Source: an uncultured Methylophaga sp. (GTDB lineage: Bacteria > Pseudomonadota > Gammaproteobacteria > Nitrosococcales > Methylophagaceae). Taken from it: a stretch of 64,000 nucleotides of DNA. Below, piece by piece: positions 1 to 64,000 of the stretch. The DNA lies in the NCBI GenBank assembly GCA_913055695.1, contig CAJXKF010000004.1, positions 186,001-250,000 on the forward strand. Direction: 5' to 3'. Position numbers and translations under genes: made by a program. Numbering within the stretch: position 1 is the first letter of the stretch; every line of letters begins with the position of its first letter. The notes beneath the pieces were generated by a model. That model was not told the DNA's origin, ran no database searches, and worked only from the letters and a program-made list of their open reading frames with translations.

Positions 1-1
1 C

Positions 2-901
2 CGCTTTGCCGAGTCGGATAAAGCGGAAGATATGGCGAAACTCATCGACGACAAAACCAAGGCTGTGTTCTGTGAGTCAATTGGTAACCCGGCCGGCAAT
101 ATCGTCGATATGGCTGCCATCGCAGAGATGGCGCACCAGGCCGGCGTGCCGGTGATTGTCGATAACACAGTAGCGACACCGGCCCTGTTCAATCCGATAG
201 CACATGGCGCCGATATCGTGGTGCATTCTCTGACCAAATACATGGGAGGCCATGGCACAACACTGGGCGGGATTATTGTCGATTCCGGCCGGTTCCCCTG
301 GACCGAGCACAAAGCGCGCTTTGCGGTGTTGAACCAGCCAGAGCCTGCCTACCATGGGGTGGTATATACCGAGCAGTTTGGTGAAGCCGCTTTTATAGCC
401 AGAGCCCGGACAGTGCCTTTAAGAAATACCGGCTCGGCTCTGTCACCGATGAATGCTTTCCTGTTGCTTCAGGGCATAGAAACCCTGCCATTGAGAATGG
501 AGCGGCACTGTGACAATGCGATAGCCGTTGCCCGCTATCTGTCTCAGCACCCCAAAGTCGAGTGGGTCAATTATGCCGGTCTGGAGGGAGATAAGTATCA
601 CCATCTGGCGCAGAAATACTTTAACGGCAAGCCATCTTCGATTCTGACTTTCGGTATCAAAGGCGGCTTTGAGGCCGGTGTGACGTTTTATGACGCATTG
701 AAAATGATCAAACGACTGGTCAATATCGGTGATACCAAAACACTGGCCTGTCATCCGGCCTCGACCACACACCGCCAATTAGAGCCACACGAACTGGTAT
801 CCGCCGGTGTGACACCGGAAATGCTGCGTTTATGCATTGGTATCGAGCATATAGACGACATCATTGCTGATCTGGAGCAAGCTTTTACAGCATTGAGTTA
901 A
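2..901 (+). CDS. metY: O-acetylhomoserine sulfhydrylase, 5' end missing
   Basis: Gene entering from outside the window; the frame is open from base 2, so the ATG at 32 is internal. About 299 of the usual ~425 residues are present. It is a PLP-dependent Cys/Met metabolism enzyme that makes homocysteine from O-acetylhomoserine and sulfide in the cytoplasm. The motif HSLTKYMGGHG holds the PLP-binding lysine, VDNTVATP is the conserved strand with the PLP-contacting Asp, and NTGSALSPMNAFLLLQGIETL with the ending HPASTTHRQL is typical of the MetY branch rather than cystathionine gamma-synthase. Other O-acyl-homoserine sulfhydrylases are the only realistic alternative. Confidence 0.92.
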   Translation, partial: RFAESDKAEDMAKLIDDKTKAVFCESIGNPAGNIVDMAAIAEMAHQAGVPVIVDNTVATPALFNPIAHGADIVVHSLTKYMGGHGTTLGGIIVDSGRFPWTEHKARFAVLNQPEPAYHGVVYTEQFGEAAFIARARTVPLRNTGSALSPMNAFLLLQGIETLPLRMERHCDNAIAVARYLSQHPKVEWVNYAGLEGDKYHHLAQKYFNGKPSSILTFGIKGGFEAGVTFYDALKMIKRLVNIGDTKTLACHPASTTHRQLEPHELVSAGVTPEMLRLCIGIEHIDDIIADLEQAFTALS

Positions 902-1017
902 ACCCTTGCAGCACGCAAGTACGTGAGCCGCAGTCCGGCAGCCGCTTTGGTTTTGCTGACAGTTAGTGTATGTTCAGATGCTGATGGAAATGGCGCTTTA
1001 GCTGAGTCGAGGGAATT

Positions 1018-1401
1018 TTGACAGACAAACATAAAATCCTGGTCGTGGATGACAACAGGGAACTGCGCATGCTGATCAGTCTGACACTGGAGTTCAGCCA
1101 GTGTGAGTTGCTGGAGGCGGATAGTGCAGTGGCAGGACTGGCCATGTTGAGAGCGCATCAGCCTGACATCGTCCTGCTGGATGTGATGATGCCGGGTGAA
1201 GTCGATGGGCTGGGACTATGCCGGATGATTCGTCAGGATGATTCACTGAAACATATCAAAATCATTATGCTGTCAGCCAAGGGGCAGCAAAAAGATGTGC
1301 AACTGGGAATCGAAGCCGGCGCCGATGACTATGTGGTAAAACCATTCAGCCCTTCGGAGTTAATGGAAAAGCTGGACATCAGGCTCGACTTCGACGGCTA
1401 G
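1018..1401 (+). CDS. Single-domain response regulator
   Basis: A 127-residue CheY-like receiver domain with no output domain. The acidic pair is at D11-D12, the phospho-acceptor is D55 in LLDVMMPG, with S86 and K108 (VVKPF) completing the active site. The start is TTG at 1018; no ATG precedes the conserved KILVVDD strand in frame, which makes TTG the best choice. It lies 40 bp upstream of a large PAS sensor kinase on the same strand and is probably its phosphorylation partner. With no DNA-binding or enzymatic domain, its output must be a protein-protein contact or phosphorelay. Confidence 0.85.
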   Translation: MTDKHKILVVDDNRELRMLISLTLEFSQCELLEADSAVAGLAMLRAHQPDIVLLDVMMPGEVDGLGLCRMIRQDDSLKHIKIIMLSAKGQQKDVQLGIEAGADDYVVKPFSPSELMEKLDIRLDFDG

Positions 1402-1441
1402 TCAGGCTTTTGCCAGCTTTCCGGCCACAGACTAATCAGCG

Positions 1442-3817
1442 ATGACCGGTGATACAGATAAACCCTCAGATACGAGAGAGCAGCAAACAGTGGCTGCAAA
1501 TTTAACCAGACTCTATCCCAGGCTGACCGCGGTCGCCACCTTCTTCATTGTATTGCTTATCGGGTTCTATCTCGCCAAGCACAAAGCCGATGAGGCGCGT
1601 TATATCAAGCAGCAGCAGTTGCATCAGGCTGCCCATCTTTTCGCGACTGCATTCGAGCGAGAAATTCATGTGATGAATTCGATCCCGCAGATTCTGCATG
1701 CGCAGTTTCAGTTGCTGGGGCCGGAAAAATTCAGATCGGCTTTCGCTTCACTGGCGATGGAGGTGCAGCATTCCTTTCAACGTACCGGTGTCATCATTTC
1801 GCTGGCGCCGGCCGGTCAAATCAGTCAGGTTTACCCCAAATCAGGCCAGACAATGCTGGGCATAGATCTGATGCAGAGTATTCAGCGGGACAGCATACTC
1901 CGGGCACTGAACTCCGGTCCGGTGTTATCCAAGTCCTGGTCTCTGATACCGAACGAGCAGATGCTGGTTATACACTATCCGGTGTTTCATCCTGATGAAC
2001 AGACATTCTGGGGTCTGATTTCAGCGATGGCGCCGATGGAGGCTGTGATGCGTCACAGCAATCTGTCCCAGCTTGTTCAGTACAGTATTGAGCTCAACAG
2101 AACCTTGTCAGATCACAGTCAGCAAACCTTTTTCAAAGTGGCGTCAGCAACGGATAAGCCATTGATACTACAGCATTACATGGATTTGCCGGATGGAGAC
2201 TGGCAACTTGAGATCAGTACTGCGCCAGTTGATACCCTCAATCCAGTCTGGCTGGGCTGGACATTGTTTATTGCCGGAATTTTAGCGCTGATCAGCTACC
2301 GCCTCGCAATGCAGCCTCAGAAATTACGCGCGGAAGTGGCAGCACAGACATTCGAACTGGCGAACCATGACAAATTTCTCAATGACCTTATCAGTTCACT
2401 GCCGGTGGGCATCGTAGTGACAGATACCTTTGCCACGATCCGTTACAGCAACCCGGTGTTTAACCAGCTCATGAACCGTTCCATCGAAGACAACGACTCC
2501 CTGATTACGATGCTCGAAGATGTGGTTGATAATGCCAATATGCGTCAGTTTCTGGTGTCCCGGATCAGCCTCAATGAAGTCAATTTCGATGTGATGGTTA
2601 AGGTGGGGGAGCAGGAGTTTTCTCTCACCTGCTCACACATTGATACGGCCCAGGGCTATCTGCTGGTCTGGGTATTCCGGGATATCACTGAAATCAGCCG
2701 TATTAACCGTACCTTACGCAGTGTTTCTGCCACCCGTGCGGAAATGCTCAGACTTATCCCTGATCCTATCGCCTTCTTTAACAAAAAAGGTGAACTGATG
2801 GAGAGTAATCCCGGGTTTCAGACCTTGTTTGCCGGCCTGGTTGATGTCGAAGCAGGATTTTCCTGTGAAGAGTTTGAAAGGCAACTGCTGGCACACACGA
2901 GCCAGCCGGACAAGCTGAAGCCGGTGTTCGATCTCACACAGACTCAACAGGGACAGCTTCATTTTGATGCATTTGTGCTCGCGGATCATCCGCAAAGCGT
3001 GTTTGAGCGCACGGTATGTTTTGATAACAGCAGTAATACTGTCGGTTCGATTATGCATTTTCGAGATGTGACCGACGCCTATGAAGTGGATCGGATGAAA
3101 ACGGAATTTCTGAGCACGGCGGCGCATGAACTGAGAACCCCGTTGGCTAACATTTTTGGCTATACCGAGCTGTTAATCAAAGCTCGTTTTGATGCTGAGC
3201 GACAGGCGGAGATGCTGGGCATCATTTATAACCAGACCCGGCGTTTATCCAGCATTATTGATGATTTGCTGGATCTGGCGAGGATTGAATCCCGTGCCGG
3301 CGAGACATTCAGGTTTGAACAGCATGATTTACTGCAGTTGATAGACAGCGTTCTAAAAGAAATGGAACTGGAACTGCGTCATCGTCAGTTGAACTACTCG
3401 CCGACTAGCGGTGATTTCAAGCTGAGCTGCGATGGTGACAAGATTGAGCAGGTTATCGAGAATTTACTCAGTAATGCGATTAAATACTCGCCGCAGGCCA
3501 CCCTTATTACGCTCTCTGTTGAGGCTGAAGCAAGCGAGGGCAGGGCCGGTTTTATGCTGTGTATTGAAGATCAGGGCATGGGCATGGATGCTGACGAACT
3601 GGAACATGTTTTCGACCGCTTTTTTCGTGCAGACAACAGCGGTCAGATCCCGGGCACGGGGCTCGGGATGGCCATTGTCAGGGAGATTATCCAGCATCAT
3701 CATGGTTGGATAAGTATCGACAGTGAACCTGATGACGGTACCAGAGTCACAGTCTGGTTGCCGCAACAGCAACTGGAGACCAGGGAGCAGCTTGAGATAA
3801 GCTATCTAGACAACTGA
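1442..3817 (+). CDS. Membrane sensor histidine kinase with two PAS domains
   Basis: A 791-residue inner-membrane kinase. One membrane helix lies near residues 30-45. A ~220-residue periplasmic sensor follows, and a second helix lies near 273-290 (GWTLFIAGILALISY). Two PAS-like regions follow (around 310-420 and 428-545). The HisKA domain has the phospho-accepting His near residue 562 in TAAHELRTPLAN. The HATPase_c domain has its N box (ENLLSNAIKYSP), G1 box (DQGMGMD) and G2 box (GTGLGMAI). The periplasmic part (AFEREIHVMNSIPQIL) resembles a CHASE sensor, but the ligand cannot be read from sequence. It probably phosphorylates the receiver protein encoded just upstream. Confidence 0.88.
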   Translation: MTGDTDKPSDTREQQTVAANLTRLYPRLTAVATFFIVLLIGFYLAKHKADEARYIKQQQLHQAAHLFATAFEREIHVMNSIPQILHAQFQLLGPEKFRSAFASLAMEVQHSFQRTGVIISLAPAGQISQVYPKSGQTMLGIDLMQSIQRDSILRALNSGPVLSKSWSLIPNEQMLVIHYPVFHPDEQTFWGLISAMAPMEAVMRHSNLSQLVQYSIELNRTLSDHSQQTFFKVASATDKPLILQHYMDLPDGDWQLEISTAPVDTLNPVWLGWTLFIAGILALISYRLAMQPQKLRAEVAAQTFELANHDKFLNDLISSLPVGIVVTDTFATIRYSNPVFNQLMNRSIEDNDSLITMLEDVVDNANMRQFLVSRISLNEVNFDVMVKVGEQEFSLTCSHIDTAQGYLLVWVFRDITEISRINRTLRSVSATRAEMLRLIPDPIAFFNKKGELMESNPGFQTLFAGLVDVEAGFSCEEFERQLLAHTSQPDKLKPVFDLTQTQQGQLHFDAFVLADHPQSVFERTVCFDNSSNTVGSIMHFRDVTDAYEVDRMKTEFLSTAAHELRTPLANIFGYTELLIKARFDAERQAEMLGIIYNQTRRLSSIIDDLLDLARIESRAGETFRFEQHDLLQLIDSVLKEMELELRHRQLNYSPTSGDFKLSCDGDKIEQVIENLLSNAIKYSPQATLITLSVEAEASEGRAGFMLCIEDQGMGMDADELEHVFDRFFRADNSGQIPGTGLGMAIVREIIQHHHGWISIDSEPDDGTRVTVWLPQQQLETREQLEISYLDN

Positions 3818-3882
3818 TCAGCCCGCGAGCTGTTTCAAGGCTCCCCGGCTCAGGCCGTTTTTAATTGAAACAGGATGTTGAT

Positions 3883-6018
3883 GTGACTGAGAAGACGTTA
3901 TTAAAGCCCGGACACAACTGCTGGAAAACCGCGCATGCCGACAAGGTAGCGCTGTTAGTCGACGGCGAAAATTATTTCGGTGCCATTCACCGTGCCCTGC
4001 AAAATGCCCGTCACAGTGTCTACATTCTGGCCTGGGATATTGATAGCCGTATGCGCCTGGTCCGGGGCGATGATGACGCCAACGGCTGGCCGACCGAACT
4101 CGGCGCTTTTGTCAGTGCACTTCTTAAACGGCGGCCTGAGCTCAATATTTATATTCTCAACTGGGACTGGGCCATGGTTTATACACTGGAGCGTGAATGG
4201 CTGCCGATGTATAAACCGGTCTGGAAGTCTGAAGCACGCCTGCATTTCAAACTCGATGGTGAATGTCCGGTTGGCGCATCGCAACATCAGAAAGTGATTG
4301 TGATAGATGATGATATTGCTTTCTCCGGTGGCTTTGATCTGGGTAAAAATCGCTGGGACAGCTCCGACCACGCACCTGATGACCCGCGTCGTAGGAACCC
4401 GGACAAGCAGGCTTACCCGCCATTTCATGATGTGCAGATGCTGGTCTCAGGTGAAGCAGCCAAAGCGCTGGCAGAGCTGGCCCGTGAGCGCTGGTGGCGG
4501 GCGACCGGACAGGAACTGACAGCGGCACCGGCCAGAACCGATTCAGCCTGGCCTGATGGTGTTGACAGCTGGTTCGAAGATATTGATGTCGGTATATCCC
4601 GGACCTTGCCACAATATCAGACTAATCATGAAATCCGCGAAGTCGAACAGCTGTTTATCGATAGTATTCCAGCTGCCAAAAAGTTGATTTACATAGAAAA
4701 TCAGTACTTCACCTCGTGGAAAGTTGCCGACTTGTTGGCTGAAAGCCTGCAACAGCAGGAAGGCCCCGATATCGTGCTGGTATTGCCGCTGATGACCGGC
4801 GGCTGGCTCGAGCAGGTGACCATGGATGTGTTGCGCTACCGCGTAGCCTGTCGCCTGAGGGAGGCCGACAAACACAAAAGACTGCGGATCTGCTATCCCC
4901 ATCATGCAGCGCTGGGTCAGAGCTACATCAGTCTGCATGGCAAAATCACCATTATTGATGACAGCTTACTGCGCATTGGTTCAGCGAACCTGAGCAATCG
5001 CTCAATGGGACTGGATAGTGAATGCGATATGGTGATCGAAGCTGCCACTGATAAAGAACGCGAACAGATCAGTGCCTTCCGCGAGCGGCTGTTGAGCGAA
5101 CACCTGGATATGGACAGAGAGACACTGCGTCAGTCCCTGTCGCAATCCGGTTCATTAATCCGTCTGATTGATGATCGTCAGGACAAGCCCAGAACCCTGC
5201 AGTTTCTTGATTGCAAGGTGGCAGATATCGCGAATCAGATTCTGCCTTCATCAGCGGTGGTGGATCCGGAAAGACCCCTCGATCCCGAACAGATGGCACA
5301 GATGTTTATTCCGCTGGATCAGCCCAAATCAGCCCGCAGTCACTGGTGGAAAATTCTGGGTGTTTTGCTGGCCGTTGTGGTCTTGACCGTTGTCTGGCGC
5401 TGGACGCCACTCAGTGATTATCTGAACCCGGAAACGCTGAAAGTCAGCGTGCAGGCGATTGAATCCTATCCACTGACACCGTTGATAGTGGTGACGGTGT
5501 TCAGTATTGCCGGCTTACTGGCGTTTCCGGTGACTTTATTGATTGTCACTGCCGCACTGACCTTTGGTCCGGTCTGGGGCTCTGTCTATTCCCTTATCGG
5601 CTCGCTACTGAGTGCCCTGCTGGGTTACGGCATCGGCCATTATCTGGGCCGGAGCAGTGTACAGAAGCTGGCAGGCTCGAGTCTTAACAAGCTGAGTCGC
5701 CGGCTGGCGCATCATGGCACCCTCGCCGTCATCACAGTGCGGATAATTCCGGTGGCGCCGTTTGCTGTGATTAACCTGGTAGCAGGGGCTTCGCATATCA
5801 AAGTAAGAGATTTCATCCTGGGCACCGTAGTGGGAATGCTGCCCGGCATACTGGGCATTACAGTGTTTGCTGATTCGCTGGTTAGAACTGTTAAGGAACC
5901 TGACCCGGCTCAGATTGGCCTGTTTATCACAGTAGTGTTGATTGTTCTCAGCGTGATGCTGGGACTGAAAATGCTGCTGAACCGCAAGCAAGCTGAGGAG
6001 GAAAGCGATACACCGTGA
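3883..6018 (+). CDS. Phospholipase D-like protein fused to a VTT/DedA membrane domain
   Basis: About 711 residues. The N-terminal half is a PLD superfamily enzyme with two HKD motifs: HQKVIVIDDDIAFSGG and HGKITIIDDSLLRIGSANLSNRS. The C-terminal ~230 residues form a multi-helix VTT (SNARE-associated/DedA-type) domain containing FPVTLLIVTAALTFGP and a Gly-rich GYGIGHYLG stretch. The predicted activity is phosphodiester transfer or hydrolysis on phospholipids at the inner membrane; cardiolipin synthase-like chemistry is possible. GTG at 3883 is preferred over TTG at 3865 because an AGGA element sits 7 nt upstream of it. Its stop codon overlaps the start of the next gene, so the two are translationally coupled. 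Confidence 0.82.
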   Translation: MTEKTLLKPGHNCWKTAHADKVALLVDGENYFGAIHRALQNARHSVYILAWDIDSRMRLVRGDDDANGWPTELGAFVSALLKRRPELNIYILNWDWAMVYTLEREWLPMYKPVWKSEARLHFKLDGECPVGASQHQKVIVIDDDIAFSGGFDLGKNRWDSSDHAPDDPRRRNPDKQAYPPFHDVQMLVSGEAAKALAELARERWWRATGQELTAAPARTDSAWPDGVDSWFEDIDVGISRTLPQYQTNHEIREVEQLFIDSIPAAKKLIYIENQYFTSWKVADLLAESLQQQEGPDIVLVLPLMTGGWLEQVTMDVLRYRVACRLREADKHKRLRICYPHHAALGQSYISLHGKITIIDDSLLRIGSANLSNRSMGLDSECDMVIEAATDKEREQISAFRERLLSEHLDMDRETLRQSLSQSGSLIRLIDDRQDKPRTLQFLDCKVADIANQILPSSAVVDPERPLDPEQMAQMFIPLDQPKSARSHWWKILGVLLAVVVLTVVWRWTPLSDYLNPETLKVSVQAIESYPLTPLIVVTVFSIAGLLAFPVTLLIVTAALTFGPVWGSVYSLIGSLLSALLGYGIGHYLGRSSVQKLAGSSLNKLSRRLAHHGTLAVITVRIIPVAPFAVINLVAGASHIKVRDFILGTVVGMLPGILGITVFADSLVRTVKEPDPAQIGLFITVVLIVLSVMLGLKMLLNRKQAEEESDTP

Positions 6019-6707
6019 TTCGGCTCAAACTGGCGAGCTACAACATACATGCTGCTATCGGCACCGACGGACATTTCGATCCTTTCCGGATCGCCGAGGT
6101 TATCCGTGAAGTCGATGCCGATATCATTGCTCTGCAGGAAGTGGAGCATCACTTGGTTAATGATCTGGATCTGCTCGATTTTCTGGCTCAGCAGACTGAT
6201 ATGACCGGTCTCGCGGGGCCCACCATGCTGCGTGAAAGTCGCGATTACGGTAATGCGATACTGTCACGCCTGCCGATAGAGTCACATCGACTGATAGATT
6301 TGAGCCTGGCGCCGCACGAACCGCGCGGTGCGCTGCAGGTTCAGTATAATTTTCAGGGCCATCATATTCTGGTGTATGCCACCCATCTTGGTTTGAAACC
6401 GGTTGAACGCCGTCATCAGGTTAAAAGTATCCTGGCCGAGTTTGAGCAACAGCAGGCCGATATCACGGTATTGATGGGGGACCTTAACGAATGGTTTCTG
6501 TGGGGCCGTCCCTTGCGCTGGCTGCACCGTTATTTTGATACCACGCCAGCCTGTCGCAGTTTCCCGTCGGCCTGGCCTGTCCTGACGCTCGACCGCATCT
6601 GGGTGCAACCCCGTCAACACCTGGTTGCCGTCTCAGCTCACCGTTCAGAACTGGCCAGAAAAGCCTCTGATCACCTGCCGGTCACCGCTCTGGTCGAACT
6701 TGAATAA
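6015..6707 (+). CDS. Endonuclease/exonuclease/phosphatase-family protein
   Basis: A 230-residue EEP-fold hydrolase starting with GTG at 6015 and overlapping the stop of the PLD-VTT gene by 4 bp. Family signatures are the N-terminal SYNIHAAIG, LQEVEHH (metal-binding Glu), YATHLGL, GDLNEWF and the terminal catalytic SDHLPV. The fold covers DNases, sphingomyelinases and phosphoinositide phosphatases. Coupling to a phospholipase D-like enzyme suggests a lipid or phosphodiester substrate, but this is inference. There is no signal peptide, so a cytoplasmic location is expected. Confidence 0.83.
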   Translation: MIRLKLASYNIHAAIGTDGHFDPFRIAEVIREVDADIIALQEVEHHLVNDLDLLDFLAQQTDMTGLAGPTMLRESRDYGNAILSRLPIESHRLIDLSLAPHEPRGALQVQYNFQGHHILVYATHLGLKPVERRHQVKSILAEFEQQQADITVLMGDLNEWFLWGRPLRWLHRYFDTTPACRSFPSAWPVLTLDRIWVQPRQHLVAVSAHRSELARKASDHLPVTALVELE

Positions 6708-6823
6708 GTTGGAGCCGGGCACACACTCTGTTAAGGTTGATTAAGGCTCCCACGATATGATTATTGGGAGTACTGCCTCACGCTGAACGACAGCAAGCCA
6801 CATCAAGATGAGGATGGAGCCCA

Positions 6824-8215
6824 ATGTCCAGACACGCCAAACATGCTCTCTTCGGCATGTTGCTTACGCTGATATCTCTGATCACACTGACCGTTGAGGC
6901 TCAGCCTGCGACCGGGAGTGAGATATCACGCTTACAATCCAGAATTGAACAACTGGAGGCGGAACTCAGACAAACCAGGCAGGCACTGGAACAAACCAGA
7001 CAACAGCAGTCGGTCACAGAGAACAAACTGGCAGAGGCAGAAAAAGCCATCGCCGACTCCCGAGAGGACAGAAAAGCAAGACTGGCCGAAGCGGAACAGG
7101 CTGTTGAACAAGAACCGGCAGAAATTCGATTTGGCCCGCTGCGTGTCGGAGGGGCCATGCGCGCCAATTATGCCATCGGTGACTATCCCGAAATGGATGG
7201 GGCGTCACGCGCGTTTGAAGATGGCGGCAATTTTAATCTGGATACTTTCCGACTCAATCTCGATTATGCCGATGGCCCTTATATCGGCAAATTGGAATAC
7301 CGCTGGTACAACGGCTATCACTTTTTGCACACCGGCTGGCTGGGTTATCAGTTCAATGACAAACAACAACTGCAGCTCGGCGTGAACCGGGTACCGTTCG
7401 GTCCTAAAGCCTACGGCGTTTCGCAAAGCTGGTTCTTTGATCAGCACTACTATCTGGGCTTATCGGATGACATGGATCTCGGCGCCAAATATCACCATGA
7501 GACCGGCAACTGGAAATGGGATTTTGCTTACTACATTGCTGATGAAGGAGACTACACCGGCTCCTCCGAGGATAGCGCACGCTTTTCCTATGATGTGGTG
7601 AATGAAAGCGGTAACGGTTATGAAGAACGTCATCAGTTCAATCTGAGGGGAATTTATCGTTTCTCATTGAACAATGTTGTGACCGATTTAGGTGCTTCAT
7701 TGCAATATGGTGAACTCAAGAGTCGTGGCGTTCAGAATGATGGTGACCGTTATGCCGCGTCTTTGCATATGGTCAATAAGTGGGGGCAATTGACGCTGGC
7801 AAGCCAGATCACTTATTACCGTTTCGATGTGGATTCGCGACAGCCACTTGGCACCGACAAACTGGTGCAGATGGGCGCTTATGATTTCCCCAGCACCGCC
7901 GCAGCTGAAGCCTGGGTGCCGGCAGTGTCGCTCAGTTATTACCTGGAAACCAATCAGATTGCCTGGCTTGATTACATCATCCCCTATATCGAATACAGCA
8001 GTGTTGTTAAGGTGGAGGACAGCTTTAATGACAGTGAGCTTGCCACTATCGGCGCGGCCTGGGCCAAGGACAACTGGTATATCTACACCGATCTCAGCGC
8101 GTCGAATGGTAACGAGTTTATTGGTGGTGACACCACTTTTGGAGATCGCATGGGCGCGAATCAGGATGACGATTGGCAAACCCGTTTTAACATCAATTTC
8201 GGTTATTACTTCTAA
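6824..8215 (+). CDS. Phosphate-selective porin (OprO/OprP-type)
   Basis: A 463-residue outer-membrane protein. A signal peptide (residues 1-26, cut after VEA) is followed by a coiled coil (about 33-92, rich in Glu, Arg and Gln) that could reach the periplasm or mediate trimer contacts. A beta-barrel follows with alternating aromatic strands and the C-terminal Phe (NINFGYYF) recognised by the BAM complex. Strand patterns such as LEYRWYNGYHFLHTGW and GVNRVPFGP match the phosphate-selective porin family. The start at 6824 follows an AGGATGGAG ribosome site. The BCCT transporter gene begins 34 bp downstream and is probably co-transcribed, so the physiological substrate may be an osmolyte. Confidence 0.85.
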   Translation: MSRHAKHALFGMLLTLISLITLTVEAQPATGSEISRLQSRIEQLEAELRQTRQALEQTRQQQSVTENKLAEAEKAIADSREDRKARLAEAEQAVEQEPAEIRFGPLRVGGAMRANYAIGDYPEMDGASRAFEDGGNFNLDTFRLNLDYADGPYIGKLEYRWYNGYHFLHTGWLGYQFNDKQQLQLGVNRVPFGPKAYGVSQSWFFDQHYYLGLSDDMDLGAKYHHETGNWKWDFAYYIADEGDYTGSSEDSARFSYDVVNESGNGYEERHQFNLRGIYRFSLNNVVTDLGASLQYGELKSRGVQNDGDRYAASLHMVNKWGQLTLASQITYYRFDVDSRQPLGTDKLVQMGAYDFPSTAAAEAWVPAVSLSYYLETNQIAWLDYIIPYIEYSSVVKVEDSFNDSELATIGAAWAKDNWYIYTDLSASNGNEFIGGDTTFGDRMGANQDDDWQTRFNINFGYYF

Positions 8216-8249
8216 TAAAAATAATTGATAAAAGGCAAAGAGAGCAATT

Positions 8250-10250
8250 ATGAGTCAACAGCAAACACAATCTGAAAAAACAGGCAAAATGGCTGTGAAT
8301 CCGCCCGTCTTTTTCGGCTCTGCCGCCCTGATCGTGGTGTTCGTGGTTTTCGGTGCCGGTATGCCGGAAATCGCCAATGAAGTGTTTGCCTCTGTGCAGA
8401 ACTGGGTGATTGATACCTTCGGCTGGTTTTATATGCTGTCCGTGGCCATCTTCCTGATATTCAGTCTGGGACTGGCTTTCTCATCCTTTGGCCGGATCAA
8501 GCTCGGGCCTGATCACTCCGAACCTGATTATGGCTATACCTCCTGGTTTGCGATGCTGTTCAGTGCCGGTATGGGTATCGGCTTGCTGTTCTTTGGGGTG
8601 GCCGAGCCGATGATGCATTTTATGTCACCGCCTGTCGGCGAGGGGGGCACGATTGAGGCTGCCCGGGAAGCGATGTCCACGACTTTTCTCCATTGGGGAC
8701 TGCATGCATGGGCGATCTACGCCGTTGTCGGTCTGTCTCTGGCTTATTTCGGCTTCAGACATAACCTGCCCTTGACCATACGCTCAGCTTTATACCCCCT
8801 CATCGGAGAGCGGATTCACGGTCCTATTGGTCATGCGGTGGATATTTTTGCGGTGCTGGGCACCATGTTCGGTATCGCCACTTCACTGGGCTTTGGCGTA
8901 TTGCAGATCAATGCCGGCCTGAGTTTTCTGTTTGGCGCGCCGGATTCGGTGTATCTACAAATCGGCCTGATAGCTTTTATTACGCTGCTGGCGACTGCCT
9001 CGGTGGTAGCCGGTCTGGATGCCGGCATTAAACGTCTGTCAGAACTGAATCTGGTGCTGGCAGTGATATTGCTGGTGTTTGTCATGCTGGTAGGCCCTAC
9101 GCTGTTTCTACTGCAGGCCTATGTGCAGAACATTGGCGCCTATCTCAGCAAGATTGTGGATCTGACCTTCAACCTCTACGCCTACGAGCCTAACAGCTGG
9201 ATTGGTAACTGGACCCTGTTCTATTGGGGATGGTGGATCTCCTGGTCACCTTTTGTCGGCATGTTTATCGCGCGGGTGTCACGCGGCCGGACCATCCGTG
9301 AGTTTGTGCTCGGTGTGTTGTTTGTGCCGGTCGGTTTCAGTTTTTTGTGGATGACAGTCTTCGGCGGGACGGCAATCAGCATGGAACTGGGGGCATTACC
9401 CGGAGTCATCAGCGGAGCGATTGACGAAAGTGTGCCGCTGGCGATTTTCACCATGTTTGAACAACTGCCTCTCAGCATGCTTGCATCAGGACTGGGCACG
9501 ATACTGGTCATCACCTTCTTTGTGACTTCCTCTGATTCCGGCTCTTTGGTCATCGATACCATTACCTCCGGCGGCCATCCGATGCCCCCGGTCTGGCAAC
9601 GGATTTTCTGGGCTTTGCTGGAAGGCATGGTGGCGGGTACTCTGTTGCTTGGTGGCGGACTGACCGGTCTGCAAACAGCGGTTATTGCAGGTGCCTTGCC
9701 CTTTACCATGGTCATGCTGATCATCTGTCTGGGATTATTCAAAGGCCTGAAGATGGAAGGGATCAAACGCTTGGTGGTGGGTGTACCGCAGACCCCGGTC
9801 AGCAGTGGTCGACGTGTCAGCTGGAAGCAACGCCTGAAAAATCTCAGCAGCTTTCCCAATAAGCGCGAAATGCAGCAGTTTATGCAGCAAACTGTGGCAC
9901 CTGCATTGCAACAGGTTGCGACGGAGATCAGCAATACCGGCCAAGAAGCCATCGTCAACATTGAAGATAACTGTGTGGAGCTTAAGGTGGTTTACGGTGG
10001 CGAAGTGGATTTTGTTTATGAAGTTCACAGCATCGGACACTTGGTCCCCAGCTTCGCCTTTCCGGAGTTCGATCCGAAGACCGATGAAAGCAAACGCTAT
10101 TATCGCGCTGAAGTGTATCTGGCAGAGGGCAGCCAGCATTATGATCTGTATGGCTACAATCAGGAACAGGTGCTGGATGATGTGCTGATTCAATATGAAA
10201 AACACATGCACTTTTTGCATATTGTCAGTGACACGCAGGCGACCGAGTGA
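8250..10250 (+). CDS. betT: BCCT-family choline/betaine transporter, BetT-like
   Basis: A 666-residue inner-membrane secondary transporter for quaternary amines. About twelve hydrophobic helices span residues 20-510. The family signatures GMGIGLLFFGVAEPMMH and GWWISWSPFVGMFIARVSRG (the Trp-rich substrate-binding helix) are intact. A ~150-residue hydrophilic C-terminal tail (residues 515-666), as in E. coli BetT, is usually linked to osmotic activation. No choline dehydrogenase or betaine aldehyde dehydrogenase lies nearby, so the substrate could be choline, betaine or another onium compound. It shares an operon with the porin 34 bp upstream. Confidence 0.88.
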   Translation: MSQQQTQSEKTGKMAVNPPVFFGSAALIVVFVVFGAGMPEIANEVFASVQNWVIDTFGWFYMLSVAIFLIFSLGLAFSSFGRIKLGPDHSEPDYGYTSWFAMLFSAGMGIGLLFFGVAEPMMHFMSPPVGEGGTIEAAREAMSTTFLHWGLHAWAIYAVVGLSLAYFGFRHNLPLTIRSALYPLIGERIHGPIGHAVDIFAVLGTMFGIATSLGFGVLQINAGLSFLFGAPDSVYLQIGLIAFITLLATASVVAGLDAGIKRLSELNLVLAVILLVFVMLVGPTLFLLQAYVQNIGAYLSKIVDLTFNLYAYEPNSWIGNWTLFYWGWWISWSPFVGMFIARVSRGRTIREFVLGVLFVPVGFSFLWMTVFGGTAISMELGALPGVISGAIDESVPLAIFTMFEQLPLSMLASGLGTILVITFFVTSSDSGSLVIDTITSGGHPMPPVWQRIFWALLEGMVAGTLLLGGGLTGLQTAVIAGALPFTMVMLIICLGLFKGLKMEGIKRLVVGVPQTPVSSGRRVSWKQRLKNLSSFPNKREMQQFMQQTVAPALQQVATEISNTGQEAIVNIEDNCVELKVVYGGEVDFVYEVHSIGHLVPSFAFPEFDPKTDESKRYYRAEVYLAEGSQHYDLYGYNQEQVLDDVLIQYEKHMHFLHIVSDTQATE

Positions 10251-10392
10251 ACCTGTCCCTGGCTTCAGAAAACCGGTTTTGAGCGCAAACCGGATGAGGC
10301 ATAGACGTCAATATCAGTGATGACGCAGCAGGTTTAGAAACTATTTTTAAATCATGCTATTGTCGCTTCCATCACCACGAGGAGAGAGACTC

Positions 10393-10707
10393 ATGCGACT
10401 GACATCAAAAGTATTCATGACTGTGGCCGGCCTGTTCAGTTCAGCAGTGCTGGCAGGTAGTGCGGACTTATCCAGCCTGCCCTGTGGCAGCCAGGCAATC
10501 AAGCTTGGAATGAGCCCCCAGCAGATCAAGTCAACCTGTGGACAGAATTGGCAACCATCCTATATCAGCAAACACGAAAGACCGGCGCTGGGTGATGAAA
10601 AAGGTAACGATCACTTCGAAAAATGGATGTACAACACTGCTGACAACAAAGCCACGCACGTCATTTTTAAAAACGGCGAAGTGGTTCGAATCTTTACTCT
10701 GCGCTAA
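10393..10707 (+). CDS. Exported protein, DUF2845-like
   Basis: A 104-residue periplasmic protein. The start at 10393 is fixed by a strong GAGGAGAG ribosome site 8 nt upstream and by the signal peptide that begins there (cleavage after VLA near residue 21). The mature part has two cysteines (CGSQAIKLGMSPQQIKSTCG) that probably form a disulfide, then a strand ending ATHVIFKNGEVVRI. The pattern CG...G.s...v...CG with a C-terminal strand ending in an f.nG.v.rI pattern resembles the small DUF2845/SmpA-like exported proteins; the function is unknown. It is a single gene with its own leader. Confidence 0.6.
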   Translation: MRLTSKVFMTVAGLFSSAVLAGSADLSSLPCGSQAIKLGMSPQQIKSTCGQNWQPSYISKHERPALGDEKGNDHFEKWMYNTADNKATHVIFKNGEVVRIFTLR

Positions 10708-10785
10708 TGTAAGAATAATTTTTCATTTTGGATTAAGCCATCTGTTCTACACTGTCACCGATTGACGAATCCTGGCAGAATTAAT

Positions 10786-11100
10786 ATGAAAACCTCTAGC
10801 ACTTTCCTCTCTCTGACCGGCCTGCTCATGATGCTGCTTGTGCCCGGCCAGAGTCTGCAAGCAGATGAAGACTCAGACCGTGCACGCATGCTCAAGCAGC
10901 GCGGCGACATTCTGCCCCTGGAGCAGGTGATCAAAGCGGCTATGGCTGTGAAGTCAGGCCAGATTCTTGAGACCGATCTCGATCAAGAGGCTGGTCGCTA
11001 TATTTACGAACTGGAAATTCTGGATGACCGCGGCCAGGTCTGGGAACTGGAACTGGACGCCAGCACAGCGGAACTGATTGAACTGGAAAGTGAGGATTAG
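10786..11100 (+). CDS. Exported PepSY-domain protein
   Basis: A 104-residue periplasmic protein. ATG at 10786 begins a clear signal peptide (MKTSSTFLSLTGLLMMLL, cleavage near residue 27); the earlier in-frame TTG at 10762 would only add charged residues. The mature part is one PepSY fold: ILPLEQVIKAAMAVKSGQILETDLDQEAGRYIYELEILD, then VWELELDASTAELIELE. PepSY proteins bind or inhibit periplasmic partners. The response regulator starts 4 bp downstream and the kinase overlaps that, so this protein probably modulates the sensing of its own operon. A second PepSY gene faces the end of the operon at 13099-13419. Confidence 0.85.
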   Translation: MKTSSTFLSLTGLLMMLLVPGQSLQADEDSDRARMLKQRGDILPLEQVIKAAMAVKSGQILETDLDQEAGRYIYELEILDDRGQVWELELDASTAELIELESED

Positions 11101-11103
11101 TTC

Positions 11104-11772
11104 ATGCGTCTGCTGCTGGTCGAGGATGACCCTGCCCTCGGGCCGAAACTACAGGACGCACTGAACCGGGCGGGTTACGCCACTGATCTGTCGACAGATG
11201 GAGTTGATGGTGAGGCGATGGGAGACATCGAACCTTACGATCTGATTGTGCTGGATCTGGGCCTGCCGGGACAGCCAGGGCTTGATGTCCTCAGAAACTG
11301 GCGTGAGCGTGACAACCTGACGCCGGTCATTATTCTCACCGCCCGTGATGCCTGGGAAGATAAAGTGCAGGGCTTTAATGCCGGCGCTGACGATTATCTT
11401 GCCAAACCCTTTCAAATAGAAGAGCTCCTGGTGCGTATCAACGCGGTATTACGCCGTTATGCCGGTCTCAAACCCGGTTCGTTGTCTTATGCCGGATTAT
11501 CGCTGGATGAGGCGGACCAGAGTGTGAGCCTGGTCAGTGGTGAGAAATTCAGTCTCACCGGCACCGAGTTCAAGCTGCTGCGCTATTTTATGCTCAATCC
11601 GGGTAAGCTGCTGTCCAAGACAACCCTCACCGAGCATGTCTATCAGCTCGACAGTGATAAAGACAGCAATGTGATTGAAGTTTATATCAATCGGCTGCGG
11701 CAGAAACTGGGACAGGGTCTGATTCAAACCCGCCGCGGACAAGGTTATATCTTCGGCCGGGAAGGTCGATGA
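11104..11772 (+). CDS. OmpR/PhoB-family response regulator (PmrA/QseB-like)
   Basis: A 222-residue DNA-binding regulator. The receiver domain (1-120) has E7-D8-D9, phospho-acceptor D51 (VLDLGLPG), T80 in ILTARD and K102 (LAKPF). The winged helix occupies 125-222 with the typical FSLTGTEFKLLRYFMLNPGKLLSK and VIEVYINRLRQKL segments and the GYIFGR wing end. It is the middle gene of a PepSY-regulator-kinase operon and overlaps the kinase start by 4 bp (ATGA). Similar operons in other gammaproteobacteria respond to metals, antimicrobial peptides or quinones; the stimulus here is not evident. Confidence 0.92.
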   Translation: MRLLLVEDDPALGPKLQDALNRAGYATDLSTDGVDGEAMGDIEPYDLIVLDLGLPGQPGLDVLRNWRERDNLTPVIILTARDAWEDKVQGFNAGADDYLAKPFQIEELLVRINAVLRRYAGLKPGSLSYAGLSLDEADQSVSLVSGEKFSLTGTEFKLLRYFMLNPGKLLSKTTLTEHVYQLDSDKDSNVIEVYINRLRQKLGQGLIQTRRGQGYIFGREGR

Positions 11773-13091
11773 CGTCGATTCGCAGCCGGCTGGCCATCGG
11801 CCTGACTCTGGTGCTGGCTCTGTTACTGGTCGGTCAATGGCTGTGGCTGACCTTAACCATAGATCGGCTGATTGAAAAACAGGTCATCACCCGTCTGCAG
11901 GAAGAAACCGAGAGTCTGCTGGCCAATCTGACTGTAGCTCCTGACGGCGAGTTGATACTGGACAGCGAAGGCCTCAGCAGTAATTACAGACGCAGTTTTT
12001 CAGGTATGTACTTTACTGTGGAGTCCGCCGGTCAGCAGCTATATTCGCGTTCTCTATGGGATTTCAATCTGGATACCTGGCCAGTAAAAGTCGGCGAGCG
12101 CCGGGTGCACTATCAGACCGGTCCTCAGCAGCAGCCATTGCTGGCAGTCTCAGCAAGTTACCTCAAACAGGACAGAACTTTAACCATCACTGTGGCTGAA
12201 GATATTGCCTGGATGCTGGAGGATAAACAGCGTTTTCAGTTTGTATTTACGCTACTCTCTGCAAGCGGTTTTGTGATTCTGCTGCTGTTACAGGCAGGCC
12301 TGGTCAGACAGGCGCTGAAACCTCTAAATAAAGCGCGTCGGCAGCTCGAACAACTGGGGCAGGGCGAGATTGAACGCATTGATGAAAACGCCCCCGATGA
12401 AATCCGGCCCCTACTGACTGAACTTAACCGTTTGATGCAAAGCATGGTCAGCAAAACGCGTCGATCCAGACAGGCACTCGGGAACCTGGCTCACCGTCTC
12501 AAAACACAGTTGACCCTGATCAATCAGATTGCCGAGTCGACATCTTCAGAACATACGGCACTGCGCGCTGATATCTATCAGCAAACCAGTGATATCCGGC
12601 AAATCATCGACAGAGAACTGAAAAGAGCCCGGGTAGCCGGGGTAACGCTGCCGGGCAAAGGCGTGGATCTGGCGGAACTGGTGTCACAGCTGACTGAAAC
12701 ATTGCAGCGTATTTATCGTGACAAAACGCTGGATATAGACTGCTACCTTGCTGACGATGTACGCTTTAATGGTGATCGAGAGGATCTGCTCGAATTGCTG
12801 GGAAATCTACTCGACAATGCCTGCAAATGGTGTCAGCAACGGGTGATGCTGGAACTGAGCATGACTGCTGAAGGGTTGAAACTGGTGGTTGAAGATGATG
12901 GACCGGGTTGTGATGAAGCCGATCTTGCTTTCCTGAGCCAGCGCGGCTTTCGCGCAGATGAATCCAAGCCCGGCAGTGGGCTGGGCCTCGCTATTGTTCA
13001 GGATATTGTGGAAAGTTACGGTGGGACTCTGTCGTTTCAGCGTTCTGCACAATGGGGAGGCCTGCAGGTGACAGTGCACCTGCAGGCTTGA
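11769..13091 (+). CDS. Sensor histidine kinase (PhoQ/QseC-like)
   Basis: A 440-residue kinase. The first membrane helix is at about 9-30. A periplasmic domain of ~125 residues follows, and the second helix is at about 156-180. A HAMP-like linker leads to a dimerisation domain with the phospho-accepting His at 242 in LAHRLKTQLTLI. The HATPase domain has ELLGNLLDNACKWC (N box), EDDGPGC and GSGLGLAIVQDIVESYGG. The LAHRLKTQL form of the H box is like PhoQ (VTHDLKTPL) rather than the EnvZ type. It is translationally coupled to the regulator gene. Confidence 0.9.
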   Translation: MTSIRSRLAIGLTLVLALLLVGQWLWLTLTIDRLIEKQVITRLQEETESLLANLTVAPDGELILDSEGLSSNYRRSFSGMYFTVESAGQQLYSRSLWDFNLDTWPVKVGERRVHYQTGPQQQPLLAVSASYLKQDRTLTITVAEDIAWMLEDKQRFQFVFTLLSASGFVILLLLQAGLVRQALKPLNKARRQLEQLGQGEIERIDENAPDEIRPLLTELNRLMQSMVSKTRRSRQALGNLAHRLKTQLTLINQIAESTSSEHTALRADIYQQTSDIRQIIDRELKRARVAGVTLPGKGVDLAELVSQLTETLQRIYRDKTLDIDCYLADDVRFNGDREDLLELLGNLLDNACKWCQQRVMLELSMTAEGLKLVVEDDGPGCDEADLAFLSQRGFRADESKPGSGLGLAIVQDIVESYGGTLSFQRSAQWGGLQVTVHLQA

Positions 13092-13098
13092 CTTCGGT

Positions 13099-13419
13099 TT
13101 AGAACCAGTCTTTTTCGATGTTACGGACTTCGCCGGTTTTGGCATCGATATAGACTTCCCATTCATTGCCATCGACATCGACGATTTCAAACTCGTAATC
13201 CCAGCCTTTGGACATGTCACGATCATCCAGATCAGCATCTTCAATCACACCGGGTTTCGCTTCCAGCGCTTTAGCTTTGGCTTCTTCCAGAGATATCAGC
13301 CCCAGGCCTTCAGACAGGGTTTTCATTTCACGCAGATCATCGTCATCGGCTTTAACCGGTGAAGACAGAAACAGCACAGTCAAAACACTACTCAGGGTAA
13401 TCGCACTCATTAATTTCAT
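13099..13419 (-). CDS. Second exported PepSY-domain protein
   Basis: A 106-residue periplasmic protein convergent with the kinase gene (7-bp gap). The start at 13419 is set by a GGAG ribosome site and the signal peptide MKLMSAITLSSVLTVLFLSS, cut after VKA. The mature chain opens with an acidic DDDDLRE segment followed by a PepSY fold (GLISLEEAKAKALEAKPGVIEDADLDDRDMSKGW, then YEFEIVDVDGNEWEVYIDAKTG). It is a paralogue of the PepSY gene that opens the facing operon, with the same layout. A plausible role is as a target or feedback partner of that two-component system; this is inferred only from location. Confidence 0.85.
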   Translation of the reverse strand: MKLMSAITLSSVLTVLFLSSPVKADDDDLREMKTLSEGLGLISLEEAKAKALEAKPGVIEDADLDDRDMSKGWDYEFEIVDVDGNEWEVYIDAKTGEVRNIEKDWF

Positions 13420-13522
13420 GTTCAGTCTCCTTTTTTGATGAACGCTTGTCATGCTAAAGCGCTGGACTTAAACCAAGCTGAAGCCTAAATTAACTGAAAC
13501 TGAATCGAAAAATGGTCAGGAA
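13420..13522. other. Divergent intergenic region between PepSY and marR
   Basis: This AT-rich stretch carries the start signals of two divergent genes. On the minus strand an AAAAAAGGAGACTG ribosome site precedes the PepSY gene. On the plus strand it leads into the marR promoter described separately. No open frame is supported here. Confidence 0.5.
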
Positions 13523-13551
13523 TTGAAATTAATTAGGAAGCTAACTATAAT
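13523..13551 (+). promoter_or_regulatory. Sigma70-type promoter with embedded SlyA/MarR-type operator
   Basis: TTGAAA at 13523-13528, a 17-bp spacer and a perfect TATAAT at 13546-13551. The spacer contains TTAGGAAGCTAA (13533-13544), one base from the SlyA consensus TTAGCAAGCTAA. A bound repressor would cover the promoter, so autorepression of the MarR-family gene is expected. Transcription should begin near 13558, next to the annotated ATG at 13559, so the mRNA may be leaderless. Confidence 0.75.
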
Positions 13552-13558
13552 CTGAATT

Positions 13559-14062
13559 ATGCTGGAGCTCAAAGACTTACCGGACGCACATATACTCAAA
13601 AAGTTTGCTGATCGCTATCCTGATGCTGATATCGACAGAGTGATTCAGTTTCTGACTTTTCTGCGCGTTGCGACCGATTTATCTAATGGTCTGGATCGTT
13701 ATCTGGCTGCCCATGCCTTATTGCAGGGACGCTGGTGGGTCTTGGTGCTGCTGATGCGTGAAGAAGACAGTTGCTCCAGTCCATCCAGACTTGCTGAAAA
13801 AGCCGGTGTCAGTCGTGCCACCATGACCGGCTTGATTGATGGACTGCAGCGTGACAAGTTGGTCAGCCGCATGGTCTCATTCAAAGACCGCAGGCAGATG
13901 CTGGTCAAGCTGACCAGCAAGGGGCAGGCGAAACTGGACGAGGTAATGCCGGAATATTATCGCCGGGTCAGGCAGTTGATGACGGCGCTGAGTGACGAAG
14001 AGGGCGACATGCTGATGCAGATATTAATGAAACTGAATCAGCAGGCTCAGGTGTTTGACTGA
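13559..14062 (+). CDS. MarR-family transcriptional regulator
   Basis: A 167-residue winged-helix repressor. Dimerisation helices flank a DNA-binding core: RWWVLVLLMREEDSCSSPSRLAEKAGVSRATMTGLIDGLQRDKLVSRM, with the wing at SFKDRRQMLVKLTSKGQAKLDEVMPEYYRR. There are two Cys-poor helices at the ends; the single Cys (in DSCSS) sits before the recognition helices and is not an obvious OhrR-type sensor. ATG at 13559 lacks a ribosome site and lies at the predicted transcription start. The operator TTAGGAAGCTAA occurs in its promoter and again, inverted, before the next gene, so it probably represses itself and the exported NTF2-like protein. The ligand is unknown. Confidence 0.9.
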   Translation: MLELKDLPDAHILKKFADRYPDADIDRVIQFLTFLRVATDLSNGLDRYLAAHALLQGRWWVLVLLMREEDSCSSPSRLAEKAGVSRATMTGLIDGLQRDKLVSRMVSFKDRRQMLVKLTSKGQAKLDEVMPEYYRRVRQLMTALSDEEGDMLMQILMKLNQQAQVFD

Positions 14063-14083
14063 GCCGTTTTTTTAATCAAATAA

Positions 14084-14095
14084 TTAGCTTCCTAA
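14084..14095. promoter_or_regulatory. Second SlyA/MarR-type operator (inverted copy)
   Basis: TTAGCTTCCTAA is the exact reverse complement of the operator in the marR promoter and lies within a longer AATTAG/CTAATT palindrome (14082-14097). It is 20 bp before the start codon of the NTF2-like gene and just before its AGGAG ribosome site. This places the downstream gene under the same regulator. Confidence 0.75.
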
Positions 14096-14115
14096 TTAAA
14101 TAAAGGAGACATCAG

Positions 14116-14553
14116 ATGAAAAAGTTATCCTTAGCCATGACAGCGCTGAGTTTAAGTGGTGCAGTGCTGGCTGACAGCCCGACAAGCATTGTCAGTCATG
14201 CCAATCAGCAATGGAATCAGGCCCTGAACCAGGGCAAACTGAGTGAACTGGTGGCATTGTATGACAATGACGCAACCGTTTCCCCCGGTAATGGCAAACT
14301 GCTGACCGGCCATGATGAAATCAGAAATCTGTTTGCCGGCTTTATCGAGAATGGCGTTCATAATCACCAGATTGAAACGGTCGATATTATCGCGGCTGAC
14401 AAACAGATTACCCAGGTAGCCTACTGGCAGGCGGAAGGTGTCAATGCCGAACAGAAACCGGTCAGTTTCGGTGGTGTGCTGGTGACAGTGCTGGAACAAA
14501 ACGAAGCCGGTGAATGGCAGTTGCAGTCGCATGTCTGGAATGCGGCACCATAA
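14116..14553 (+). CDS. Exported SnoaL/NTF2-like protein (DUF4440-type)
   Basis: A 145-residue periplasmic protein with a signal peptide (cut after VLA, residue 19). The NTF2-like fold is visible as the N-terminal helix WNQALNQGKLSELVALYDNDATVSPGNG, the GHDEIRNLFAGFIENG helix, and C-terminal strands ending EWQLQSHVWNA. Such domains act as small-molecule binding cones or as isomerase/polyketide cyclase-type enzymes; nothing here fixes a substrate. An AGGAGAC ribosome site precedes the ATG. The SlyA-type operator immediately upstream ties it to the MarR regulator. Confidence 0.8.
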   Translation: MKKLSLAMTALSLSGAVLADSPTSIVSHANQQWNQALNQGKLSELVALYDNDATVSPGNGKLLTGHDEIRNLFAGFIENGVHNHQIETVDIIAADKQITQVAYWQAEGVNAEQKPVSFGGVLVTVLEQNEAGEWQLQSHVWNAAP

Positions 14554-14562
14554 ATAAGGTTC

Positions 14563-14587
14563 ATGCTGCCACAGGATGTGGCAGCAT
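14563..14587 (+). terminator. Stem-loop after NTF2-like gene
   Basis: ATGCTGCCACA and TGTGGCAGCAT pair perfectly (11 bp) around a GGA loop, 10 bp past the stop codon. No T-run follows, so it may end transcription weakly or stabilise the 3' end. It separates two convergent genes. Confidence 0.5.
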
Positions 14588-14596
14588 CATGCATAG

Positions 14597-17203
14597 CTAG
14601 CCGCTGCCAAGCTGCGCTTTTTGCAGCGTCACATCATGGGCCGGTGACAGAATATACGGGGTGGGCCGGCGAATATGATAGCCCTGCGCATAGTGAATAC
14701 CGATATCACGCACGGCCGCCAGAACTTCTTCAGTTTCAACATATTCAGCAATGGTCGCGGCATTGAGCTCGTGCGCCAGGCTGGAGATGCAGCGTACTAC
14801 CGCATGATCCTTGACGTTGTTGACCATATTGGCGACGAACTCGCCGTCGATTTTGACGAAGTCTATCGGGAAGTGCTTAAGGTAGTGGAAGGATGAGAAG
14901 CCGGAGCCGAAGTCATCCACTGCCAGCTTGAAGCCTTCAGCTTTAAGGTTGATGACAAATTTCTCCAGCAGTGTCATGTTTTTCACCGTATCGCGTTCCG
15001 TGATTTCAAACACAATGCGTTCACGGGCAATACTGGCATTTTCCACGATACGCTCGACTTGCGGTAAAAATTCACTCAGCACCAGGGAACGGGGCGAGAT
15101 ATTGATAAAGATCATGCCCTGGTATTGCTCACGCTCCATCTGCAGCAGTGCTTTTTCCAGCATGACAAAGTCCAGGTTATGGATAATGCCCAGCTTCTCA
15201 GCAATCTCGATGAACTCATGGGCGCCCATGATATGGCCATCATCGGTCATGATCCGGCACAGCACTTCAACGGCTTTGATATCACCATTGCGCGTGCTGA
15301 CCAGCGGCTGGAAATAAGGGATAACGGCCTTGTCCTTGATGGCTTTGCTGATCATCAGGCTCTTTTCATTGATATCACGGAAGACTTCCAGAATATCGTC
15401 CTCATCCGGGGTGTAGGCCCGGTTCTTACCGTGACTCTTGGCCTTGTACATCATATTGTCAGCAAACATGAACAGGTCTTTGCTGCTGTCAGCATGATCC
15501 GGGAAAACGGCGAGGCCTATGGACATACCGGCATCGACGCGTTCGCCGGTATCCGGTGTAAACAAATCAATGGTTTTGGTACCGGTCAGAATACGCTGAG
15601 CCACCAGTTGCGCCTGCTCCAAATCACTTTCCGGTAACACCACCGCAAACTCGTCACCACCGTAGCGGGCCAGAAAATCTCCCGCTCTCAATGCATCACG
15701 CAGCACATCGCTGATCGCCTGAAGGGCCTTGTCACCAAAACCATGACCGTAGGAATCATTCAGGTTCTTGAAGTTATCCAGATCGATCATCAGCACCGAG
15801 AATTTGTAGCCATGTCGTCTGGCACGCAGTACTTCGTAGTCGAGCATCTCCCAGAAGATCCGTTGATTATGCAGGTCAGTCAGCGGGTCACGAGTGGCGT
15901 AATACTCCAGATCCTTGGTGTATTTGTAGATAGCTTTAACCGAGCCCACGACATTGATCAGGGTCGACAGAATACTGCTGGTGACCAGCATGCGGGTATT
16001 ATCCTCGCTGACATCGGTGTTGACGCCGATACCGACGATGCCACCGATTTTGGGTTTATCCAGCACCAGCGTCTTGGTTTGCAGGCGGATTTCTTCCGCC
16101 GCCAGCACGATCTCATCTCCGTCAGGTAGTGCGGTGTGATGCAATATCTCCATACCGCATTGAGACTGGAACATAGGATGCTCGCCCATATCCTCCAGAA
16201 TCGCCTGTTCCACCTGTTTTCTGGTGATATCAGAAGGCGGACTGAGCCAGAATAATTCCATCGCGAAGGTTTCATCCTCGACTTTGAAAATCGAATAGAG
16301 GTTATACACCGGCATCACCTCATTAATCTCAGTCAGCAGGATGCTGATGTATTCCCGCCAGTCACGCACCACATCAGAGGTGATGACGAATCTCTCCAGT
16401 AATTGAATCTCGAACTCCAGCAGATCCTTATCCACTGCCATCGTGCGCATGCGGTCAGATAATTTATCGACTTTGCTGTAAATCCGGTTCAGCTCGGAAA
16501 AGCCGTATTGATTATGCTGCAGGTCGAGATTACCCAAATCCGAGACTTTGTGGACCTGATCAATACTGTCTTCCAGCTCAAACATGGAGCGGTTGATGCG
16601 GCGATTGAGATAAACGATAACAAGCACTGATAGCAGGAAAGGAAACGGTGCCAGATAGACCAGATTGGTTAGCAGCCTGTCTTCGGCACTATTCATCAAT
16701 GAAGATAAGTCATGGTTGATACTGATGATGGCCAGTGGCTTGTCGGCAAACACTGTTTGCGGGCAATCGCTGCATAGCCCGTTATTCATCAGGGGCCATT
16801 CAAATTTCAGTGTGGTACCGCTGTCGTCGGTATGAAAGCTGGTTTGATTGGCCGCCAGGGTTTTAGCAACGGTGTTAACAATCGGGGTGTGATCAAGAAA
16901 ATCAAGCTTAACCTGGTAGGCCGGATGCAGGCTCTGAATTTTATTGAGGTAATCCTGAACTTCATGCAGCTTCCAGGGATGTTGCTGGATCAGTTGTACC
17001 CCCTGAAAAATCACATGCACCAGTTCCTGAGAGGCACTCACAGAAGCAGTTTTTATCGAGGTTTTATTGACCTGATCCGCGGCCAGGTAAATCAGTAAAA
17101 AACCCAATGCAGAAAAGAAAACAGACACACTGATTAAAAATGATTTTATTGAGCGGTTATAGAAATGTCGTTTGATGAAGCCTTTATTGACGTTGTCAGT
17201 CAT
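14597..17203 (-). CDS. Membrane GGDEF-EAL cyclic-di-GMP protein
   Basis: An 868-residue inner-membrane protein. Helix 1 is at about 20-42. A periplasmic domain of ~140 residues contains CSDCPQ, a possible metal or haem-binding or redox pair. Helix 2 is near 185-203, followed by a coiled linker and a GAF-like region. The GGDEF domain has an intact ARYGGDEF active site and an RxxD inhibition site (RAGD) five residues before it. The EAL domain keeps its metal and base residues (EVLCR, FINISP, FEITERD, VDDFGSGFSS, VKIDGEF, AEYVET). Both synthase and phosphodiesterase activity are therefore possible. A perfect FNR-type box lies upstream of its start, and the nitrate cluster is divergent from it. 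Confidence 0.93.
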   Translation of the reverse strand: MTDNVNKGFIKRHFYNRSIKSFLISVSVFFSALGFLLIYLAADQVNKTSIKTASVSASQELVHVIFQGVQLIQQHPWKLHEVQDYLNKIQSLHPAYQVKLDFLDHTPIVNTVAKTLAANQTSFHTDDSGTTLKFEWPLMNNGLCSDCPQTVFADKPLAIISINHDLSSLMNSAEDRLLTNLVYLAPFPFLLSVLVIVYLNRRINRSMFELEDSIDQVHKVSDLGNLDLQHNQYGFSELNRIYSKVDKLSDRMRTMAVDKDLLEFEIQLLERFVITSDVVRDWREYISILLTEINEVMPVYNLYSIFKVEDETFAMELFWLSPPSDITRKQVEQAILEDMGEHPMFQSQCGMEILHHTALPDGDEIVLAAEEIRLQTKTLVLDKPKIGGIVGIGVNTDVSEDNTRMLVTSSILSTLINVVGSVKAIYKYTKDLEYYATRDPLTDLHNQRIFWEMLDYEVLRARRHGYKFSVLMIDLDNFKNLNDSYGHGFGDKALQAISDVLRDALRAGDFLARYGGDEFAVVLPESDLEQAQLVAQRILTGTKTIDLFTPDTGERVDAGMSIGLAVFPDHADSSKDLFMFADNMMYKAKSHGKNRAYTPDEDDILEVFRDINEKSLMISKAIKDKAVIPYFQPLVSTRNGDIKAVEVLCRIMTDDGHIMGAHEFIEIAEKLGIIHNLDFVMLEKALLQMEREQYQGMIFINISPRSLVLSEFLPQVERIVENASIARERIVFEITERDTVKNMTLLEKFVINLKAEGFKLAVDDFGSGFSSFHYLKHFPIDFVKIDGEFVANMVNNVKDHAVVRCISSLAHELNAATIAEYVETEEVLAAVRDIGIHYAQGYHIRRPTPYILSPAHDVTLQKAQLGSG

Positions 17204-17537
17204 CTGGCAAGAGTCCCTTATTATTGTTTTATTTTTGCTTTAGCAGCACTTGTCTGAACTGATTAGCTGCTAATGGTCCTTGAGAGTGGCCATGACCTAC
17301 ATTGATCCAGATCAATTTTAGGCTGACTTCTCAGTTAATCTGATTAATCGACTAAGCGCCTGAAACCCCGCTGTCAGACTGATTTTGGGCTATGAGAGGT
17401 CGGTTCCATAAAAACAGGTAATGTAAATGCTTAATATAAAAAGAAAAGATGAAAACAAAAAATTTAACAAGGAAAATTCAGCTGATGATCCTACAAGCGG
17501 CTGCAATAAGGCGGTATGCATCATAAAGGACAGGGGC
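17204..17537. other. Divergent intergenic region upstream of GGDEF-EAL and nirB
   Basis: About 470 bp separate the two genes; this entry covers the part without NtrC/sigma54 elements. It contains the FNR-type palindrome at 17302-17315. A 44-codon open frame (17427-17561) is present on the plus strand but overlaps the NtrC-like site and is not accepted as a gene. The rest is AT-rich and shows no other supported feature. Confidence 0.5.
17302..17315. promoter_or_regulatory. FNR/Anr-type box
   Basis: TTGATCCAGATCAA matches the FNR consensus TTGAT-N4-ATCAA at every defined position. Its centre is about 105 bp upstream of the GGDEF-EAL start and 370 bp upstream of nirB, so the c-di-GMP gene is the nearer target. 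No convincing -10 is seen at the class II distance, so the activating or repressing role is open. Confidence 0.6.
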
Positions 17538-17586
17538 TGTTTCAATTTGGTGCACAAATAAGTATTTATCGCACCAATTAAGGGCT
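17538..17586 (+). promoter_or_regulatory. NtrC-like enhancer sites of nirB operon
   Basis: Two imperfect copies of the NtrC consensus (GCAC-N7-GTGC): 17538-17554 has a perfect right half (TTTGGTGCA) and 17570-17586 a perfect left half (GCACCAATT). Between them is AAATAAGTATTTA (17556-17568), a 13-mer repeated upstream of the nitrate porin promoter. The pair lies 43-91 bp upstream of the sigma54 -24 element, a usual enhancer distance. Confidence 0.55.
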
Positions 17587-17628
17587 TTCCGGACTGCGCA
17601 TTTTTAACAATATCAATGACATACAAGT

Positions 17629-17644
17629 TGGCATGGTGATTGCG
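17629..17644 (+). promoter_or_regulatory. Sigma54 promoter of nirB-nirD-nasA
   Basis: TGGCATGGTGATTGCG has the invariant GG and GC separated by 10 bp and close matches in both the -24 (TTGGCA) and -12 (TTGC) boxes. Transcription would begin near 17654, leaving only ~22 nt before the nirB ATG. There is no room for an antitermination leader, unlike the porin and nrtA units. Confidence 0.8.
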
Positions 17645-17676
17645 ATATTGAAGGGCAGTTAATACCGGAGAGATCC

Positions 17677-20109
17677 ATGAAAGAGAAATTAGTGCTGATC
17701 GGTAATGGCATGGCGGGTATGCGAACGCTGGAGGAACTGCTCAAGCTCGCACCTGAGAAATATGACATTACCGTATTCGGTGAAGAACCTTACGGCAACT
17801 ACAACCGTATCATGCTGTCACCCGTGCTGGCGGGCGAGAAAACCATCAATGAGATCATGATTAACGATCTGCAATGGTACCAAGACAACAACGTCACACT
17901 GCACTCGGGCAAAAAAGTCACCCAGATTGATCGCGTTAAACGCCAGGTCATTGCCGACGACGGAACCGTTGAGTCCTATGACCGGTTGCTGCTGGCAACC
18001 GGTTCGCGGCCATTTATGCTGCCCGTTCCTGGTGCCGATCTGCCGGGCGTCATCAGCTTCCGCGATATCAAAGACGTGGATACCATGCTGGAATCCTCCA
18101 AGACCCATAAAAAAGCGGTCGTTATTGGTGGCGGCCTGTTGGGGCTGGAAGCGGCTAACGGTCTGATGCTGCAGGGTATGGATGTGACCGTGGTACATAT
18201 CAGTGAAACCCTGATGAACCAGCAGCTCGACAGTGTCGCTTCGGATTTGATGCTGGAAGAGCTTAAAGGCAAGGGCCTCAACTTCCTGATGAGCCATGCC
18301 ACCGAGTCCATCAGTGGTGACAACCGGGTGGAAAAAGTCCACTTCAAAGATGGCAGTGCAATCGAGGCTGATCTGGTCGTGATGGCGGTCGGTATCCGTC
18401 CCAATATCGAACTGGCGCAATCAGCCGGCATTCATTGCGAGCGCGGTATTGTGGTTGATGACACCATGCAGACCTTTGATCCGACTATTTATGCGGTCGG
18501 TGAGTGTGTGCAGCATCGCAGCCAGACATTCGGTCTGGTGGCACCGTTGTTTGAACAGGCCAAGGTCTGTGCCAACCACCTGGCTAAAATGGGGATTGCC
18601 CGTTACATCAGCACAGTGACATCAACCAAGCTGAAAGTGACCGGTATCGACTTGTTCTCAGCCGGGGATTTTAATGGCGATGACGATACTGAAGACCTGG
18701 TGTTTAAAGACGCCGCCCGTCATGTTTACAAGAAACTGGTGATTAAAAATGACCGCCTGATTGGTGTCGTGCTCTATGGAGATACCGTGGATGGCACCTG
18801 GTACTTCCAGCTGATGAAAGACGGCACTGATGTGTCAGACATCCGCGAAAACATGCTGTTCGGCCAGCACCATATTGGTGATTCCGGCCATGGTGCCGCC
18901 AACTCCACCGACAACCTGCCTGATGATGCCGAAATCTGTGGTTGTAACGGGGTTTGCAAAGGCGATATTACCAAGGCGATTTCACAGCATAATCTCTACA
19001 CCCTGGATGAAGTCAAAGCGCACACCAAAGCCTCGGCTTCCTGTGGTTCCTGTGCTGGCCTGGTGGAGCAGATCCTGGCCTCCACCCTGGGTAGTGATTT
19101 TAACGATACGCCGAGCAAGAAAGCGATGTGCGGTTGTACTGACATGTCGCATGATGAAGTCAAAACCGCGATTAAAGAACAGGAGATTAAAACCATTCCA
19201 CAACTGATTGAAGCGCTGGAATGGAAAAATCCGGATGGCTGTCATTCCTGCCGTCCGGCGCTCAATTATTACATGCTCAGTAGCTGGCCCAAGGAATATG
19301 CCGATGATCCGCAGTCACGTTTTATCAACGAGCGGGTCCACGCCAATATTCAGAAAGACGGTACCTATTCGGTCGTGCCACGAATCTGGGGCGGTGTGAC
19401 CAACCCGAGAGAGCTGCGTGCGATTGCGGATATCTCTGAAAAGTATGCTGTGCCTACGGTGAAAATTACCGGTGGTCAGCGTATCGACCTCTTGGGCGTG
19501 AAAAAAGATGACTTGCCCAAGATGTGGGCGGATTTGAGCGATGCCGGTTTTGTTTCCGGGCATGCCTACGGTAAATCATTGCGTACCGTCAAAACCTGTG
19601 TCGGTAGTGAATGGTGCCGTTTCGGTACCCAGGATTCAACGGGCTTGGGTATCAAGGTCGAGAAAATGACCTGGGGTAGCTGGACACCGCATAAATTCAA
19701 GATTGCCGTCTCCGGTTGCCCGCGTAACTGCGCAGAAGCCACCATTAAAGATATCGGCGTGGTCTGTGTCGACTCCGGCTATGAACTGCATGTTGGTGGT
19801 AACGGTGGTATCAAGGTTCGCGCGACTGACTTCCTTTGCAAAGTCGCCACCGAAGAAGAGGCGATGGAATACATCGCGGCCTATATGCAGCTTTACCGTG
19901 AAGAAGGCCATTACCTGGAACGTACTGCACCGTGGATTGAGCGTGTCGGTTTGAAGCACGTACAGGCGCTGGTGGTGGAGGATGAAACCAACCGCAAACG
20001 TCTGGCCCAGCGTTTCTATGAATCACAGGAAAACGCGCAGACCGATCCCTGGGCTGAGCACGCGGCCAAGTACAAAGAAAACTACATTCCGATTAAACAA
20101 GTAAGTTAG
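17677..20109 (+). CDS. nirB: Assimilatory nitrite reductase [NAD(P)H], large subunit
   Basis: 810 residues, cytoplasmic; reduces nitrite to ammonium with NAD(P)H. Domains in order: FAD/NAD-binding reductase (IGNGMAGMRTLEELL at the N terminus, VVIGGGLLGLEAANGL near 150). Two BFD-type [2Fe-2S] modules follow (CGCNGVCKGDI...CGSCAGLVEQIL, then CGCTDMSHDEV...CHSCRPALNYY). The sirohaem/4Fe-4S nitrite reductase halves come last, with cluster cysteines TCVGSEWC and SGCPRNCAEA. The ATG at 17677 follows GGAGAG. It is the first gene of nirB-nirD-nasA and is driven by the sigma54 promoter just upstream. Confidence 0.95.
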   Translation: MKEKLVLIGNGMAGMRTLEELLKLAPEKYDITVFGEEPYGNYNRIMLSPVLAGEKTINEIMINDLQWYQDNNVTLHSGKKVTQIDRVKRQVIADDGTVESYDRLLLATGSRPFMLPVPGADLPGVISFRDIKDVDTMLESSKTHKKAVVIGGGLLGLEAANGLMLQGMDVTVVHISETLMNQQLDSVASDLMLEELKGKGLNFLMSHATESISGDNRVEKVHFKDGSAIEADLVVMAVGIRPNIELAQSAGIHCERGIVVDDTMQTFDPTIYAVGECVQHRSQTFGLVAPLFEQAKVCANHLAKMGIARYISTVTSTKLKVTGIDLFSAGDFNGDDDTEDLVFKDAARHVYKKLVIKNDRLIGVVLYGDTVDGTWYFQLMKDGTDVSDIRENMLFGQHHIGDSGHGAANSTDNLPDDAEICGCNGVCKGDITKAISQHNLYTLDEVKAHTKASASCGSCAGLVEQILASTLGSDFNDTPSKKAMCGCTDMSHDEVKTAIKEQEIKTIPQLIEALEWKNPDGCHSCRPALNYYMLSSWPKEYADDPQSRFINERVHANIQKDGTYSVVPRIWGGVTNPRELRAIADISEKYAVPTVKITGGQRIDLLGVKKDDLPKMWADLSDAGFVSGHAYGKSLRTVKTCVGSEWCRFGTQDSTGLGIKVEKMTWGSWTPHKFKIAVSGCPRNCAEATIKDIGVVCVDSGYELHVGGNGGIKVRATDFLCKVATEEEAMEYIAAYMQLYREEGHYLERTAPWIERVGLKHVQALVVEDETNRKRLAQRFYESQENAQTDPWAEHAAKYKENYIPIKQVS

Positions 20110-20117
20110 AGGTAAGC

Positions 20118-20423
20118 ATGAGCTGGACCGAAGTTGGCCCGCTGGCCGATATTCCAAATAAAGGGTCACGGGTATTGGTGACCAAAGATGGTGATGTCGC
20201 TGTCTTCAGAACCGCCGGAGATGAGGTTTTTGCCCTCTACGACAGGTGTCCGCACAAGGCCGGCCCGCTGTCGCAGGGTATCGTCTACGATAAGCGGGTA
20301 GCCTGTCCTCTGCATAACTGGGTCATCGACATGGAAAGTGGTGAGGCAACCGGACCTGATGAAGGCTGCACGCGCACGTTTGAGACTAAAATCGAAAACG
20401 GCGTGGTCTACATTTCGCTATAA
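20118..20423 (+). CDS. nirD: Nitrite reductase small subunit, Rieske type
   Basis: A 101-residue Rieske-fold partner of NirB. Both iron ligand pairs are present: CPHKAGPL (Cys-x-His) and CPLHNW (Cys-x2-His), so it should carry a [2Fe-2S] cluster. Some enterobacterial NirD proteins have lost these ligands. It starts 8 bp after nirB with a GAGGTAAGC ribosome site and is followed 14 bp later by nasA. The product should pass electrons within the nitrite reductase complex in the cytoplasm. Confidence 0.93.
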   Translation: MSWTEVGPLADIPNKGSRVLVTKDGDVAVFRTAGDEVFALYDRCPHKAGPLSQGIVYDKRVACPLHNWVIDMESGEATGPDEGCTRTFETKIENGVVYISL

Positions 20424-20437
20424 AAGAGTCATTTGTT

Positions 20438-23086
20438 TTGGGTAAAGAACATACTATTCAGACAACCTGTCCTTATTGCGGCGTCGGCTGCGGTGTCCTG
20501 GCGACACCGCAGGCTGACGGACAAGTCGCAATAGCGGGCGATCCCCGTCATCCGGCTAATCTTGGACGCCTCTGCTCTAAAGGCTCGGCGCTCGGGGAAA
20601 CAGTTGATCTGTCTAACAGGCTGCTTTATCCCAAAGTGGCTGGCAAACGCGTTTCCTGGGATGAAGCGCTCAATACCGTCAGCAGAAAATTCAAGGACAT
20701 TATCGATAAATACGGGCCTGATTCGATTGGCTTTTATGTTTCAGGTCAGATCCTGACCGAAGATTACTACACCGCCAATAAGCTGATGAAAGGCTTTATC
20801 GGCAGTGCCAATATCGATACCAATTCGCGCCTGTGCATGTCGTCGGCGGTGGCTGGCTACAAACGCGCCTTTGGCAGTGATTCGGTGCCCTGCAGCTATG
20901 AAGATCTGGAACAGGCCGATTTACTGGTGATGGCCGGGTCCAACCTCGCCTGGTGTCATCCGGTCATTTATCAACGGATCAATCAGGTCAAGCAAGAGCG
21001 ACCTGACTTGAAAATCGTGGTGATTGATCCGCGTAAGACCTCGACCTGTGATATTGCCGATCTTCACCTGCCTTTAAGACCCGGCAGCGATGCGACATTA
21101 TTTAACGGTTTGCTGAACTACCTGAAACAGCAAGACTATCTGGATCTGGACTTTCTGGAACAACATACCGAGGGCTTTTCGGCAGCCATCAAAGCAGCGA
21201 AAGAAAGCGCGGGTAATATCCCGCAGGTGTCATCGGTCACCGAACTGCCGGAAGAGGATATCGTCAAGTTCTATCAGTTGTTTGCGTCGACCGAGAAGGT
21301 GGTCACGCTCTATTCCCAGGGCATTAACCAGTCAACTTCCGGAACCGACAAAACCAACAGTATTATTAACTGTCACCTCGCTACCGGCAGGGTGGGTAAA
21401 CCGGCGATGGGTCCGTTTTCCTTTACCGGCCAACCCAATGCGATGGGTGGCCGTGAAGTCGGTGGTCTGAGTAATCAGCTGGCGGCGCATATGGAGATTA
21501 CCAACCCGGAACATCATGATCGCGTCTCCCGCTTCTGGGAAACCGATCGACTCGCTACCGAAAACGGGGCTAAAGCCATCGATATGTTCAAGGATGTGGC
21601 GGAAGGTAAAATCAAAGCAGTCTGGATTGTGGCCACCAATCCGGTAGTGAGCCTGCCCGAAGCAGACCGTGTTAAAGCGGCACTGGAACAATGTGAGCTG
21701 GTGGTGGTATCGGAATGTGAGAGCAATACCGACACCACGGAACTGGCCGATATTCTGCTGCCCGCAGCGGCCTGGGGTGAAAAAGACGGTACCGTGACTA
21801 ACTCGGAACGTCGCATCAGTCATCAGCGTGCTTTCCTGCCTTTGCCGGGTGAAGCCAAACCGGACTGGTGGATAATGACTCAGGTCGCCCGCAAGATGGG
21901 CTTTGAAAAAGCCTTCCCGTTTGAAAAGCCGGTGGATGTATTCCGCGAGCATGCGCGCCTGTCCGCCTTTGAAAATAACGGCAGCCGCGATTTTGACCTG
22001 AGCGGTCTGGCTGATATCACGGATGAAGCCTATGAGAAGCTGGCACCGATTCAATGGCCGGTCACGGCAAAAGCGCCGACAGGCACAGCGAGATTGTTTA
22101 CTGATGGTCGTTTCTTTACTCCGTCCGGCAAGGCCAGAATGCTGCCGATTGAGCCGAAACTGCCGCAGAATCTGACCTCGGATGACTACCCGCTGGTGCT
22201 CAATACCGGCCGTATCCGCGACCAGTGGCATACCATGACCCGAACCGGTCGGGCGGTGCGACTGAATGCCCATATTCCGGAACCGATGGTACAGATCCAT
22301 CCGGTTGATGCGCACAACTGGGATCTGGTCGATGGTGCACTGGCTGAAGTCAGCAGCCAGTGGGGAAAAATGATTGTACGGGTGGTGTTCACCGATGAAC
22401 AGCGTCCCGGCAGTGTGTTTGTGCCGATTCACTGGAGTAACCAGTTCGCGTCAATGGCCAGGGTCGATGCACTGGTTGCCGCCGTTTACGACCCGATTTC
22501 TGGTCAACCTGAATCCAAACATACGCCAGTCAGAATTAGACCCTATCAGCCTAGCTGGCATGGCTTTATTCTCTCCCGTAAACCGATCACGGTGAAAGAT
22601 GCCAATTACTGGGTCAAAGTCAGAGGGGCGCAGTTCTGGCGTTATGAAATAGCAGGTGAAAAAGAAATCGGCCAACCGGCGTCCTGGGCGCAGCAACATC
22701 TGGGCAGTGAAGGCGAATGGCTGGACTTTACTGATAAAAAAGCCGGACGTTATCGTGCCGGCAAGATCGTTGGTAACAAGCTTGAAGGCGTGGTCTTTAT
22801 AGCACCCAGTCATGACCTGCCGGCCCGATCCTGGTTATCACAACTTTTCACCTCAAGCAGTCTGTCTGATGCTGAGCGCTACAGTCTGCTGGTGGGACAG
22901 CCGGCTAAAGGCCAGAAAGACTGTGGCGCGATTGTCTGCTCCTGTTTCGGCGTAGGGGAGAATACGCTGAAAGACGCGATCAGCAGTGGTCATGTCAACA
23001 ACGTGGATGAAATCGGCGCCAAGCTCAACGCCGGCACGAATTGTGGTTCCTGTGTGCCGGAACTGAAAAAGCTGCTCAGTCAGTAA
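20438..23086 (+). CDS. nasA: Assimilatory nitrate reductase, catalytic subunit
   Basis: 882 residues. A molybdenum bis-MGD oxidoreductase that reduces nitrate to nitrite in the cytoplasm (no signal peptide). The N-terminal [4Fe-4S] ligands are CPYCGVGCGVL and LCSKGSALG. Mo-cofactor segments include GSANIDTNSRLCMSS (Cys ligand to Mo), FTGQPNAMGGREVGGL and LNTGRIRDQWHTMTRTG. The C terminus adds a BFD-type [2Fe-2S] module (CSCFGVGENTLKDAI...GTNCGSCVPELKKLL), as in Klebsiella NasA. The start is TTG at 20438, the only candidate close before the cluster motif. Symbols nasA and nasC are both used for this enzyme. A strong terminator closes the operon 25 bp downstream. Confidence 0.95.
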   Translation: MGKEHTIQTTCPYCGVGCGVLATPQADGQVAIAGDPRHPANLGRLCSKGSALGETVDLSNRLLYPKVAGKRVSWDEALNTVSRKFKDIIDKYGPDSIGFYVSGQILTEDYYTANKLMKGFIGSANIDTNSRLCMSSAVAGYKRAFGSDSVPCSYEDLEQADLLVMAGSNLAWCHPVIYQRINQVKQERPDLKIVVIDPRKTSTCDIADLHLPLRPGSDATLFNGLLNYLKQQDYLDLDFLEQHTEGFSAAIKAAKESAGNIPQVSSVTELPEEDIVKFYQLFASTEKVVTLYSQGINQSTSGTDKTNSIINCHLATGRVGKPAMGPFSFTGQPNAMGGREVGGLSNQLAAHMEITNPEHHDRVSRFWETDRLATENGAKAIDMFKDVAEGKIKAVWIVATNPVVSLPEADRVKAALEQCELVVVSECESNTDTTELADILLPAAAWGEKDGTVTNSERRISHQRAFLPLPGEAKPDWWIMTQVARKMGFEKAFPFEKPVDVFREHARLSAFENNGSRDFDLSGLADITDEAYEKLAPIQWPVTAKAPTGTARLFTDGRFFTPSGKARMLPIEPKLPQNLTSDDYPLVLNTGRIRDQWHTMTRTGRAVRLNAHIPEPMVQIHPVDAHNWDLVDGALAEVSSQWGKMIVRVVFTDEQRPGSVFVPIHWSNQFASMARVDALVAAVYDPISGQPESKHTPVRIRPYQPSWHGFILSRKPITVKDANYWVKVRGAQFWRYEIAGEKEIGQPASWAQQHLGSEGEWLDFTDKKAGRYRAGKIVGNKLEGVVFIAPSHDLPARSWLSQLFTSSSLSDAERYSLLVGQPAKGQKDCGAIVCSCFGVGENTLKDAISSGHVNNVDEIGAKLNAGTNCGSCVPELKKLLSQ

Positions 23087-23110
23087 GCTCTGCAAAAGAC
23101 AACTACAAGC

Positions 23111-23144
23111 AAACGGGACGATGTCATTTCGTCCCGTTTTTATT
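23111..23144 (+). terminator. Rho-independent terminator after nasA
   Basis: AAACGGGACGA pairs with TCGTCCCGTTT (11 bp) around a 7-nt loop and is followed by TTTTATTT. It ends the nirB-nirD-nasA transcript. Confidence 0.9.
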
Positions 23145-23281
23145 TCTGCTTCTCACTTCGTGCCAAGCCCTGTTTCGTTGTAGTGCATTCCCTGATAAAT
23201 AAGTATTTAAATGGTGCATTTATTGGCGCAGTAATGCCGCATTTATAAAACTAATCATTTAAAAACAAGGGTTTAATAAGT
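23145..23281 (+). promoter_or_regulatory. Upstream control region of nitrate porin
   Basis: It holds the 13-mer AAATAAGTATTTA (23197-23209), identical to that before nirB. It also holds partial NtrC-like sites: TGTTTCGTTGTAGTGCA (23172-23188 or nearby) and ATGGTGCA (23211-23218). The 13-mer is 73 bp from the -24 box here and 61 bp at nirB, a difference close to one helical turn. The factor that would bind it is unknown. Confidence 0.45.
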
Positions 23282-23297
23282 TGGCACTATGGTTGCA
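23282..23297 (+). promoter_or_regulatory. Sigma54 promoter of nitrate porin
   Basis: TGGCACTATGGTTGCA is a nearly perfect -24/-12 promoter (TGGCAC, GG-N10-GC, TTGCA). The predicted transcription start is near 23307, giving a ~115-nt leader that contains the ANTAR hairpins and terminator. Confidence 0.9.
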
Positions 23298-23315
23298 AAA
23301 ATATCCTCAGTGACT

Positions 23316-23407
23316 CTGCAACGACGCAGCCATCTTTCTTTTCGATATTAACAATGAATCAATCAAGGTAACGAAGCCATGACAGGGTGACCTGCATGGC
23401 TTTTTTT
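23316..23407 (+). ncRNA. ANTAR-responsive antitermination leader, porin
   Basis: Hairpin P1: CTGC/GCAG stem with hexaloop AACGAC (23316-23329). Hairpin P2: CAAGGU/GCCAUG stem with one A-A mismatch and hexaloop AACGAA (23364-23381). Both loops have the A1 and G4 that define ANTAR targets. The terminator stem AGCCATG-CAGG/CCTG-CATGGCT (23375-23401), followed by a T-run, uses the 3' side of P2 as its 5' arm, so P2 and the terminator exclude each other. Stabilisation of P1/P2 by the ANTAR protein encoded at 25993 would let transcription reach the porin gene. Confidence 0.85.
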
Positions 23408-23422
23408 ATACGAGGATAAACA

Positions 23423-24685
23423 ATGCCAAAAATGAAAAAACTGACGGCTTTAAGCCTGTTAGCGACCGGAATCAGCAGTATGGCAATCGCTCCGACGGCG
23501 GCCCTGGCGGAAGATGCATTTATCGATGCGCTGACTGGCGGTGAAGTGAGTTTTTCCGCCCGTGCCCGTTATGAAAATGTGAAGCAGGATAATGCACTGG
23601 AAGACGCCGATGCGTTTACGCTGCGCACCACACTGGGATATAAAACCGGTGCCTTTCATGGCTTTAGCGGCTTTGTTGAATTTGAAGATGTGTCGCATCT
23701 GGGCCCGGATGATTTCAATGCAGCAGGCACCAATAACGAACCCGACTATTCTATCGTGGCAGATCCGGAAGGCACTGAAGTGAATCAGGCTTATCTGGCA
23801 TACGGTGCTTTTGATACCACCTTTAAATTCGGCCGTCAGATCATTACCTACCGTGATGCCCCGTTTCATCGTTTTATCGGCACCGTGGGCTGGCGTCAGA
23901 ACTGGCAGACCTTTGATGCCTTAAGCATCGTGAATCAGTCATTGCCTGACACCACTTTGAGCTATGCCTACCTGGACAAGGTTCAGACCATCTTTGGTGA
24001 AGACGGTAACAATGCAGCCTTATTGGTCGAGGATGGCGAAATCGAAATGGACAGCCATTTATTCAATGCCCAATACAGTGGCCTGCCGATTGGCAACCTG
24101 GAGGGGTATGCCTATCTGCTGGATTATGAGGACTCAGTGGATGATTCCGCTTATTCCCGTGCCACCTATGGCGCAAGATTGTCTGGTGCGCAGCCATTCA
24201 ATGAGGCTTTCAAAGTGGTTTATAGCACTGAATATGCGACACAGGATGATTATGCTGATGGTGAGATGGACCAGCAGGATTATTACCTGTTGGAACTGGG
24301 CGGTAAGTACAAAGGCTGGTTGCTCAAGTTGTCACATGAAGTACAGGAAGGTGATGGCACATTCAGCTTCCGCACCCCTCTCGGCACCAATCATGCCTAT
24401 CAGGGCTGGGCGGATATTTTCCTTAATACCCCTACGCAAGGCCTCGAAGATACCTACGTGACGCTGGTGGGTGATGTGATGGAAGCCAAGCTGGTTGCGG
24501 TTTACCATGATTTCGAAACCGATGAAGACAGTCTGGATGCCGGTGATGAGTTTGACATTATGTTGCAGAAAACTTTCAAACAGCATTACACCGTGGGCGT
24601 TAAATATGCTGACTACAATGCAGATGATGAATTCGGCGGTGTTGATACCGAAAAATTCTGGGTCTACGGTGAGCTTAAATTCTGA
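23423..24685 (+). CDS. Outer-membrane porin of nitrate cluster
   Basis: 420 residues. A signal peptide ends at ALA (about residue 29) and a beta-barrel follows, with strands such as FKFGRQIITYRDAPFHRFIG and the C-terminal EKFWVYGELKF closing on Phe. The strand pattern resembles the alginate-export/general porin group. Its place between nasA and the nitrate sensors, its sigma54 promoter and its ANTAR-type leader indicate that it admits nitrate or nitrite through the outer membrane. That role is inferred from regulation, not from the fold. The start follows an AGGATAAAC ribosome site, and a strong terminator follows the gene. Confidence 0.82.
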   Translation: MPKMKKLTALSLLATGISSMAIAPTAALAEDAFIDALTGGEVSFSARARYENVKQDNALEDADAFTLRTTLGYKTGAFHGFSGFVEFEDVSHLGPDDFNAAGTNNEPDYSIVADPEGTEVNQAYLAYGAFDTTFKFGRQIITYRDAPFHRFIGTVGWRQNWQTFDALSIVNQSLPDTTLSYAYLDKVQTIFGEDGNNAALLVEDGEIEMDSHLFNAQYSGLPIGNLEGYAYLLDYEDSVDDSAYSRATYGARLSGAQPFNEAFKVVYSTEYATQDDYADGEMDQQDYYLLELGGKYKGWLLKLSHEVQEGDGTFSFRTPLGTNHAYQGWADIFLNTPTQGLEDTYVTLVGDVMEAKLVAVYHDFETDEDSLDAGDEFDIMLQKTFKQHYTVGVKYADYNADDEFGGVDTEKFWVYGELKF

Positions 24686-24710
24686 TCTTCCATTTGCATA
24701 AATAAAGAAA

Positions 24711-24737
24711 AAGCCGGGTTCAGCCCGGCTTTTTTTG
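24711..24737 (+). terminator. Rho-independent terminator after porin
   Basis: AAGCCGGG/CCCGGCTT (8-bp GC-rich stem, loop TTCAG) followed by seven T residues. An A-rich run precedes the stem. Confidence 0.93.
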
Positions 24738-24781
24738 TCGCTTGCAGCCGGACATTACAGCCTGAACAGAGGCATTGGAAA

Positions 24782-24828
24782 TGCACCATATTTGTACAGC
24801 AGAGCAGGAAGAACACCATTTTGTAGCA
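24782..24828 (+). promoter_or_regulatory. Two NtrC-type enhancer sites
   Basis: TGCACCATATTTGTACA (24782-24798) agrees with the NtrC consensus TGCACCATTTTGGTGCA at 14 of 17 positions. AACACCATTTTGTAGCA (24812-24828) agrees at about 12-13. Their centres are 30 bp apart (about three helical turns), suiting cooperative binding, and they lie 50-100 bp upstream of the sigma54 promoter at 24881. Confidence 0.75.
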
Positions 24829-24880
24829 ATAATTTACTATGAGTAATTTATAAGATTATGAAATATATAGATTATTTCTT

Positions 24881-24896
24881 TGGCACAGCTTATGCA
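24881..24896 (+). promoter_or_regulatory. Sigma54 promoter of small peptide-NIT-ANTAR operon
   Basis: TGGCACAGCTTATGCA has a perfect TGGCAC -24 box, GG-N10-GC spacing and a TATGCA -12 box. Transcription would start near 24907, 14 nt before the AGGAGGT ribosome site of the 37-codon gene. Confidence 0.88.
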
Positions 24897-24933
24897 AAAT
24901 CGGGCTTAGTCCAACCCTACAGGAGGTAAAAAA

Positions 24934-25047
24934 ATGGGATACGTCATTGATTGTGTATTTCTGCTGAAAGAGTTGGGGAAATTAGTCTTTATGGTCATGA
25001 TTTCCCCGCTGGGGCTGATGGCCGGATTTTTAGTTGCCTGGGAGTAA
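24934..25047 (+). CDS. 37-residue membrane peptide, first gene of nitrate-sensing operon
   Basis: A small gene not previously recognisable by length. ATG at 24934 is preceded by a perfect AGGAGGT ribosome site with 6-nt spacing, directly behind the sigma54 promoter. The peptide begins MGYVIDCVFLLKELGKL and continues with a single hydrophobic helix (VFMVMISPLGLMAGFLVAW), ending in Glu and TAA. A one-pass inner-membrane peptide with one Cys is predicted. It precedes the membrane-anchored NIT protein, so an accessory role in that sensor complex or in transport is plausible. I do not recognise a family. Confidence 0.75.
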   Translation: MGYVIDCVFLLKELGKLVFMVMISPLGLMAGFLVAWE

Positions 25048-25056
25048 AAGCCAACT

Positions 25057-25096
25057 CGCGTTGTGCAGCTGTCTGCAAACAGCGCTGCACAACGCG
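25057..25096 (+). other. Strong stem-loop between the 37-codon gene and the NIT gene
   Basis: CGCGTTGTGCAGC (25057-25069) and GCTGCACAACGCG (25084-25096) pair perfectly over 13 bp. No T-run follows, so a terminator is unlikely. It may protect the upstream segment from decay and set unequal expression of the small peptide and the sensor proteins. Confidence 0.7.
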
Positions 25097-25132
25097 GGCA
25101 TTATTCCCTATCTTGTTCAGTGGAGAGCATAG

Positions 25133-25996
25133 ATGTATCCGATGTTTATCGGTGGCCTCACCGTTGTGTGCCTTATGTACCTTATCAGCCGTCTTGCCGT
25201 CATGAGACGCGAAGAGCAGCGCCGGATTGAGCAGGGTATTCTGCTGACCGTACACATGAAGCGGATTATTGATAGCTGTCAGAAGCACCGCGGTACCAGC
25301 AATGCCGTGAATCAGGGCAACGCTAAACTGAAACCCCAGCTGGTCAGCCTGCAGGGAGATATTGATCACCTTATTGCCAGCAGTGACAGCCTGCAGCTCA
25401 AACGTTTTCCGCAATGGGAATCCTTCACTGAACACTGGCCCAGACTGAAGAAGCATGCCTTGGCCGGGGATCTGAAATCCCATAACCTGGTGCGACAGCA
25501 CAGTCTGATGATAGATGGCCAGCTTTCCCTGCTGGATGATGTGATGCGTGATCACGATCTGCACCGGATGATGCTGGATCGCTGCACCCGGGTGTCTGAA
25601 GTCTGCCTTGATACCCTGCGCGTGGCGGAAACAGTGGGACAAACCCGGGCAGTAGGTTCCGGCATCTGTGCCCGCGGTATCTGTGAGGGCGCTGATCGAA
25701 TCATACTCGACTTCCTCAGAATTTCAGTGCAGAGCACCACCAATGAACTGGTGAAACAAATCAACGGCATCAAAAATGAGGATCTGCATCACGCGCTGCA
25801 AAACGCCTCCAAAGCTATCAGTGACAGCATTGGCAAACTGACTGAGATGGTCGAGTTCAACGTGCTCAGGGAGGGGCGGGTGCAGGTTGATTCCAATGAT
25901 TATTTCAATGTTTCCACCCGGGCGATTGATGAGGTGCTGAAAGTGTTCGGCATCATCATTCACTATGCCTCGCAACAACACACCCGAATGATATGA
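25133..25996 (+). CDS. Membrane-anchored nitrate/nitrite-sensing (NIT-domain) protein
   Basis: 287 residues. One hydrophobic helix at 4-22 (FIGGLTVVCLMYLISRL) is followed by an all-helical NIT domain for the rest of the chain. Features shared with the sensory half of Klebsiella NasR are the HRGTSNAVNQG segment near the N terminus and the ETVGQTRAVGSGICARG segment in the second helical half. Unlike NasR there is no ANTAR domain: that domain is encoded by the next gene, whose ATG overlaps this stop (ATGA). The fixed 1:1 coupling suggests that nitrate bound here controls the ANTAR protein by contact. The ribosome site GGAGAG supports ATG at 25133. Confidence 0.85.
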   Translation: MYPMFIGGLTVVCLMYLISRLAVMRREEQRRIEQGILLTVHMKRIIDSCQKHRGTSNAVNQGNAKLKPQLVSLQGDIDHLIASSDSLQLKRFPQWESFTEHWPRLKKHALAGDLKSHNLVRQHSLMIDGQLSLLDDVMRDHDLHRMMLDRCTRVSEVCLDTLRVAETVGQTRAVGSGICARGICEGADRIILDFLRISVQSTTNELVKQINGIKNEDLHHALQNASKAISDSIGKLTEMVEFNVLREGRVQVDSNDYFNVSTRAIDEVLKVFGIIIHYASQQHTRMI

Positions 25997-26613
25997 GCAG
26001 CGTTGCCATGAATTCCGAGACCAGCATCAATACCATCGTTATCAGTGAACACGGCGATATCAGTAGTAGTCTGAACAAGACGCTGGCAGAGACGCCGTAC
26101 AAGATCATCTTTGAAGGCTCCACCCTGCAGCAGTTACTGACTTTGAAATGGACTGTGGAGCCGGAACTGATTATCGCGGTCATGGATAACAGTGATAACG
26201 ATATGCTCAGCAAGTTCAAGGTAATCAACGAGCAGTTTCCGCTGCCGATTGTGATCTTCACCCATGATGATCGTGATGACGCGATTGAGCAGGCGATTCA
26301 GGCAGGGGTGAGCGCTTATATTGTTGATGGATTTCGTGAGGACCGTGTACTGCCTATCCTTAGAACCGCGATGGCGCGTTTCCGACAGTATCAGTCGATG
26401 CAAAAGCATATTAAGGAACTCAAAACTTCACTGGCTGATCGCAAGATTATTGATCGCGCCAAGGGACTTATTATGGAGCAACGCAACTGCAGTGAGGATG
26501 AAGCTTATCGACTGCTGCGCAGCTCGGCAATGAATCAGAATATGCGGCTGGCGCAACTGGCACAGAATATTCTGGCGACAGCAAGTCTGCTGGAACCCAA
26601 GAAATCGGTCTGA
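25993..26613 (+). CDS. nasT: ANTAR-domain antitermination regulator (NasT-like)
   Basis: 206 residues. A receiver-like domain (about 12-130) is followed by a C-terminal ANTAR RNA-binding domain (DRKIIDRAKGLIMEQRNCSEDEAYRLLRSSAMNQNMRLAQLAQNIL) that keeps the signature residues. The receiver is degenerate: the usual acidic pair is replaced by VISEHGD, and the acceptor strand reads IIAVMDNSD with no clear phospho-Asp at the standard place. Control is therefore likely by protein contact with the NIT protein rather than by phosphorylation. Expected targets are the two-hairpin leaders before the porin (23316) and nrtA (26794). No NasS gene is adjacent. Confidence 0.9.
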   Translation: MSSVAMNSETSINTIVISEHGDISSSLNKTLAETPYKIIFEGSTLQQLLTLKWTVEPELIIAVMDNSDNDMLSKFKVINEQFPLPIVIFTHDDRDDAIEQAIQAGVSAYIVDGFREDRVLPILRTAMARFRQYQSMQKHIKELKTSLADRKIIDRAKGLIMEQRNCSEDEAYRLLRSSAMNQNMRLAQLAQNILATASLLEPKKSV

Positions 26614-26637
26614 TCAGCTTCATTGATGGACAGCAGC

Positions 26638-26652
26638 GCACCAGCGCTGTGC
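26638..26652 (+). promoter_or_regulatory. NtrC-type site upstream of nrtA
   Basis: GCACCAGCGCTGTGC fits GCAC-N7-GTGC exactly and lies ~107 bp before the sigma54 -24 box of nrtA. Confidence 0.6.
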
Positions 26653-26757
26653 GCAAGCGTTCAGATGAACCTTAACTGTGCAGTCAGAACGCCGGCTTAA
26701 TCTAAATAGAAGGCTTTAAGTGATTGATAAAATTGAAATAGTAATTTAGGTATCCGG

Positions 26758-26773
26758 TTGGCATATTATCTGC
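26758..26773 (+). promoter_or_regulatory. Sigma54 promoter of nrtABC
   Basis: TTGGCATATTATCTGC keeps GG-N10-GC and a good -24 box; the -12 box (CTGC) is one base off. The predicted start is near 26784, about 10 nt before the P1 hairpin, the same distance as in the porin leader. Confidence 0.8.
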
Positions 26774-26793
26774 TAACACTCCTGTGAGTCACA

Positions 26794-26872
26794 ACCCAAC
26801 GACGGGTAAACACAACTTCATTTCTGGATAAAGACGTCCTTGCAGCCTCGCCTGTGAGTACGTCTTTTTTTT
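26794..26872 (+). ncRNA. ANTAR-responsive antitermination leader, nrtA
   Basis: P1: ACCC/GGGT stem with hexaloop AACGAC (26794-26807), the same loop sequence as P1 of the porin leader. P2: GGAU/GUCC stem with hexaloop AAAGAC (26826-26839). Both loops have A1 and G4. P2 overlaps the 5' arm of a strong terminator: AAAGACGT (26830-26837) pairs with ACGTCTTT (26860-26867), with a further CTTGCAG/CTGTGAG inner stem, followed by a T-run to 26872. This is the same mutually exclusive P2/terminator design as at 23316-23407, so nitrate transport should be switched on by nitrate. Confidence 0.88.
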
Positions 26873-26894
26873 GAACAAAATTCAGGAGCAGATA

Positions 26895-28295
26895 ATGCGA
26901 AAACAGTTATCCATCACACGCCGTGCACTGGTCAAGAGCCTGGCAGCGGCCAGTCTGGTATTGAGCAGTGGCATGATGTCCGCCACCAGTGCTTATGCCG
27001 CACCTGGTGAAATTGAAAAGCCTGAGCTCAAATTCGGCTTTATTAAACTGACCGATATGGCACCGCTCGCCATTGCCTACGAAAAGTTCTTTTTTGAAGA
27101 CGAAGGGCTCTACGTCACGCTGGAAGCACAGGCCAACTGGAAAGTCCTGCTCGACGGTGTGATTGACGGCACGCTGGATGGGGCACATATGCTGGCCGGT
27201 CAGCCACTGGGCGCGACCATCGGTTTTGGTACCAAGGCTGACATCATTACCGCCTTCAGTATGGATCTGAACGGTAACGGAATTACCGTTTCCAACGACA
27301 TCTGGGCGCAGATGAAACCTCATGTACCCATCGGCGAAGATGGCAAACCGGTGCACCCTATCAGTGCTAAAGCGCTGAAACCGGTAGTCGATTCCTATAA
27401 AGCCGAAGGCAAGTCCTTCAACATGGGCATGGTGTTTCCGGTTTCCACCCATAATTACGAACTGCGTTACTGGCTGGCAGCCGGCGGTATTCACCCCGGC
27501 TATTACGCACCGCATAAAGGCGATGTCAGCGGTCAGTTACAGGCAGATGCGCTGCTATCAGTAACACCACCACCGCAAATGCCGGCCACCATGGAAGCTG
27601 GCACCATTTATGGCTACTGCGTCGGGGAACCCTGGAATCAGCAGGCTGTATTCAAGGGTATTGGCGTGCCGGTCATTACCGATTATGAGATCTGGAAGAA
27701 CAATCCCGAGAAAGTCTTCGGGGTGAGCAAGCAATGGGCGGAAGAAAACCCCAATACCCATATTGCTGTGGTCAAGGCATTGATCCGCGCCGCCCACTGG
27801 CTGGATGAGAACAGTAATGCCAACCGACCGGAAGCGGTGGAAATCCTGTCTCAGAGTCGTTATGTCGGCGCTGACTATGAAGTGATTGCCAACAGCATGA
27901 CCGGCACTTTCGAATACGAAAAAGGGGATAAGCGCGCGGTACCTGACTTTAATGTTTTCTTCCGCTATAACGCGACCTATCCCTACTACAGTGATGCAGT
28001 CTGGTATCTGACCCAGATGCGCCGCTGGGGCCAGATTGCCGAACCTAAACCCGACAGCTGGTATATGGATATCGCCAAAAAAGTCTATCGTCCTGATATC
28101 TATGCCTTGGCAGCCAAAGAGCTGATCGAAGAAGGCAAACTGCCTGCCTCGGCCTTCCCTGACTTTGACACCGAAACCGGTTTCAAACCGGTACAGACCG
28201 AGTTTATTGATGGTATCGCTTACGACGGCACCAAGCCTAATGCTTATCTGCAGCAGTTCCCGATTGGCCTGAAAGGTGATGCGGTTGTCGAGTAA
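26895..28295 (+). CDS. nrtA: Nitrate ABC transporter, substrate-binding protein
   Basis: 466 residues. ATG at 26895 follows CAGGAG; it opens a twin-arginine-type signal ([16 protein letters not shown]...SAYA). The mature protein is of the NrtA/CmpA nitrate-bicarbonate-binding family: [28 protein letters not shown], then [24 protein letters not shown]. Its synthesis depends on readthrough of the leader terminator. A stable stem-loop follows the stop, before nrtB. NasS, the regulatory homologue, lacks an export signal, so this copy is judged the transporter subunit. Confidence 0.92.
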
Positions 28296-28311
28296 AACCG
28301 GAACAGCAAGC

Positions 28312-28338
28312 CACCCTGTCTGCCTTGCAGACAGGGTG
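28312..28338 (+). other. Intergenic stem-loop between nrtA and nrtB
   Basis: CACCCTGTCTGC and GCAGACAGGGTG form a perfect 12-bp stem with a 3-nt loop and no proper T-run after it. Placed after a binding-protein gene, it probably stabilises nrtA mRNA and allows partial readthrough, giving more binding protein than permease. Confidence 0.7.
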
Positions 28339-28367
28339 ATTGTTTCCCAACAAATGAAAGAGTCATT

Positions 28368-29390
28368 ATGAAAGACAAACTGATTTATTTTCTTGAGTTG
28401 ACCGGCTTTACCTGGTTTATACCATTGGTCAGGCTGTCAGCAGGGGAGTCCCCCAAACACCAGATGCAGGAACTGGGCAAAATGGTCGGTGTGCCTTTAT
28501 TTGCGATCGCAGTGTTTTTGTTTCTCTGGCATTTGGGGGCTGCCAAAGTCATCACCAGTCTTGGTCAGGTGCCGGGCCCGACCCAGGTCTGGGAGCAGGT
28601 GAATGTGCTGGTGGATGAACACCAGGCGTCACGGGAACGGGAACAGGCTTTTTATGAAAGGCAGGAACAGCGCAATGCTGCCAGGCTGGAGAAAAATCCG
28701 GATGCTGAGGTTACCATCCGGCCCTACACCGGCAAGGAAACCTTTTTCGATCAAATTCTGACCAGCCTGTTTACAGTGTTTGTCGGCTTTCTGCTGGCTA
28801 CCATCATCGCCGTGCCGATCGGTATCGTCGCGGGCTTGTCCGACACCCTGTATTCGGCGCTCAATCCCTTGATCCAGGTATTTAAACCGGTATCGCCGCT
28901 GGCCTGGCTGCCGATTGTCACCATGGTGGTCAGCGCACTGTATGTGACTGACAATCCCATGTTCGAGAAATCCTTTATCACCTCGGCGCTGACCGTGACC
29001 TTATGTTCTCTGTGGCCGACCTTGATAAACACCGCCGTCGGCGTGTCTTCGATTGATAAGGATTTGATTAATGTCGCCAGGGTGTTACGCCTCAATTATT
29101 TCACTACCGTCTGGAAAGTGGTGATTCCGGCGTCTATTCCGATGATTTTCACCGGCCTGCGGATTTCACTCGGCATCGGCTGGATGGTGCTGATCGCGGC
29201 TGAGATGCTGGCACAGAATCCGGGGCTGGGCAAATTCGTCTGGGATGAATTCCAGAACGGCAGTTCCTCCTCACTCAGCCGCATTATGGTCGCGGTGCTG
29301 ACCATCGGCATTATCGGTTTCATTCTGGATCGCATCACCCTGAGCTTCCAGAAATTCTTTTCTTATGACAAAAACGCAGTGATTCGTTAG
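28368..29390 (+). CDS. nrtB: Nitrate ABC transporter, permease
   Basis: 340 residues, inner membrane. An amphipathic N-terminal part and a first helix (VPLFAIAVFLFLWHLGA) are followed by a charged region of about 55 residues (EHQASREREQAFYERQEQRN...) and then the ABC permease domain, with the coupling loop around VARVLRLNYFTTVWKVVIPASIP. It belongs to the NrtB/SsuC family. The charged insertion after helix 1 is typical of NrtB-type permeases. nrtC starts 9 bp downstream. Confidence 0.92.
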   Translation: MKDKLIYFLELTGFTWFIPLVRLSAGESPKHQMQELGKMVGVPLFAIAVFLFLWHLGAAKVITSLGQVPGPTQVWEQVNVLVDEHQASREREQAFYERQEQRNAARLEKNPDAEVTIRPYTGKETFFDQILTSLFTVFVGFLLATIIAVPIGIVAGLSDTLYSALNPLIQVFKPVSPLAWLPIVTMVVSALYVTDNPMFEKSFITSALTVTLCSLWPTLINTAVGVSSIDKDLINVARVLRLNYFTTVWKVVIPASIPMIFTGLRISLGIGWMVLIAAEMLAQNPGLGKFVWDEFQNGSSSSLSRIMVAVLTIGIIGFILDRITLSFQKFFSYDKNAVIR

Positions 29391-29399
29391 GAGCAGACT

Positions 29400-30191
29400 A
29401 TGGATAAGTATCTCAATATCGACCATGTGAGCATTGATTTCCCGACACCGAATGGTCCGTTCCGGGCGCTGGATAATGTCAATCTGAAAATTGAAAAGGG
29501 TGAGTTCGTCAGCATCATCGGCCATTCAGGCTGCGGTAAATCCACGGTCATGAATATTGTCGGCGGGCTCTACAAAGCGACTGAAGGCGGGGTGGTGCTG
29601 GAAGGCAGGGAAGTTGATGAGCCGGGCCCTGACCGTGCCATCGTGTTCCAGAATCATTCGCTGTTTCCCTGGCTCAGCTGTTACCAGAATGTGGAACTGG
29701 CGGTGAAATCGGTGTTTGGCGCCAGCCGCAGCAGAAAACAAATCCGTGACTGGGTTGAGCATAATCTGGAGCTGGTACATATGAGCCATGCGATGCATAA
29801 AATGCCATCGGAAATTTCCGGTGGCATGAAACAGCGTGTCGGTATTGCCCGGGCGCTGTCGATGGAACCCAAGGTACTGCTGATGGATGAGCCTTTTGGT
29901 GCACTCGATGCCTTGACCCGCGCCCATCTGCAGGATTCGCTCATGGATATTCAGGCAGACCTCAATAACACCGTCATCATGATTACCCACGATGTGGATG
30001 AGGCGGTGCTGTTGTCAGACAAGATTGTGATGATGACCAACGGGCCGGCAGCCACTATCAGTGAGGTGATGGAGGTCAATCTGCCCAGGCCGCGGAAACG
30101 ACTCGCACTAACCGATAATCCTGACTATAACCATTATCGCTCGGAAGTGATTCACTTCCTGCATGAGCGCCACGCCCGCAAGGTCGCCTGA
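29400..30191 (+). CDS. nrtC: Nitrate ABC transporter, ATP-binding protein
   Basis: 263 residues. Walker A is GHSGCGKST, the Q-loop is VFQNHSLFPWLS, the signature is SGGMKQRVGIARAL, Walker B is VLLMDEPFGALD, and the switch His is in ITHDVDEA. It ends soon after the ATPase core, so it lacks the NrtA-like regulatory extension of cyanobacterial NrtC and equals NrtD in length. It powers import through NrtB in the inner membrane. The last gene of the nrtABC operon, it is followed by a terminator. Confidence 0.92.
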   Translation: MDKYLNIDHVSIDFPTPNGPFRALDNVNLKIEKGEFVSIIGHSGCGKSTVMNIVGGLYKATEGGVVLEGREVDEPGPDRAIVFQNHSLFPWLSCYQNVELAVKSVFGASRSRKQIRDWVEHNLELVHMSHAMHKMPSEISGGMKQRVGIARALSMEPKVLLMDEPFGALDALTRAHLQDSLMDIQADLNNTVIMITHDVDEAVLLSDKIVMMTNGPAATISEVMEVNLPRPRKRLALTDNPDYNHYRSEVIHFLHERHARKVA

Positions 30192-30196
30192 GCATC

Positions 30197-30227
30197 AAGC
30201 CTGCATCCATGAGATGCAGGCTTTTTT
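30197..30227 (+). terminator. Rho-independent terminator after nrtC
   Basis: AAGCCTGCATC/GATGCAGGCTT (11-bp stem, loop CATGA) followed by TTTTT. Confidence 0.93.
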
Positions 30228-30326
30228 ACTTAAGAACATAAAAAAGTTGACGATAAATTCAGCAGGTAGCAGAAACATATAATGCTAGAATATTGTACGC
30301 AATCATCTACAAAGGTCCGGGTTGGG

Positions 30327-31565
30327 ATGACAGAACTTTCCTTCAGCGAGCAGGGTTTCGCAGCCGAATACGAGAACTTGTCTCTGTCATCAGCATTTCA
30401 GCCGATCTTCAGCATTGCGCACCGTAAACCTGTCGGTTACGAAGGCCTGATCAGAGCCTACGACAGTGAGGGTCGCTACATCAGTCCATTGCAGGTCATG
30501 CAGCGTCCGCTCAGCAGCCGCGACCATCTGGCGCTGGATCGTATTTGCCGTGCGCTGCATGCACGTAACTTTGCTCATGCCGGAGAAGCTGAAAGCTGGC
30601 TGTTTATCAACCTCAACTCACAGTGTCTGGTTACAGAACGGCCTGATGCCGGCTTTATGCGCGAGCTGCTGACACAGACCGGGATTCCTGCCAGAAGAAT
30701 CGTCATTGAGATACTGGAAAGCGAGATAGATGACCGGATCTATCTGAAAGAGTTAATTCAACACTTCCGGCAACTCGGTTGTCTTATCGCGATTGATGAT
30801 TTTGGTGCGGGGCATTCCAATTTCGATCGCATCTGGGAACTGCAGCCGGATATCGTCAAAATTGACCGTAGCCTGGTCCGACAGGCCGGCCGCTCGCTTA
30901 AAGTCGAGCGGATTTTGACCGGCATCGTCTCCTTGATTCACGAAACCGGCAGTCTGGTGGTGATCGAGGGCGTAGAAAATGAAAAAGAAGCGATGGTTGC
31001 GCTGTCCAGTAACGCCGATATGGTGCAGGGCTTTTATTTTGCCAAGCCGGATAAACAGATAAAACGCGACCGCAGTTTCGCTGCCAAGCTGGAAGATCTG
31101 CTGCACCGTCGTCACAATGTCCGCAGTCAGTACAACCGTAAGCTGCAGTCACACTTCGACAAGTTCAAACATCGCTATGAAGCGGAAATTGAAGCCCTGA
31201 AACAACAGATACCGTTTGAGCAATGTGGGGCTTCAGTGTTTGAAGATGAGCGCGCGGTGCGCTGTTACCTGCTGGATGAGCAGGGTTTCCAGATAGGAAA
31301 AAGTCTGTATTCACCGCAATACACAGCCAAGCTCGATATTCGTTTTACCCCTTTGCTGGCCGGCGAAAACGCCAACTGGTCGCATCGGCACTATCATTAC
31401 CGTGCGATTCAAAATCCCGGCGTGACCCAGGTCAGCCGGCCTTATTTGTCAGTGGCCGGATCACATATGTGTGTTACGGTATCGCAGGCGGTCGAGGTGG
31501 CCGGTGCGGTTTATGTTTTATGTTGCGATCTGGACTGGCCTGATGAGGACGAGTTGCCAGCCTGA
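30327..31565 (+). CDS. EAL-domain c-di-GMP phosphodiesterase with C-terminal sensory domain
   Basis: About 412 residues, cytoplasmic. The EAL domain (1-240) keeps key residues: YEGLIRAY, FINLNSQ, IEILESE, AIDDFGAGHSNFDRI, VKIDRSL, EGVEN and QGFYFAKP. A long helix (about 260-300) leads to a PAS/Cache-like C-terminal domain (HRHYHYRAIQNPGVTQVSRPYLS). The ATG at 30282 sits inside a TATAAT sequence, so ATG 30327 is preferred. It lies between nrtC and narK, hinting that c-di-GMP turnover is tied to nitrate status, but it may be an independent unit. Confidence 0.85.
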   Translation: MTELSFSEQGFAAEYENLSLSSAFQPIFSIAHRKPVGYEGLIRAYDSEGRYISPLQVMQRPLSSRDHLALDRICRALHARNFAHAGEAESWLFINLNSQCLVTERPDAGFMRELLTQTGIPARRIVIEILESEIDDRIYLKELIQHFRQLGCLIAIDDFGAGHSNFDRIWELQPDIVKIDRSLVRQAGRSLKVERILTGIVSLIHETGSLVVIEGVENEKEAMVALSSNADMVQGFYFAKPDKQIKRDRSFAAKLEDLLHRRHNVRSQYNRKLQSHFDKFKHRYEAEIEALKQQIPFEQCGASVFEDERAVRCYLLDEQGFQIGKSLYSPQYTAKLDIRFTPLLAGENANWSHRHYHYRAIQNPGVTQVSRPYLSVAGSHMCVTVSQAVEVAGAVYVLCCDLDWPDEDELPA

Positions 31566-31572
31566 GCCCAGC

Positions 31573-31587
31573 GCACAATCCTAGTGC
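31573..31587 (+). promoter_or_regulatory. NtrC-type site upstream of narK
   Basis: GCACAATCCTAGTGC fits GCAC-N7-GTGC exactly, about 100 bp before the sigma54-like element at 31673. Confidence 0.6.
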
Positions 31588-31672
31588 AGACTGCACCGAT
31601 TTAGACTTAAATCCGTGCTTTTGATACCTATTTATTTCGATCATCTCCCGACAAAACAGATACTTACAGAAC

Positions 31673-31688
31673 TGGCATGATTCCAGCA
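31673..31688 (+). promoter_or_regulatory. Probable sigma54 promoter of narK
   Basis: TGGCATGATTCCAGCA keeps GG-N10-GC with a good -24 box, but the -12 box (CAGC) departs from TTGC. The NtrC-type site at the right distance supports it. The predicted start is near 31698. Confidence 0.55.
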
Positions 31689-31689
31689 C

Positions 31690-31724
31690 TTAGAACGCGA
31701 ACCAATGTTGGTAACGTGTTCTAA
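31690..31724 (+). promoter_or_regulatory. Long inverted repeat over predicted narK transcription start
   Basis: TTAGAACGCG (31690-31699) faces CGTGTTCTAA (31715-31724), with an inner ACCA/TGGT pair. It ends 16 bp before the narK ATG and overlaps the predicted start site. It could be a repressor operator or, if transcription starts upstream, an RNA hairpin over the ribosome site. There is no T-run, so it is not a terminator. Confidence 0.55.
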
Positions 31725-31740
31725 AGAGAGAACTGAATTC

Positions 31741-33207
31741 ATGTCTAGTCAAAAGCTAAACCTCCTGTCTTTCAGCGGAAACATCCGTACCCTCCATCTG
31801 ACCTGGATGGCTTTTTTTATCACCTTTGTCGTCTGGTTTAACCACGCGCCGTTAATGGTCGCGATTCGTGACACGCTGGGGCTTGATGATCAGCAGGTTA
31901 AAACCCTGTTAATCCTGAACGTGGCGCTGACCATTCCCGCCCGTATTGTGGTGGGCATGCTGGTCGATAAATACGGCCCCAAAATCATGTTCAGCATGCT
32001 GTTGGGTATTTCCAGTTTTCTCTGTTTCTTTTTCGCGGTTGCAGACAGTTTTGAACAAATGGCGGTTGCCCGCTTTATGCTGGGCTTTGTCGGTGCCGGT
32101 TTTGTGATTGGTATTCGCATGATATCCGAATGGTTTCCGGCTAAACAGGTTGGCCTTGCAGAGGGTATTTACGGCGGTTGGGGTAACTTCGGTTCTGCCG
32201 CTGCGGCGATGACACTACCGACGCTGGCACTGATTTACGGTGGTGATAACGGCTGGCGTTATGCGCTGGCGACTACCGGGGCCATGGCACTCATTTACGC
32301 ATTCATCTACTACAACAGTGTGTCTGATACCCCGAAAGGTTCGACCTACTTCAAACCCAAGAAAAGCGGTGCGATGGAAGTCACCAGCAAGGGCGACTTT
32401 TTCCTTTACATCATTATGAGCGTTCCGCTTTATGGTGCGCTGGCTTTGCTGGCCTGGAAGCTGTCACCGGGTGGTGTTGGACTGCTGTCACAGAATGTGA
32501 CTTATGCGGTCTATGTCGGTCTCATCGCATTGTTTGCTTATCAGGTCTATCACATCTATCAGGTCAACAAAGACGTCTTCAACAAAGAAGTGCCTGAGAT
32601 TCACCGCTATAAATTCAAACAGGTGGCAGTGCTCGATCTGGCGTATCTTGCGACTTTCGGTTCAGAACTCGCTGTTGTGTCCATGCTGCCGCTGTTCTTC
32701 AGTGATACCTTTGATATCAGCGCGGTACAGGCGGGTCTGCTGGCTTCGGGCTTTGCCTTTATGAATCTGGTGTCGCGTCCGGTTGGGGGGCTTTTCAGCG
32801 ACAAGCTGGGCCGTAAACGTACCCTGACTATCTGCATCAGCGGTCTCGCCGTTGGCTACACCGTACTGGGCATGATCACGCCGGAATGGTTGCTGGTGTT
32901 TGCGGTACTGGCGACGATGGCCTGTTCTTTCTTTGTGCAGGCAGGTGAAGGGGCGGTGTTCGCAGTCGTCCCTCTGGTCCAGCGTCGTCTGACTGGTCAG
33001 ATCGCCGGTATGGCCGGTGCCTACGGTAATGTCGGTGCGGTTACTTTCCTGACAGTGCTGTCGTTTGTTTCAGCCCAGACTTTCTTCTTTGTGATTGCGG
33101 CGACTGCCGTGGCGACACTGATTGCGGTACAGTTTATGGATGAACCGCGCGGTCAGATGGCGGAAATCCTGCCTGACGGTACCGTGCAGATGATTGACGT
33201 TCACTAA
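31741..33207 (+). CDS. narK: NarK-family nitrate/nitrite MFS transporter
   Basis: 488 residues with about twelve membrane helices. ATG at 31741 is chosen because the cytoplasmic start [19 protein letters not shown] leads directly into helix 1. Family features are [43 protein letters not shown] (nitrate signature) and [12 protein letters not shown] in the second half. It imports nitrate, possibly with proton symport or nitrite exchange, through the inner membrane, in parallel with the high-affinity nrtABC system. The PP2C-kinase gene starts 12 bp downstream. Confidence 0.92.
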
Positions 33208-33219
33208 AACGGAACCCAG

Positions 33220-34944
33220 ATGGTAGCCAGGTTAAAGGTCACGGTGGGCCAGTATTCTGATAAAGGCCGCAAAGCTGAGAATCAGGATTCTCTGGGTTTT
33301 TCCGTGCCCGGCAACCTGGCACTGCTTGAAACCAAAGGGGTGGCCTGCGCGCTGGCCGATGGTATCAGCAGTAGTGCTGAAGGCAAGCAGGCGAGTCAGG
33401 CCTGTGTGACCGGCTTTATCAGTGATTATTTCAGCACCCCTGATTCCTGGTCGGTGAAACAGTCCGGCGGCAAGGTGCTGACCGCGATTAATACCTGGCT
33501 GCATGGCCAGAGTAACCATTTCAAAGACGCCTCAAGAGGCCTTGCCAGCACATTCAGTGCGATGGTCATCAAGTCGATCACCGCGCATCTGTTTCACGTT
33601 GGTGATTCACGTATCTATCTGTTTCGCGAGGGTGAACTTGAGCAGCTGACGACCGATCACCGTATCCGTATTGATGATAACAAGGAATATCTTGGGCGCG
33701 CTTTCGGCGTCGATTATTGTCTTGATATCGATTACAAGTCACTGACGGTAGAGGCGGGCGACCGCTTTCTATTCACGACCGATGGCATCCATGATGTACT
33801 CAGTCATAAACAGCTTCGCAGTCTGCTTGGCGGCAGCTCGGATGACCTGGATACACTGGCACGACAGATTTGTGAGCAGGCAGTAGAGCAGGGCAGTCAG
33901 GACAATGTCAGTTGCCTGATCCTTGAAGTCGAGCAACTGCCGACCCAGGACGCCAACGAAGTTTTTGCCCAGCTGACTGCTTTACCGTTCCCGCCGGAGC
34001 TTTATGAAGGGGTGATTCTCGACGGCTACCGTATCAGCCGCGAATTGCATGCGAGTTCCACCAGTCAGCTCTACCTGGCAGTCGATACCGAAACCGGCGA
34101 GAAAGTTGTTATCAAAACGCCGTCGGTCAATTTTGAGGATGATCCGGCTTATCTGGAACGTTTCCAGCTGGAAGAATGGATTGGCCGTCGCATTGACAGT
34201 CCCCATGTCGTCAGAACCATCGAGCAGAAACGGCCGCGACGCTTTCTCTATTATGTGCTGGAGTATGTCAACGGCAAAACCCTGGAGCAGTGGCTGGATG
34301 ATGTCGGTACGCTGGATCTGAAATCAGTGCGCGAGCTGGTGCCTCAGATTGCCTCCGGCCTGCGGGCTTTTCACCGCCTGGATATGCTGCATCAGGATCT
34401 TAAACCCGGCAACATCATGATAAGCCATGACGGTGTCATCAAAATCATCGATTTCGGCTCCACCAAAATCGCCGGTATAGCGGATATTTCCACGCCGGTG
34501 GAACGGCGTGAACTGCTGGGCACCAAGCATTACACGGCACCGGAGTACCTGCTTGGCAAACCCGGTTCTTCACAGTCAGATTTGTTTGCACTGGGCTGTA
34601 TCGTCTACCAGATGCTGACCGGTAAACTGCCTTATGGCGACAAACTGGCCAGTGTGCGCGATCAGGCGGGTCTCAAGCGCTTGCGCTATCGCCCCGTGAG
34701 CGAGTTTATCAGCGATATTCCCCACTGGGTGGATAAAGCCATTCGCAAGGCAGTGCAGTTATCACCGGAATCACGTTATGTGGCGCTGTCTGAATTCGAA
34801 TCAGATTTAGTCAAACCCAATCCGGATTATCTACGGGAAGAGCAACTGCCTTTGTTGCAGCGTAACCCGATCGGATTCTGGCGCGGACTGGCAGTGTTAA
34901 TGTTCATCAGCAACCTGATTCTGATTTATTTTCTGAGCCGCTGA
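33220..34944 (+). CDS. PP2C phosphatase-Ser/Thr kinase fusion, membrane-anchored
   Basis: 574 residues. The N-terminal PP2C phosphatase (1-240) has metal-binding motifs ENQDSLGF, CALADGISSS, TTDGIHDVL and DNVSCL. The C-terminal protein kinase (about 265-535) has VVIKTP (Lys), the catalytic loop HQDLKPGNIMI, IIDFGSTKI and YTAPEYLLG. The Gly-rich loop is weak (ISRELHASSTSQLYLA) and HRD is HQD, so activity may be low. A final helix (AVLMFISNLILIYFLS) anchors it. As I recall, a similar kinase gene lies beside nitrate assimilation genes in Pseudomonas aeruginosa (PA1782), which suggests control of nitrate uptake by phosphorylation. Confidence 0.9.
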   Translation: MVARLKVTVGQYSDKGRKAENQDSLGFSVPGNLALLETKGVACALADGISSSAEGKQASQACVTGFISDYFSTPDSWSVKQSGGKVLTAINTWLHGQSNHFKDASRGLASTFSAMVIKSITAHLFHVGDSRIYLFREGELEQLTTDHRIRIDDNKEYLGRAFGVDYCLDIDYKSLTVEAGDRFLFTTDGIHDVLSHKQLRSLLGGSSDDLDTLARQICEQAVEQGSQDNVSCLILEVEQLPTQDANEVFAQLTALPFPPELYEGVILDGYRISRELHASSTSQLYLAVDTETGEKVVIKTPSVNFEDDPAYLERFQLEEWIGRRIDSPHVVRTIEQKRPRRFLYYVLEYVNGKTLEQWLDDVGTLDLKSVRELVPQIASGLRAFHRLDMLHQDLKPGNIMISHDGVIKIIDFGSTKIAGIADISTPVERRELLGTKHYTAPEYLLGKPGSSQSDLFALGCIVYQMLTGKLPYGDKLASVRDQAGLKRLRYRPVSEFISDIPHWVDKAIRKAVQLSPESRYVALSEFESDLVKPNPDYLREEQLPLLQRNPIGFWRGLAVLMFISNLILIYFLSR

Positions 34945-34994
34945 TGATGTCTGTAAAATATAAAGATTGATAAGCCATAAGCTGCCTGCCATTC

Positions 34995-35426
34995 ATGCAT
35001 CTCACTACTTTTTCAGATTATTCCATGCGTGTCCTGATGTATCTTGCTTTACAGCAGGAACAGCGGGTGACGATAGGTGATATTGCCAAACGCTATCAAA
35101 TCTCTGATAACCATCTGACCAAAGTGGTGCATTTTCTGGCCAAAGCCGGCTATATCAAAACTATCCGTGGCAAAGGTGGTGGGCTGAAGCTGGAGCGGCC
35201 GGTTGAGGCCATCAATCTGGGCACAGTGATCCGCCTGACCGAAGGCGATGAGGGCCTTCTGCCCTGTGTTCAGGGTGAAGGTGATTGCTGCCTGATTCCA
35301 GTCTGCAGACTGACCGGTATTCTTCGGGAATCACAGCAGGCTCTGTATCAGGTGCTGGATAAATACACGCTGGCAGACTTACTGATCGATAAAGCCCCGC
35401 TCACCCGCATTCTGCGGCCTGACTGA
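34995..35426 (+). CDS. nsrR: Nitric oxide-sensing repressor NsrR
   Basis: A 143-residue Rrf2-family regulator. The winged helix is MHLTTFSDYSMRVLMYLAL with RVTIGDIAKRYQISDNHLTKVVHFLAKAGYI and the wing TIRGKGGGLKL. The three cluster cysteines lie in LPCVQGEGDCCLIPVC, with the NsrR-type spacing, so it should bind a [4Fe-4S] cluster that reacts with NO. Placed at the end of the nitrate cluster, it probably guards against NO made from nitrite. No NO-detoxifying gene (hmp, norV) is in the window. Confidence 0.9.
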   Translation: MHLTTFSDYSMRVLMYLALQQEQRVTIGDIAKRYQISDNHLTKVVHFLAKAGYIKTIRGKGGGLKLERPVEAINLGTVIRLTEGDEGLLPCVQGEGDCCLIPVCRLTGILRESQQALYQVLDKYTLADLLIDKAPLTRILRPD

Positions 35427-35959
35427 GCCGCTGCCAGGAGAAGGGCAAAGTACTGAAACGGCGGGGTTGTTCTGTCAGCGTTTGCTTGATTTGCCGCCGG
35501 GCCGGTGACAACAGCAACAGCTTATGCCGGCGACAATGCCTCAGTAGACAGCGAGATTTCTGTAGCTGCTTTTTTCAGCTGATGCTGATCTTGTGTAAAT
35601 TTGCCGTGGAAGCTGTAAGAGACTGCGGTCTGTATCTTGGCTTTTGTTCAAGCAGCGTGCGGTAAAGCTCAGACTCTGCACGATTTACCTGGAAATGGCT
35701 CATCAGTAACTCATCCAGATCCCACGCTTTAGCAAGCTATTTCGATAGTTTTTTCAGTTTGTGACGTCACTGTTTTCGATAGGCAGGCTTAATAACAGGG
35801 CTGAAAAGAGTCAGCGCGCTTTGCATTTTTCTGAGTCTGAGACAGAGCTGATGCCTCCTTCAGGCTTACTGCTATCAATAGCGACTTTGCGCCACTGGCT
35901 TGTAGCTGCCGGTTCTGAGGAGAGTATCTGCCGCAATCTGCAGCAGGCGGAGACATCAT
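35427..35959 (-). pseudogene. Non-coding stretch, possible decayed CHAD-type gene
   Basis: No intact gene is supported across these 530 bp. On the minus strand, downstream of sixA, short coding-like blocks in shifted frames (for example SELYRTLLEQKPRYRPQSLT and NLHKIS, then a stop) recall CHAD domains, which often sit beside SixA phosphatases. The match is weak, and several stops and shifts separate the blocks. A 79-codon plus-strand frame (35761-36000) overlaps sixA antisense and is not accepted. Confidence 0.25.
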
Positions 35960-36487
35960 TCAATGCTTTTTTAGCAGTTTACCGTGTATCCGTTGCCTGA
36001 GTTCACAACTGCCGCTTGTGAGCTCGGTCCAGTTTCCGTTAAATTCAAGCATCAGCAGTGAGGCAGGCAACAGCCGTTTGCCAGAGGGCTGATCACTGAT
36101 GAAATCAGTCCTGCTCAAGTAATCAACCAGATCTTCCAGTGCCGGATTATGGCCCACCAGTAGCACCCGCTTGATACGGTCATTAAGGGAATGGAGTAAA
36201 GCCAGGAAGGTCTCGATGTCAGCAAGATAAAGTGCATCACGCAACGCGATATCGTGTTTGTCCATCATCAGTTGTTCACAGATCAGTTCAGCAGTCTGCA
36301 TTGCCCGTTTCGCTGTCGAACTGTATATCGATTGCGGAATCAGTTTCTGTTGCAATAATGCCGCAGCTAAATCGCCGGCCTGTAGTCTGCCGGTTTCAGA
36401 AAGCGATCTGGCGAAATCACCGGCAGGGGAATCTGCCTCTGCCTTGGCGTGACGTAAGATCATGATTTGTTTGGTATTAGCAACCAT
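35960..36487 (-). CDS. sixA: Phosphohistidine phosphatase SixA
   Basis: 175 residues of the histidine phosphatase superfamily. The phospho-accepting His lies in MILRHAKAEADS (RHG motif in its SixA form), the arginine in SSTAKRAMQTAELI and the second catalytic His in LLVGHNPALEDL. SixA removes phosphate from histidine in phosphotransfer proteins, such as ArcB or the PTS-Ntr branch. The latter is of interest near NtrC-regulated genes but is unproven here. A GAGG element 10 nt upstream supports the first ATG. A 20-bp perfect palindrome lies 46 bp upstream. Confidence 0.88.
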   Translation of the reverse strand: MVANTKQIMILRHAKAEADSPAGDFARSLSETGRLQAGDLAAALLQQKLIPQSIYSSTAKRAMQTAELICEQLMMDKHDIALRDALYLADIETFLALLHSLNDRIKRVLLVGHNPALEDLVDYLSRTDFISDQPSGKRLLPASLLMLEFNGNWTELTSGSCELRQRIHGKLLKKH

Positions 36488-36533
36488 AGTCTAACAACCT
36501 CGGACTTCCTAACAAAAAGAAACGGGGAATATT

Positions 36534-36553
36534 CCGGCAACAATTGTTGCCGG
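36534..36553. promoter_or_regulatory. 20-bp perfect palindrome upstream of sixA
   Basis: CCGGCAACAA followed immediately by its exact reverse complement, with no spacer. A protein-binding site is likelier than an RNA hairpin because there is no loop. It could regulate sixA; no known consensus is recognised. Confidence 0.5.
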
Positions 36554-36698
36554 TCATTCAAGGATAATCAGCCAGCTGGATAGATGCAACGCTCGCCATG
36601 GTGGGGAATGCAGCTAGTAACTGCTTATTTTTTGAACAATACAATTAATTGTCAGACAAAGAGCAGCTTAAGGATTTTTGCGCCTGATACTCACAGAC

Positions 36699-36721
36699 TT
36701 ATCCACAGTTATTGTGGGTAA
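36699..36721. other. Inverted pair of DnaA-box-like sequences
   Basis: TTATCCACA (36699-36707) is a perfect DnaA box. TGTGGGTAA (36713-36721) is a one-mismatch box in the opposite orientation, 5 bp away. No AT-rich unwinding region or replication gene is nearby, so an origin is not claimed. A DnaA-titration or DnaA-regulated site is possible. Confidence 0.4.
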
Positions 36722-36763
36722 AAAAAACATGACAGTGAACAGAAAATCAGGAATGGCGGAAAC

Positions 36764-36791
36764 AAAAAAGGGCCATGCAAAAGCTTGACCC
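36764..36791 (-). terminator. Terminator, probably the original one of tRNA-Thr
   Basis: On the minus strand GGGTCAAGC pairs with GCATGGCCC (one mismatch, loop TTTT) followed by TTTTTT. It lies 12 bp beyond the distal 45-bp tRNA repeat, as expected if it served tRNA-Thr before the island entered. Confidence 0.75.
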
Positions 36792-36802
36792 TTTATTTGT
36801 TC

Positions 36803-36847
36803 TGGAGCCGGTGATAGGACTTGAACCTACGACCCACTGATTACAAA
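36803..36847 (-). repeat. Distal attachment repeat (3' end of tRNA-Thr)
   Basis: 45 bp identical to 38043-38087, the 3' part of the intact tRNA-Thr gene from the anticodon loop to CCA. It is a truncated tRNA remnant, not a gene. With the proximal copy it brackets a 1.24-kb insert in the arrangement left by tyrosine-recombinase integration into a tRNA gene. Confidence 0.9.
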
Positions 36848-36888
36848 ACTAGGTGCGTTATTTTAATAATCAGTAACTTATTTGTCTT

Positions 36889-36953
36889 TATTTTAGGTAG
36901 TTGTGTTGTTTTTGGCTTATATAAATCAGTAAGTTAGATTTTATTTTAGGGAA
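36889..36953 (+). repeat. Arm-type 12-mer repeats, left end of island
   Basis: TATTTTAGGTAG (36889-36900) and TATTTTAGGGAA (36942-36953), both preceded by TT. They match the copies at the other end of the island and lie 40-105 bp from the att repeat, suiting accessory integrase or excisionase sites. Confidence 0.6.
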
Positions 36954-36957
36954 ATAA

Positions 36958-36989
36958 AAAAGGGTTTGCATTAATTTGCAAACCCTTTT
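36958..36989. terminator. Bidirectional terminator closing the island operon
   Basis: AAAAGGGTTTGCA/TGCAAACCCTTTT (13-bp stem, loop TTAATT), with A-runs and T-runs on both sides. On the minus strand it follows the 50-codon gene by 26 bp. Confidence 0.9.
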
Positions 36990-37014
36990 CGTTTTTCAAA
37001 ATGATCTATAGTAA

Positions 37015-37167
37015 TTATGCAGCTTTTCGAGTTTTTGAATTTCGACGAACACTTTTCTTCGATTCGGGAAGAAACCAATCCAAGCTTTTCATTTTAATGC
37101 CTTGTTTTTGCATTTCTGCAAAGGCCCTAGTGAATGCTGATTTCACTTGTGAGTGTGTGGTGTTCAT
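37015..37167 (-). CDS. Small basic island protein, 50 residues, unknown
   Basis: A 50-codon gene. A TAAGGAGA ribosome site overlaps the stop of the upstream 170-codon gene, giving 8-nt spacing to the ATG at 37167. The product starts MNTTHSQVKSAFTRAFAEMQ, has one amphipathic helix and a basic tail (KKSVRRNSKTRKAA), so nucleic acid or acidic-protein binding is possible. A terminator follows. With the acidic 170-residue partner it forms a compact two-gene unit; a toxin-antitoxin or defence role is conceivable, but no family is recognised. Confidence 0.65.
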   Translation of the reverse strand: MNTTHSQVKSAFTRAFAEMQKQGIKMKSLDWFLPESKKSVRRNSKTRKAA

Positions 37168-37177
37168 GTCAGTCTCC

Positions 37178-37690
37178 TTAGTTTGCTTGCGTTACCACAA
37201 GCCAGCTACCTTCTTTTCTGATTTTAAGTTCTTCAACACTCTTTTCGGCATGTTCTGCCACAAGTTTAAAAAGTGTTTTCATTTCATGACCGCGAGCAAA
37301 GATTTTTACTTGGTACATGTCGTTTTTAAAAAGTACATCATCTGCTAATGCTAAAATTGTACCCGCGATATCATCTGCGGCAGCAGATAAGCCTATTTCT
37401 TCTTCATCCATATATTCGGGGTTCGATGATGGATTAAGTCTTAACTCTAGTACTTTGTGTGCACTAATAGGCTTAGCTTTGATTATACCCACCAATGCAA
37501 CATATTCTTTGGAAGAATCGTCAAATATAGCGTGAGTGTAGCTATCGTTCTTCAATGCTTGGTCTGTATCGTACTTTATTAGTTCCTCTTTATCAGAGTC
37601 ACCACAATTTTCCGCGATTCCATACCATTCTGCTGAGATCGAACTACACACTTCTTCGTTCAATTCATGAGCAGTATAACCATACTGCAT
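37178..37690 (-). CDS. Island protein of unknown function, 170 residues
   Basis: I do not recognise a family. The ATG at 37690 is chosen because GGGAGGA lies 9 nt upstream; the ORF could extend 9 codons further, through that ribosome site. The chain is acidic (EELIKYDTDQALKND, YMDEEEIGLSAAADD), predicted soluble with mixed alpha/beta content, and ends in a basic strand (KIRKEGSWLVVTQAN). No catalytic motif, membrane segment or signal is visible. It is the first gene of the island operon; codon use is AT-rich compared with flanking genes. A promoter may be formed by ATGACA and GATAAT with a 17-bp spacer (minus strand, about 37745-37773). Confidence 0.72.
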   Translation of the reverse strand: MQYGYTAHELNEEVCSSISAEWYGIAENCGDSDKEELIKYDTDQALKNDSYTHAIFDDSSKEYVALVGIIKAKPISAHKVLELRLNPSSNPEYMDEEEIGLSAAADDIAGTILALADDVLFKNDMYQVKIFARGHEMKTLFKLVAEHAEKSVEELKIRKEGSWLVVTQAN

Positions 37691-38042
37691 ATTTACATTC
37701 CTCCCTGAACTATACATTCAAATTACATACTCAACATAACATTATCAACCATATCGGTAAATTTGTCATTTATGATTTATCGATTATGTTCAATTGGATG
37801 GTTAATTGCCCGATTAAGTTCATCTCCATAAAAGCTTAATAATATGAGTGAATTTTTTTAGGCTGGCCTTTGAGTTTTAAATGAACATCTGATTGCTTTT
37901 TCTACGCTCTTAGCTTTAATTTCAATAGCTTAGAAAATACTATTTTACGGAAATAGGGGCTTTGGAGGGTGGTTTATTAGGGAGTATTTTAGGGAGAAAA
38001 ATAAAAAAGGCCTAGCGAAATTCGCTAAGCCCTTGATATTCA
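37691..38042. other. Island non-coding segment with arm repeats and tRNA terminator
   Basis: AT-rich, no supported gene. It contains the operon promoter region, arm-type repeats TATTTTACGGAA (37941-37952), TTTATTAGGGAG (37973-37984) and TATTTTAGGGAG (37985-37996), and the terminator now serving tRNA-Thr (38009-38032). Confidence 0.65.
38009..38032 (-). terminator. Terminator of tRNA-Thr, island-derived
   Basis: On the minus strand GGGCTTAGCG pairs with CGCTAGGCC (one mismatch) and is followed by TTTTTTATT, 11 bp past the tRNA. It resembles in role, but not in sequence, the terminator at 36764. Confidence 0.75.
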
Positions 38043-38118
<76 letters not shown>

Positions 38119-38205
38119 AATGAAGAAGCGCATTATACGTAGGAGCCTATGACTGTGCAAGTCATTTGCCATGCAGTTTTGCAAAGCCCTGCTAAGTTAT
38201 TGAAG

Positions 38206-39087
38206 CTAGATGAATGACAGTAGCTGTCTTGTTTGAATGATCTCGTCAGCCATCATGTCTAACTGCTCAACAGCGAGGGTTTCATTTTCCCATAATCGAT
38301 GAAAAGCAGGGTGAACAAGTAGTTCGGGAGGTAATGCTTTTAATGGTCTTTGCCAGTTGGTTTTATGAAGCAACACGCTGATCTGAATCAGCTCTGTTAC
38401 GGTGATTGCTTCAGCCTCGGCAATGACGTTTGAGTCAGCCAGGTAGGGCAGTTGCTGCATATAGGCTGGAAACTGCCATTTTTTCAGAATGGCTGAGCCA
38501 ACCGCGGCTGCACGTTTTGTCAGCACCAGATGTATGACTTTTATTTTCAGCTCCGGTGCGTCACGGAGTTCGGGGAGATTATTGATATAAAACAGCAGTG
38601 GAGGGACGCCAATATTATGGACTTGCCCTGCCAGTAAGACTTCCTCTGGATCGAGTTCCGTCAGTGTCCTTGCCAGTGTGCTTGCAATGGCTGCGACCAG
38701 AATACTTTTATCCCAGCTGTGCTTGAGCGTTTTTTCGATACCCTGGGTTTTATTGTTGATAAACGATTGAGTTATCGCAAGACCGGTCACGAGGTTGCAG
38801 ACTTTCTGCAAACCCAGCCGAATGACAGCAGTTTTAACAGACGATACCGGCAGACGAGATGTGAACAGGGCGGAGTTAGCTATCTTGATGATTCGTGCAG
38901 ACAAGTGAGGATCACGATTCAGCAGCTTGCTTATGTCGTTAATATCAGCCTGTTCCTTAATCAGTGTTCTCAACTGAATCAGCGTAGCAGGTGGGGAAGG
39001 CAGCTGTAGTTTATTGGTGTTGAGTTCATCTGCCAGCCTCAGCAGGCTGCTGTTGACACTCTGTGCCAGTGGGGTCAGTCCAGTCAT
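38206..39087 (-). CDS. HDOD-domain protein
   Basis: 293 residues, cytoplasmic. The all-helical HDOD domain spans about 25-230: LPSPPATLIQLRTLIKEQADINDISKLLNRDPHLSARIIKIANSALF, then LGLQKVCNLVTGLAI. It resembles HD phosphohydrolases but lacks the paired HD metal motif, as usual for HDOD proteins, which act in signalling (c-di-GMP, stress, chemotaxis) through protein contact. A single gene between two tRNA genes, with no clue to its partner. Confidence 0.85.
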   Translation of the reverse strand: MTGLTPLAQSVNSSLLRLADELNTNKLQLPSPPATLIQLRTLIKEQADINDISKLLNRDPHLSARIIKIANSALFTSRLPVSSVKTAVIRLGLQKVCNLVTGLAITQSFINNKTQGIEKTLKHSWDKSILVAAIASTLARTLTELDPEEVLLAGQVHNIGVPPLLFYINNLPELRDAPELKIKVIHLVLTKRAAAVGSAILKKWQFPAYMQQLPYLADSNVIAEAEAITVTELIQISVLLHKTNWQRPLKALPPELLVHPAFHRLWENETLAVEQLDMMADEIIQTRQLLSFI

Positions 39088-39158
39088 ATTTCATCCCTAA
39101 AATGTGAACTAAGCCACATTATAGACTGAATGGACTGAAAGAAAAGACCAGGGAAAAA

Positions 39159-39234
39159 TGGGGTGAGTGATGGGGCTCGAACCCACGACAACCGGAATCA
39201 CAATCCGGGACTCTACCAACTGAGCTACACTCAC
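39159..39234 (-). tRNA. tRNA-His (anticodon GUG)
   Basis: Minus strand. Acceptor GTGAGTG/CACTCAC, anticodon loop TTGTGAT (GUG), T arm GTGGG-TTCGAGC-CCCAT, discriminator C73 and encoded CCA. A G at 39235 supplies the G-1 that histidine tRNAs require, pairing with C73. Confidence 0.96.
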
Positions 39235-39377
39235 CATTAATTTTTTGCAGAAAGCGAGGCTTTGCAGCCCCGTGCTTTAGAAAGACGATAATTTTACTGT
39301 CTTTATTTTTTTGGTCAAGGAAAATCTGTGTTTCCGGCTAATTTTAAACAGTTGAAGCCGCTCGGGAGCGGCTTTGT

Positions 39378-41546
39378 CTAAACCAGCTCCAGATCGATTT
39401 TCTTTTCATCCAGATCAACGCGAACCACTTTCACAGTCAGTGTATCCCCCAGGCGGTATACCTTGCGGGTGCGCTCTCCGGTCAACCGGTGACCGGTAGC
39501 ATCAAACTGATAATAATCATTCTTCAGTGAAGTGACATGGACCAGGCCTTCTATATAGATGTCACTGAGTTCGACGAACAAACCGAAACCGGTCACGCCG
39601 CTGATAACACCCTGGTGGGTTTCACCGACCCGGTCACGCATATATTCACATTTGAGCCAGTCACTGACATCGCGGGTGGCTTCATCGGCACGGCGGCTGG
39701 TCATCGAGCAATGATCACCCAACTGCACCATGTCTTCATGTGAATAGCGCCACTTGCTGACCTTACGACCACTGATAATGTGACGAATAGCACGATGAAC
39801 CAGAAGGTCCGGGTAGCGACGGATAGGCGAAGTGAAATGGGCATAGGCATCGAGTGCCAGACCGAAGTGACCGATATTATCCGGACTGTAGACTGCCTGC
39901 TTCATGCTGCGCAGCATCACGGTCTGTAGCAGGTGGCCATCGGGGCGTTTGCTCGCTGTGGCAAGCAGAGAGGCATAGTGACGTGGCTCCGGATCATCGC
40001 CGCCGCCTAAAAACAGGCCCAGTTCACCCAGAAATTCTCGCAGGCCCGTAAGCTTTTCTTCTGAGGGTGTTTCGTGCACCCGATAAAGTACCGGTATCTG
40101 GTGTTCTAGCAGAAAGCGGGCAGCGCTGACATTAGCCGCAATCATGAACTCTTCGATCAGACGGTGTGCGTCATTGCGTTCACGTGGCTGTATTGATCTT
40201 ATTTTGCGGTTTTCGTCGAACAGAAACTGGGTTTCGGTCATCTCAAAGTCGATCGCACCGCGCTCATCACGGGCGTTTTGCATGACTTTGAATAGTTCGT
40301 ACATGGTTTCCAGCGTCGGCAATACATGCTGGTATTGCTCGCGCAGTGCCTCGTCATCATCCACCAGCATCGCCGCCACTTTGTCATAGGTCAGCCGTGC
40401 CTTGGAGAACATGACGCCCTCATGGAACCGATAGGATTCGGTTCTGCCTTCTTGGTTGATTTCCATTTCACAGACCATGCAAAGACGGTCCACTTCCGGG
40501 TTGAGCGAGCACAAGCCATTCGAGAGCGCCTCAGGCAACATCGGAATCACCTGGCTGGGGAAGTAGACCGAGGTACCGCGAACACCGGCATCCAAATCCA
40601 GCGGACTACCGGGCTGTACATAATGAGAAACATCAGCAATCGCGACCCACAGGCGCCAGTTACCGTTGTCGAGCCGTTCGGCGCAGACTGCATCATCAAA
40701 GTCGCGCGCATCGGCACCATCGATGGTCAGCAGCGGCATATCGCGTAAATCCAGCCGGCCTTCAATAGCATCCTGCGGGATACTGTCACCGAAGGCTTCA
40801 GCCTGTTGCAAGGCTTTATCGGACCATTCATGCGGCAGTTCGAAATCCCGCAGGGCAATGTCGATTTCCATTCCGGGGGCCATATGATCACCGATGATTT
40901 CAACGATGCGCCCCAGCGGCGAACGATGAACATTGGGTTGCTCAGTGATTTCGACCTCAACGATTTGATTTTCCTTGGCACCGATAAGCGCCTCGGGCGG
41001 AATCAGCAGATCCTGACTGATACGGCGGTTATTGGGAATAACGAAATAGAGTCCGGCATCGCGAACCAGGCGACCGACAATATGGGTGTTGGCCCGCTGG
41101 GTGACTTCGACGATAGCGCCTTCCTTGCGGCCCTTGCGGTCAATACCGGTGATGCGGGCGAGTGCGCGGTCACCATGCAGCACACTGCGCATTTCACGCT
41201 CTCCCAGGAAGAGATCCTCACCACCCTCATCAGGAATTAAAAAGCCATAGCCTTCAGGGTGGCCCGTCACCCGGCCGCTGACCAGATTCATTTTGGAGAC
41301 GACGCCATAAGCCCCCTTGCGGTTGCGCAACAATTGTCCGTCACGCTCCATTGCCCGCAGTCGACGTCTTAAAGCTTCGTGCTCATCTTCATCTTTAATA
41401 CCCAGCAATTTGGCTATGCTTTTTCGGCTCAGCGGCACATTATTTTGCTTTAAAATCGAGAGGATAAACTCGCGACTCGGGATGGGGTTATCGTATTTCT
41501 CGGCTTCGCGTTCGAAGTTGGGATCGTTTTTCTTGTTATTAGTCAT
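39378..41546 (-). CDS. rnr: Ribonuclease R
   Basis: About 722 residues. An N-terminal helix-turn-helix (EFILSILKQNNVPLSRKSIAKLLG), two cold-shock domains, the RNB catalytic domain with the metal-binding cluster TIDGADARDFDDAV, and a C-terminal S1 domain (GVISGVTGFGLFVELSDIYIEGLVHV). It degrades structured RNA 3' to 5' and takes part in tmRNA-linked quality control. The usual Lys-rich tail after S1 is absent: the chain stops at KKIDLELV. ATG 41546 (MTNNKK) is preferred to GTG 41564. It is not next to rlmB here. Confidence 0.93.
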   Translation of the reverse strand: MTNNKKNDPNFEREAEKYDNPIPSREFILSILKQNNVPLSRKSIAKLLGIKDEDEHEALRRRLRAMERDGQLLRNRKGAYGVVSKMNLVSGRVTGHPEGYGFLIPDEGGEDLFLGEREMRSVLHGDRALARITGIDRKGRKEGAIVEVTQRANTHIVGRLVRDAGLYFVIPNNRRISQDLLIPPEALIGAKENQIVEVEITEQPNVHRSPLGRIVEIIGDHMAPGMEIDIALRDFELPHEWSDKALQQAEAFGDSIPQDAIEGRLDLRDMPLLTIDGADARDFDDAVCAERLDNGNWRLWVAIADVSHYVQPGSPLDLDAGVRGTSVYFPSQVIPMLPEALSNGLCSLNPEVDRLCMVCEMEINQEGRTESYRFHEGVMFSKARLTYDKVAAMLVDDDEALREQYQHVLPTLETMYELFKVMQNARDERGAIDFEMTETQFLFDENRKIRSIQPRERNDAHRLIEEFMIAANVSAARFLLEHQIPVLYRVHETPSEEKLTGLREFLGELGLFLGGGDDPEPRHYASLLATASKRPDGHLLQTVMLRSMKQAVYSPDNIGHFGLALDAYAHFTSPIRRYPDLLVHRAIRHIISGRKVSKWRYSHEDMVQLGDHCSMTSRRADEATRDVSDWLKCEYMRDRVGETHQGVISGVTGFGLFVELSDIYIEGLVHVTSLKNDYYQFDATGHRLTGERTRKVYRLGDTLTVKVVRVDLDEKKIDLELV

Positions 41547-41588
41547 TGACAGTTTCAAATTCACTCTGTAATCTTTGCGCCTTCTTCA

Positions 41589-41675
41589 GCCCAGGTGGCG
41601 GAATTGGTAGACGCGCTAGCTTCAGGTGCTAGTGTACTTATGTACGTGGGAGTTCGAGTCTCCCCCTGGGCACCA
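41589..41675 (+). tRNA. tRNA-Leu (anticodon CAG)
   Basis: 87 nt, class II with a long variable arm (TGTACTTATGTACG region). Acceptor GCCCAGG/CCTGGGC, anticodon stem CTAGC/GCTAG with loop TTCAGGT (CAG), T arm GGGAG-TTCGAGT-CTCCC, and encoded ACCA end. Confidence 0.97.
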
Positions 41676-42005
41676 CTTCCGAATAGGCAACATTTCTTCG
41701 TTGCCGCTTCATTCAAAAAATCATTGTAAGTTATTTTGTCATGCATCAGCGATTTATTATGCTGTGGCATGAGCATCAGGATGGCCTCGATCGCTGGTCC
41801 GGACTGAGCCGGACGGATTGTTGCTGCTCTCAGGCTTAAACTCATGGTACAGCAATATGCCTGTGCCTGCCTGTTATTTCAATGTCACCCAAGATAAATC
41901 CATGAAAACTTTTCTCTAAGTTGATTCAAGATTTCATGATAATGTCCGCTATAAAATTTATGATAAGTCTGTCACATCATGGCAGCGGGTATAGCAGGAA
42001 ATTTT
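41676..42005 (+). promoter_or_regulatory. Intergenic region before cheV with possible sigma28 promoter
   Basis: 330 bp with no supported gene. TAAGTTGA near 41917, followed 10 bp later by CATGATAA, resembles a flagellar sigma28 promoter (TAAAGTTT-N11-GCCGATAA) with spacing one base short. An AGGA ribosome site precedes cheV at 42006. The rest shows nothing clear. Confidence 0.35.
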
Positions 42006-42953
42006 ATGGCTACATTTATCGATTCCATCGACGAGCGCACCAAGCTCGCCGGCACCAACCATCTGGAAGTACTCTTATTCAATCTCGGCACCAGTGATGC
42101 TACCGGTCGTAATGAAGTTTTCGGCATCAATGTTTTCAAGGTGCGCGAGGTACTGAATATTCCGGAGATTACCTCGGCGCCGGAAATGCCGGATGGTATC
42201 GAAGGCTTTGTCAGCCTGCGCGGGGATATGGTTCCAATTATCAATCTGCAGAAATTCTGTCACCTGCAGTCCAAGGATGAGCCCCGTATCCTGATGATTA
42301 CGGAATACAACACCCATGTACAAGGCTTTCTTGTAAGCTCGGTTGATACCATTCAGCGCCTCAACTGGGAGCAGGTTAAAGAACCGCCGCAATTAATTTC
42401 CAAACGGCTGGGCGGCCTTGTCACTGCCGTTGCCGAACTCAGTGATAAACGGCTTGTGATGATCATGGACGTGGAGAAAGTCCTGGCTGATGCCGGCGAG
42501 TTTTATGACGAAACCGTGTTTGACGGCATTCGTCACATTGGCGAGCATCATCATTATCGGCTGCTGTTTGCTGATGATTCCAACATTGCCCGCAAGCAAA
42601 TTAAGAAAACGCTCGATGTGATGGGCGTTGAGCATCTCGGTGCCGTCAACGGTGCAGAGGCCTGGCAACTGCTCAGCAAACTCGCGGATCAATGTGATCA
42701 GGAAGGCCGCGATATTACCAGTGAAGTGCAGGCAGTGCTGACTGATGTGGAAATGCCGGAAATGGATGGTTATGTACTGACTCAGAAAATCAAAGCTGAC
42801 CCGCGCCTGGCGCATCTTCCCGTCATCATGCACTCATCTCTGACAGCCCAGGCTAATCAGGCTATGGGACGGGGGATAGGGGCTGATGCTTATGTATCGA
42901 AGTTCCAACCTCGCGAACTGGCCGATACGCTGGAGCATTTTCTGAAAAGATAA
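42006..42953 (+). CDS. cheV: Chemotaxis coupling protein CheV
   Basis: 315 residues. A CheW-like domain (about 10-165: LEVLLFNLG, FGINVFKVREVL, VSLRGDMVPIINL) is fused to a receiver domain (about 180-315) with phospho-acceptor Asp in VLTDVEMPEMDGYVL and Lys in YVSKFQP. It links chemoreceptors to CheA and adapts signalling by phosphorylation. ATG 42006 with AGGA 7 nt upstream is chosen over the earlier in-frame 41979. No other chemotaxis gene is adjacent; an orphan cheV is common in gammaproteobacteria. Confidence 0.92.
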   Translation: MATFIDSIDERTKLAGTNHLEVLLFNLGTSDATGRNEVFGINVFKVREVLNIPEITSAPEMPDGIEGFVSLRGDMVPIINLQKFCHLQSKDEPRILMITEYNTHVQGFLVSSVDTIQRLNWEQVKEPPQLISKRLGGLVTAVAELSDKRLVMIMDVEKVLADAGEFYDETVFDGIRHIGEHHHYRLLFADDSNIARKQIKKTLDVMGVEHLGAVNGAEAWQLLSKLADQCDQEGRDITSEVQAVLTDVEMPEMDGYVLTQKIKADPRLAHLPVIMHSSLTAQANQAMGRGIGADAYVSKFQPRELADTLEHFLKR

Positions 42954-43027
42954 AATTCGGAAACTCCCAATAAATCAACCAGTAACAATTGCCCCGTGAC
43001 AGAATTTAGACTAGTCTGTTCTGATTT

Positions 43028-43043
43028 TGTGATCTCTATCACA
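43028..43043. promoter_or_regulatory. Perfect CRP/Vfr-type site
   Basis: TGTGATCTCTATCACA matches TGTGA-N6-TCACA completely, with A/T flanks (TTT and ATT). Its centre is ~60 bp before the diguanylate cyclase start, suggesting cAMP-CRP control of c-di-GMP synthesis. Confidence 0.75.
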
Positions 43044-43095
43044 ATTGGATGCGGAGCAAGGGAAAGATGCACAATAAGCAGACAAGGCACGTGGC

Positions 43096-44154
43096 ATGAT
43101 CCATAACAGTATCCGGATTGTGGATAATCTGGCTGAAATTACCAGTCACCACGACCGACATGTACTCGAAAAGAGTCTACTCAAAACACTCAATGAACTG
43201 TTTCCGACGCAGGACCTGCGCCTGTTTCGTGTTCGCGAGCAGGCGGATGGGCATGAACTGAGCCTGTTGGCGTTCTGTGTTAATAGTGTCATCGTCTCTA
43301 CCGATGATAACCCCAAGCTACTGGGCAATGATTCAGAGATCAGCTCTGCCATCAACCGGGCAATTGAAACCGGTGATGTAGAGCTCAGCAGCACTGACAA
43401 AGGCGACTGGAATGTGGTCTATCCGGCCTTTGATTCCCACGGCGATATTTTTGCTGTTTTGCTGATTTCCACTGATACCTTGCCTTCAGCCAGTGATCAG
43501 CGCCTCGTCTATGGCATTCTTCGCGTCTATTCCAATTATCTGGCTTTGATTGAAAAGACCCAGAAAGACAAACTCACCGGACTGTATAACCGCGAAACGC
43601 TGGATAACGAAATCACTAAAATTCTGGTCCGCCAGAGTGATCATCTGGAAGGTGAAGTCTCTTCTCCCAATGATTCACGCCGACGTACTTATGCCATCAA
43701 GTACTGGCTTGGCGTCATTGATATCGACCATTTCAAATCCATCAATGACAACTACGGCCACCTCTATGGCGATGAGGTGATTATTCTGGTGGCGCGTCTG
43801 ATGACCTCCGGTGTAATCCGTGATGATGATCTGGTATATCGCTATGGTGGTGAGGAGTTTGTGGTGGTGCTGAAAGCGCCCAATGAAAACGATGCGATGA
43901 ATACATTCGAAAGAATCAGAAAAATGGTCGCTGAACATGACTTCCCGCAGCTTAAGCAAGTCACCACCAGTATCGGTTTTGTCGAAATCCATGCTCAGCA
44001 GTCACCGTCAGATGTGATTGGTGAAGCTGATGAAGCATTGTATTTTGCCAAACAAAATGGCCGCAATCAGGTACAGAGTTATCGTCAACTGGTCGAGGAC
44101 GGCCATATTCAGCCGGTGTCAAAACTCTCACACGGTGATGTAGAATTATTCTAG
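43096..44154 (+). CDS. Diguanylate cyclase (GGDEF)
   Basis: 352 residues, cytoplasmic. A GAF-like N-terminal region (about 1-150) precedes a GGDEF domain (about 158-340) with active site YRYGGEEFVVVL. An RxxD product-inhibition site (RDDD) lies five residues upstream. A ~20-residue variable loop after the first GGDEF helix (SDHLEGEVSSPNDSRRRTYA) is longer than usual. It makes c-di-GMP from GTP. Upstream lies a perfect CRP-type site; coq7 follows 23 bp later on the same strand. Confidence 0.92.
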   Translation: MIHNSIRIVDNLAEITSHHDRHVLEKSLLKTLNELFPTQDLRLFRVREQADGHELSLLAFCVNSVIVSTDDNPKLLGNDSEISSAINRAIETGDVELSSTDKGDWNVVYPAFDSHGDIFAVLLISTDTLPSASDQRLVYGILRVYSNYLALIEKTQKDKLTGLYNRETLDNEITKILVRQSDHLEGEVSSPNDSRRRTYAIKYWLGVIDIDHFKSINDNYGHLYGDEVIILVARLMTSGVIRDDDLVYRYGGEEFVVVLKAPNENDAMNTFERIRKMVAEHDFPQLKQVTTSIGFVEIHAQQSPSDVIGEADEALYFAKQNGRNQVQSYRQLVEDGHIQPVSKLSHGDVELF

Positions 44155-44177
44155 TCATTCTGCAGTCAGACCTAAAC

Positions 44178-44822
44178 ATGAACGAAAGACATTACAGCCT
44201 GTTCGACAAATTCATTATCGAGTTTGATAAAGCCTTGACCACGGTTGCCGGAAAACCGGAAACCACGGCGAGAGCCACACCCGGTGACGAGCTTGACGAG
44301 GCGGAACTCAGCCCCGCTGAGCGCAAGCAGGCTGCGAGTCTGATGCGTGTTAATCATGCCGGCGAAGTCTCGGCTCAGGCGCTGTATCAGGGGCAGGCGC
44401 TGACGGCGAAACTGCCACAGGTCAGGGAAGCGATGGAAGTCGCGGCCAAAGAGGAAAACGACCATCTGGTCTGGTGTCAGCAACGACTGGATGCGCTTTC
44501 CTCTCACACCAGTGTGCTGAATCCCTTATGGTATGCAGGCTCATTCACCCTGGGCGCTATTGCCGGTAAAATCGGTGATAAATGGAGCCTGGGCTTTGTT
44601 GCGGAAACGGAAAAACAGGTGGTCGAGCATATCGAGGGGCATCTGAAAATCATCTGTGAACAGGATAAGAAAAGCCGTGCTGTCCTTGAGCAAATGAAAA
44701 TTGATGAAGCCCAGCATGGCACCAAGGCGCTGGAAGCAGGGGGGGCGATGCTGCCGACACCGGTCACCAGGCTGATGGGACTGGTGTCAAAAGTCATGAC
44801 CCGGAGCAGCTACTGGGTCTGA
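44178..44822 (+). CDS. coq7: Demethoxyubiquinone hydroxylase
   Basis: 214-residue carboxylate-bridged di-iron monooxygenase that adds the last hydroxyl in ubiquinone synthesis, at the inner membrane. Iron-binding residues appear in RVNHAGEVSAQALYQGQ (E and NHAGE), AAKEENDHLVWC (ExxH) and the C-terminal IDEAQHGTKALEAGG (ExxH). The hydrophobic middle (FTLGAIAGKIGDKWSLGF) is the membrane-surface segment. It indicates a quinone-based aerobic respiratory chain. Confidence 0.94.
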   Translation: MNERHYSLFDKFIIEFDKALTTVAGKPETTARATPGDELDEAELSPAERKQAASLMRVNHAGEVSAQALYQGQALTAKLPQVREAMEVAAKEENDHLVWCQQRLDALSSHTSVLNPLWYAGSFTLGAIAGKIGDKWSLGFVAETEKQVVEHIEGHLKIICEQDKKSRAVLEQMKIDEAQHGTKALEAGGAMLPTPVTRLMGLVSKVMTRSSYWV

Positions 44823-44831
44823 TTGTTTGAA

Positions 44832-45137
44832 CTATTGGGTTTTGTTCAACGCGACTGAAATCAGATATTGACTGCTGTCTTCCGGATCCGACTCCACCCG
44901 TAATACCTCACCCTCGGCCACAAAAGGCGGCAGACGCTCATTGTCGGTGTGCATCTCAAGCTGTAGTTCAGCACCGACTGGTGGCGCGTAATCAGACTGC
45001 ATCAGTAAGCCGGTAGCGCTGAGATCCCGGCTCAGGCCCTTATAAGTGATGTCACTGTTTTTATTCACATTGAAATGTACCGTGGTTTCGATACGCATTC
45101 TGCTGAATGACCGCTTTTCCTCGTAATCCTGCGACAT
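44832..45137 (-). CDS. PilZ-domain c-di-GMP-binding protein
   Basis: About 101 residues. A lone PilZ barrel: RSFSRMRIETTVHF carries the RxxxR-type c-di-GMP arginines, and RDLSATGLLM the D/NxSxxG motif. ATG 45137 is preferred over 45152 because GGAG lies 6 nt before it. Adjacent to a diguanylate cyclase gene on the other strand, it is a likely effector of c-di-GMP. Convergent with coq7 (9-bp gap). Confidence 0.87.
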   Translation of the reverse strand: MSQDYEEKRSFSRMRIETTVHFNVNKNSDITYKGLSRDLSATGLLMQSDYAPPVGAELQLEMHTDNERLPPFVAEGEVLRVESDPEDSSQYLISVALNKTQ

Positions 45138-45217
45138 CGATGACTCCGTCATTGTCCTGTTGCCTATATCCGGTTGCTGACCTAAGCTTAAGGTAACGCA
45201 TTCAAACAGGGAACACC

Positions 45218-47611
45218 ATGCAGAGACGAACCGAATTACAGGTCAATGATCTTTATCAGCATTGTGACCCCGATAACTGGCAGTTTAATACCACCGCAGA
45301 CCTCGAAACGCTGCCCACCATCATCGGTCAGGACCGGGCCCTGAGTGCCATCGACTTCGGCGTCAACATCGATGCAGAGGGCTATAATCTCTTTATCATG
45401 GGGCCGGCCGGGGTCGGCAAGTACACCATGATCAAGCGCTTTCTTGACGAGCATTCCCGCCATCTGCCGCGTGCCAAAGACTGGGCCTATCTGAATAACT
45501 TTGCCGATCCGCAAAAGCCCTGGGCCGTCTCTTTACCCGCCGGTCAGGGAAGTCAGCTGAGACAGGATATTGAAACCATCATCGGCCATCTGGAAACGGA
45601 ACTGCCGCAGGCTTTTGACGATGAATATTACCGCGGCCGCATGCGTTCTCTGGAAGAAGCCGCCCGTAAACACCGGGTGAGATTATTCGGCACTTTGCAG
45701 ACGGAAGCTGACCGGAAAGGCGTGGTTCTGCTTCGAATGCAGGATGGCAGTTATGCCTTTGCTGCCCAGCGTGAGGGGCAGGCAATGACCTCGGAAGAGT
45801 TCGAGCAGCTACCGGCGCATGAGCAGGAAAAAACCGAAGACGCGATTGCGGACCTGCACGAAGAGCTCCAGCACACCCTGCTGGAACTGCGAGAGTGGGA
45901 GCGGGATAACTTCCGTAAACTGCAGGCACTCAATGATGAGGTCGCGCTGGAAGTTATCAGTAAACACATCAAGAAGCTTGAACGGGCTTATCCCAGCTCG
46001 ACTAAATTGCAGCTCTATTTCGAGGCGATGCTGAAAGACATTCGAGATAACGTCGATGCCTTCGTCAAGCAGGAAGCCACTACTAACGAGGAGGCGAGCA
46101 GCGAAGATAATCTGCTCAAACGCTATCAGATTAACCTTGTCGTCGATAATGCCCAGACTCAGGGGGCGCCGGTCATCTACGAAAATCTGCCGCATCACCA
46201 GACGTTGCTGGGCTGTGTTGAAAATATGGCGATGATGGGGGCCCTGGTCACCGATTTCAGCCTGATCAAGGCCGGTGCCGTGCACCGCGCCAATGGCGGC
46301 TATCTGATTGTTGATGCGGAACAGTTATTGATGCAGCCGTTTGGCTGGGAAGGGCTCAAACGGGCGTTGAAATCCCGTGAGGTCCGGTTTGATGCGCTGG
46401 AACGGATCTACAGCCTGGTGGCGACAGTATCGCTGGAACCGGAACCGATTCCGCTGGACTTGAAAGTGGTACTGCTGGGGGACCGGCACTTGTACTATCT
46501 GCTCTACGAACTGGACCCCGAGTTTGCAGGCCTGTTCAAGGTCGTGGCCGATTTTGAAGAGCATATGCCCCGCAACGCCGACAATGACATGCTGTTCGCG
46601 CGGATGATGGCGAGCGCGATTGATAAGGAAAACCTGCTGCATATGGAGCGGGCAGCGGTAGCCCGCGTCATCGAGCACAGTGCCCGCTCGATTGAGGAAA
46701 ACAGCAAGTTCTCCCTGCATCTCGGAGATATGACCGATCTGTTGCGGGAGGCATCCTACCTGGCCAAACAGACACAATCGAAATGGGTTGGCCGTGAACA
46801 CGTTCAGACAGCGATCAATATGCGTGAGCAGCGACTGGATCGGCTGCGCTCACAAATATACTCGCAGATTGAACGCCAGGTGATTGATATTGATGTGCAG
46901 GGCAATCAGGTGGGGCAGGTCAATGCACTATCAGTGCTCAGTATCGGTGGCTTCAGTTTTGCTCAGCCTTCCAGAGTCACAGCCAGTGCGCGTTTCGGCG
47001 ATGATAATATCATTGATATCGAACGCGAAGTGGAACTGGGCGGTGATATTCACAGTAAAGGCGTGCTGATCCTGAGTGGCTATCTGGGCAAGACCTATGC
47101 TGCGGATTCGCCTTTATCCATGTCCGCGAGTATTGTTTTCGAGCAGAGTTACGGTGAAGTCGATGGTGACAGCGCCACTGTCGCCGAGTTATGCGCTTTA
47201 TTGTCCTCGGTGGCCGGTGTCTCACTCAAACAGTCATTCGCCATCACCGGTTCGATGAATCAGCACGGTCATGTGCAGGCCATTGGCGGTGTCAATGAGA
47301 AAATTGAAGGTTTTTTTGATATCTGCAAAATGCGTGGTCTGACCGGCAAGCAGGGCGTGATCATTCCGGCTTCCAATGTGCAGCACCTGATGCTGCGCCA
47401 GGAAGTCATCGAGGCTGTGAGCAAAGACCAGTTTCATATTCATGCCATTCATCATGTAAACGATGCAATTAGTCTGTTATCCGGTCTGGATGCTGGTCAG
47501 CGCAATGACAAGGGCGAATATACCGCAAATAGTTTCAACGCGGCTGTCGCAGCCAGGTTGAAAAAGTGGACGGATCTCCATCGTCATGAAAAAGACAGTC
47601 AGCAGGATTAA
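45218..47611 (+). CDS. Lon-like ATP-dependent protease
   Basis: 797 residues of the LonB/COG1067 group. N-terminal Walker A GPAGVGKYTMI, then a long coiled-coil insertion (about 115-300). The AAA core follows (NGGYLIVDAEQLL as Walker B-like segment), and the C-terminal Ser-Lys protease domain has VDGDSATVAELCALLS (catalytic Ser) and GGVNEKIEGFF...KQGVIIPASN (Lys). The family is distinct from housekeeping Lon; it is cytosolic with unknown substrates. A single gene with its own promoter. Confidence 0.9.
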   Translation: MQRRTELQVNDLYQHCDPDNWQFNTTADLETLPTIIGQDRALSAIDFGVNIDAEGYNLFIMGPAGVGKYTMIKRFLDEHSRHLPRAKDWAYLNNFADPQKPWAVSLPAGQGSQLRQDIETIIGHLETELPQAFDDEYYRGRMRSLEEAARKHRVRLFGTLQTEADRKGVVLLRMQDGSYAFAAQREGQAMTSEEFEQLPAHEQEKTEDAIADLHEELQHTLLELREWERDNFRKLQALNDEVALEVISKHIKKLERAYPSSTKLQLYFEAMLKDIRDNVDAFVKQEATTNEEASSEDNLLKRYQINLVVDNAQTQGAPVIYENLPHHQTLLGCVENMAMMGALVTDFSLIKAGAVHRANGGYLIVDAEQLLMQPFGWEGLKRALKSREVRFDALERIYSLVATVSLEPEPIPLDLKVVLLGDRHLYYLLYELDPEFAGLFKVVADFEEHMPRNADNDMLFARMMASAIDKENLLHMERAAVARVIEHSARSIEENSKFSLHLGDMTDLLREASYLAKQTQSKWVGREHVQTAINMREQRLDRLRSQIYSQIERQVIDIDVQGNQVGQVNALSVLSIGGFSFAQPSRVTASARFGDDNIIDIEREVELGGDIHSKGVLILSGYLGKTYAADSPLSMSASIVFEQSYGEVDGDSATVAELCALLSSVAGVSLKQSFAITGSMNQHGHVQAIGGVNEKIEGFFDICKMRGLTGKQGVIIPASNVQHLMLRQEVIEAVSKDQFHIHAIHHVNDAISLLSGLDAGQRNDKGEYTANSFNAAVAARLKKWTDLHRHEKDSQQD

Positions 47612-47681
47612 GTCGCGGCTCATGTCTTTATCAAAAGCGCCGATAAACTGACTGAACACTCAATATTCAGGAGTCCCTGTT

Positions 47682-48083
47682 ATGCGTGGATTCATTGTTC
47701 TTATAAGCAGTCTGTGTGCCGTGCAGGCGAGCGCCATGTCCCTGCCGCCGGTACCGACCGAACCCATCTATTTCGAACCACCGGTGGTTCATGCTGAGGC
47801 TGAAGTCAGGGCACTCAGTTGCTACGATTTGGATATGGCAATCAATCAGTTACATCCTTATCGCTATAGCTACAAGCCACCATATTACGAAGATGGCAGC
47901 AACAAACTGGCGACTGCGCTGGTGGTGTTTGACAGTGTGCCTTTGGTCGAAGGCTGGCTTGGATTGGGGTATCTCGGCTACTCAGCACTGGTCGGTGAAA
48001 AGGAAGATAGAAGACAGCTCCACGTTGACCAGCAGATCGCTTCCTTACAGCGTGTCAAAGCTGAAAAACACTGCTACGAATAA
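47682..48083 (+). CDS. Exported protein of unknown function
   Basis: 133 residues. A signal peptide (MRGFIVLISSLCAVQASA) is followed by a Pro-rich stretch (SLPPVPTEPIYFEPP), then SCYDLDMAINQLHPYRYSY, a hydrophobic segment (LVEGWLGLGYLGYSALVG) and a charged C terminus ending in Cys. Two mature Cys could form a disulfide. No family is recognised with certainty. The ATG follows CAGGAG. Confidence 0.7.
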   Translation: MRGFIVLISSLCAVQASAMSLPPVPTEPIYFEPPVVHAEAEVRALSCYDLDMAINQLHPYRYSYKPPYYEDGSNKLATALVVFDSVPLVEGWLGLGYLGYSALVGEKEDRRQLHVDQQIASLQRVKAEKHCYE

Positions 48084-48180
48084 GAGCTGATCAGGATCAA
48101 TACTGCGAGCTATTTTGTTGTTGCTTTGCTGACAACTCATGTAATATCAGGTTTGAGAACTACCCAGAGAGGTATGAGAA

Positions 48181-49428
48181 ATGAGTAGCACACTTGATAT
48201 TAAAACAAAGTGGTACGAAGCGAATTTAAAGACAGCACGTGAGAGCCGCAGCAAGTGGTATGAAGCCAATAATAAACCGGCTTCAAGCACTTCAGAGCCG
48301 TGGTATACCGCTAATAAACGCCCTGCTAAAGAAGTTGAAATTCCCTGGTACAAAGCCAATCTGGTTCAGCATCAGGAAACCAAGAACAAATGGTATGCAG
48401 CGAATCTGCAGCAGGCGGTTCAATCTGTCCGTGCTACCCGCAAATGGTATGAAGCTAATAAAAAGCCGTCCGAGGTAGAGCAACGCTGGCAACATTTCAG
48501 CGAAGAAATGTACAGCGATGTGAAAAAAGCCTGGATGCGTTTGAATCTGGAACAGGCAAGAGAGCGCCGCATCAAGTGGTATGATGCCAACAAGGACAAT
48601 ACACCGACCGATAAGCACTGGTATGAAATCAGTGATGAAGTCGTGACTGACACCAAGAAAAAATGGTGGCAGGCCAACCTTGAACAGGCACGTGTGTCAC
48701 GCCACAAATGGTATGAAGCCAATGTGCATCCGGATCCGCACGCCGAGCTCAAAAAACGCTGGCGGGAATCCAACCTGAGTTTGATTCGTACTCAGCGTGC
48801 CAAACAGAAGTACTTCTCTGAGAGCGCCAACCGGGCACATGAAAACCAGAAATGGTATGAAGCCAACCAGCGTCCTGCCAAAGTGGTTGAAACGCCCTGG
48901 TATGAAGCCAACCAGGTTGCGCATCAGCAAACCAAGAGCAAGTGGTACGAAGCAAATCTGCTGCAGGCGATTGCCAAGGTACGTGATCAACGCAAATGGT
49001 ATGAAGCCAATCTGGATAATACGCCGACAACCCGCCACTGGTATGACTTCAGAGAAGCCGGTGATACCGAATGGAAACTGGCCTTCCGTGAAGAAAACCT
49101 GAGAAAGGTTCGTGAAAAACACCGCAAGTGGTATGAAGCGAATCTGGATAATACGCCGACTGAAAAACACTGGTATGAAATCAGTGATGAAGTCGCTACC
49201 GACACCAAGAAAAAATGGTGGAAAGCCAATCTGGAACAGGCCCGTGTCAGCCATCACAAATGGTATGAAGCCAATATGCATCCGGACCCGCACCTGTCAC
49301 TGAAGAAAAAATGGTGGCAGGCCAACCTTGATCTGGTTCGTACTCAGAGAATCAAGCAGGACTGGTTCCGCCAGAATACGATAATTGCCCGTGAGGCACG
49401 TAAAAAATGGGATCAGTTTGAAGACTAG
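48181..49428 (+). CDS. KWYEAN tryptophan-rich hierarchical repeat protein
   Basis: 415 residues, no signal peptide or membrane helix, very rich in Trp (about 29), Lys, Glu, Asn and Arg. Nearly the whole chain is 14-18-residue units beginning WY/KWYEAN. Three units make a module of 44-49 residues. Eight modules are seen (41-87, 88-131, 132-175, 176-223, 224-271, 272-315, 316-359, 360-408). The first four repeat as the last four, an internal tandem duplication of ~184 residues. The third unit is helical and charged (NLEQARVSRHK), the first often holds Pro (NTPT, HPDPH). A helical solenoid is plausible. No function is recognised. ATG 48181 follows GAGAGG, and a terminator closes the gene. Confidence 0.8.
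   Translation: MSSTLDIKTKWYEANLKTARESRSKWYEANNKPASSTSEPWYTANKRPAKEVEIPWYKANLVQHQETKNKWYAANLQQAVQSVRATRKWYEANKKPSEVEQRWQHFSEEMYSDVKKAWMRLNLEQARERRIKWYDANKDNTPTDKHWYEISDEVVTDTKKKWWQANLEQARVSRHKWYEANVHPDPHAELKKRWRESNLSLIRTQRAKQKYFSESANRAHENQKWYEANQRPAKVVETPWYEANQVAHQQTKSKWYEANLLQAIAKVRDQRKWYEANLDNTPTTRHWYDFREAGDTEWKLAFREENLRKVREKHRKWYEANLDNTPTEKHWYEISDEVATDTKKKWWKANLEQARVSHHKWYEANMHPDPHLSLKKKWWQANLDLVRTQRIKQDWFRQNTIIAREARKKWDQFED
48301..49404 (+). repeat. Two tandem ~550-bp coding repeats
   Basis: Bases 48301-48849 and 48850-49404 encode homologous blocks of 183 and 185 residues with the same order of twelve units. The best-kept part is the NTPT-KHWYEISDEV-TDTKKKWW module, at 48574-48705 and 49126-49257. 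Codon-level divergence in other units suggests an old duplication. Confidence 0.8.
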
Positions 49429-49445
49429 TCTTTAAGCTTCCCCAC

Positions 49446-49489
49446 AGGCCGCCAGTGGAGTTTTTCCGAACTTTGCTGGCGGCCTTTTT
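49446..49489 (+). terminator. Terminator after KWYEAN repeat gene
   Basis: AGGCCGCCAG (49446-49455) pairs with CTGGCGGCCT (49476-49485) around a 20-nt loop, followed by TTTTT. Confidence 0.88.
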
Positions 49490-49549
49490 GTGTCTGTTAG
49501 CATGACAAAAGCAGTGTGAGTCAGCAGTAAATCGAGGTTGGATAATTGT

Positions 49550-50185
49550 ATGGAGATCGAGTGCATTACAGTAGGCGCTTTTCGGGTGAATACCTATCTT
49601 GTTCGCGATGAAGCGACTGGCCAGGCAGCTGTCATTGATACCGGTGAGACAGAAGAACTCGCCGATTATCTGGCATCTTTATCGCCCACGGTGGATATCC
49701 GGATGATTCTGCTGACCCATGGCCATCTTGATCATGCAGGTGCGTTGACGAGGCTGCAGCAGATTTTTGATGTGCCTACCTATTTGCCACGGCTGGAAAA
49801 GCCCTTGTTTGATACGCTGCCGCAGCAAGGCGACTGGTTCGGCGCACCGCATATGAACCGTCCCTGTGGCAGGATAGACCACTATATTGATGATGGCGAT
49901 CGTATACAGCTGGGCGAGACCACACTGCATTTTATCTCAACCCCAGGCCATACTCCGGGACAGGGATGTTATTACGATGAGCAGGATATCTTTGTCGGTG
50001 ATACGCTGTTTGCCGGAAGTGTGGGCAGGACTGATTTGCCTATGGGCAATCCGGCTCTGATGCAGCAAAGCCTGCAAAAACTGATGCAACTACCCGGGCA
50101 TTTACGGGTGCACAGTGGTCATGGTCCCGTGACAACGCTGGCGCAGGAACGCGAGACAAATCCTTTTTTAAATTTCAGACAATAA
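49550..50185 (+). CDS. Metallo-beta-lactamase-fold hydrolase (glyoxalase II-like)
   Basis: 211 residues, cytoplasmic. Metal ligands: LLTHGHLDHAGAL (HxHxDH), STPGHTPGQGCYY (His), FVGDTLFAGSVGRTDL (Asp) and VHSGHGPVTT (His). It belongs to the YcbL/GloB-like group, so S-lactoylglutathione or another thioester is a possible substrate. ATG 49550 is chosen; the in-frame TTG at 49538 abuts the GAGG ribosome site. Carbonic anhydrase starts 6 bp after it, so the two form an operon. Confidence 0.88.
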   Translation: MEIECITVGAFRVNTYLVRDEATGQAAVIDTGETEELADYLASLSPTVDIRMILLTHGHLDHAGALTRLQQIFDVPTYLPRLEKPLFDTLPQQGDWFGAPHMNRPCGRIDHYIDDGDRIQLGETTLHFISTPGHTPGQGCYYDEQDIFVGDTLFAGSVGRTDLPMGNPALMQQSLQKLMQLPGHLRVHSGHGPVTTLAQERETNPFLNFRQ

Positions 50186-50191
50186 AAAATC

Positions 50192-50824
50192 ATGTCGAAT
50201 ACACACAAACTGTTAGCAGGCTTTCAACGCTTTAAAAAGAATTATTTTGGCGATAACAACAAGCTGTACGCGAGTATGAAAGAGGGGCAGCCGGCCAAGA
50301 TTCTGATGGTGGCCTGCTGTGATTCTCGTGTGGATCCTGCCATATTGACTGATTGTGACCCCGGGGACATTTTCACCGTCCGCAATGTCGCCAATCTGGT
50401 GCCACCCTGCGAGGAAGATCAGCATTATCACGGCACCAGTTCTGCCATCGAATTTGCGGTCAAGAGCCTGGGTGTAGAAAGCATCGTTGTGATGGGACAT
50501 GCAAACTGTGGTGGCATCAAAGGCCTGCTGGAAAGCGAGAACCTGAACGACTCTCAGTTTATTCATCGTTGGGTGTCAATTGCCCAGGAAGCTAAAGAGT
50601 GGGTCAAAGTGAACCATGCTGACGACAGTCACGCAGTCCAGTTAAAAGCCTGTGAGCAGCGCTCGGTACTGGTATCGCTGCAAAACCTGATGGGCTTTGA
50701 TTTTGTCAGAGAGCGTGTAGAAAACGGTTCATTGACTATACACGGCTGGTATTTTGATCTGGCCGCGGGAGAACTGCTTTGTTACAACATCGATACGGAT
50801 CAGTTTGAAGCGCCAGAGGTATAA
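50192..50824 (+). CDS. can: Beta-class carbonic anhydrase
   Basis: 210 residues. Zinc ligands C42, H103 and C106 with the D44-R46 dyad are visible in CCDSRVDP and GHANCGGIKG. It interconverts CO2 and bicarbonate in the cytoplasm, supplying bicarbonate for carboxylations. It lies 6 bp behind the MBL-fold hydrolase gene and ends at a strong bidirectional terminator. Confidence 0.93.
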   Translation: MSNTHKLLAGFQRFKKNYFGDNNKLYASMKEGQPAKILMVACCDSRVDPAILTDCDPGDIFTVRNVANLVPPCEEDQHYHGTSSAIEFAVKSLGVESIVVMGHANCGGIKGLLESENLNDSQFIHRWVSIAQEAKEWVKVNHADDSHAVQLKACEQRSVLVSLQNLMGFDFVRERVENGSLTIHGWYFDLAAGELLCYNIDTDQFEAPEV

Positions 50825-50843
50825 ACTCAGGTTTAATGGCCAA

Positions 50844-50873
50844 TAAAAAAGGCGCCTTAATGGCGCCTTTTTT
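50844..50873. terminator. Bidirectional terminator between can and bamE
   Basis: AAAAAAGGCGCC/GGCGCCTTTTTT (12-bp stem, loop TTAAT) gives A- and T-runs in both directions, serving both convergent genes. Confidence 0.95.
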
Positions 50874-50875
50874 GT

Positions 50876-51466
50876 TTATTCAAGCTTCGTGGCTGAGGCG
50901 CCGCTACTGTCCAGCTCGCCACCGGCGGCTTCTTCCATCATCGCTTTATCTGCTGCCTCTTTACTTTCCTTGTCAGCCTTATCTTCATCTTCGATGATTT
51001 CAACCTCTTCCTCATCACCGAGTCCGATGAGGTTCATCAGGCCGCCAAAGAAGCCGGTTTTCTGTTGATTGAGCGGAACCACGACATTTTTGTCCTGACG
51101 CTCGGTCTGAGGTAATTCTTCGCGGCTGGCAACAACCCGGGTATCACCTTCAATGTGGCTCAGGGTCTCGTCGTCATTGAAATACAGGGTGATGCGGCGC
51201 TGTTCACGTTCTTCACCACCGGGCTGATAGCTGTAGATATAGTCCCAGCGGTTAGGGTGGAAGGTATCAATCAGCAAGGGGGTGCCCATCACATAGGCCA
51301 CCTGGCTTTTAGTCATACCGGGCTCAAGTTTGTTGAGCATCTCCTGGTCGACTTTATTACCTTGCTGAACATCAATCTGATACAGACCCGGGATATTATC
51401 GGTACTACAGGCAGATAACAGTAAAAACGCAGTCACGGAAAGGCTGTAAACGACGAAACTTTTCAT
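50876..51466 (-). CDS. bamE: Outer-membrane assembly lipoprotein BamE, with long acidic tail
   Basis: 196 residues. Lipoprotein signal with lipobox LLLSACS, then the BamE/SmpA fold (GNKVDQEMLNKLEPGMTKSQVAYVMGTPLLIDTFHPNRWDYIYSYQPGG). It belongs to the BAM complex that inserts beta-barrel proteins. The family core ends near residue 120; here about 75 extra residues follow, with a Gly-rich segment (GFFGGLMNLIGLGD) and a strongly acidic region (EEEVEIIEDEDKADKE). That tail is unusual in length and charge. Divergent from fur, as in many gammaproteobacteria. Confidence 0.92.
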   Translation of the reverse strand: MKSFVVYSLSVTAFLLLSACSTDNIPGLYQIDVQQGNKVDQEMLNKLEPGMTKSQVAYVMGTPLLIDTFHPNRWDYIYSYQPGGEEREQRRITLYFNDDETLSHIEGDTRVVASREELPQTERQDKNVVVPLNQQKTGFFGGLMNLIGLGDEEEVEIIEDEDKADKESKEAADKAMMEEAAGGELDSSGASATKLE

Positions 51467-51544
51467 TTAGTATTACTTGATGTAGTTGATTACCAGACTG
51501 CGATGATACTCTATTCGCAGCATTTCTACGAGGCGATAACAATA

Positions 51545-51961
51545 ATGGAAAGACAAGATCTAAGAAAGGCCGGACTCAAGGTCACTTTACCCCGATTGAA
51601 AGTACTGGAAATCCTGGAAACAGCTGAGCAGCGTCATATGAGTGCTGAAGATGTTTACAAGGCTTTGCTGGAAATGGGGGAGGAAATCGGGCTGGCCACA
51701 GTCTATCGCGTACTGACTCAGTTTGAAGGGGCAGGGCTGGTATCACGCCTGAGCATTGAAGGCGGTCATGCAGTATTCGAGCTCGAGAGCGGCGATCATC
51801 ACGATCACCTGTTCTGTGTGCGCTGCAACCGCATTGAAGAGTTTATGGACGAGGTTATCGAGCAGCGTCAGAAAGCCATTGCCAAGGAAAAAGGCTTCGA
51901 AATGACTGATCACAGTCTCTACATCTACGGTATCTGCAAAACCTGCCAGAAAGAACAATAA
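51545..51961 (+). CDS. fur: Ferric uptake regulator
   Basis: 138 residues. ATG 51545 (MERQDLRKAGLKVTLPR) gives the standard Fur length; the upstream frame to 51503 lacks homology. DNA-binding helices are followed by the metal sites: HHDHLFCVRCNRIEEF (including the CxxC) and the C-terminal CKTCQKEQ second CxxC. It represses iron uptake genes when Fe2+ is bound. Its stop codon abuts the recN stop with no gap. Confidence 0.95.
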   Translation: MERQDLRKAGLKVTLPRLKVLEILETAEQRHMSAEDVYKALLEMGEEIGLATVYRVLTQFEGAGLVSRLSIEGGHAVFELESGDHHDHLFCVRCNRIEEFMDEVIEQRQKAIAKEKGFEMTDHSLYIYGICKTCQKEQ

Positions 51962-53635
51962 TCACTGCTGTGCCTGATCCAGCATTTCCTCAGCGTGAGA
52001 GCGGGTTTTCTGGGTCAGGTTCACGCCACCTAGCATGCGGGCGATTTCTTCCACCCGCTGATTTTTATCCAGCTTATCGACGGTGATATGGGTACTGTCA
52101 TCCCGGTGTTTTTTACTTACCTGTAGCTGATAGTGTGCCTGCGCTGCAACCTGTGGCAGGTGAGTGATACAGATAACCTGCTGACTGGCAGCAAGCTTGC
52201 GCAGATGCTGACCCACCACCTCAGCAACACTACCGCCGATACCGACATCAACTTCATCGAATATCAGAGTAGGCACCGTGCGTTGACCGGCAGTCACAAC
52301 CTGAATGGCGAGGCTGATCCGGGCCAGTTCACCGCCGGATGCGACTTTGGCCAAATCACCGGCGGGCTGTCCGGGATTGGTTTTAACCAGAAGACGTACC
52401 TGATCCGAGCCATGCTCTGTGAGCCTGCCATCGGCAAAAGGTTCGACTTCAATAGTGATACTGCCTGCCGGAATTGCCAGCTGGCGGATGGAAGCAGTAA
52501 TTTGTTCAGCCAGCGGAGCGGCCGCTTCATCTCGGCGCTGATGCAGGGTGTGACACAAATCACGGCAGTGCTGTTCTTTTTCAATCACCTGTTTTTGCAA
52601 ATCGGCCAGTGTCATATCGCTACCAGCGAGTCGTGATAATTCTTCGCTAAGCTCTTCAAACAAAGCCGGTAGCTGTTCGATTTCCACATGGTGTTTGCGT
52701 GACAAATCATGCAGAAGCGACAGCTGATTTTCTATCTCATTGAGCCTGGCCGGATCCAATTCGACATTATCGAGATAATGGCGCAGATCGGTCGCGGTCT
52801 CATCAAGATTGATGACCGCCGCATTCAGTGTTTCCACGGCGCTGGCAAAGCGTGGTTCGTAATCCTGCAGTTTCTCCAATTCGCTGAGAACGTGGCTGAG
52901 CACATCGTAGGCGGCAGCCTGATCAGCATCAAAAAGCTGATGTAGTCCGGATTCGGCGACACTGATAAGTTGTGAGGCGTTGGCAAGCTGTCCCTGCTCC
53001 TGCAACAGGCTGGTAATGCTGTCATCCGATAGATTAAGTGCTTCCAGTTCATCAACCTGGTACTGCAGCAATTCCTGACGGGCTTTTTGTTCTTCGGACT
53101 GCTGCTGCAGATTATCGAATTGCTGTTTGAGATGCTGCCAGTCGCGATAATGTTTTTTCAACTCATCAAGCAGTGGCTTGTTCTTGGCCACAATGTCCAG
53201 CAGTTCGCGCTGGGTTTGAGGTCTGACCAGCGACTGGTGGGCATGCTGACCATGAATATCGATACTGCGTTCGCTGATTTCACGCAGTTGGGTCAGTGGC
53301 ACAACACGGCCATTGATATAACCCTTGGAGCGGCCATCCCGGCTGATGGTACGGCGCAGATGACACTGCTCATCATCATCCAATTCCTGTTCGATGAGCC
53401 AATCGCGTAATACCGGGTTATCGTTCAGGCTGAAGTCGGCCTCGATTTCGGCGCGTTCAGCGCCATGACGAATCATATTGGAATTGGCACGATCCCCCAG
53501 CACCAGACTCAGTGCATCGACCAGCATCGATTTACCGGCACCGGTTTCGCCGGTCAGCGAGGTCATTCCCGCATCAAAGCTCAGCGCCAGATCTTCAACA
53601 ACGGCCAGATTACGTACACTCAGGCTGGTCAGCAT
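51962..53635 (-). CDS. recN: DNA repair protein RecN
   Basis: 557 residues, SMC-like. Walker A GETGAGKSMLVDAL, long coiled-coil arms (about 155-370), signature VASGGELARISLAI and Walker B LIFDEVDVGIGG. It takes part in double-strand break repair by recombination. Its start overlaps the end of nadK by 7 bp, so the two are co-transcribed and probably coupled. Confidence 0.95.
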   Translation of the reverse strand: MLTSLSVRNLAVVEDLALSFDAGMTSLTGETGAGKSMLVDALSLVLGDRANSNMIRHGAERAEIEADFSLNDNPVLRDWLIEQELDDDEQCHLRRTISRDGRSKGYINGRVVPLTQLREISERSIDIHGQHAHQSLVRPQTQRELLDIVAKNKPLLDELKKHYRDWQHLKQQFDNLQQQSEEQKARQELLQYQVDELEALNLSDDSITSLLQEQGQLANASQLISVAESGLHQLFDADQAAAYDVLSHVLSELEKLQDYEPRFASAVETLNAAVINLDETATDLRHYLDNVELDPARLNEIENQLSLLHDLSRKHHVEIEQLPALFEELSEELSRLAGSDMTLADLQKQVIEKEQHCRDLCHTLHQRRDEAAAPLAEQITASIRQLAIPAGSITIEVEPFADGRLTEHGSDQVRLLVKTNPGQPAGDLAKVASGGELARISLAIQVVTAGQRTVPTLIFDEVDVGIGGSVAEVVGQHLRKLAASQQVICITHLPQVAAQAHYQLQVSKKHRDDSTHITVDKLDKNQRVEEIARMLGGVNLTQKTRSHAEEMLDQAQQ

Positions 53636-54534
53636 GTCAGTTTTCTACCCCATTCCAGTTTTGCCCGGAGGATAGAATAATGGTCGTGATCTTCCAGATG
53701 CAATAGCCTGATCTGACTCTCGTGTCGATCGATACGCACCGTATCACCGGGACGCAGGATCTGCCCGGGCCGACCATCGCAGGTCACCATGCCGGTGGTG
53801 ATATTATTTTCACTCAAGGTAATTTCGATGATGTTGTCGGCCGCAACGACCAAGGGCCGGTTACTCAGGGTATGGGGGCACACCGAGGCCAGCACAATGG
53901 CATCCAGATCGACATCCAGAATCGGGCCCCCGGCTGACATCGCATATGCCGTGGAACCGGTCGGTGTTGCAATCACCAGACCGTCGGCACGCTGGCTGTT
54001 GAGAAACTTGCCGTTGATATAAGTCTCAAACTCAATCATATGCAGGTTCTGGTGAGCGTGGATGACGACATCATTCATGGCGATGCCCGGTGCCTCATCA
54101 TGACCCAGGATTTCGGCCTGCAGCATAAAGCGGCGGTCATCACGATAGCGGCCGTTGATGACCTGCTGCAGTTGCTGTTCCAGGTTATTAAGTGTGACGT
54201 CAGCCAGAAAACCCAGGCGGCCGACGTTGACGCCGACAATCGGCATATCGGTGCCAGCCAGGGCTCTTGAAGCAGACAGCAGGGTACCATCACCACCGAT
54301 GGCAATGGTTAAATCACATTGGCTCGGAAATTCTGTTGCCGGAATCACGGTCAGACTGGATAGAAAGCTCAGTTTTTCGTTGCACACCACCGTGAGCCCC
54401 GCCTGGCTTAAAAAGGCATTAACCCGCTCCACGGCATTTTCCATCACCGTGTCATCTTTGCGGATAAACAGGCCGATACGTTTGAATGTCGAATCAGTGG
54501 TCAAAACAGGCTTCCGTTGCTGAGAAATCGTCAT
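53629..54534 (-). CDS. nadK: NAD kinase
   Basis: Up to 301 residues. NAD+ is phosphorylated to NADP+ in the cytoplasm. Family motifs: AIGGDGTLLSASR (GGDG), NVGRLGFLADV, NSQRADGLVIATPTGSTAYAMSAGGPI, and the C-terminal VTCDGRPGQ. The start is uncertain: ATG 54534 gives 16 extra residues, while TTG 54504 has a GGAAG element 8 nt upstream and a more typical beginning before FKRIGLF. It overlaps recN by 7 bp. Confidence 0.94.
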   Translation of the reverse strand: MTISQQRKPVLTTDSTFKRIGLFIRKDDTVMENAVERVNAFLSQAGLTVVCNEKLSFLSSLTVIPATEFPSQCDLTIAIGGDGTLLSASRALAGTDMPIVGVNVGRLGFLADVTLNNLEQQLQQVINGRYRDDRRFMLQAEILGHDEAPGIAMNDVVIHAHQNLHMIEFETYINGKFLNSQRADGLVIATPTGSTAYAMSAGGPILDVDLDAIVLASVCPHTLSNRPLVVAADNIIEITLSENNITTGMVTCDGRPGQILRPGDTVRIDRHESQIRLLHLEDHDHYSILRAKLEWGRKLTC

Positions 54535-54676
54535 CTGATAGTAAAGCTTTTGTCATAAAATCCAAAGCGAAAAGGCCAGGGCAGTGGATTTCGTCGATAA
54601 CATTGATAATAGCGGCTGCAGAAATGGTAGAATAACGGGATTTTATTAAACTAAACCAAACCAACAGAGGAACGAA

Positions 54677-55108
54677 ATGGCGATTGAACGTACACTTTCT
54701 ATCATCAAACCTGACGCAGTTGCAAAAAATGTCATCGGTGAGATTTATACCCGCTTCGAAAAAGCCGGTCTGCAGGTTGTCGCTGCCAAAATGATGCATC
54801 TGTCTCAGGAACAGGCAGAAGGTTTTTATGCAGAACATAAAGAACGTCCTTTCTTTGGTGCTTTGGTCAGCTTTATGACTTCCGGTCCTGTGATGGTTCA
54901 GGTGCTGGAAGGTGAAAACGCGGTTCTGACCAACCGTGACCTGATGGGTGCAACCAACCCTGCTGATGCCGCTGCCGGCACTATCCGTGCTGACTTTGCA
55001 CAAAGCATCGATGAAAACGCTGTTCACGGTTCCGACTCTGTTGAGAGTGCGTCACGTGAAGTGGCGTACTTCTTCTCTGCTGATGAAGTCTGTGCCCGTA
55101 CCCGCTAA
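54677..55108 (+). CDS. ndk: Nucleoside diphosphate kinase
   Basis: 143 residues, full length. The start [12 protein letters not shown] and active-site NAVHGSDS (phospho-His) are intact. It balances nucleoside triphosphates in the cytoplasm. It opens the classic gammaproteobacterial string ndk-rlmN-pilW-rodZ-ispG-hisS, with gaps of 9 bp or overlaps. The ribosome site is AGAGGAACG. Confidence 0.97.
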
Positions 55109-55117
55109 GAGACTGTC

Positions 55118-56224
55118 ATGACTAAACGCACGAATCTGCTGGGATTGGACCTGAAAGGTCTGGAAGCGTTTTTCGTCGAACTCGGCGAAAAACCTTTCCG
55201 TGCGCGTCAGTTACTGCAATGGATTCACAAATACCGCGTAACGGATTTTGCCGAGATGACCAACCTCAGCAAAGCCCTGCGCGAAAAATTGCAGGAAGTC
55301 TCTGAGATCCGCTTGCCTGAAGTCATGCATGAGCACATCTCGCGTGACGGTACCCGTAAATGGATCATCAAACTGTCCTGTGGTAATGCCATCGAAACAG
55401 TTTTTATTCCGGAAGACGGGCGGGGCACGCTGTGTGTGTCTTCCCAGGTGGGCTGTGCGCTGACCTGCACCTTCTGTTCGACAGCGCAACAGGGTTTTAA
55501 CCGTAATCTCGATGCGGCAGAAATCGTGGCCCAGCTGTGGATTGCCAATGAAGCATTGGGTAAAGACCCGAAAGGTAACCGCATCGTGACCAACGTGGTG
55601 ATGATGGGCATGGGCGAGCCGCTTGCCAACTACAACAATGTTGTCACCGCGATGAACCTGATGCGCGATGACTTTGGCTATGGTATTTCCTGGCGTCGTC
55701 TGACACTGAGCACCTCGGGAATGGTGCCGATGATCGACAAACTGCGCGAAGACTGCCACGTCAGTCTGGCCATTTCCCTGCATGCGGCCAATGATGAGCT
55801 GCGCAACCAGATTGTCCCGCTTAATCAGAAATATCCGATTGCCGAACTGCTGGCTGCCTGCAAGCGCTATGTGGCCGGTGATCAGAAACGTCGTCATATC
55901 ACGGTTGAATATGTGATGCTGGCGGGGGTCAATGATTCGATGCAGGATGCCAAAGACTTGGTCAGAATTTTGAAAGATCTGCCTACCAAGATTAACCTGA
56001 TACCTTTCAATCCATTTCCGGGAACAGACTATGAATGCTCTTCCCGCAATCAGATTGAGCGCTTCAAACAGTACCTGATGGATAAGGGACTGGTCGCGAC
56101 GGTGCGAAAAACCCGCGGTGATGACATCGTGGCTGCGTGCGGTCAGCTGGCTGGTGAAGTACAGGACAAAAGCCGTCGCAGTGAGCGTATGGCCCAACAG
56201 CGAGAGGTCGTGTTGTATCGATGA
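55118..56224 (+). CDS. rlmN: 23S rRNA/tRNA adenine-C2 methyltransferase RlmN
   Basis: 368 residues. Radical-SAM cysteines in [20 protein letters not shown] (CxxxCxxC), plus the catalytic Cys near the C terminus in VAACGQLAG. It methylates A2503 of 23S rRNA and A37 of certain tRNAs. It starts 9 bp after ndk and overlaps pilW by 4 bp (ATGA). Confidence 0.96.
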
Positions 56225-56985
56225 GCAAAGGCTTGCATAAGTGGTCGATTGCGTTGCTGCTGTCGTTTCTGACGGCATGTAACACTACTGGCACGCGTCC
56301 GGAGTATGTGGCGCCGGATCCCAAAGCTGCCGAGATCAATATGCGGCTGGGGCTTAACTACATGCAGCGCGGCGACTATGCCGTGGCGCTGGAAAAACTG
56401 CAAAAAGCGCTGAAGCAGAATCCCAATTTGCCCAGTGCCCACAACACGATAGCCCTGCTATATCAGCAGCTGGGTGAAACCGACAAGGCTGAAGCCCACT
56501 TTCTGGAAGCTGTAGAGCGGGCGCCGGATTATTCCCAAGCTCAGAATAACTTTGGTGTTTTCCTGTGTAACCAGGAACGCTATGAAGCAGCTGAAGCGCG
56601 ATTTTTAAAAGCGTTGGAGAATCCGCTTTATGAAACGCCGGAGCTGGCCTATGAAAATGCCGGCTTGTGCGCCACCCGTATACCGGATATCGATAAGGCG
56701 GAAAGCTTTTTCCGTAAGGCGCTGCAAATCAAGCCGACTTTATCCAAGTCTCTGTTACAGATGGCAGAAATCAGTTATGAACAGCAGAATTACCTGCAGG
56801 CCAGAGGTTACATTCAGCGTTACCAGGCTGCAGCGAACTGGACGCCACAGGCACTGTTACTGGCCATCAAAAATGAACACAAACTGGATGATCAGGATGC
56901 TGTCTCCAGTTACAAGCTGATTCTGCGATCACGTTTTCCTGACTCTGATGAGCTGCAGATGGTTAATCAAGGGTTGATAGACTGA
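56221..56985 (+). CDS. pilW: Type IV pilus assembly lipoprotein PilW/PilF (TPR)
   Basis: 254 residues. Lipoprotein signal ending LTACN. TPR repeats follow from about residue 40: [50 protein letters not shown] and others. It is the outer-membrane pilotin needed for PilQ secretin assembly. The name pilF is used for the same protein in Pseudomonas. Overlaps both neighbours by 1-4 bp. Confidence 0.93.
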
Positions 56986-57938
56986 TGAATGAAACACACG
57001 AAGAGCCCATTCTGACCAGCACTACGCCCACTCTGGGTGAGCGTTTGAGGCAGGCTCGCGAAGCAAAAAAATACAGCATCGCCGAGGTCGCAGCCCAACT
57101 GCGTCTGACCAAAGATATTGTCACCTATCTGGAAAATCAGGAATGGGACCGTCTCAATGGCCGCACCTATGCGCGCGGTTATTTCGCGAGCTATGTTAAA
57201 TTTTTGGGGCTGCCCTATGAAGAAATGCTGGCTGTATTCAACCTCGAATACACGGCTACAGAACCGTCTGTCAATCTCAGACAGCAACATCATGTGAGTG
57301 ACGACACTAATTTCCCCTGGTTTATGCTGGCCTTGATTGCAATCGTGCTGCTGGTGGTCTGGCTGGCCTATCAGCAATGGCAAACGACACAGATGGCGCA
57401 ACAGAATGCGGCGGTCTCATCCGAACTTAGCGAGGAAAGCGAGCCGGACAGCTTTGCCGACAGTATTGTTGAGCCGCTCGAAAGCAACATAGCCAATGAT
57501 GAAGAACCGGTTATTGAATTGTCAGATGCTTCGGGAGTTGCTTCCGGTGAGCCACTGGTTGCTGTCGTTGAACCAGAGCCAAGTACGGACAGCAGTGCTG
57601 ACAGCGTCGCGATTGAAACCGGAACTGAAATTGAAACTGAAACCTCAGGTGAAACCCAGCCCGGAACAGAACAGGCCCCAGTGGCTGATGCGACACCGAC
57701 TTTAAGGATGACCTTCAGCGGTGAATGCTGGGTAGAGGTCACCAATGCCAATTCGAAAGTGCTGGTCAGTCAGGTCATGCAGGCTGATGATTCTCTTGAA
57801 CTGCCCGCTGAACAACCGCTTAGTATCCTGCTGGGACGGGCTGATGCAGCAACAGTGTATTTCAACAATGAACCGGTCGATTTAAAACCATACACTCAGG
57901 GTGATGTTGCACGACTGACTTTGGGGGTAGAGTCCTGA
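56985..57938 (+). CDS. rodZ: Cell-shape protein RodZ
   Basis: 317 residues. Cytoplasmic helix-turn-helix ([25 protein letters not shown]), juxtamembrane basic region, one membrane helix ([23 protein letters not shown] near 107-128), an acidic Ser/Glu/Thr-rich periplasmic linker (about 135-235) and the C-terminal DUF4115 domain ([21 protein letters not shown]...). It couples MreB to the wall-synthesis machinery, so the cell is likely rod-shaped. Its start overlaps pilW and its stop overlaps ispG by one base each. Confidence 0.94.
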
Positions 57939-59062
57939 TGGAAACGACAAGCTATATCAAACGCAGAAAATCACGTCAGATCATGGTCGGTGATGTGCCG
58001 GTCGGTGGCGATGCGCCGATCGCAGTACAGAGCATGACCAACACCTCAACGACGGATGTTGCCGCCACGGTGAAACAAATCCAGGCGCTGCAGAATGTCG
58101 GGGCGGATATTGTGCGTGTGTCGGTACCGACTATGGATGCTGCCGAAGCTTTCGGTCAGATCCGTAAACAGGTCACGATACCGCTGGTGGCGGATATTCA
58201 CTTTGATTATAAAATTGCGCTGCGGGTGGCTGAACTCGGCGTCGATTGCCTTCGCATCAACCCGGGTAATATCGGCCGTGAAGACCGGGTCCGCGCCGTG
58301 GTTGATAAGGCGCGCGACTTTGGTATCCCGATCCGTATCGGCGTTAATGCCGGTTCGCTGGAAAAAGAGCTGCAGAAAAAATACGGTGAACCGACCCCGG
58401 ATGCGCTGGTGGAATCGGCACTGCGTCATATCGACATCCTTGATCGCCTCAATTTCCCGGACTTCAAGGTCAGCCTGAAAGCATCAGACGTGTTTATGAC
58501 TGTTCATGCTTATCGCAAACTGGCCGATCAAATCGAGCAGCCTTTGCATCTGGGCATAACTGAAGCGGGTGGCCTGCGCAGTGGCGCGGTTAAATCATCT
58601 ATCGGTCTCGGTATGCTGCTGGCTGAGGGTATCGGCGATACAATTCGCATCTCGCTTGCGGCTGACCCGATTGAAGAAATCAAAGTCGGTTTTGATATTC
58701 TTAAAAGCCTGCGGATTCGTAACAAAGGCGTCAATCTGATTGCCTGTCCGTCTTGTTCACGTCAGCAGTTCGATGTCATTTCCACCGTCAATGCACTGGA
58801 AGCCCGGCTGGAAGATATCAATGAACCAATGGATGTCGCAGTAATCGGCTGTGTCGTTAACGGGCCGGGGGAAGCCAAAGAGGCTGCCATCGGTCTGACC
58901 GGTGGAACACCCAACTTGCTTTACGTTGACGGCAAACCCAACCACAAAGTCGATAATGAATCGCTGGTTGATGAACTGGAAAAACAGATTCGTCAGCGTA
59001 TCGCGCTGCGCCAGCAACAGTCAGAAAAAGAAAAAATCATTCCGATAAAGGACATCAGTTAA
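57938..59062 (+). CDS. ispG: 4-hydroxy-3-methylbut-2-enyl diphosphate synthase
   Basis: 374 residues. MEP-pathway enzyme with a [4Fe-4S] cluster bound by CPSCSRQ (two Cys), [11 protein letters not shown] (Cys) and the following Glu. The TIM-barrel half starts at [25 protein letters not shown]. It shows that isoprenoids are made by the MEP route. It overlaps rodZ and precedes hisS by 2 bp. Confidence 0.97.
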
Positions 59063-59064
59063 AC

Positions 59065-60321
59065 GTGGCAGATATTATCCGTTCTATTCGGGGAATGAAC
59101 GATATTCTCCCCGATGTGACGCCTTATTGGCAGGCGGTTGAACACACCCTCAAAACCGTGCTCAGCGGCTACGGGTATCAGGAAATCCGCTTTCCCATCG
59201 TAGAAAAAACCGAATTATTCAAACGTTCCATCGGCGAAGTCACCGATATCGTTGAAAAAGAAATGTATACCTTTGAGGATCGCAATGGCGACAGCCTGAC
59301 CTTGCGTCCTGAAGGTACGGCCGGTTGTGTGCGTGCTGCAATGCAGAACGGGATGCTCAACCAGACTCAGCGTCTCTGGTATATGGGGCCAATGTTTCGC
59401 CATGAACGACCGCAGAAAGGCCGTTATCGCCAGTTCCACCAGGTCGGGGTAGAAGCCTATGGCTTTGATGGCCCGGATATCGATGCAGAAATGATTCTGA
59501 TGACGGCAAGGCTATGGAAAGCGCTGGGCTTGACCGGTATTACCCTGCAGATCAATTCACTGGGGTCGACCGATGCGCGGCTGGCTTATCGTGACGAGCT
59601 TATCAAGTATTTCGAGGCCCATCAGGAGCAGCTCGATGAGGACAGTCAGCGCCGCCTTTACAGCAATCCTCTGCGTATTCTCGACAGCAAGAATCCGGAG
59701 ATGCAGGCACTGAATGATGCTGCGCCCAAACTGATTGATCATCTTGACCAAGAATCCCGGAGCCACTTTGAAGCACTTTGCCAGACGCTGGATAAGGCAG
59801 GAATCAGCTATGAAGTCAATCCGAGGCTGGTCCGTGGTCTCGATTACTACGGCAAAACAGTGTTTGAATGGGTAACAGACCAACTGGGTTCACAGGGTAC
59901 GGTCTGCGCCGGTGGCCGCTATGATGGACTGGTTGCGCAACTGGGCGGTAAGGGCGCTACGGCGATCGGTTTTGCCATCGGTATTGAGAGATTGATTGCG
60001 CTACTTGAAGCCACTGATGCGCTGCCGGAAACACCACAATTAGATGCCTATTTGGTGGCAGTTGGCGATCTGGCTGCGGCACAGGCTCCCGTTCTGGCCG
60101 AAACGCTGCGGGATGCCATACCGGGCTTTAAGTTGATAAGCCATTGTGGTGGTGGTAGTTTTAAAAGCCAATTCAAACGTGCTGACCGGAGCGGAGCGCG
60201 CTGGACCCTGATTCTGGGCGAAGAAGAATTCAACAACGAGACGGTCGGTGTGAAAACCATGGCCACTGGTGAGCAGGAAACCGTCAGCTGGTACGACCTG
60301 GCAGCGTACCTGAGTCAATAA
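59065..60321 (+). CDS. hisS: Histidyl-tRNA synthetase
   Basis: 418 residues, class II synthetase. Motif 2 [17 protein letters not shown], histidine-binding [15 protein letters not shown], motif 3 [11 protein letters not shown], and the C-terminal anticodon-binding domain. The start is GTG at 59065, immediately before the conserved [15 protein letters not shown]. It charges the tRNA-His encoded at 39159. Confidence 0.97.
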
Positions 60322-60349
60322 TTATAAATAATCAAGATATAGCAGAACT

Positions 60350-61987
60350 ATGACACCTTTGAACATACCTGAATGGCAATCTCTGGTCCGCCACTACGAG
60401 GACCTGAAATACCTCTCAATGCGCGAGCAATTCGCGCTGGATTCCGGCCGTTTTGAGCGATTCTCGGCCAACAGTGGTGAACTGTTGCTGGATTATTCCA
60501 AAAACCGGATTACCCAGGAAACCATGGATAAGCTGATTCAGCTGGCAGAAGCCGTCGAGCTTGAAGACTGGATCGAAAAAATGTTCAAGGGTGACACCAT
60601 CAATCACACCGAAGGTCGTGCTGTGCTGCACACGGCATTGCGTAACCGCGCCAACACCCCGGTGATGGTCGATGGTAAAGATGTGATGCCGGAAGTGAAT
60701 GCGGTGCTGGATAAAATGCGTCGCTTCTCGGAGCAGGTACACAGTGGTAGCTGGCTGGGTTATACCGGCAAGAAAATGACCGATATCGTCAATATCGGTA
60801 TCGGCGGCTCGGATCTTGGGCCGGCAATGATCTGTGATGCGCTCGAACCTTATGGTATCGAGGGCATCAGTGTGCATTTTGTTTCCAATGTGGACGGCAC
60901 TGATCTCAGCACCACACTGGAAAAACTGAATCCGGAAACCACCCTGTTTGTGGTGGCGTCGAAAACCTTCACTACCCAGGAAACCCTGACCAATGCTCAA
61001 TCCGCGAGAAACTGGTTCCTGAAATCTGGTAGTCAGGAAGATGTCGCCAAGCACTTTGTAGCGGTCTCTACCAATGCCAAGGAAGTCGCCAAGTTCGGTA
61101 TCGATACCGACAATATGTTTGAAATCTGGGACTGGGTCGGTGGTCGTTATTCGCTATGGAGTGCCATTGGTCTGCCGATTGTGCTCTATGTCGGTATGGA
61201 CAATTTCGAGCGTCTGCTGGAGGGTGGCTTCCAGATGGACCAGCATTTCCGTAATCAGCCGCTGGCGGAGAACATTCCGGTCATCATGGGGCTTCTCGGG
61301 ATCTGGTACATCAACTTTTTCAATGCCCAGACCCATGCGATTGTACCCTATGACCATTCTCTGGCGCGTTTCCCCAGCCACATGCAGCAACTGGACATGG
61401 AAAGTAACGGTAAATTCATCAACCGTGAAGGTGCCCGCATTAATTACAAGACCGGTCCGGTTATCTGGGGTACACCCGGTACCAACGGTCAGCATGCCTA
61501 CTTCCAGCTGATTCACCAGGGTACCCAACTGATTCCGGTTGATTTTGTGTTGCCGGTAAACAGCCATTACCCGGAGTGTGACCATCAGTCGATTCTGCTG
61601 GCCAATGGGCTGGCGCAGGCAGAAGCCCTGATGAAAGGCAAGACCGCGGAAGAAGTCCGCGCTGAACTGGTCAAGGAAGGTTTTGAAGGCAAAGCACTGG
61701 AAGCGCTACTGCCGCACAAGGTATTCCCGGGTAATCGCCCCAGCAATGTCCTTATATTCCCGAAACTGACACCAGAAATGCTGGGTCAGCTGGTTGCGCT
61801 CTATGAGCACAAGGTTTTTGTACAGGGCGTGGTGTGGAATATCAATTCCTTTGATCAGTGGGGCGTCGAACTGGGTAAACAGCTGGCTAAAGCTATTATT
61901 CCTGATTTGCAGGATGGTGCTGAAATCTCATCCCACGACAGCTCAACCACCAGTCTGATTAAACTGATTCGCGAGCTGCGTCAGTAA
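60350..61987 (+). CDS. pgi: Glucose-6-phosphate isomerase
   Basis: 545 residues. Signatures [39 protein letters not shown] and [12 protein letters not shown]. It interconverts glucose-6-phosphate and fructose-6-phosphate. It lies next to glgB and a PPK2 kinase, which suggests a sugar and polyphosphate storage context. Its stop codon directly abuts the stop of the convergent ppk2 gene. Confidence 0.97.
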
Positions 61988-62770
61988 TTATCTGTTATCG
62001 CCCGCCCGGCGTTTGAATACCGGGTAGGGCGGTGAATATACCTGGGTATCATCCGGCATTTTCACCAGTGTTTTATCTTTGCCTGAATAGGGCAGATGAT
62101 GCAGTAAGTGGCGCATACAGTTAATCCGCGCTGCCCGTTTGTCGTTGGCCTCAATCACTGTCCAGGGAGAGTGAGGGGTATGGGTTAACTGGAACATCCT
62201 GTCCCGTGCTTCGCTATATTGTTCCCATTTTTCCTGCGCAGCGATATCCACCGGACTCAGTTTCCACGTTTTCAGCGGATTGTTTCGCCGCGCTTCAAAC
62301 CGGGCTTTCTGCTCCTTGCGGCTGATCGAAAACCAGTATTTGAACAGCCTGATACCATCATCAATCAGCAGTCTTTCCAACTCCGGTGCCTGCTGGAGGA
62401 AGAGCTGGTACTTGTCCTCGGTGGTAAAGCCCATGACTTTCTCGACCCCGGCACGGTTATACCAGCTACGGTCAAACATCACGATTTCACCGGCTGACGG
62501 TAACTGTGACAGATAACGCTGAAAATACCACTGGCCCTGTTCGACATCGCTGGGTTTATCCAGAGCGACGACACGGGCACCGCGTGGATTGAGATGTTCA
62601 GCAAAACGCTTAATCGCACCGCCTTTGCCGGCAGCATCGCGGCCTTCGAAAAGAATCGCGATGCGCTCACCGTTTTCAGCTGCCCATTCCTGCACTTTCA
62701 ACAGTTCTATCTGCAGCAGTTGTTTCTGCTGCTGGTAATAACTGCGTGATATACGCTTGGGGCGGGTCAC
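61988..62770 (-). CDS. ppk2: Polyphosphate kinase 2
   Basis: 260 residues, PPK2 class I. Walker A-like FEGRDAAGKGGAIKR, the lid and metal motif FDRSWYNRAGVEKVMGF, and the nucleotide-binding TVIEANDKRAARINCMRHLL. It uses polyphosphate to phosphorylate NDPs (or the reverse). It starts 11 bp after glgB ends on the same strand, so both may be co-transcribed in a storage operon. Confidence 0.94.
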   Translation of the reverse strand: MTRPKRISRSYYQQQKQLLQIELLKVQEWAAENGERIAILFEGRDAAGKGGAIKRFAEHLNPRGARVVALDKPSDVEQGQWYFQRYLSQLPSAGEIVMFDRSWYNRAGVEKVMGFTTEDKYQLFLQQAPELERLLIDDGIRLFKYWFSISRKEQKARFEARRNNPLKTWKLSPVDIAAQEKWEQYSEARDRMFQLTHTPHSPWTVIEANDKRAARINCMRHLLHHLPYSGKDKTLVKMPDDTQVYSPPYPVFKRRAGDNR

Positions 62771-62781
62771 TGGCAGGCCGT

Positions 62782-64000
62782 TTAATGTTGTTTTTTGAGG
62801 ATAAGGCCGGATAGCGGGGGCAGGTTAAGCCTGATTGAATGCGGCCGATCAGCGCTCGGCAAGTCTTCACTCTCAATAACCGGCGCATTGTGATAATTGC
62901 TGCCGGCATAAAACTCGGAGTCGGAGTTGATGATAATTTCATAACTGCCGGCTTCAGGCACGCCAATGCGATAATCATCACGCGGTATCGGCGTGAAGTT
63001 AAACACCGCCACAATATAGCTGCTGGCATCTTTGCGCAGATAACTTAACACCGAATGTTCACGGTCATTACAGTCAATCCATTCAAAGCCATGCGGATCA
63101 AAGTCATGCGCATGCAGTGCCGGGGTTTCCCGGTAGAGATGATTGAGGTCTGAGACCAGCTTGTGCAAGCCCTGGTGAATCGGGTAATCCAGCACATACC
63201 AGTCGAGTGAAGTTTCACAGTTCCATTCATTGCCCTGACCGAATTCACAGCCCATAAACAGCAGTTTTTTGCCCGGATAACTGTACATAAAGGTGTACAG
63301 CAGTCTCAGATTGGCAAAGCGCTGCCATTCATCGCCCGGCATTTTGTAGAGCATCGACCGCTTGCCATGCACAACTTCATCATGGGAGAAGGGCAGCACG
63401 AAATTTTCGGTGAAGGCGTAGAGCAGCCCGAAAGTCAAAGCGTCATGATGATAGCGGCGATGAATCGGATCCTGCTGCATATACTCCAGAATGTCATGCA
63501 TCCAGCCCATATTCCACTTCATTGAAAAGCCCAGTCCGCCCATATGAGCCGGCCGCGATATCATAGGATAGGAAGTCGATTCCTCGGCGGCAATAATGCA
63601 GCCCGGGTGTTCTTTATGCAGCACGGTATTCACGTGCTTGAGAAAGTCGATTACTTCGAGGTTCTCGCGCCCACCGTACTGATTTGGCAGCCATTGTCCT
63701 TCTTTACGGGAATAATCGAGGTAGAGCATGGAAGCGACGGCGTCCACACGCAGTCCGTCGATATGAAACTCTTCCAGCCAGTAAAAAGCGCTGGAAAGCA
63801 GAAAGTTGAATACTTCGCTGCGGCCGTAATTAAAGATCAGCGTACCCCAGTCCTGATGTTCACCACGGCGCGGGTCGGCGTGTTCATACAGGGCTGTGCC
63901 ATCGAAACGGGCCAGGCCATGTGCATCTTTGGGGAAGTGGCCCGGCACCCAGTCCAGCAGTACGCCGATATTATGCTGATGACAGCAGTCGATAAAATAG
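62782..64000 (-). CDS. glgB: 1,4-alpha-glucan branching enzyme, C-terminal part
   Basis: The gene runs off the right edge; about 406 C-terminal residues are present. GH13 catalytic residues are visible: nucleophile Asp in [11 protein letters not shown], acid/base Glu in [11 protein letters not shown], and the third carboxylate in [12 protein letters not shown]-terminal beta domain ends with [19 protein letters not shown]. It introduces alpha-1,6 branches in glycogen. The open frame continues to base 64000 ([16 protein letters not shown]). Confidence 0.95.

Follow-up and report, generated by a model that had tools for sequence, protein, structure and literature searches.

A probable ANTAR-type antitermination switch in the nrtA leader of a Methylophaga nas cluster

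The nas cluster and its two leaders

The window (the whole 64,000-nt stretch of Methylophaga DNA that was analysed) carries a nas cluster in the order nirB, nirD, nasA, porin gene, a 37-aa open reading frame, a gene for a NIT-fold protein, an ANTAR gene, nrtA, nrtB and nrtC, followed by genes for an EAL protein, NarK and a phosphatase-kinase (Table 1). This order is maintained in many relatives, and the near ones include M. thiooxydans, M. aminisulfidivorans and M. lonarensis. Sigma54 promoter-like sites precede nirB, the porin gene, the NIT-ANTAR operon and nrtABC; across the genome 22 such sites were found, compared with 4 for a reversed control pattern. The NtrC-like palindrome upstream of nrtA agrees with the consensus at 10 of 12 positions, a degree of agreement that about 1% of shuffles reach, and almost all of the relatives' nrtA upstream regions have it at a similar place (-136 to -158 from the P1 loop). 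NtrC itself is encoded in the genome. The 37-aa open reading frame (24934-25047) is hydrophobic, shows 54–68% identity in close relatives and is the first gene of the NIT-ANTAR operon, behind the sigma54 site.

Table 1. Features of the nas cluster, in positions of the window
Feature	Position	Strand	Evidence or remark
Sigma54 promoter-like site of nirB	17629..17644	+	48 nt before start codon
Sigma54 promoter-like site TGGCACTATGGTTGCA of porin gene	23282..23297	+	
Porin leader P1, CUGC[AACGAC]GCAG	23316..23329	+	same loop as nrtA P1; covariation
Porin leader P2, GGU[AACGAA]GCC	23367..23378	+	
Porin leader terminator AAGCCAUG/CAUGGCUU and U tract	23374..23407	+	
Outer-membrane porin-like gene of nas cluster	23423..24685	+	weak PF13372 match; synteny in relatives
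Sigma54 promoter-like site TGGCACAGCTTATGCA of small ORF-NIT-ANTAR operon, no leader	24881..24896	+	kept in most relatives
Stand-alone NIT-fold protein, 287 aa	25133..25996	+	predicted structure; weak PF08376 match
Pseudo-receiver and ANTAR protein	25993..26613	+	sole ANTAR protein of the genome, 80.7 bits
NtrC-like palindrome GCACCAGCGCTGTGC	26638..26652	.	about 140 nt upstream of predicted nrtA start
Sigma54 promoter-like site TGGCATATTATCTGCT of nrtABC	26759..26774	+	conserved in relatives
nrtA leader P1 hairpin, ACCC[AACGAC]GGGU	26794..26807	+	covarying stem; invariant loop A1 and G4
nrtA leader P1-P2 linker, 18 nt	26808..26825	+	
nrtA leader P2 hairpin (antiterminator), GGAU[AAAGAC]GUCC	26826..26839	+	covariation; folding
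nrtA leader intrinsic terminator	26830..26872	+	5' arm AAAGACGU 26830-26837; 3' arm ACGUCUUU 26860-26867
nrtA, nitrate ABC transporter binding protein	26895..28295	+	PF13379, 328 bits
nrtB, permease	28368..29390	+	TIGR01183 best match, below its cut-off
nrtC, ATPase	29400..30191	+	TIGR01184, over its cut-off

The nrtA leader (26794-26872) is arranged as sigma54 site, P1, P2 and terminator, ahead of nrtABC. The P1 loop AACGAC (26798-26803) is closed by a C-G pair, whereas the P2 loop AAAGAC (26830-26835) has a U-G wobble as its closing pair rather than C-G. The 5' arm of the terminator consists of the P2 loop and two bases of the P2 3' stem, and its U tract is encoded by 8 T (26865-26872). When the RNA up to 26845 was folded, P1 together with P2 gave the best predicted structure (-8.6 kcal/mol), and with the 3' arm present P1 together with the terminator won (-22.4 kcal/mol). 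P2 and the terminator are mutually exclusive folds that arise in transcription order. The porin leader (23316-23407) repeats this anatomy as judged by folding, including a terminator that overlaps P2, and has a P1-P2 linker of 37 nt. The geometry given in the original prediction was recovered closely: the AACGAC loop of P1 is the same to the base in the nrtA and porin leaders, P2 with its AAAGAC loop overlaps the terminator arm at exactly 26830-26837, and in both leaders the distance from the start predicted by the respective sigma54 site to P1 is about 9-10 nt.

No leader was found before nirB, where the short distance from the sigma54 site to the start codon leaves no room for one. Since nirBD-nasA thus has a sigma54 site but no leader, the arrangement suggests that the nitrate-specific step in this cluster lies on the entry genes and not on the reductase operon.

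Occurrence and conservation of the leaders

Dinucleotide shuffling, with 2000 shuffles per region, produced the strict motif (P1 with at least 4 Watson-Crick pairs, A1/G4 loops, and a terminator overlapping P2) not once for the nrtA upstream region and in 2 shuffles for the porin upstream region. The 64-kb window contains it exactly twice (porin and nrtA), and 20 shuffled windows did not contain it at all. A generic P1-P2-T6 pattern gave 8 matches in the whole genome and 5 in the control, the minus-strand matches being judged by eye, and stems were present in only two of them, again those of porin and nrtA. Neither the covariance models described below nor the generic pattern revealed a third leader in the Methylophaga genome. 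The weak covariance-model matches (E about 0.001-0.03) that were inspected were unrelated terminators. At gathering scores, Rfam reported no RNA family here other than tRNAs, meaning only that no Rfam model matches. That chance is an unlikely source of two such leaders, as had been argued at the outset, is in line with the shuffling results, and the proposed small regulon of outer- and inner-membrane nitrate entry corresponds to the sole stemmed matches in this genome.

Leaders were gathered from related genomes by gene position and anchored on the loops. A1 and G4 were constant in both hairpins of 16 nrtA and 13 porin leaders found by a motif scan that itself demands A1 and G4, gene position being the independent criterion. 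In the nrtA leaders, pair 3 of P1 is C-G in 10 and U-A in 6, and pair 4 of P2 is G-C in 12 and A-U in 4, with both sides changed. The terminator is 100% paired in 15 relatives and displays compensatory A-U/G-C exchange. The original prediction hinged on covariation of P1 and P2 in relatives; on examination, P1, P2 and the terminator all covary across 15 distinct nrtA leaders from related species. The porin leader covaries in P1, where three pairs vary with changes on both sides, and its P2 is invariant and gives no covariation evidence. The pair counts of the alignments exceeded those of slid controls and of nearly all shuffles; because they take related sequences as separate, these counts represent support and not a probability.

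The leaders also differ among relatives. The closing pair of P2 is U-G in nearly all leaders of the family and C-G in leaders outside it. On inspection, the nrtA leaders of L034, L062, L065, L067 and L069 contain a small CCC/GGG hairpin in the linker, which may shorten the distance and bring both recognition hairpins together. Five relatives (L035-L038 and L070) keep P1 and P2 with A1/G4 loops at nrtA and have no visible intrinsic terminator. A lineage that has lost nrtABC (L057-L061) retains NIT, ANTAR and P1 of the porin leader, and in its porin upstream region P2, the terminator and the sigma54 site are degraded or absent. The nas cluster of L043 (genome G048) includes a NIT gene with no ANTAR gene adjoining it; a sigma54-like site is present upstream of its nrtA, and a P1/P2 pair is not.

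We used two covariance models, R1 for the nrtA leader and R2 for the porin leader, both trained only on leaders of this family. Across the 57 family genomes, R1 matches with E < 1e-5 lay before nrtA, and R2 matches at this level lay before the porin gene or an FNT transporter gene. An ANTAR gene was present in 16 of the 17 genomes with such a match, compared with 15 of the 40 without one (Fisher P 8e-5). The exception is G032, which has a leader and in which no ANTAR gene was found; a contig end interrupts its nrt region. When R1 was run over 369 genomes of the class, the eight best matches outside the family came from eight other gammaproteobacterial genera and adjoined nirB, nasA or nrtA-like genes, so that the RNA belongs to the known class of ANTAR leaders. 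The linkers of these leaders are also often long. Some relatives (L191, L192 and L193, in G010, G016 and G032) have a third ANTAR-type leader before a formate/nitrite transporter gene (PF01226), once more a gene for uptake, which would extend the uptake regulon.

The ANTAR protein and its candidate sensor

The receiver half of the ANTAR protein has no Asp at the position of the EutV phospho-acceptor, and the usual Lys of EutV is also missing, which makes it a pseudo-receiver as in AmiR. Control by a phosphorylated receiver was ruled out as the acceptor Asp is missing. Tyr164 and Met172 make RNA contacts in EutV (PMC8934654), and they correspond to the conserved Tyr172 and Met180 of this protein.

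The ANTAR gene overlaps by 4 nt the gene upstream of it. The product of this upstream gene scored 18.0 bits against PF08376 (NIT), below the cut-off of 24.9, and we therefore call it a NIT-fold protein. Its predicted structure (pLDDT 92) had NasR (4akk) as the first-ranking solved fold in Foldseek, with Z 23.2 over 258 residues (NasR residues 9-286), compared with 13.3 for the next match, an unrelated bundle. Searching PDB sequences with a profile of the NIT alignment was of no help, so NasR was reached by fold comparison only. Arg53 in the QKHRG motif is invariant, which is only suggestive of nitrate/nitrite binding. At the N terminus a hydrophobic segment precedes basic residues, which suggests that a single membrane helix there probably anchors the protein, with the NIT domain probably in the cytoplasm.

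The NIT gene lies directly upstream of the ANTAR gene in about 20 relatives with one sigma54 site ahead of the two, and the genes overlap in the clade of the window. On the ANTAR tree, the presence or absence of NIT requires about 5 changes, at least 3 of them forced by well supported branches, so that NIT was lost or gained several times. ANTAR and both leaders are present in G028 and G029 (both 99% complete), where a profile search detected no NIT relative; this search had no positive control of its own, although the profile it used does give a match in the window genome. Conversely, NIT occurs without an adjoining ANTAR gene in L042 and L043. As the two come apart in both directions, their partnership is not obligatory. 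Stand-alone NIT proteins of about 280 aa also occur in L091-L098 (Colwellia, Thalassotalea, Moritella, Psychrosphaera and others); a pattern-based scan of the short flanks of these genes found no ANTAR gene near them. No candidate for a NasS sensor was found in this genome beyond NrtA, the only nitrate-binding-protein homologue detected.

We consider it highly probable that the nrtA leader is a nitrate-responsive switch of the ANTAR antitermination type, in which the activity of the ANTAR protein is most likely controlled by the separate NIT protein, a likely sensor that the original prediction does not mention. When nitrogen is limiting, NtrC and sigma54 would start transcription of nrtABC, the porin gene, nirBD-nasA and the regulator operon. 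On the porin and nrtABC transcripts, transcription would end at the intrinsic terminator if the ANTAR protein did not hold first P1 and then P2. Because the terminator's 5' arm is part of P2 when P2 is held, the stop could not form and the uptake genes would be read. The pseudo-receiver would not be switched by phosphorylation; the NIT protein would sense cytoplasmic nitrate or nitrite and would most likely keep ANTAR inactive until the ligand binds.

Two other arrangements of the regulator have to be weighed. The leader might be an ordinary ANTAR leader whose ANTAR protein is governed by something else (NrtA, PII or an unlinked kinase), with NIT serving another function. The genomes that keep ANTAR and intact leaders without NIT fit this arrangement, as do the NIT genes without ANTAR in L042 and L043; we nevertheless regard it as unlikely, given the gene order and shared sigma54 site in about 20 relatives, a predicted NIT fold which is that of the ANTAR-coupled sensor NasR, and a pseudo-receiver without a phosphorylated Asp. 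No more probable, in our view, is a version of the main model in which NIT would be indispensable as an activator, binding nitrate and promoting ANTAR dimerisation. ANTAR dimerisation is the trigger in EutV (PMC3369931), and the NIT and ANTAR genes are adjacent and probably co-transcribed; yet with such an activator, its repeated absence from genomes that retain ANTAR and the leaders would silence uptake. Since the absence of an inhibitor would only render the system constitutive, still under NtrC, we prefer, with modest confidence, a NIT protein that inhibits ANTAR as in AmiC-AmiR and NasS-NasT.

Relation to known antitermination systems

ANTAR leaders of nitrogen genes are a broad known class (Ramesh et al.; PMC3369931, PMC3369936). 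Both leaders of the window contain two hairpins of at least 3 bp with hexanucleotide A1/G4 loops, the features by which this class is recognised, and from sequence comparison the RNA is an ANTAR antitermination leader, a known kind of RNA. As in the eutP, amiE and nasF leaders (PMC3369931, PMC3369936), the hexanucleotide loops of P1 and P2 have A1 and G4, the terminator loses its 5' arm to P2, and the leader stands ahead of a nitrogen-acquisition operon. In contrast to these, P2 is here closed by U-G, the linkers are 18 and 37 nt long, and several relatives have an extra hairpin in the linker.

The U-G closure and the linkers beyond the eut range were counted against the main model, together with the 15 ANTAR-bearing relatives without a strong covariance-model match (including L035-L038, L070 and the lineage that lost nrtABC), G032, and the separation of NIT and ANTAR. 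A C-G closing pair is a preference and lies outside the original search definition of ANTAR targets, and to our knowledge no general limit on linker length has been established for ANTAR leaders. A preference for C-G closure was found in NasR SELEX (PMC7496416), and in E. faecalis eut leaders the linkers are 5-12 nt and their lengthening reduced or abolished antitermination (PMC3369931, PMC8934654).

It seems very unlikely to us that the element is a plain attenuator or intergenic terminator that needs no regulating protein, with P1 and P2 incidental. The terminator is strong enough that it would function by itself, but P1 lies outside it and is still conserved and covarying, neither A1 nor G4 changes in either hairpin of the nrtA or porin leaders, and the terminator separates the promoter from its gene. 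A fortuitous match within AT-rich intergenic sequence, for which the shortness of the motif might speak, is refuted by the absence of the motif from all 2000 shuffles of the nrtA upstream region, its conservation in many species and the model matches at nitrate genes in other genera, and retains practically no credibility.

The departure from known systems lies in the regulator, whose sensor and ANTAR partner are split in two. Klebsiella NasR-nasF (PMC7496416) also combines a NIT-fold sensor with ANTAR output on nitrate genes, under the same loop rules. Unlike NasR, a single polypeptide, NIT and ANTAR are here separate open reading frames (25133-25996 and 25993-26613), the ANTAR protein has a pseudo-receiver, and the NIT protein is seemingly membrane-anchored. 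Whereas the Klebsiella nasF leader precedes the whole nasFEDCBA operon (PMC3369936), the leaders described here are on uptake genes and not on the reductase operon. NasS-NasT (Paracoccus, Azotobacter and Pseudomonas; PMC3795266) likewise has a separate sensor and ANTAR protein acting with a nitrate-regulated leader, but its sensor is an NrtA-like binding protein and not a NIT-fold protein. AmiC-AmiR of Pseudomonas is similar in its pseudo-receiver ANTAR protein, its separate ligand-binding partner and the probable inhibitor logic; its sensor fold and ligand are unrelated. In a literature search mostly without subscription papers, we found no report of a split NIT/ANTAR pair.

The RNA is accordingly a clear new example of a switch already known, backed by covariation and by matches found independently in further genera. 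The whole system would join the NIT sensor of NasR with the two-protein logic of NasS-NasT and AmiC-AmiR, and offers a direct test of NIT control in trans. We tentatively propose, as a possibility just short of probable, that Methylophaga and its relatives run a split NasR, in which cytoplasmic nitrate is sensed by a NIT protein anchored in the membrane, and this protein sequesters an ANTAR protein resembling AmiR, gating only nitrate/nitrite entry (porin, NrtABC and, in some species, an FNT channel) while the reductases follow nitrogen status alone. If so, wherever the sensor was lost, as would have happened repeatedly, the antiterminators would be constitutive and still held in check by NtrC, and the lineages concerned would be natural, ready-made experiments. 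The layout suggested for marine methylotrophs is one in which nitrate gates its uptake rather than its reduction.

Follow-up and report, generated by a model that had tools for sequence, protein, structure and literature searches.

A tryptophan-rich repeat protein restricted to Methylophaga and its close relatives, a candidate multivalent docking scaffold

Methylophaga and closely related bacteria encode a tryptophan-rich repeat protein, here called the KWYEAN protein, whose repeat architecture is conserved and confined to one bacterial family. Our preferred reading, held tentatively and at somewhat less than an even chance, is that it is a lineage-specific cytoplasmic scaffold for multivalent docking. 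Its motifs may serve as docking sites, its binding would then be multivalent, and an assembly would be the product.

Gene product and repeat architecture

The KWYEAN gene lies at positions 48181-49428 on the forward strand of the window, the stretch of 64,000 nucleotides analyzed here, with a stop codon just 5' of its start. The open reading frame gives exactly the 415 residues claimed in an earlier note on this DNA (50.8 kDa, pI 9.6). Tryptophan, put at about 7% in that note, accounts for 29 residues (7.0%), alongside 19 Tyr, a single Gly and no Cys. The protein is very hydrophilic (GRAVY -1.4) and basic, with a net charge of +20, and pI lies between 8.8 and 9.8 in 30 of the 30 tabulated family members. 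By inspection, the N-terminus MSSTLDIKTKWYEAN contains no hydrophobic stretch and no export signal, in agreement with the claim that export signal and membrane helix are both absent, and the protein appears cytoplasmic by sequence. The same inspection found no export signal of the kind that would place it with surface or choline-binding-type exported repeat proteins.

A composition of this kind could indicate a nucleic-acid-binding protein that coats RNA, single-stranded DNA or the nucleoid, with Trp and Tyr stacking on bases and Lys and Arg binding phosphate. The consistently basic pI and the net charge would fit, as would the Lys before each Trp and a conserved Arg in the spacer. The motif itself is charge-neutral, however, the chain has many acidic residues (60 D/E in 415), and stacking would not require the Glu, Ala and Asn that are conserved; we consider this reading rather unlikely. 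Low hydropathy, the near lack of Gly and Cys and the marine or haloalkaline hosts could also point to a LEA-like stress hydrophilin, an abundant soluble shield for other proteins under salt or drying. Yet 7% Trp combined with strict motif conservation is the opposite of LEA composition, and neither the promoter-like element nor the codon usage described below shows a sign of stress regulation, leaving this reading with a small probability.

The earlier description of about 26 units beginning with WY or KWYEAN is accurate as a loose pattern, with 27 aromatic anchors that are mostly W and in a few cases F or Y, but not as exact copies, since KWYEAN occurs only nine times. Exact WYEAN occurs ten times in the window's protein and the other units are variants. 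Seventeen WY dipeptides were observed compared to 1.3 expected. Anchors are mostly 14, 15, 17 or 18 residues apart, and the spacing of aromatic clusters has a coefficient of variation of 0.36 (lowest among 2000 shuffles, 0.51). Self-similarity peaks at shifts of 184, 15, 199 and 44. The chain opens with an N-terminal leader of two extra units anchored at W11 and W26 (residues 1-40, positions 48181-48300 on the forward strand, ending before the start of half 1 at 48301). It continues with two halves of four three-unit modules each, half 1 spanning residues 41-223 (48301-48849, forward strand) and half 2 residues 224-408 (48850-49404, forward strand). The halves align end to end with 61% identity and one internal one-residue gap, and the alignment score of 607 compares with 7 +/- 17 (maximum 81) for shuffles. 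Modules 1-4 thus match modules 5-8 as had been proposed. The W-to-W spacing in half 2, 15-15-18 / 14-15-15 / 14-15-15 / 17-17-15, yields four three-unit modules and agrees with the proposed total of eight. This spacing string is nearly unchanged in 20 full-length members of the genus and is therefore not a product of chance.

Distribution and orphan status

Whole-genome searches identified the KWYEAN gene in 22 of the 23 further genomes from the genus. In the family Methylophagaceae, 53 of 57 genomes carry it, most of them at the same syntenic locus, and it was found in none of six genomes of the sister family. A profile search of 365 further gammaproteobacterial genomes, all from outside the family, gave no relative. 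Scanning about 85,000 species genomes for the motif returned 50 loci; all that are named to genus or family belong to Methylophaga or Piscirickettsiaceae/Methylophagaceae, and the remaining loci come from gammaproteobacterial or pseudomonadotal metagenome assemblies, nearly all of them in the same gene context. This distribution assigns the window to Methylophaga. As far as these genome searches reach, the protein appears limited to Methylophaga and close kin within a single family. No homolog was detected in phage, viral and plasmid collections and the chromosomal synteny is constant, which led us to reject a phage- or plasmid-borne protein.

Four of the 57 family genomes gave no match (G003, G077, G024 and G025). 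A contig ends at the locus in G003 and G077, so absence is not demonstrated in these two. In G024, a streamlined genome of 1.1 Mb rated 100% complete, coq7 is joined directly to carbonic anhydrase, and in G025 other genes adjoin bamE; these two genomes truly lack the gene at this locus. Two genus members have problem copies: that of G016 contains a stretch of N, and that of G020 has a broken frame. The latter, the M. muralis copy L140 (G020:C8:25300-26900), is divided over two reading frames at about residue 300, due to either a sequencing error or a recent loss. The window's own genome (G000), rated 99.98% complete, gave no match to models of ribosomal protein L2 and EF-Tu; its relatives do carry L2, and this gap is probably left-out or collapsed sequence.

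The earlier note recognized no family for this protein, and our own sequence and profile searches of Pfam, NCBIfam, PHROGs and PDB likewise gave nothing credible, only chance-level matches. A match to a characterized family, which that note had listed as evidence against its description, did not appear. The best PHROG match was a holin (E 0.004 over 42 residues), Pfam matches were scattered over 1-5 of 30 members under unrelated names, and Rfam gave no match. Judged by these searches, KWYEAN is an orphan family. In the window's genome the WYEAN codon pattern is present ten times, matching the count for the KWYEAN protein itself, and hence no other protein encoded there has the exact motif; in relatives, all places among the matches listed are inside the KWYEAN gene. 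We found no work on the protein in the open-access literature, where "WYEAN" yields unrelated papers only, and the gene is not singled out in the accessible portion of a proteome paper on M. thiooxydans (PMC6548844).

Conservation and evolution of the repeats

Pairwise dN/dS of the KWYEAN gene lies between 0.01 and 0.06 for pairs inside the genus and reaches at most 0.09 in a further member of the family, a range like that of LonB, RecN, carbonic anhydrase and BamE in the same kind of species pairs. The equal synonymous and non-synonymous change that the earlier note named as a sign of an untranslated frame is thus not observed, and the substitution pattern argues for a real gene under strong purifying selection. 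Selection as strict as that on housekeeping neighbors supports a scaffold role. Orphan status alone might suggest a non-functional open repeat expansion, but such low dN/dS values, retention by 53 of the 57 genomes of the family, usually at a single locus, and a conserved promoter-like element and ribosome-binding site plus a terminator make this scarcely credible.

Conservation is concentrated in the motif and not in the spacers, which further supports docking by the motif. Among 20 genus members, mean column entropy is 0.11 bits for W, 0.35 for Y, 0.32 for N, 0.51 for the preceding K and 0.61 for A, and reaches 1.3-1.4 bits at the most variable spacer positions. The conserved positions of a unit are K(-1), W(0), Y(+1), A(+3) and N(+4) and, to a lesser degree, R(+9). 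Across 44 sequences, Y, A and N follow W in most units and the spacing classes of 14, 15, 17, 18 and 19 persist. Repeat number differs among relatives by whole modules, from about 11 to 25 motifs (202-427 aa). Variation by modules with persistent spacing classes is what an array of equivalent sites would show, and it also favors the scaffold. Identity between the two halves is 53-68% in most species but 80-88% in lineages L012, L019 and L021, where the higher values indicate occasional homogenization within the gene.

Only five internal gap positions occur in 415 columns among 20 species, making the spacing nearly free of indels. Such strictness is the chief argument against a loose linker and hints at an ordered rod or a fixed register. 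Such an ordered, elongated assembly would be a phased helical rod or fiber, with Trp and Tyr stacked in register and the chain structured only as an oligomer. Near-invariant spacing classes and the scarcity of indels favor it, as does a conservation periodicity that peaks at 98 degrees per residue, near the value for an alpha helix (P = 0.09, 20 genus members). The fit of this periodicity to a helix is only suggestive, and its P value counts against the docking scaffold as well.

Predicted structure

Regular solenoids are usually predicted well. AlphaFold2 gave a mean pLDDT of 55.5 and a pTM of 0.16 with the whole family (30 sequences), and a pLDDT of 57 and a pTM of 0.21 for half 2 with a repeat-aware alignment containing both halves of 14 species in register. 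Both runs produced separate helices without packing. These low-confidence models make the solenoid that the earlier note entertained unlikely, and on the charge-hydropathy plot the protein falls well within the disordered range, with a mean hydropathy of 0.34 compared to a boundary of 0.43. Products of neighboring genes have hydropathies of 0.427 or above and are nearly all unlike the KWYEAN protein on this plot. The alpha-solenoid families TPR, Sel1, HAT, ARM and HEAT were rejected because no repeat profile was found in 30 members using Pfam, and a packed superhelical fold was rejected on the isolated helices of the two monomer models. The scaffold role that the same note thought plausible fared better and is our own best reading, with its function deduced indirectly; low hydropathy together with predicted helices that do not pack is part of the case for it.

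The long predicted helices span two to three units each (residues 56-91, 188-228, 240-277 and 372-414), which would suit the ordered rod, and a fold formed only in an oligomer would escape AlphaFold on a monomer. Nevertheless, pLDDT stays at 55-57 and pTM at 0.16-0.21 even with the repeat-aware alignment, no helix has a significant hydrophobic moment, and Pro-containing breaks separate the units. We regard a rod or fiber as unlikely, though worth keeping in view.

The hydrophobic moments of the nine predicted helices do not exceed those of shuffles (P 0.24-0.71), and amphipathic membrane or gas-vesicle helix repeats were rejected on this basis. A peripheral membrane protein with amphipathic helices, similar to synuclein, perilipin or GvpC, would be compatible with a 15-residue period like that of extended amphipathic repeats and with the interface-loving nature of W, Y and K, but since all nine moments lie within the shuffled range we see very little chance of it. 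GvpC, synuclein and the LEA 11-mer are short-period helical amphipathic repeats in a hydrophilic chain, whereas the KWYEAN protein has a base unit of 15 residues, no hydrophobic moment and 7% Trp. Sel1-like and HAT repeats contain W-Y-x-x-A style motifs superficially like KWYEAN; here, in contrast, the unit is 15 residues and not 34-38, there is no Gly turn, and none of 30 members gave a Pfam match to any such family.

A candidate docking scaffold and its analogs

As a docking scaffold, the KWYEAN protein would be a soluble, basic and mostly non-globular chain in which a short, helix-forming motif, K-W-Y-x-A-N-(L), recurs about 27 times. The sticky patch would consist of W, Y, A and N, the charged or polar residues K/R/E/Q/T would act as spacers, and Pro-containing caps (xTPTxxH, HPDPH and RPAK) would break the chain into units of 14-19 residues grouped in threes. 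Every motif may bind one and the same partner surface, or another copy of the protein, and one molecule could bridge many partners into a condensate, lattice or fiber. The lack of any other protein with the exact WYEAN motif in the window's genome is consistent with this proposal.

A precedent that supports it is PYCO1 of the diatom pyrenoid, in which repeated KWSP stickers bind Rubisco as helices and Trp is critical (PMC10288592). Both proteins are tandem-repeat chains with a repeated K-W motif, which in PYCO1 is helical when bound. PYCO1 differs in its KWSPR/Q motif, its six unevenly spaced stickers, its eukaryotic origin and its Rubisco partner. It may be the closest working analog, at most one that works alike, and we claim no sequence relationship. 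EPYC1 and the N-terminal repeats of CsoS2 likewise use multivalent short helical motifs to bridge a multimeric enzyme, but their motifs are different, and Rubisco is absent from most complete gene-carrying Methylophaga genomes. The KWYEAN protein shares with these linkers a multivalent, short helical Trp motif in a non-globular chain, a resemblance in how it might work and not in membership. RuBisCO_large was not found in the window's genome or in most complete genus members with the KWYEAN gene, and was present in G024 and G025, both of which lack the gene. This co-occurrence argues that Rubisco is not the partner, and a Rubisco linker of the EPYC1/PYCO1/CsoS2 type was rejected.

Several observations weigh against the scaffold. 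No partner was found for it, and two near-complete relatives, G024 and G025, do without the gene. Codon usage is a further point. Raw codon adaptation to ribosomal genes ranked KWYEAN second of 33 local open reading frames (two genomes), but after correction for amino-acid composition the z score was 3.2 in one genome (ribosomal mean 3.7) and a weak 0.9 in the second (ribosomal mean 3.2). We draw no argument for high expression from codon usage, since the excess shrank to moderate in one case and weak in the other, and these corrected values do little to establish the abundance expected of a bulk scaffold.

Expression signals and gene neighborhood

The approximately 100 bp 5' of the gene are poorly conserved apart from a promoter-like element and the ribosome-binding site. 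The promoter-like element TTGTTG-N18-TAATATC is located at 48118-48148 on the forward strand and has the family consensus cTTGT-N19-GTANTATC, aligned over 48 upstream regions, some of them from the same genomes. A generic sigma-70 consensus scan did not list it. Searching the window's genome for a regulon gave one other, weaker match, and reversed-pattern controls were equally frequent; a regulon was rejected, and the element looks like the gene's own promoter. The Shine-Dalgarno sequence AGAGGT (48167-48172, forward strand) is kept as GAGGT(A) across the family. Much of the genus also retains the sequence around this site, CTACCCAGAGAGGTA at 48160-48175, in which a short UACC/GGUA hairpin might form, making translational control possible. 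A strong Rho-independent terminator with an 18-pair stem and a T-rich tail follows the gene at 49446-49493 on the forward strand.

The order of the locus is coq7, PilZ, LonB, a small secreted protein, the repeat gene, a metallo-beta-lactamase-fold protein, carbonic anhydrase, bamE, fur, recN and nadK. It is largely constant, with LonB, the metallo-beta-lactamase-fold protein and carbonic anhydrase coming and going. The LonB-like protease (AAA_32/LonC_helical; 45218-47611) is upstream in many but not all relatives, and its history at this locus includes both gain and loss. Next comes the small secreted two-Cys protein (133 aa; 47682-48083, forward strand), which in nearly all cases precedes the repeat gene by about 100 bp. 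It matched no Pfam or NCBIfam model and belongs to an unnamed periplasmic family. Weak relatives occur elsewhere in Gammaproteobacteria, some after htpG or by other genes, with no repeat protein nearby, and locus L084 keeps the repeat gene with the small secreted protein missing. Because the two genes are separable in this way we do not treat them as one system. A functional pair was rejected on the same observations, and the pairing appears positional, not proven functional.

Significance

One more specific possibility, which we think improbable, is a non-carboxysomal scaffold that gathers a methylotroph enzyme or complex into a membraneless or fibrous compartment through about 27 register-fixed KWYEAN helices. 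If true, most Methylophagaceae would share a previously unknown compartment. If the protein is a scaffold at all, Trp-sticker linkers of lattices or condensates would have arisen in ordinary heterotrophic bacteria as well as around Rubisco. The regular motif and the natural versions with about 11-25 motifs would offer a clean system for studying sticker number and spacing. Tryptophan is the costliest amino acid to make, and this gene devotes 7% of its residues to it while tolerating hardly any change. Nearly the whole family of these marine methylotrophs keeps a strongly selected protein for which there is no family model.
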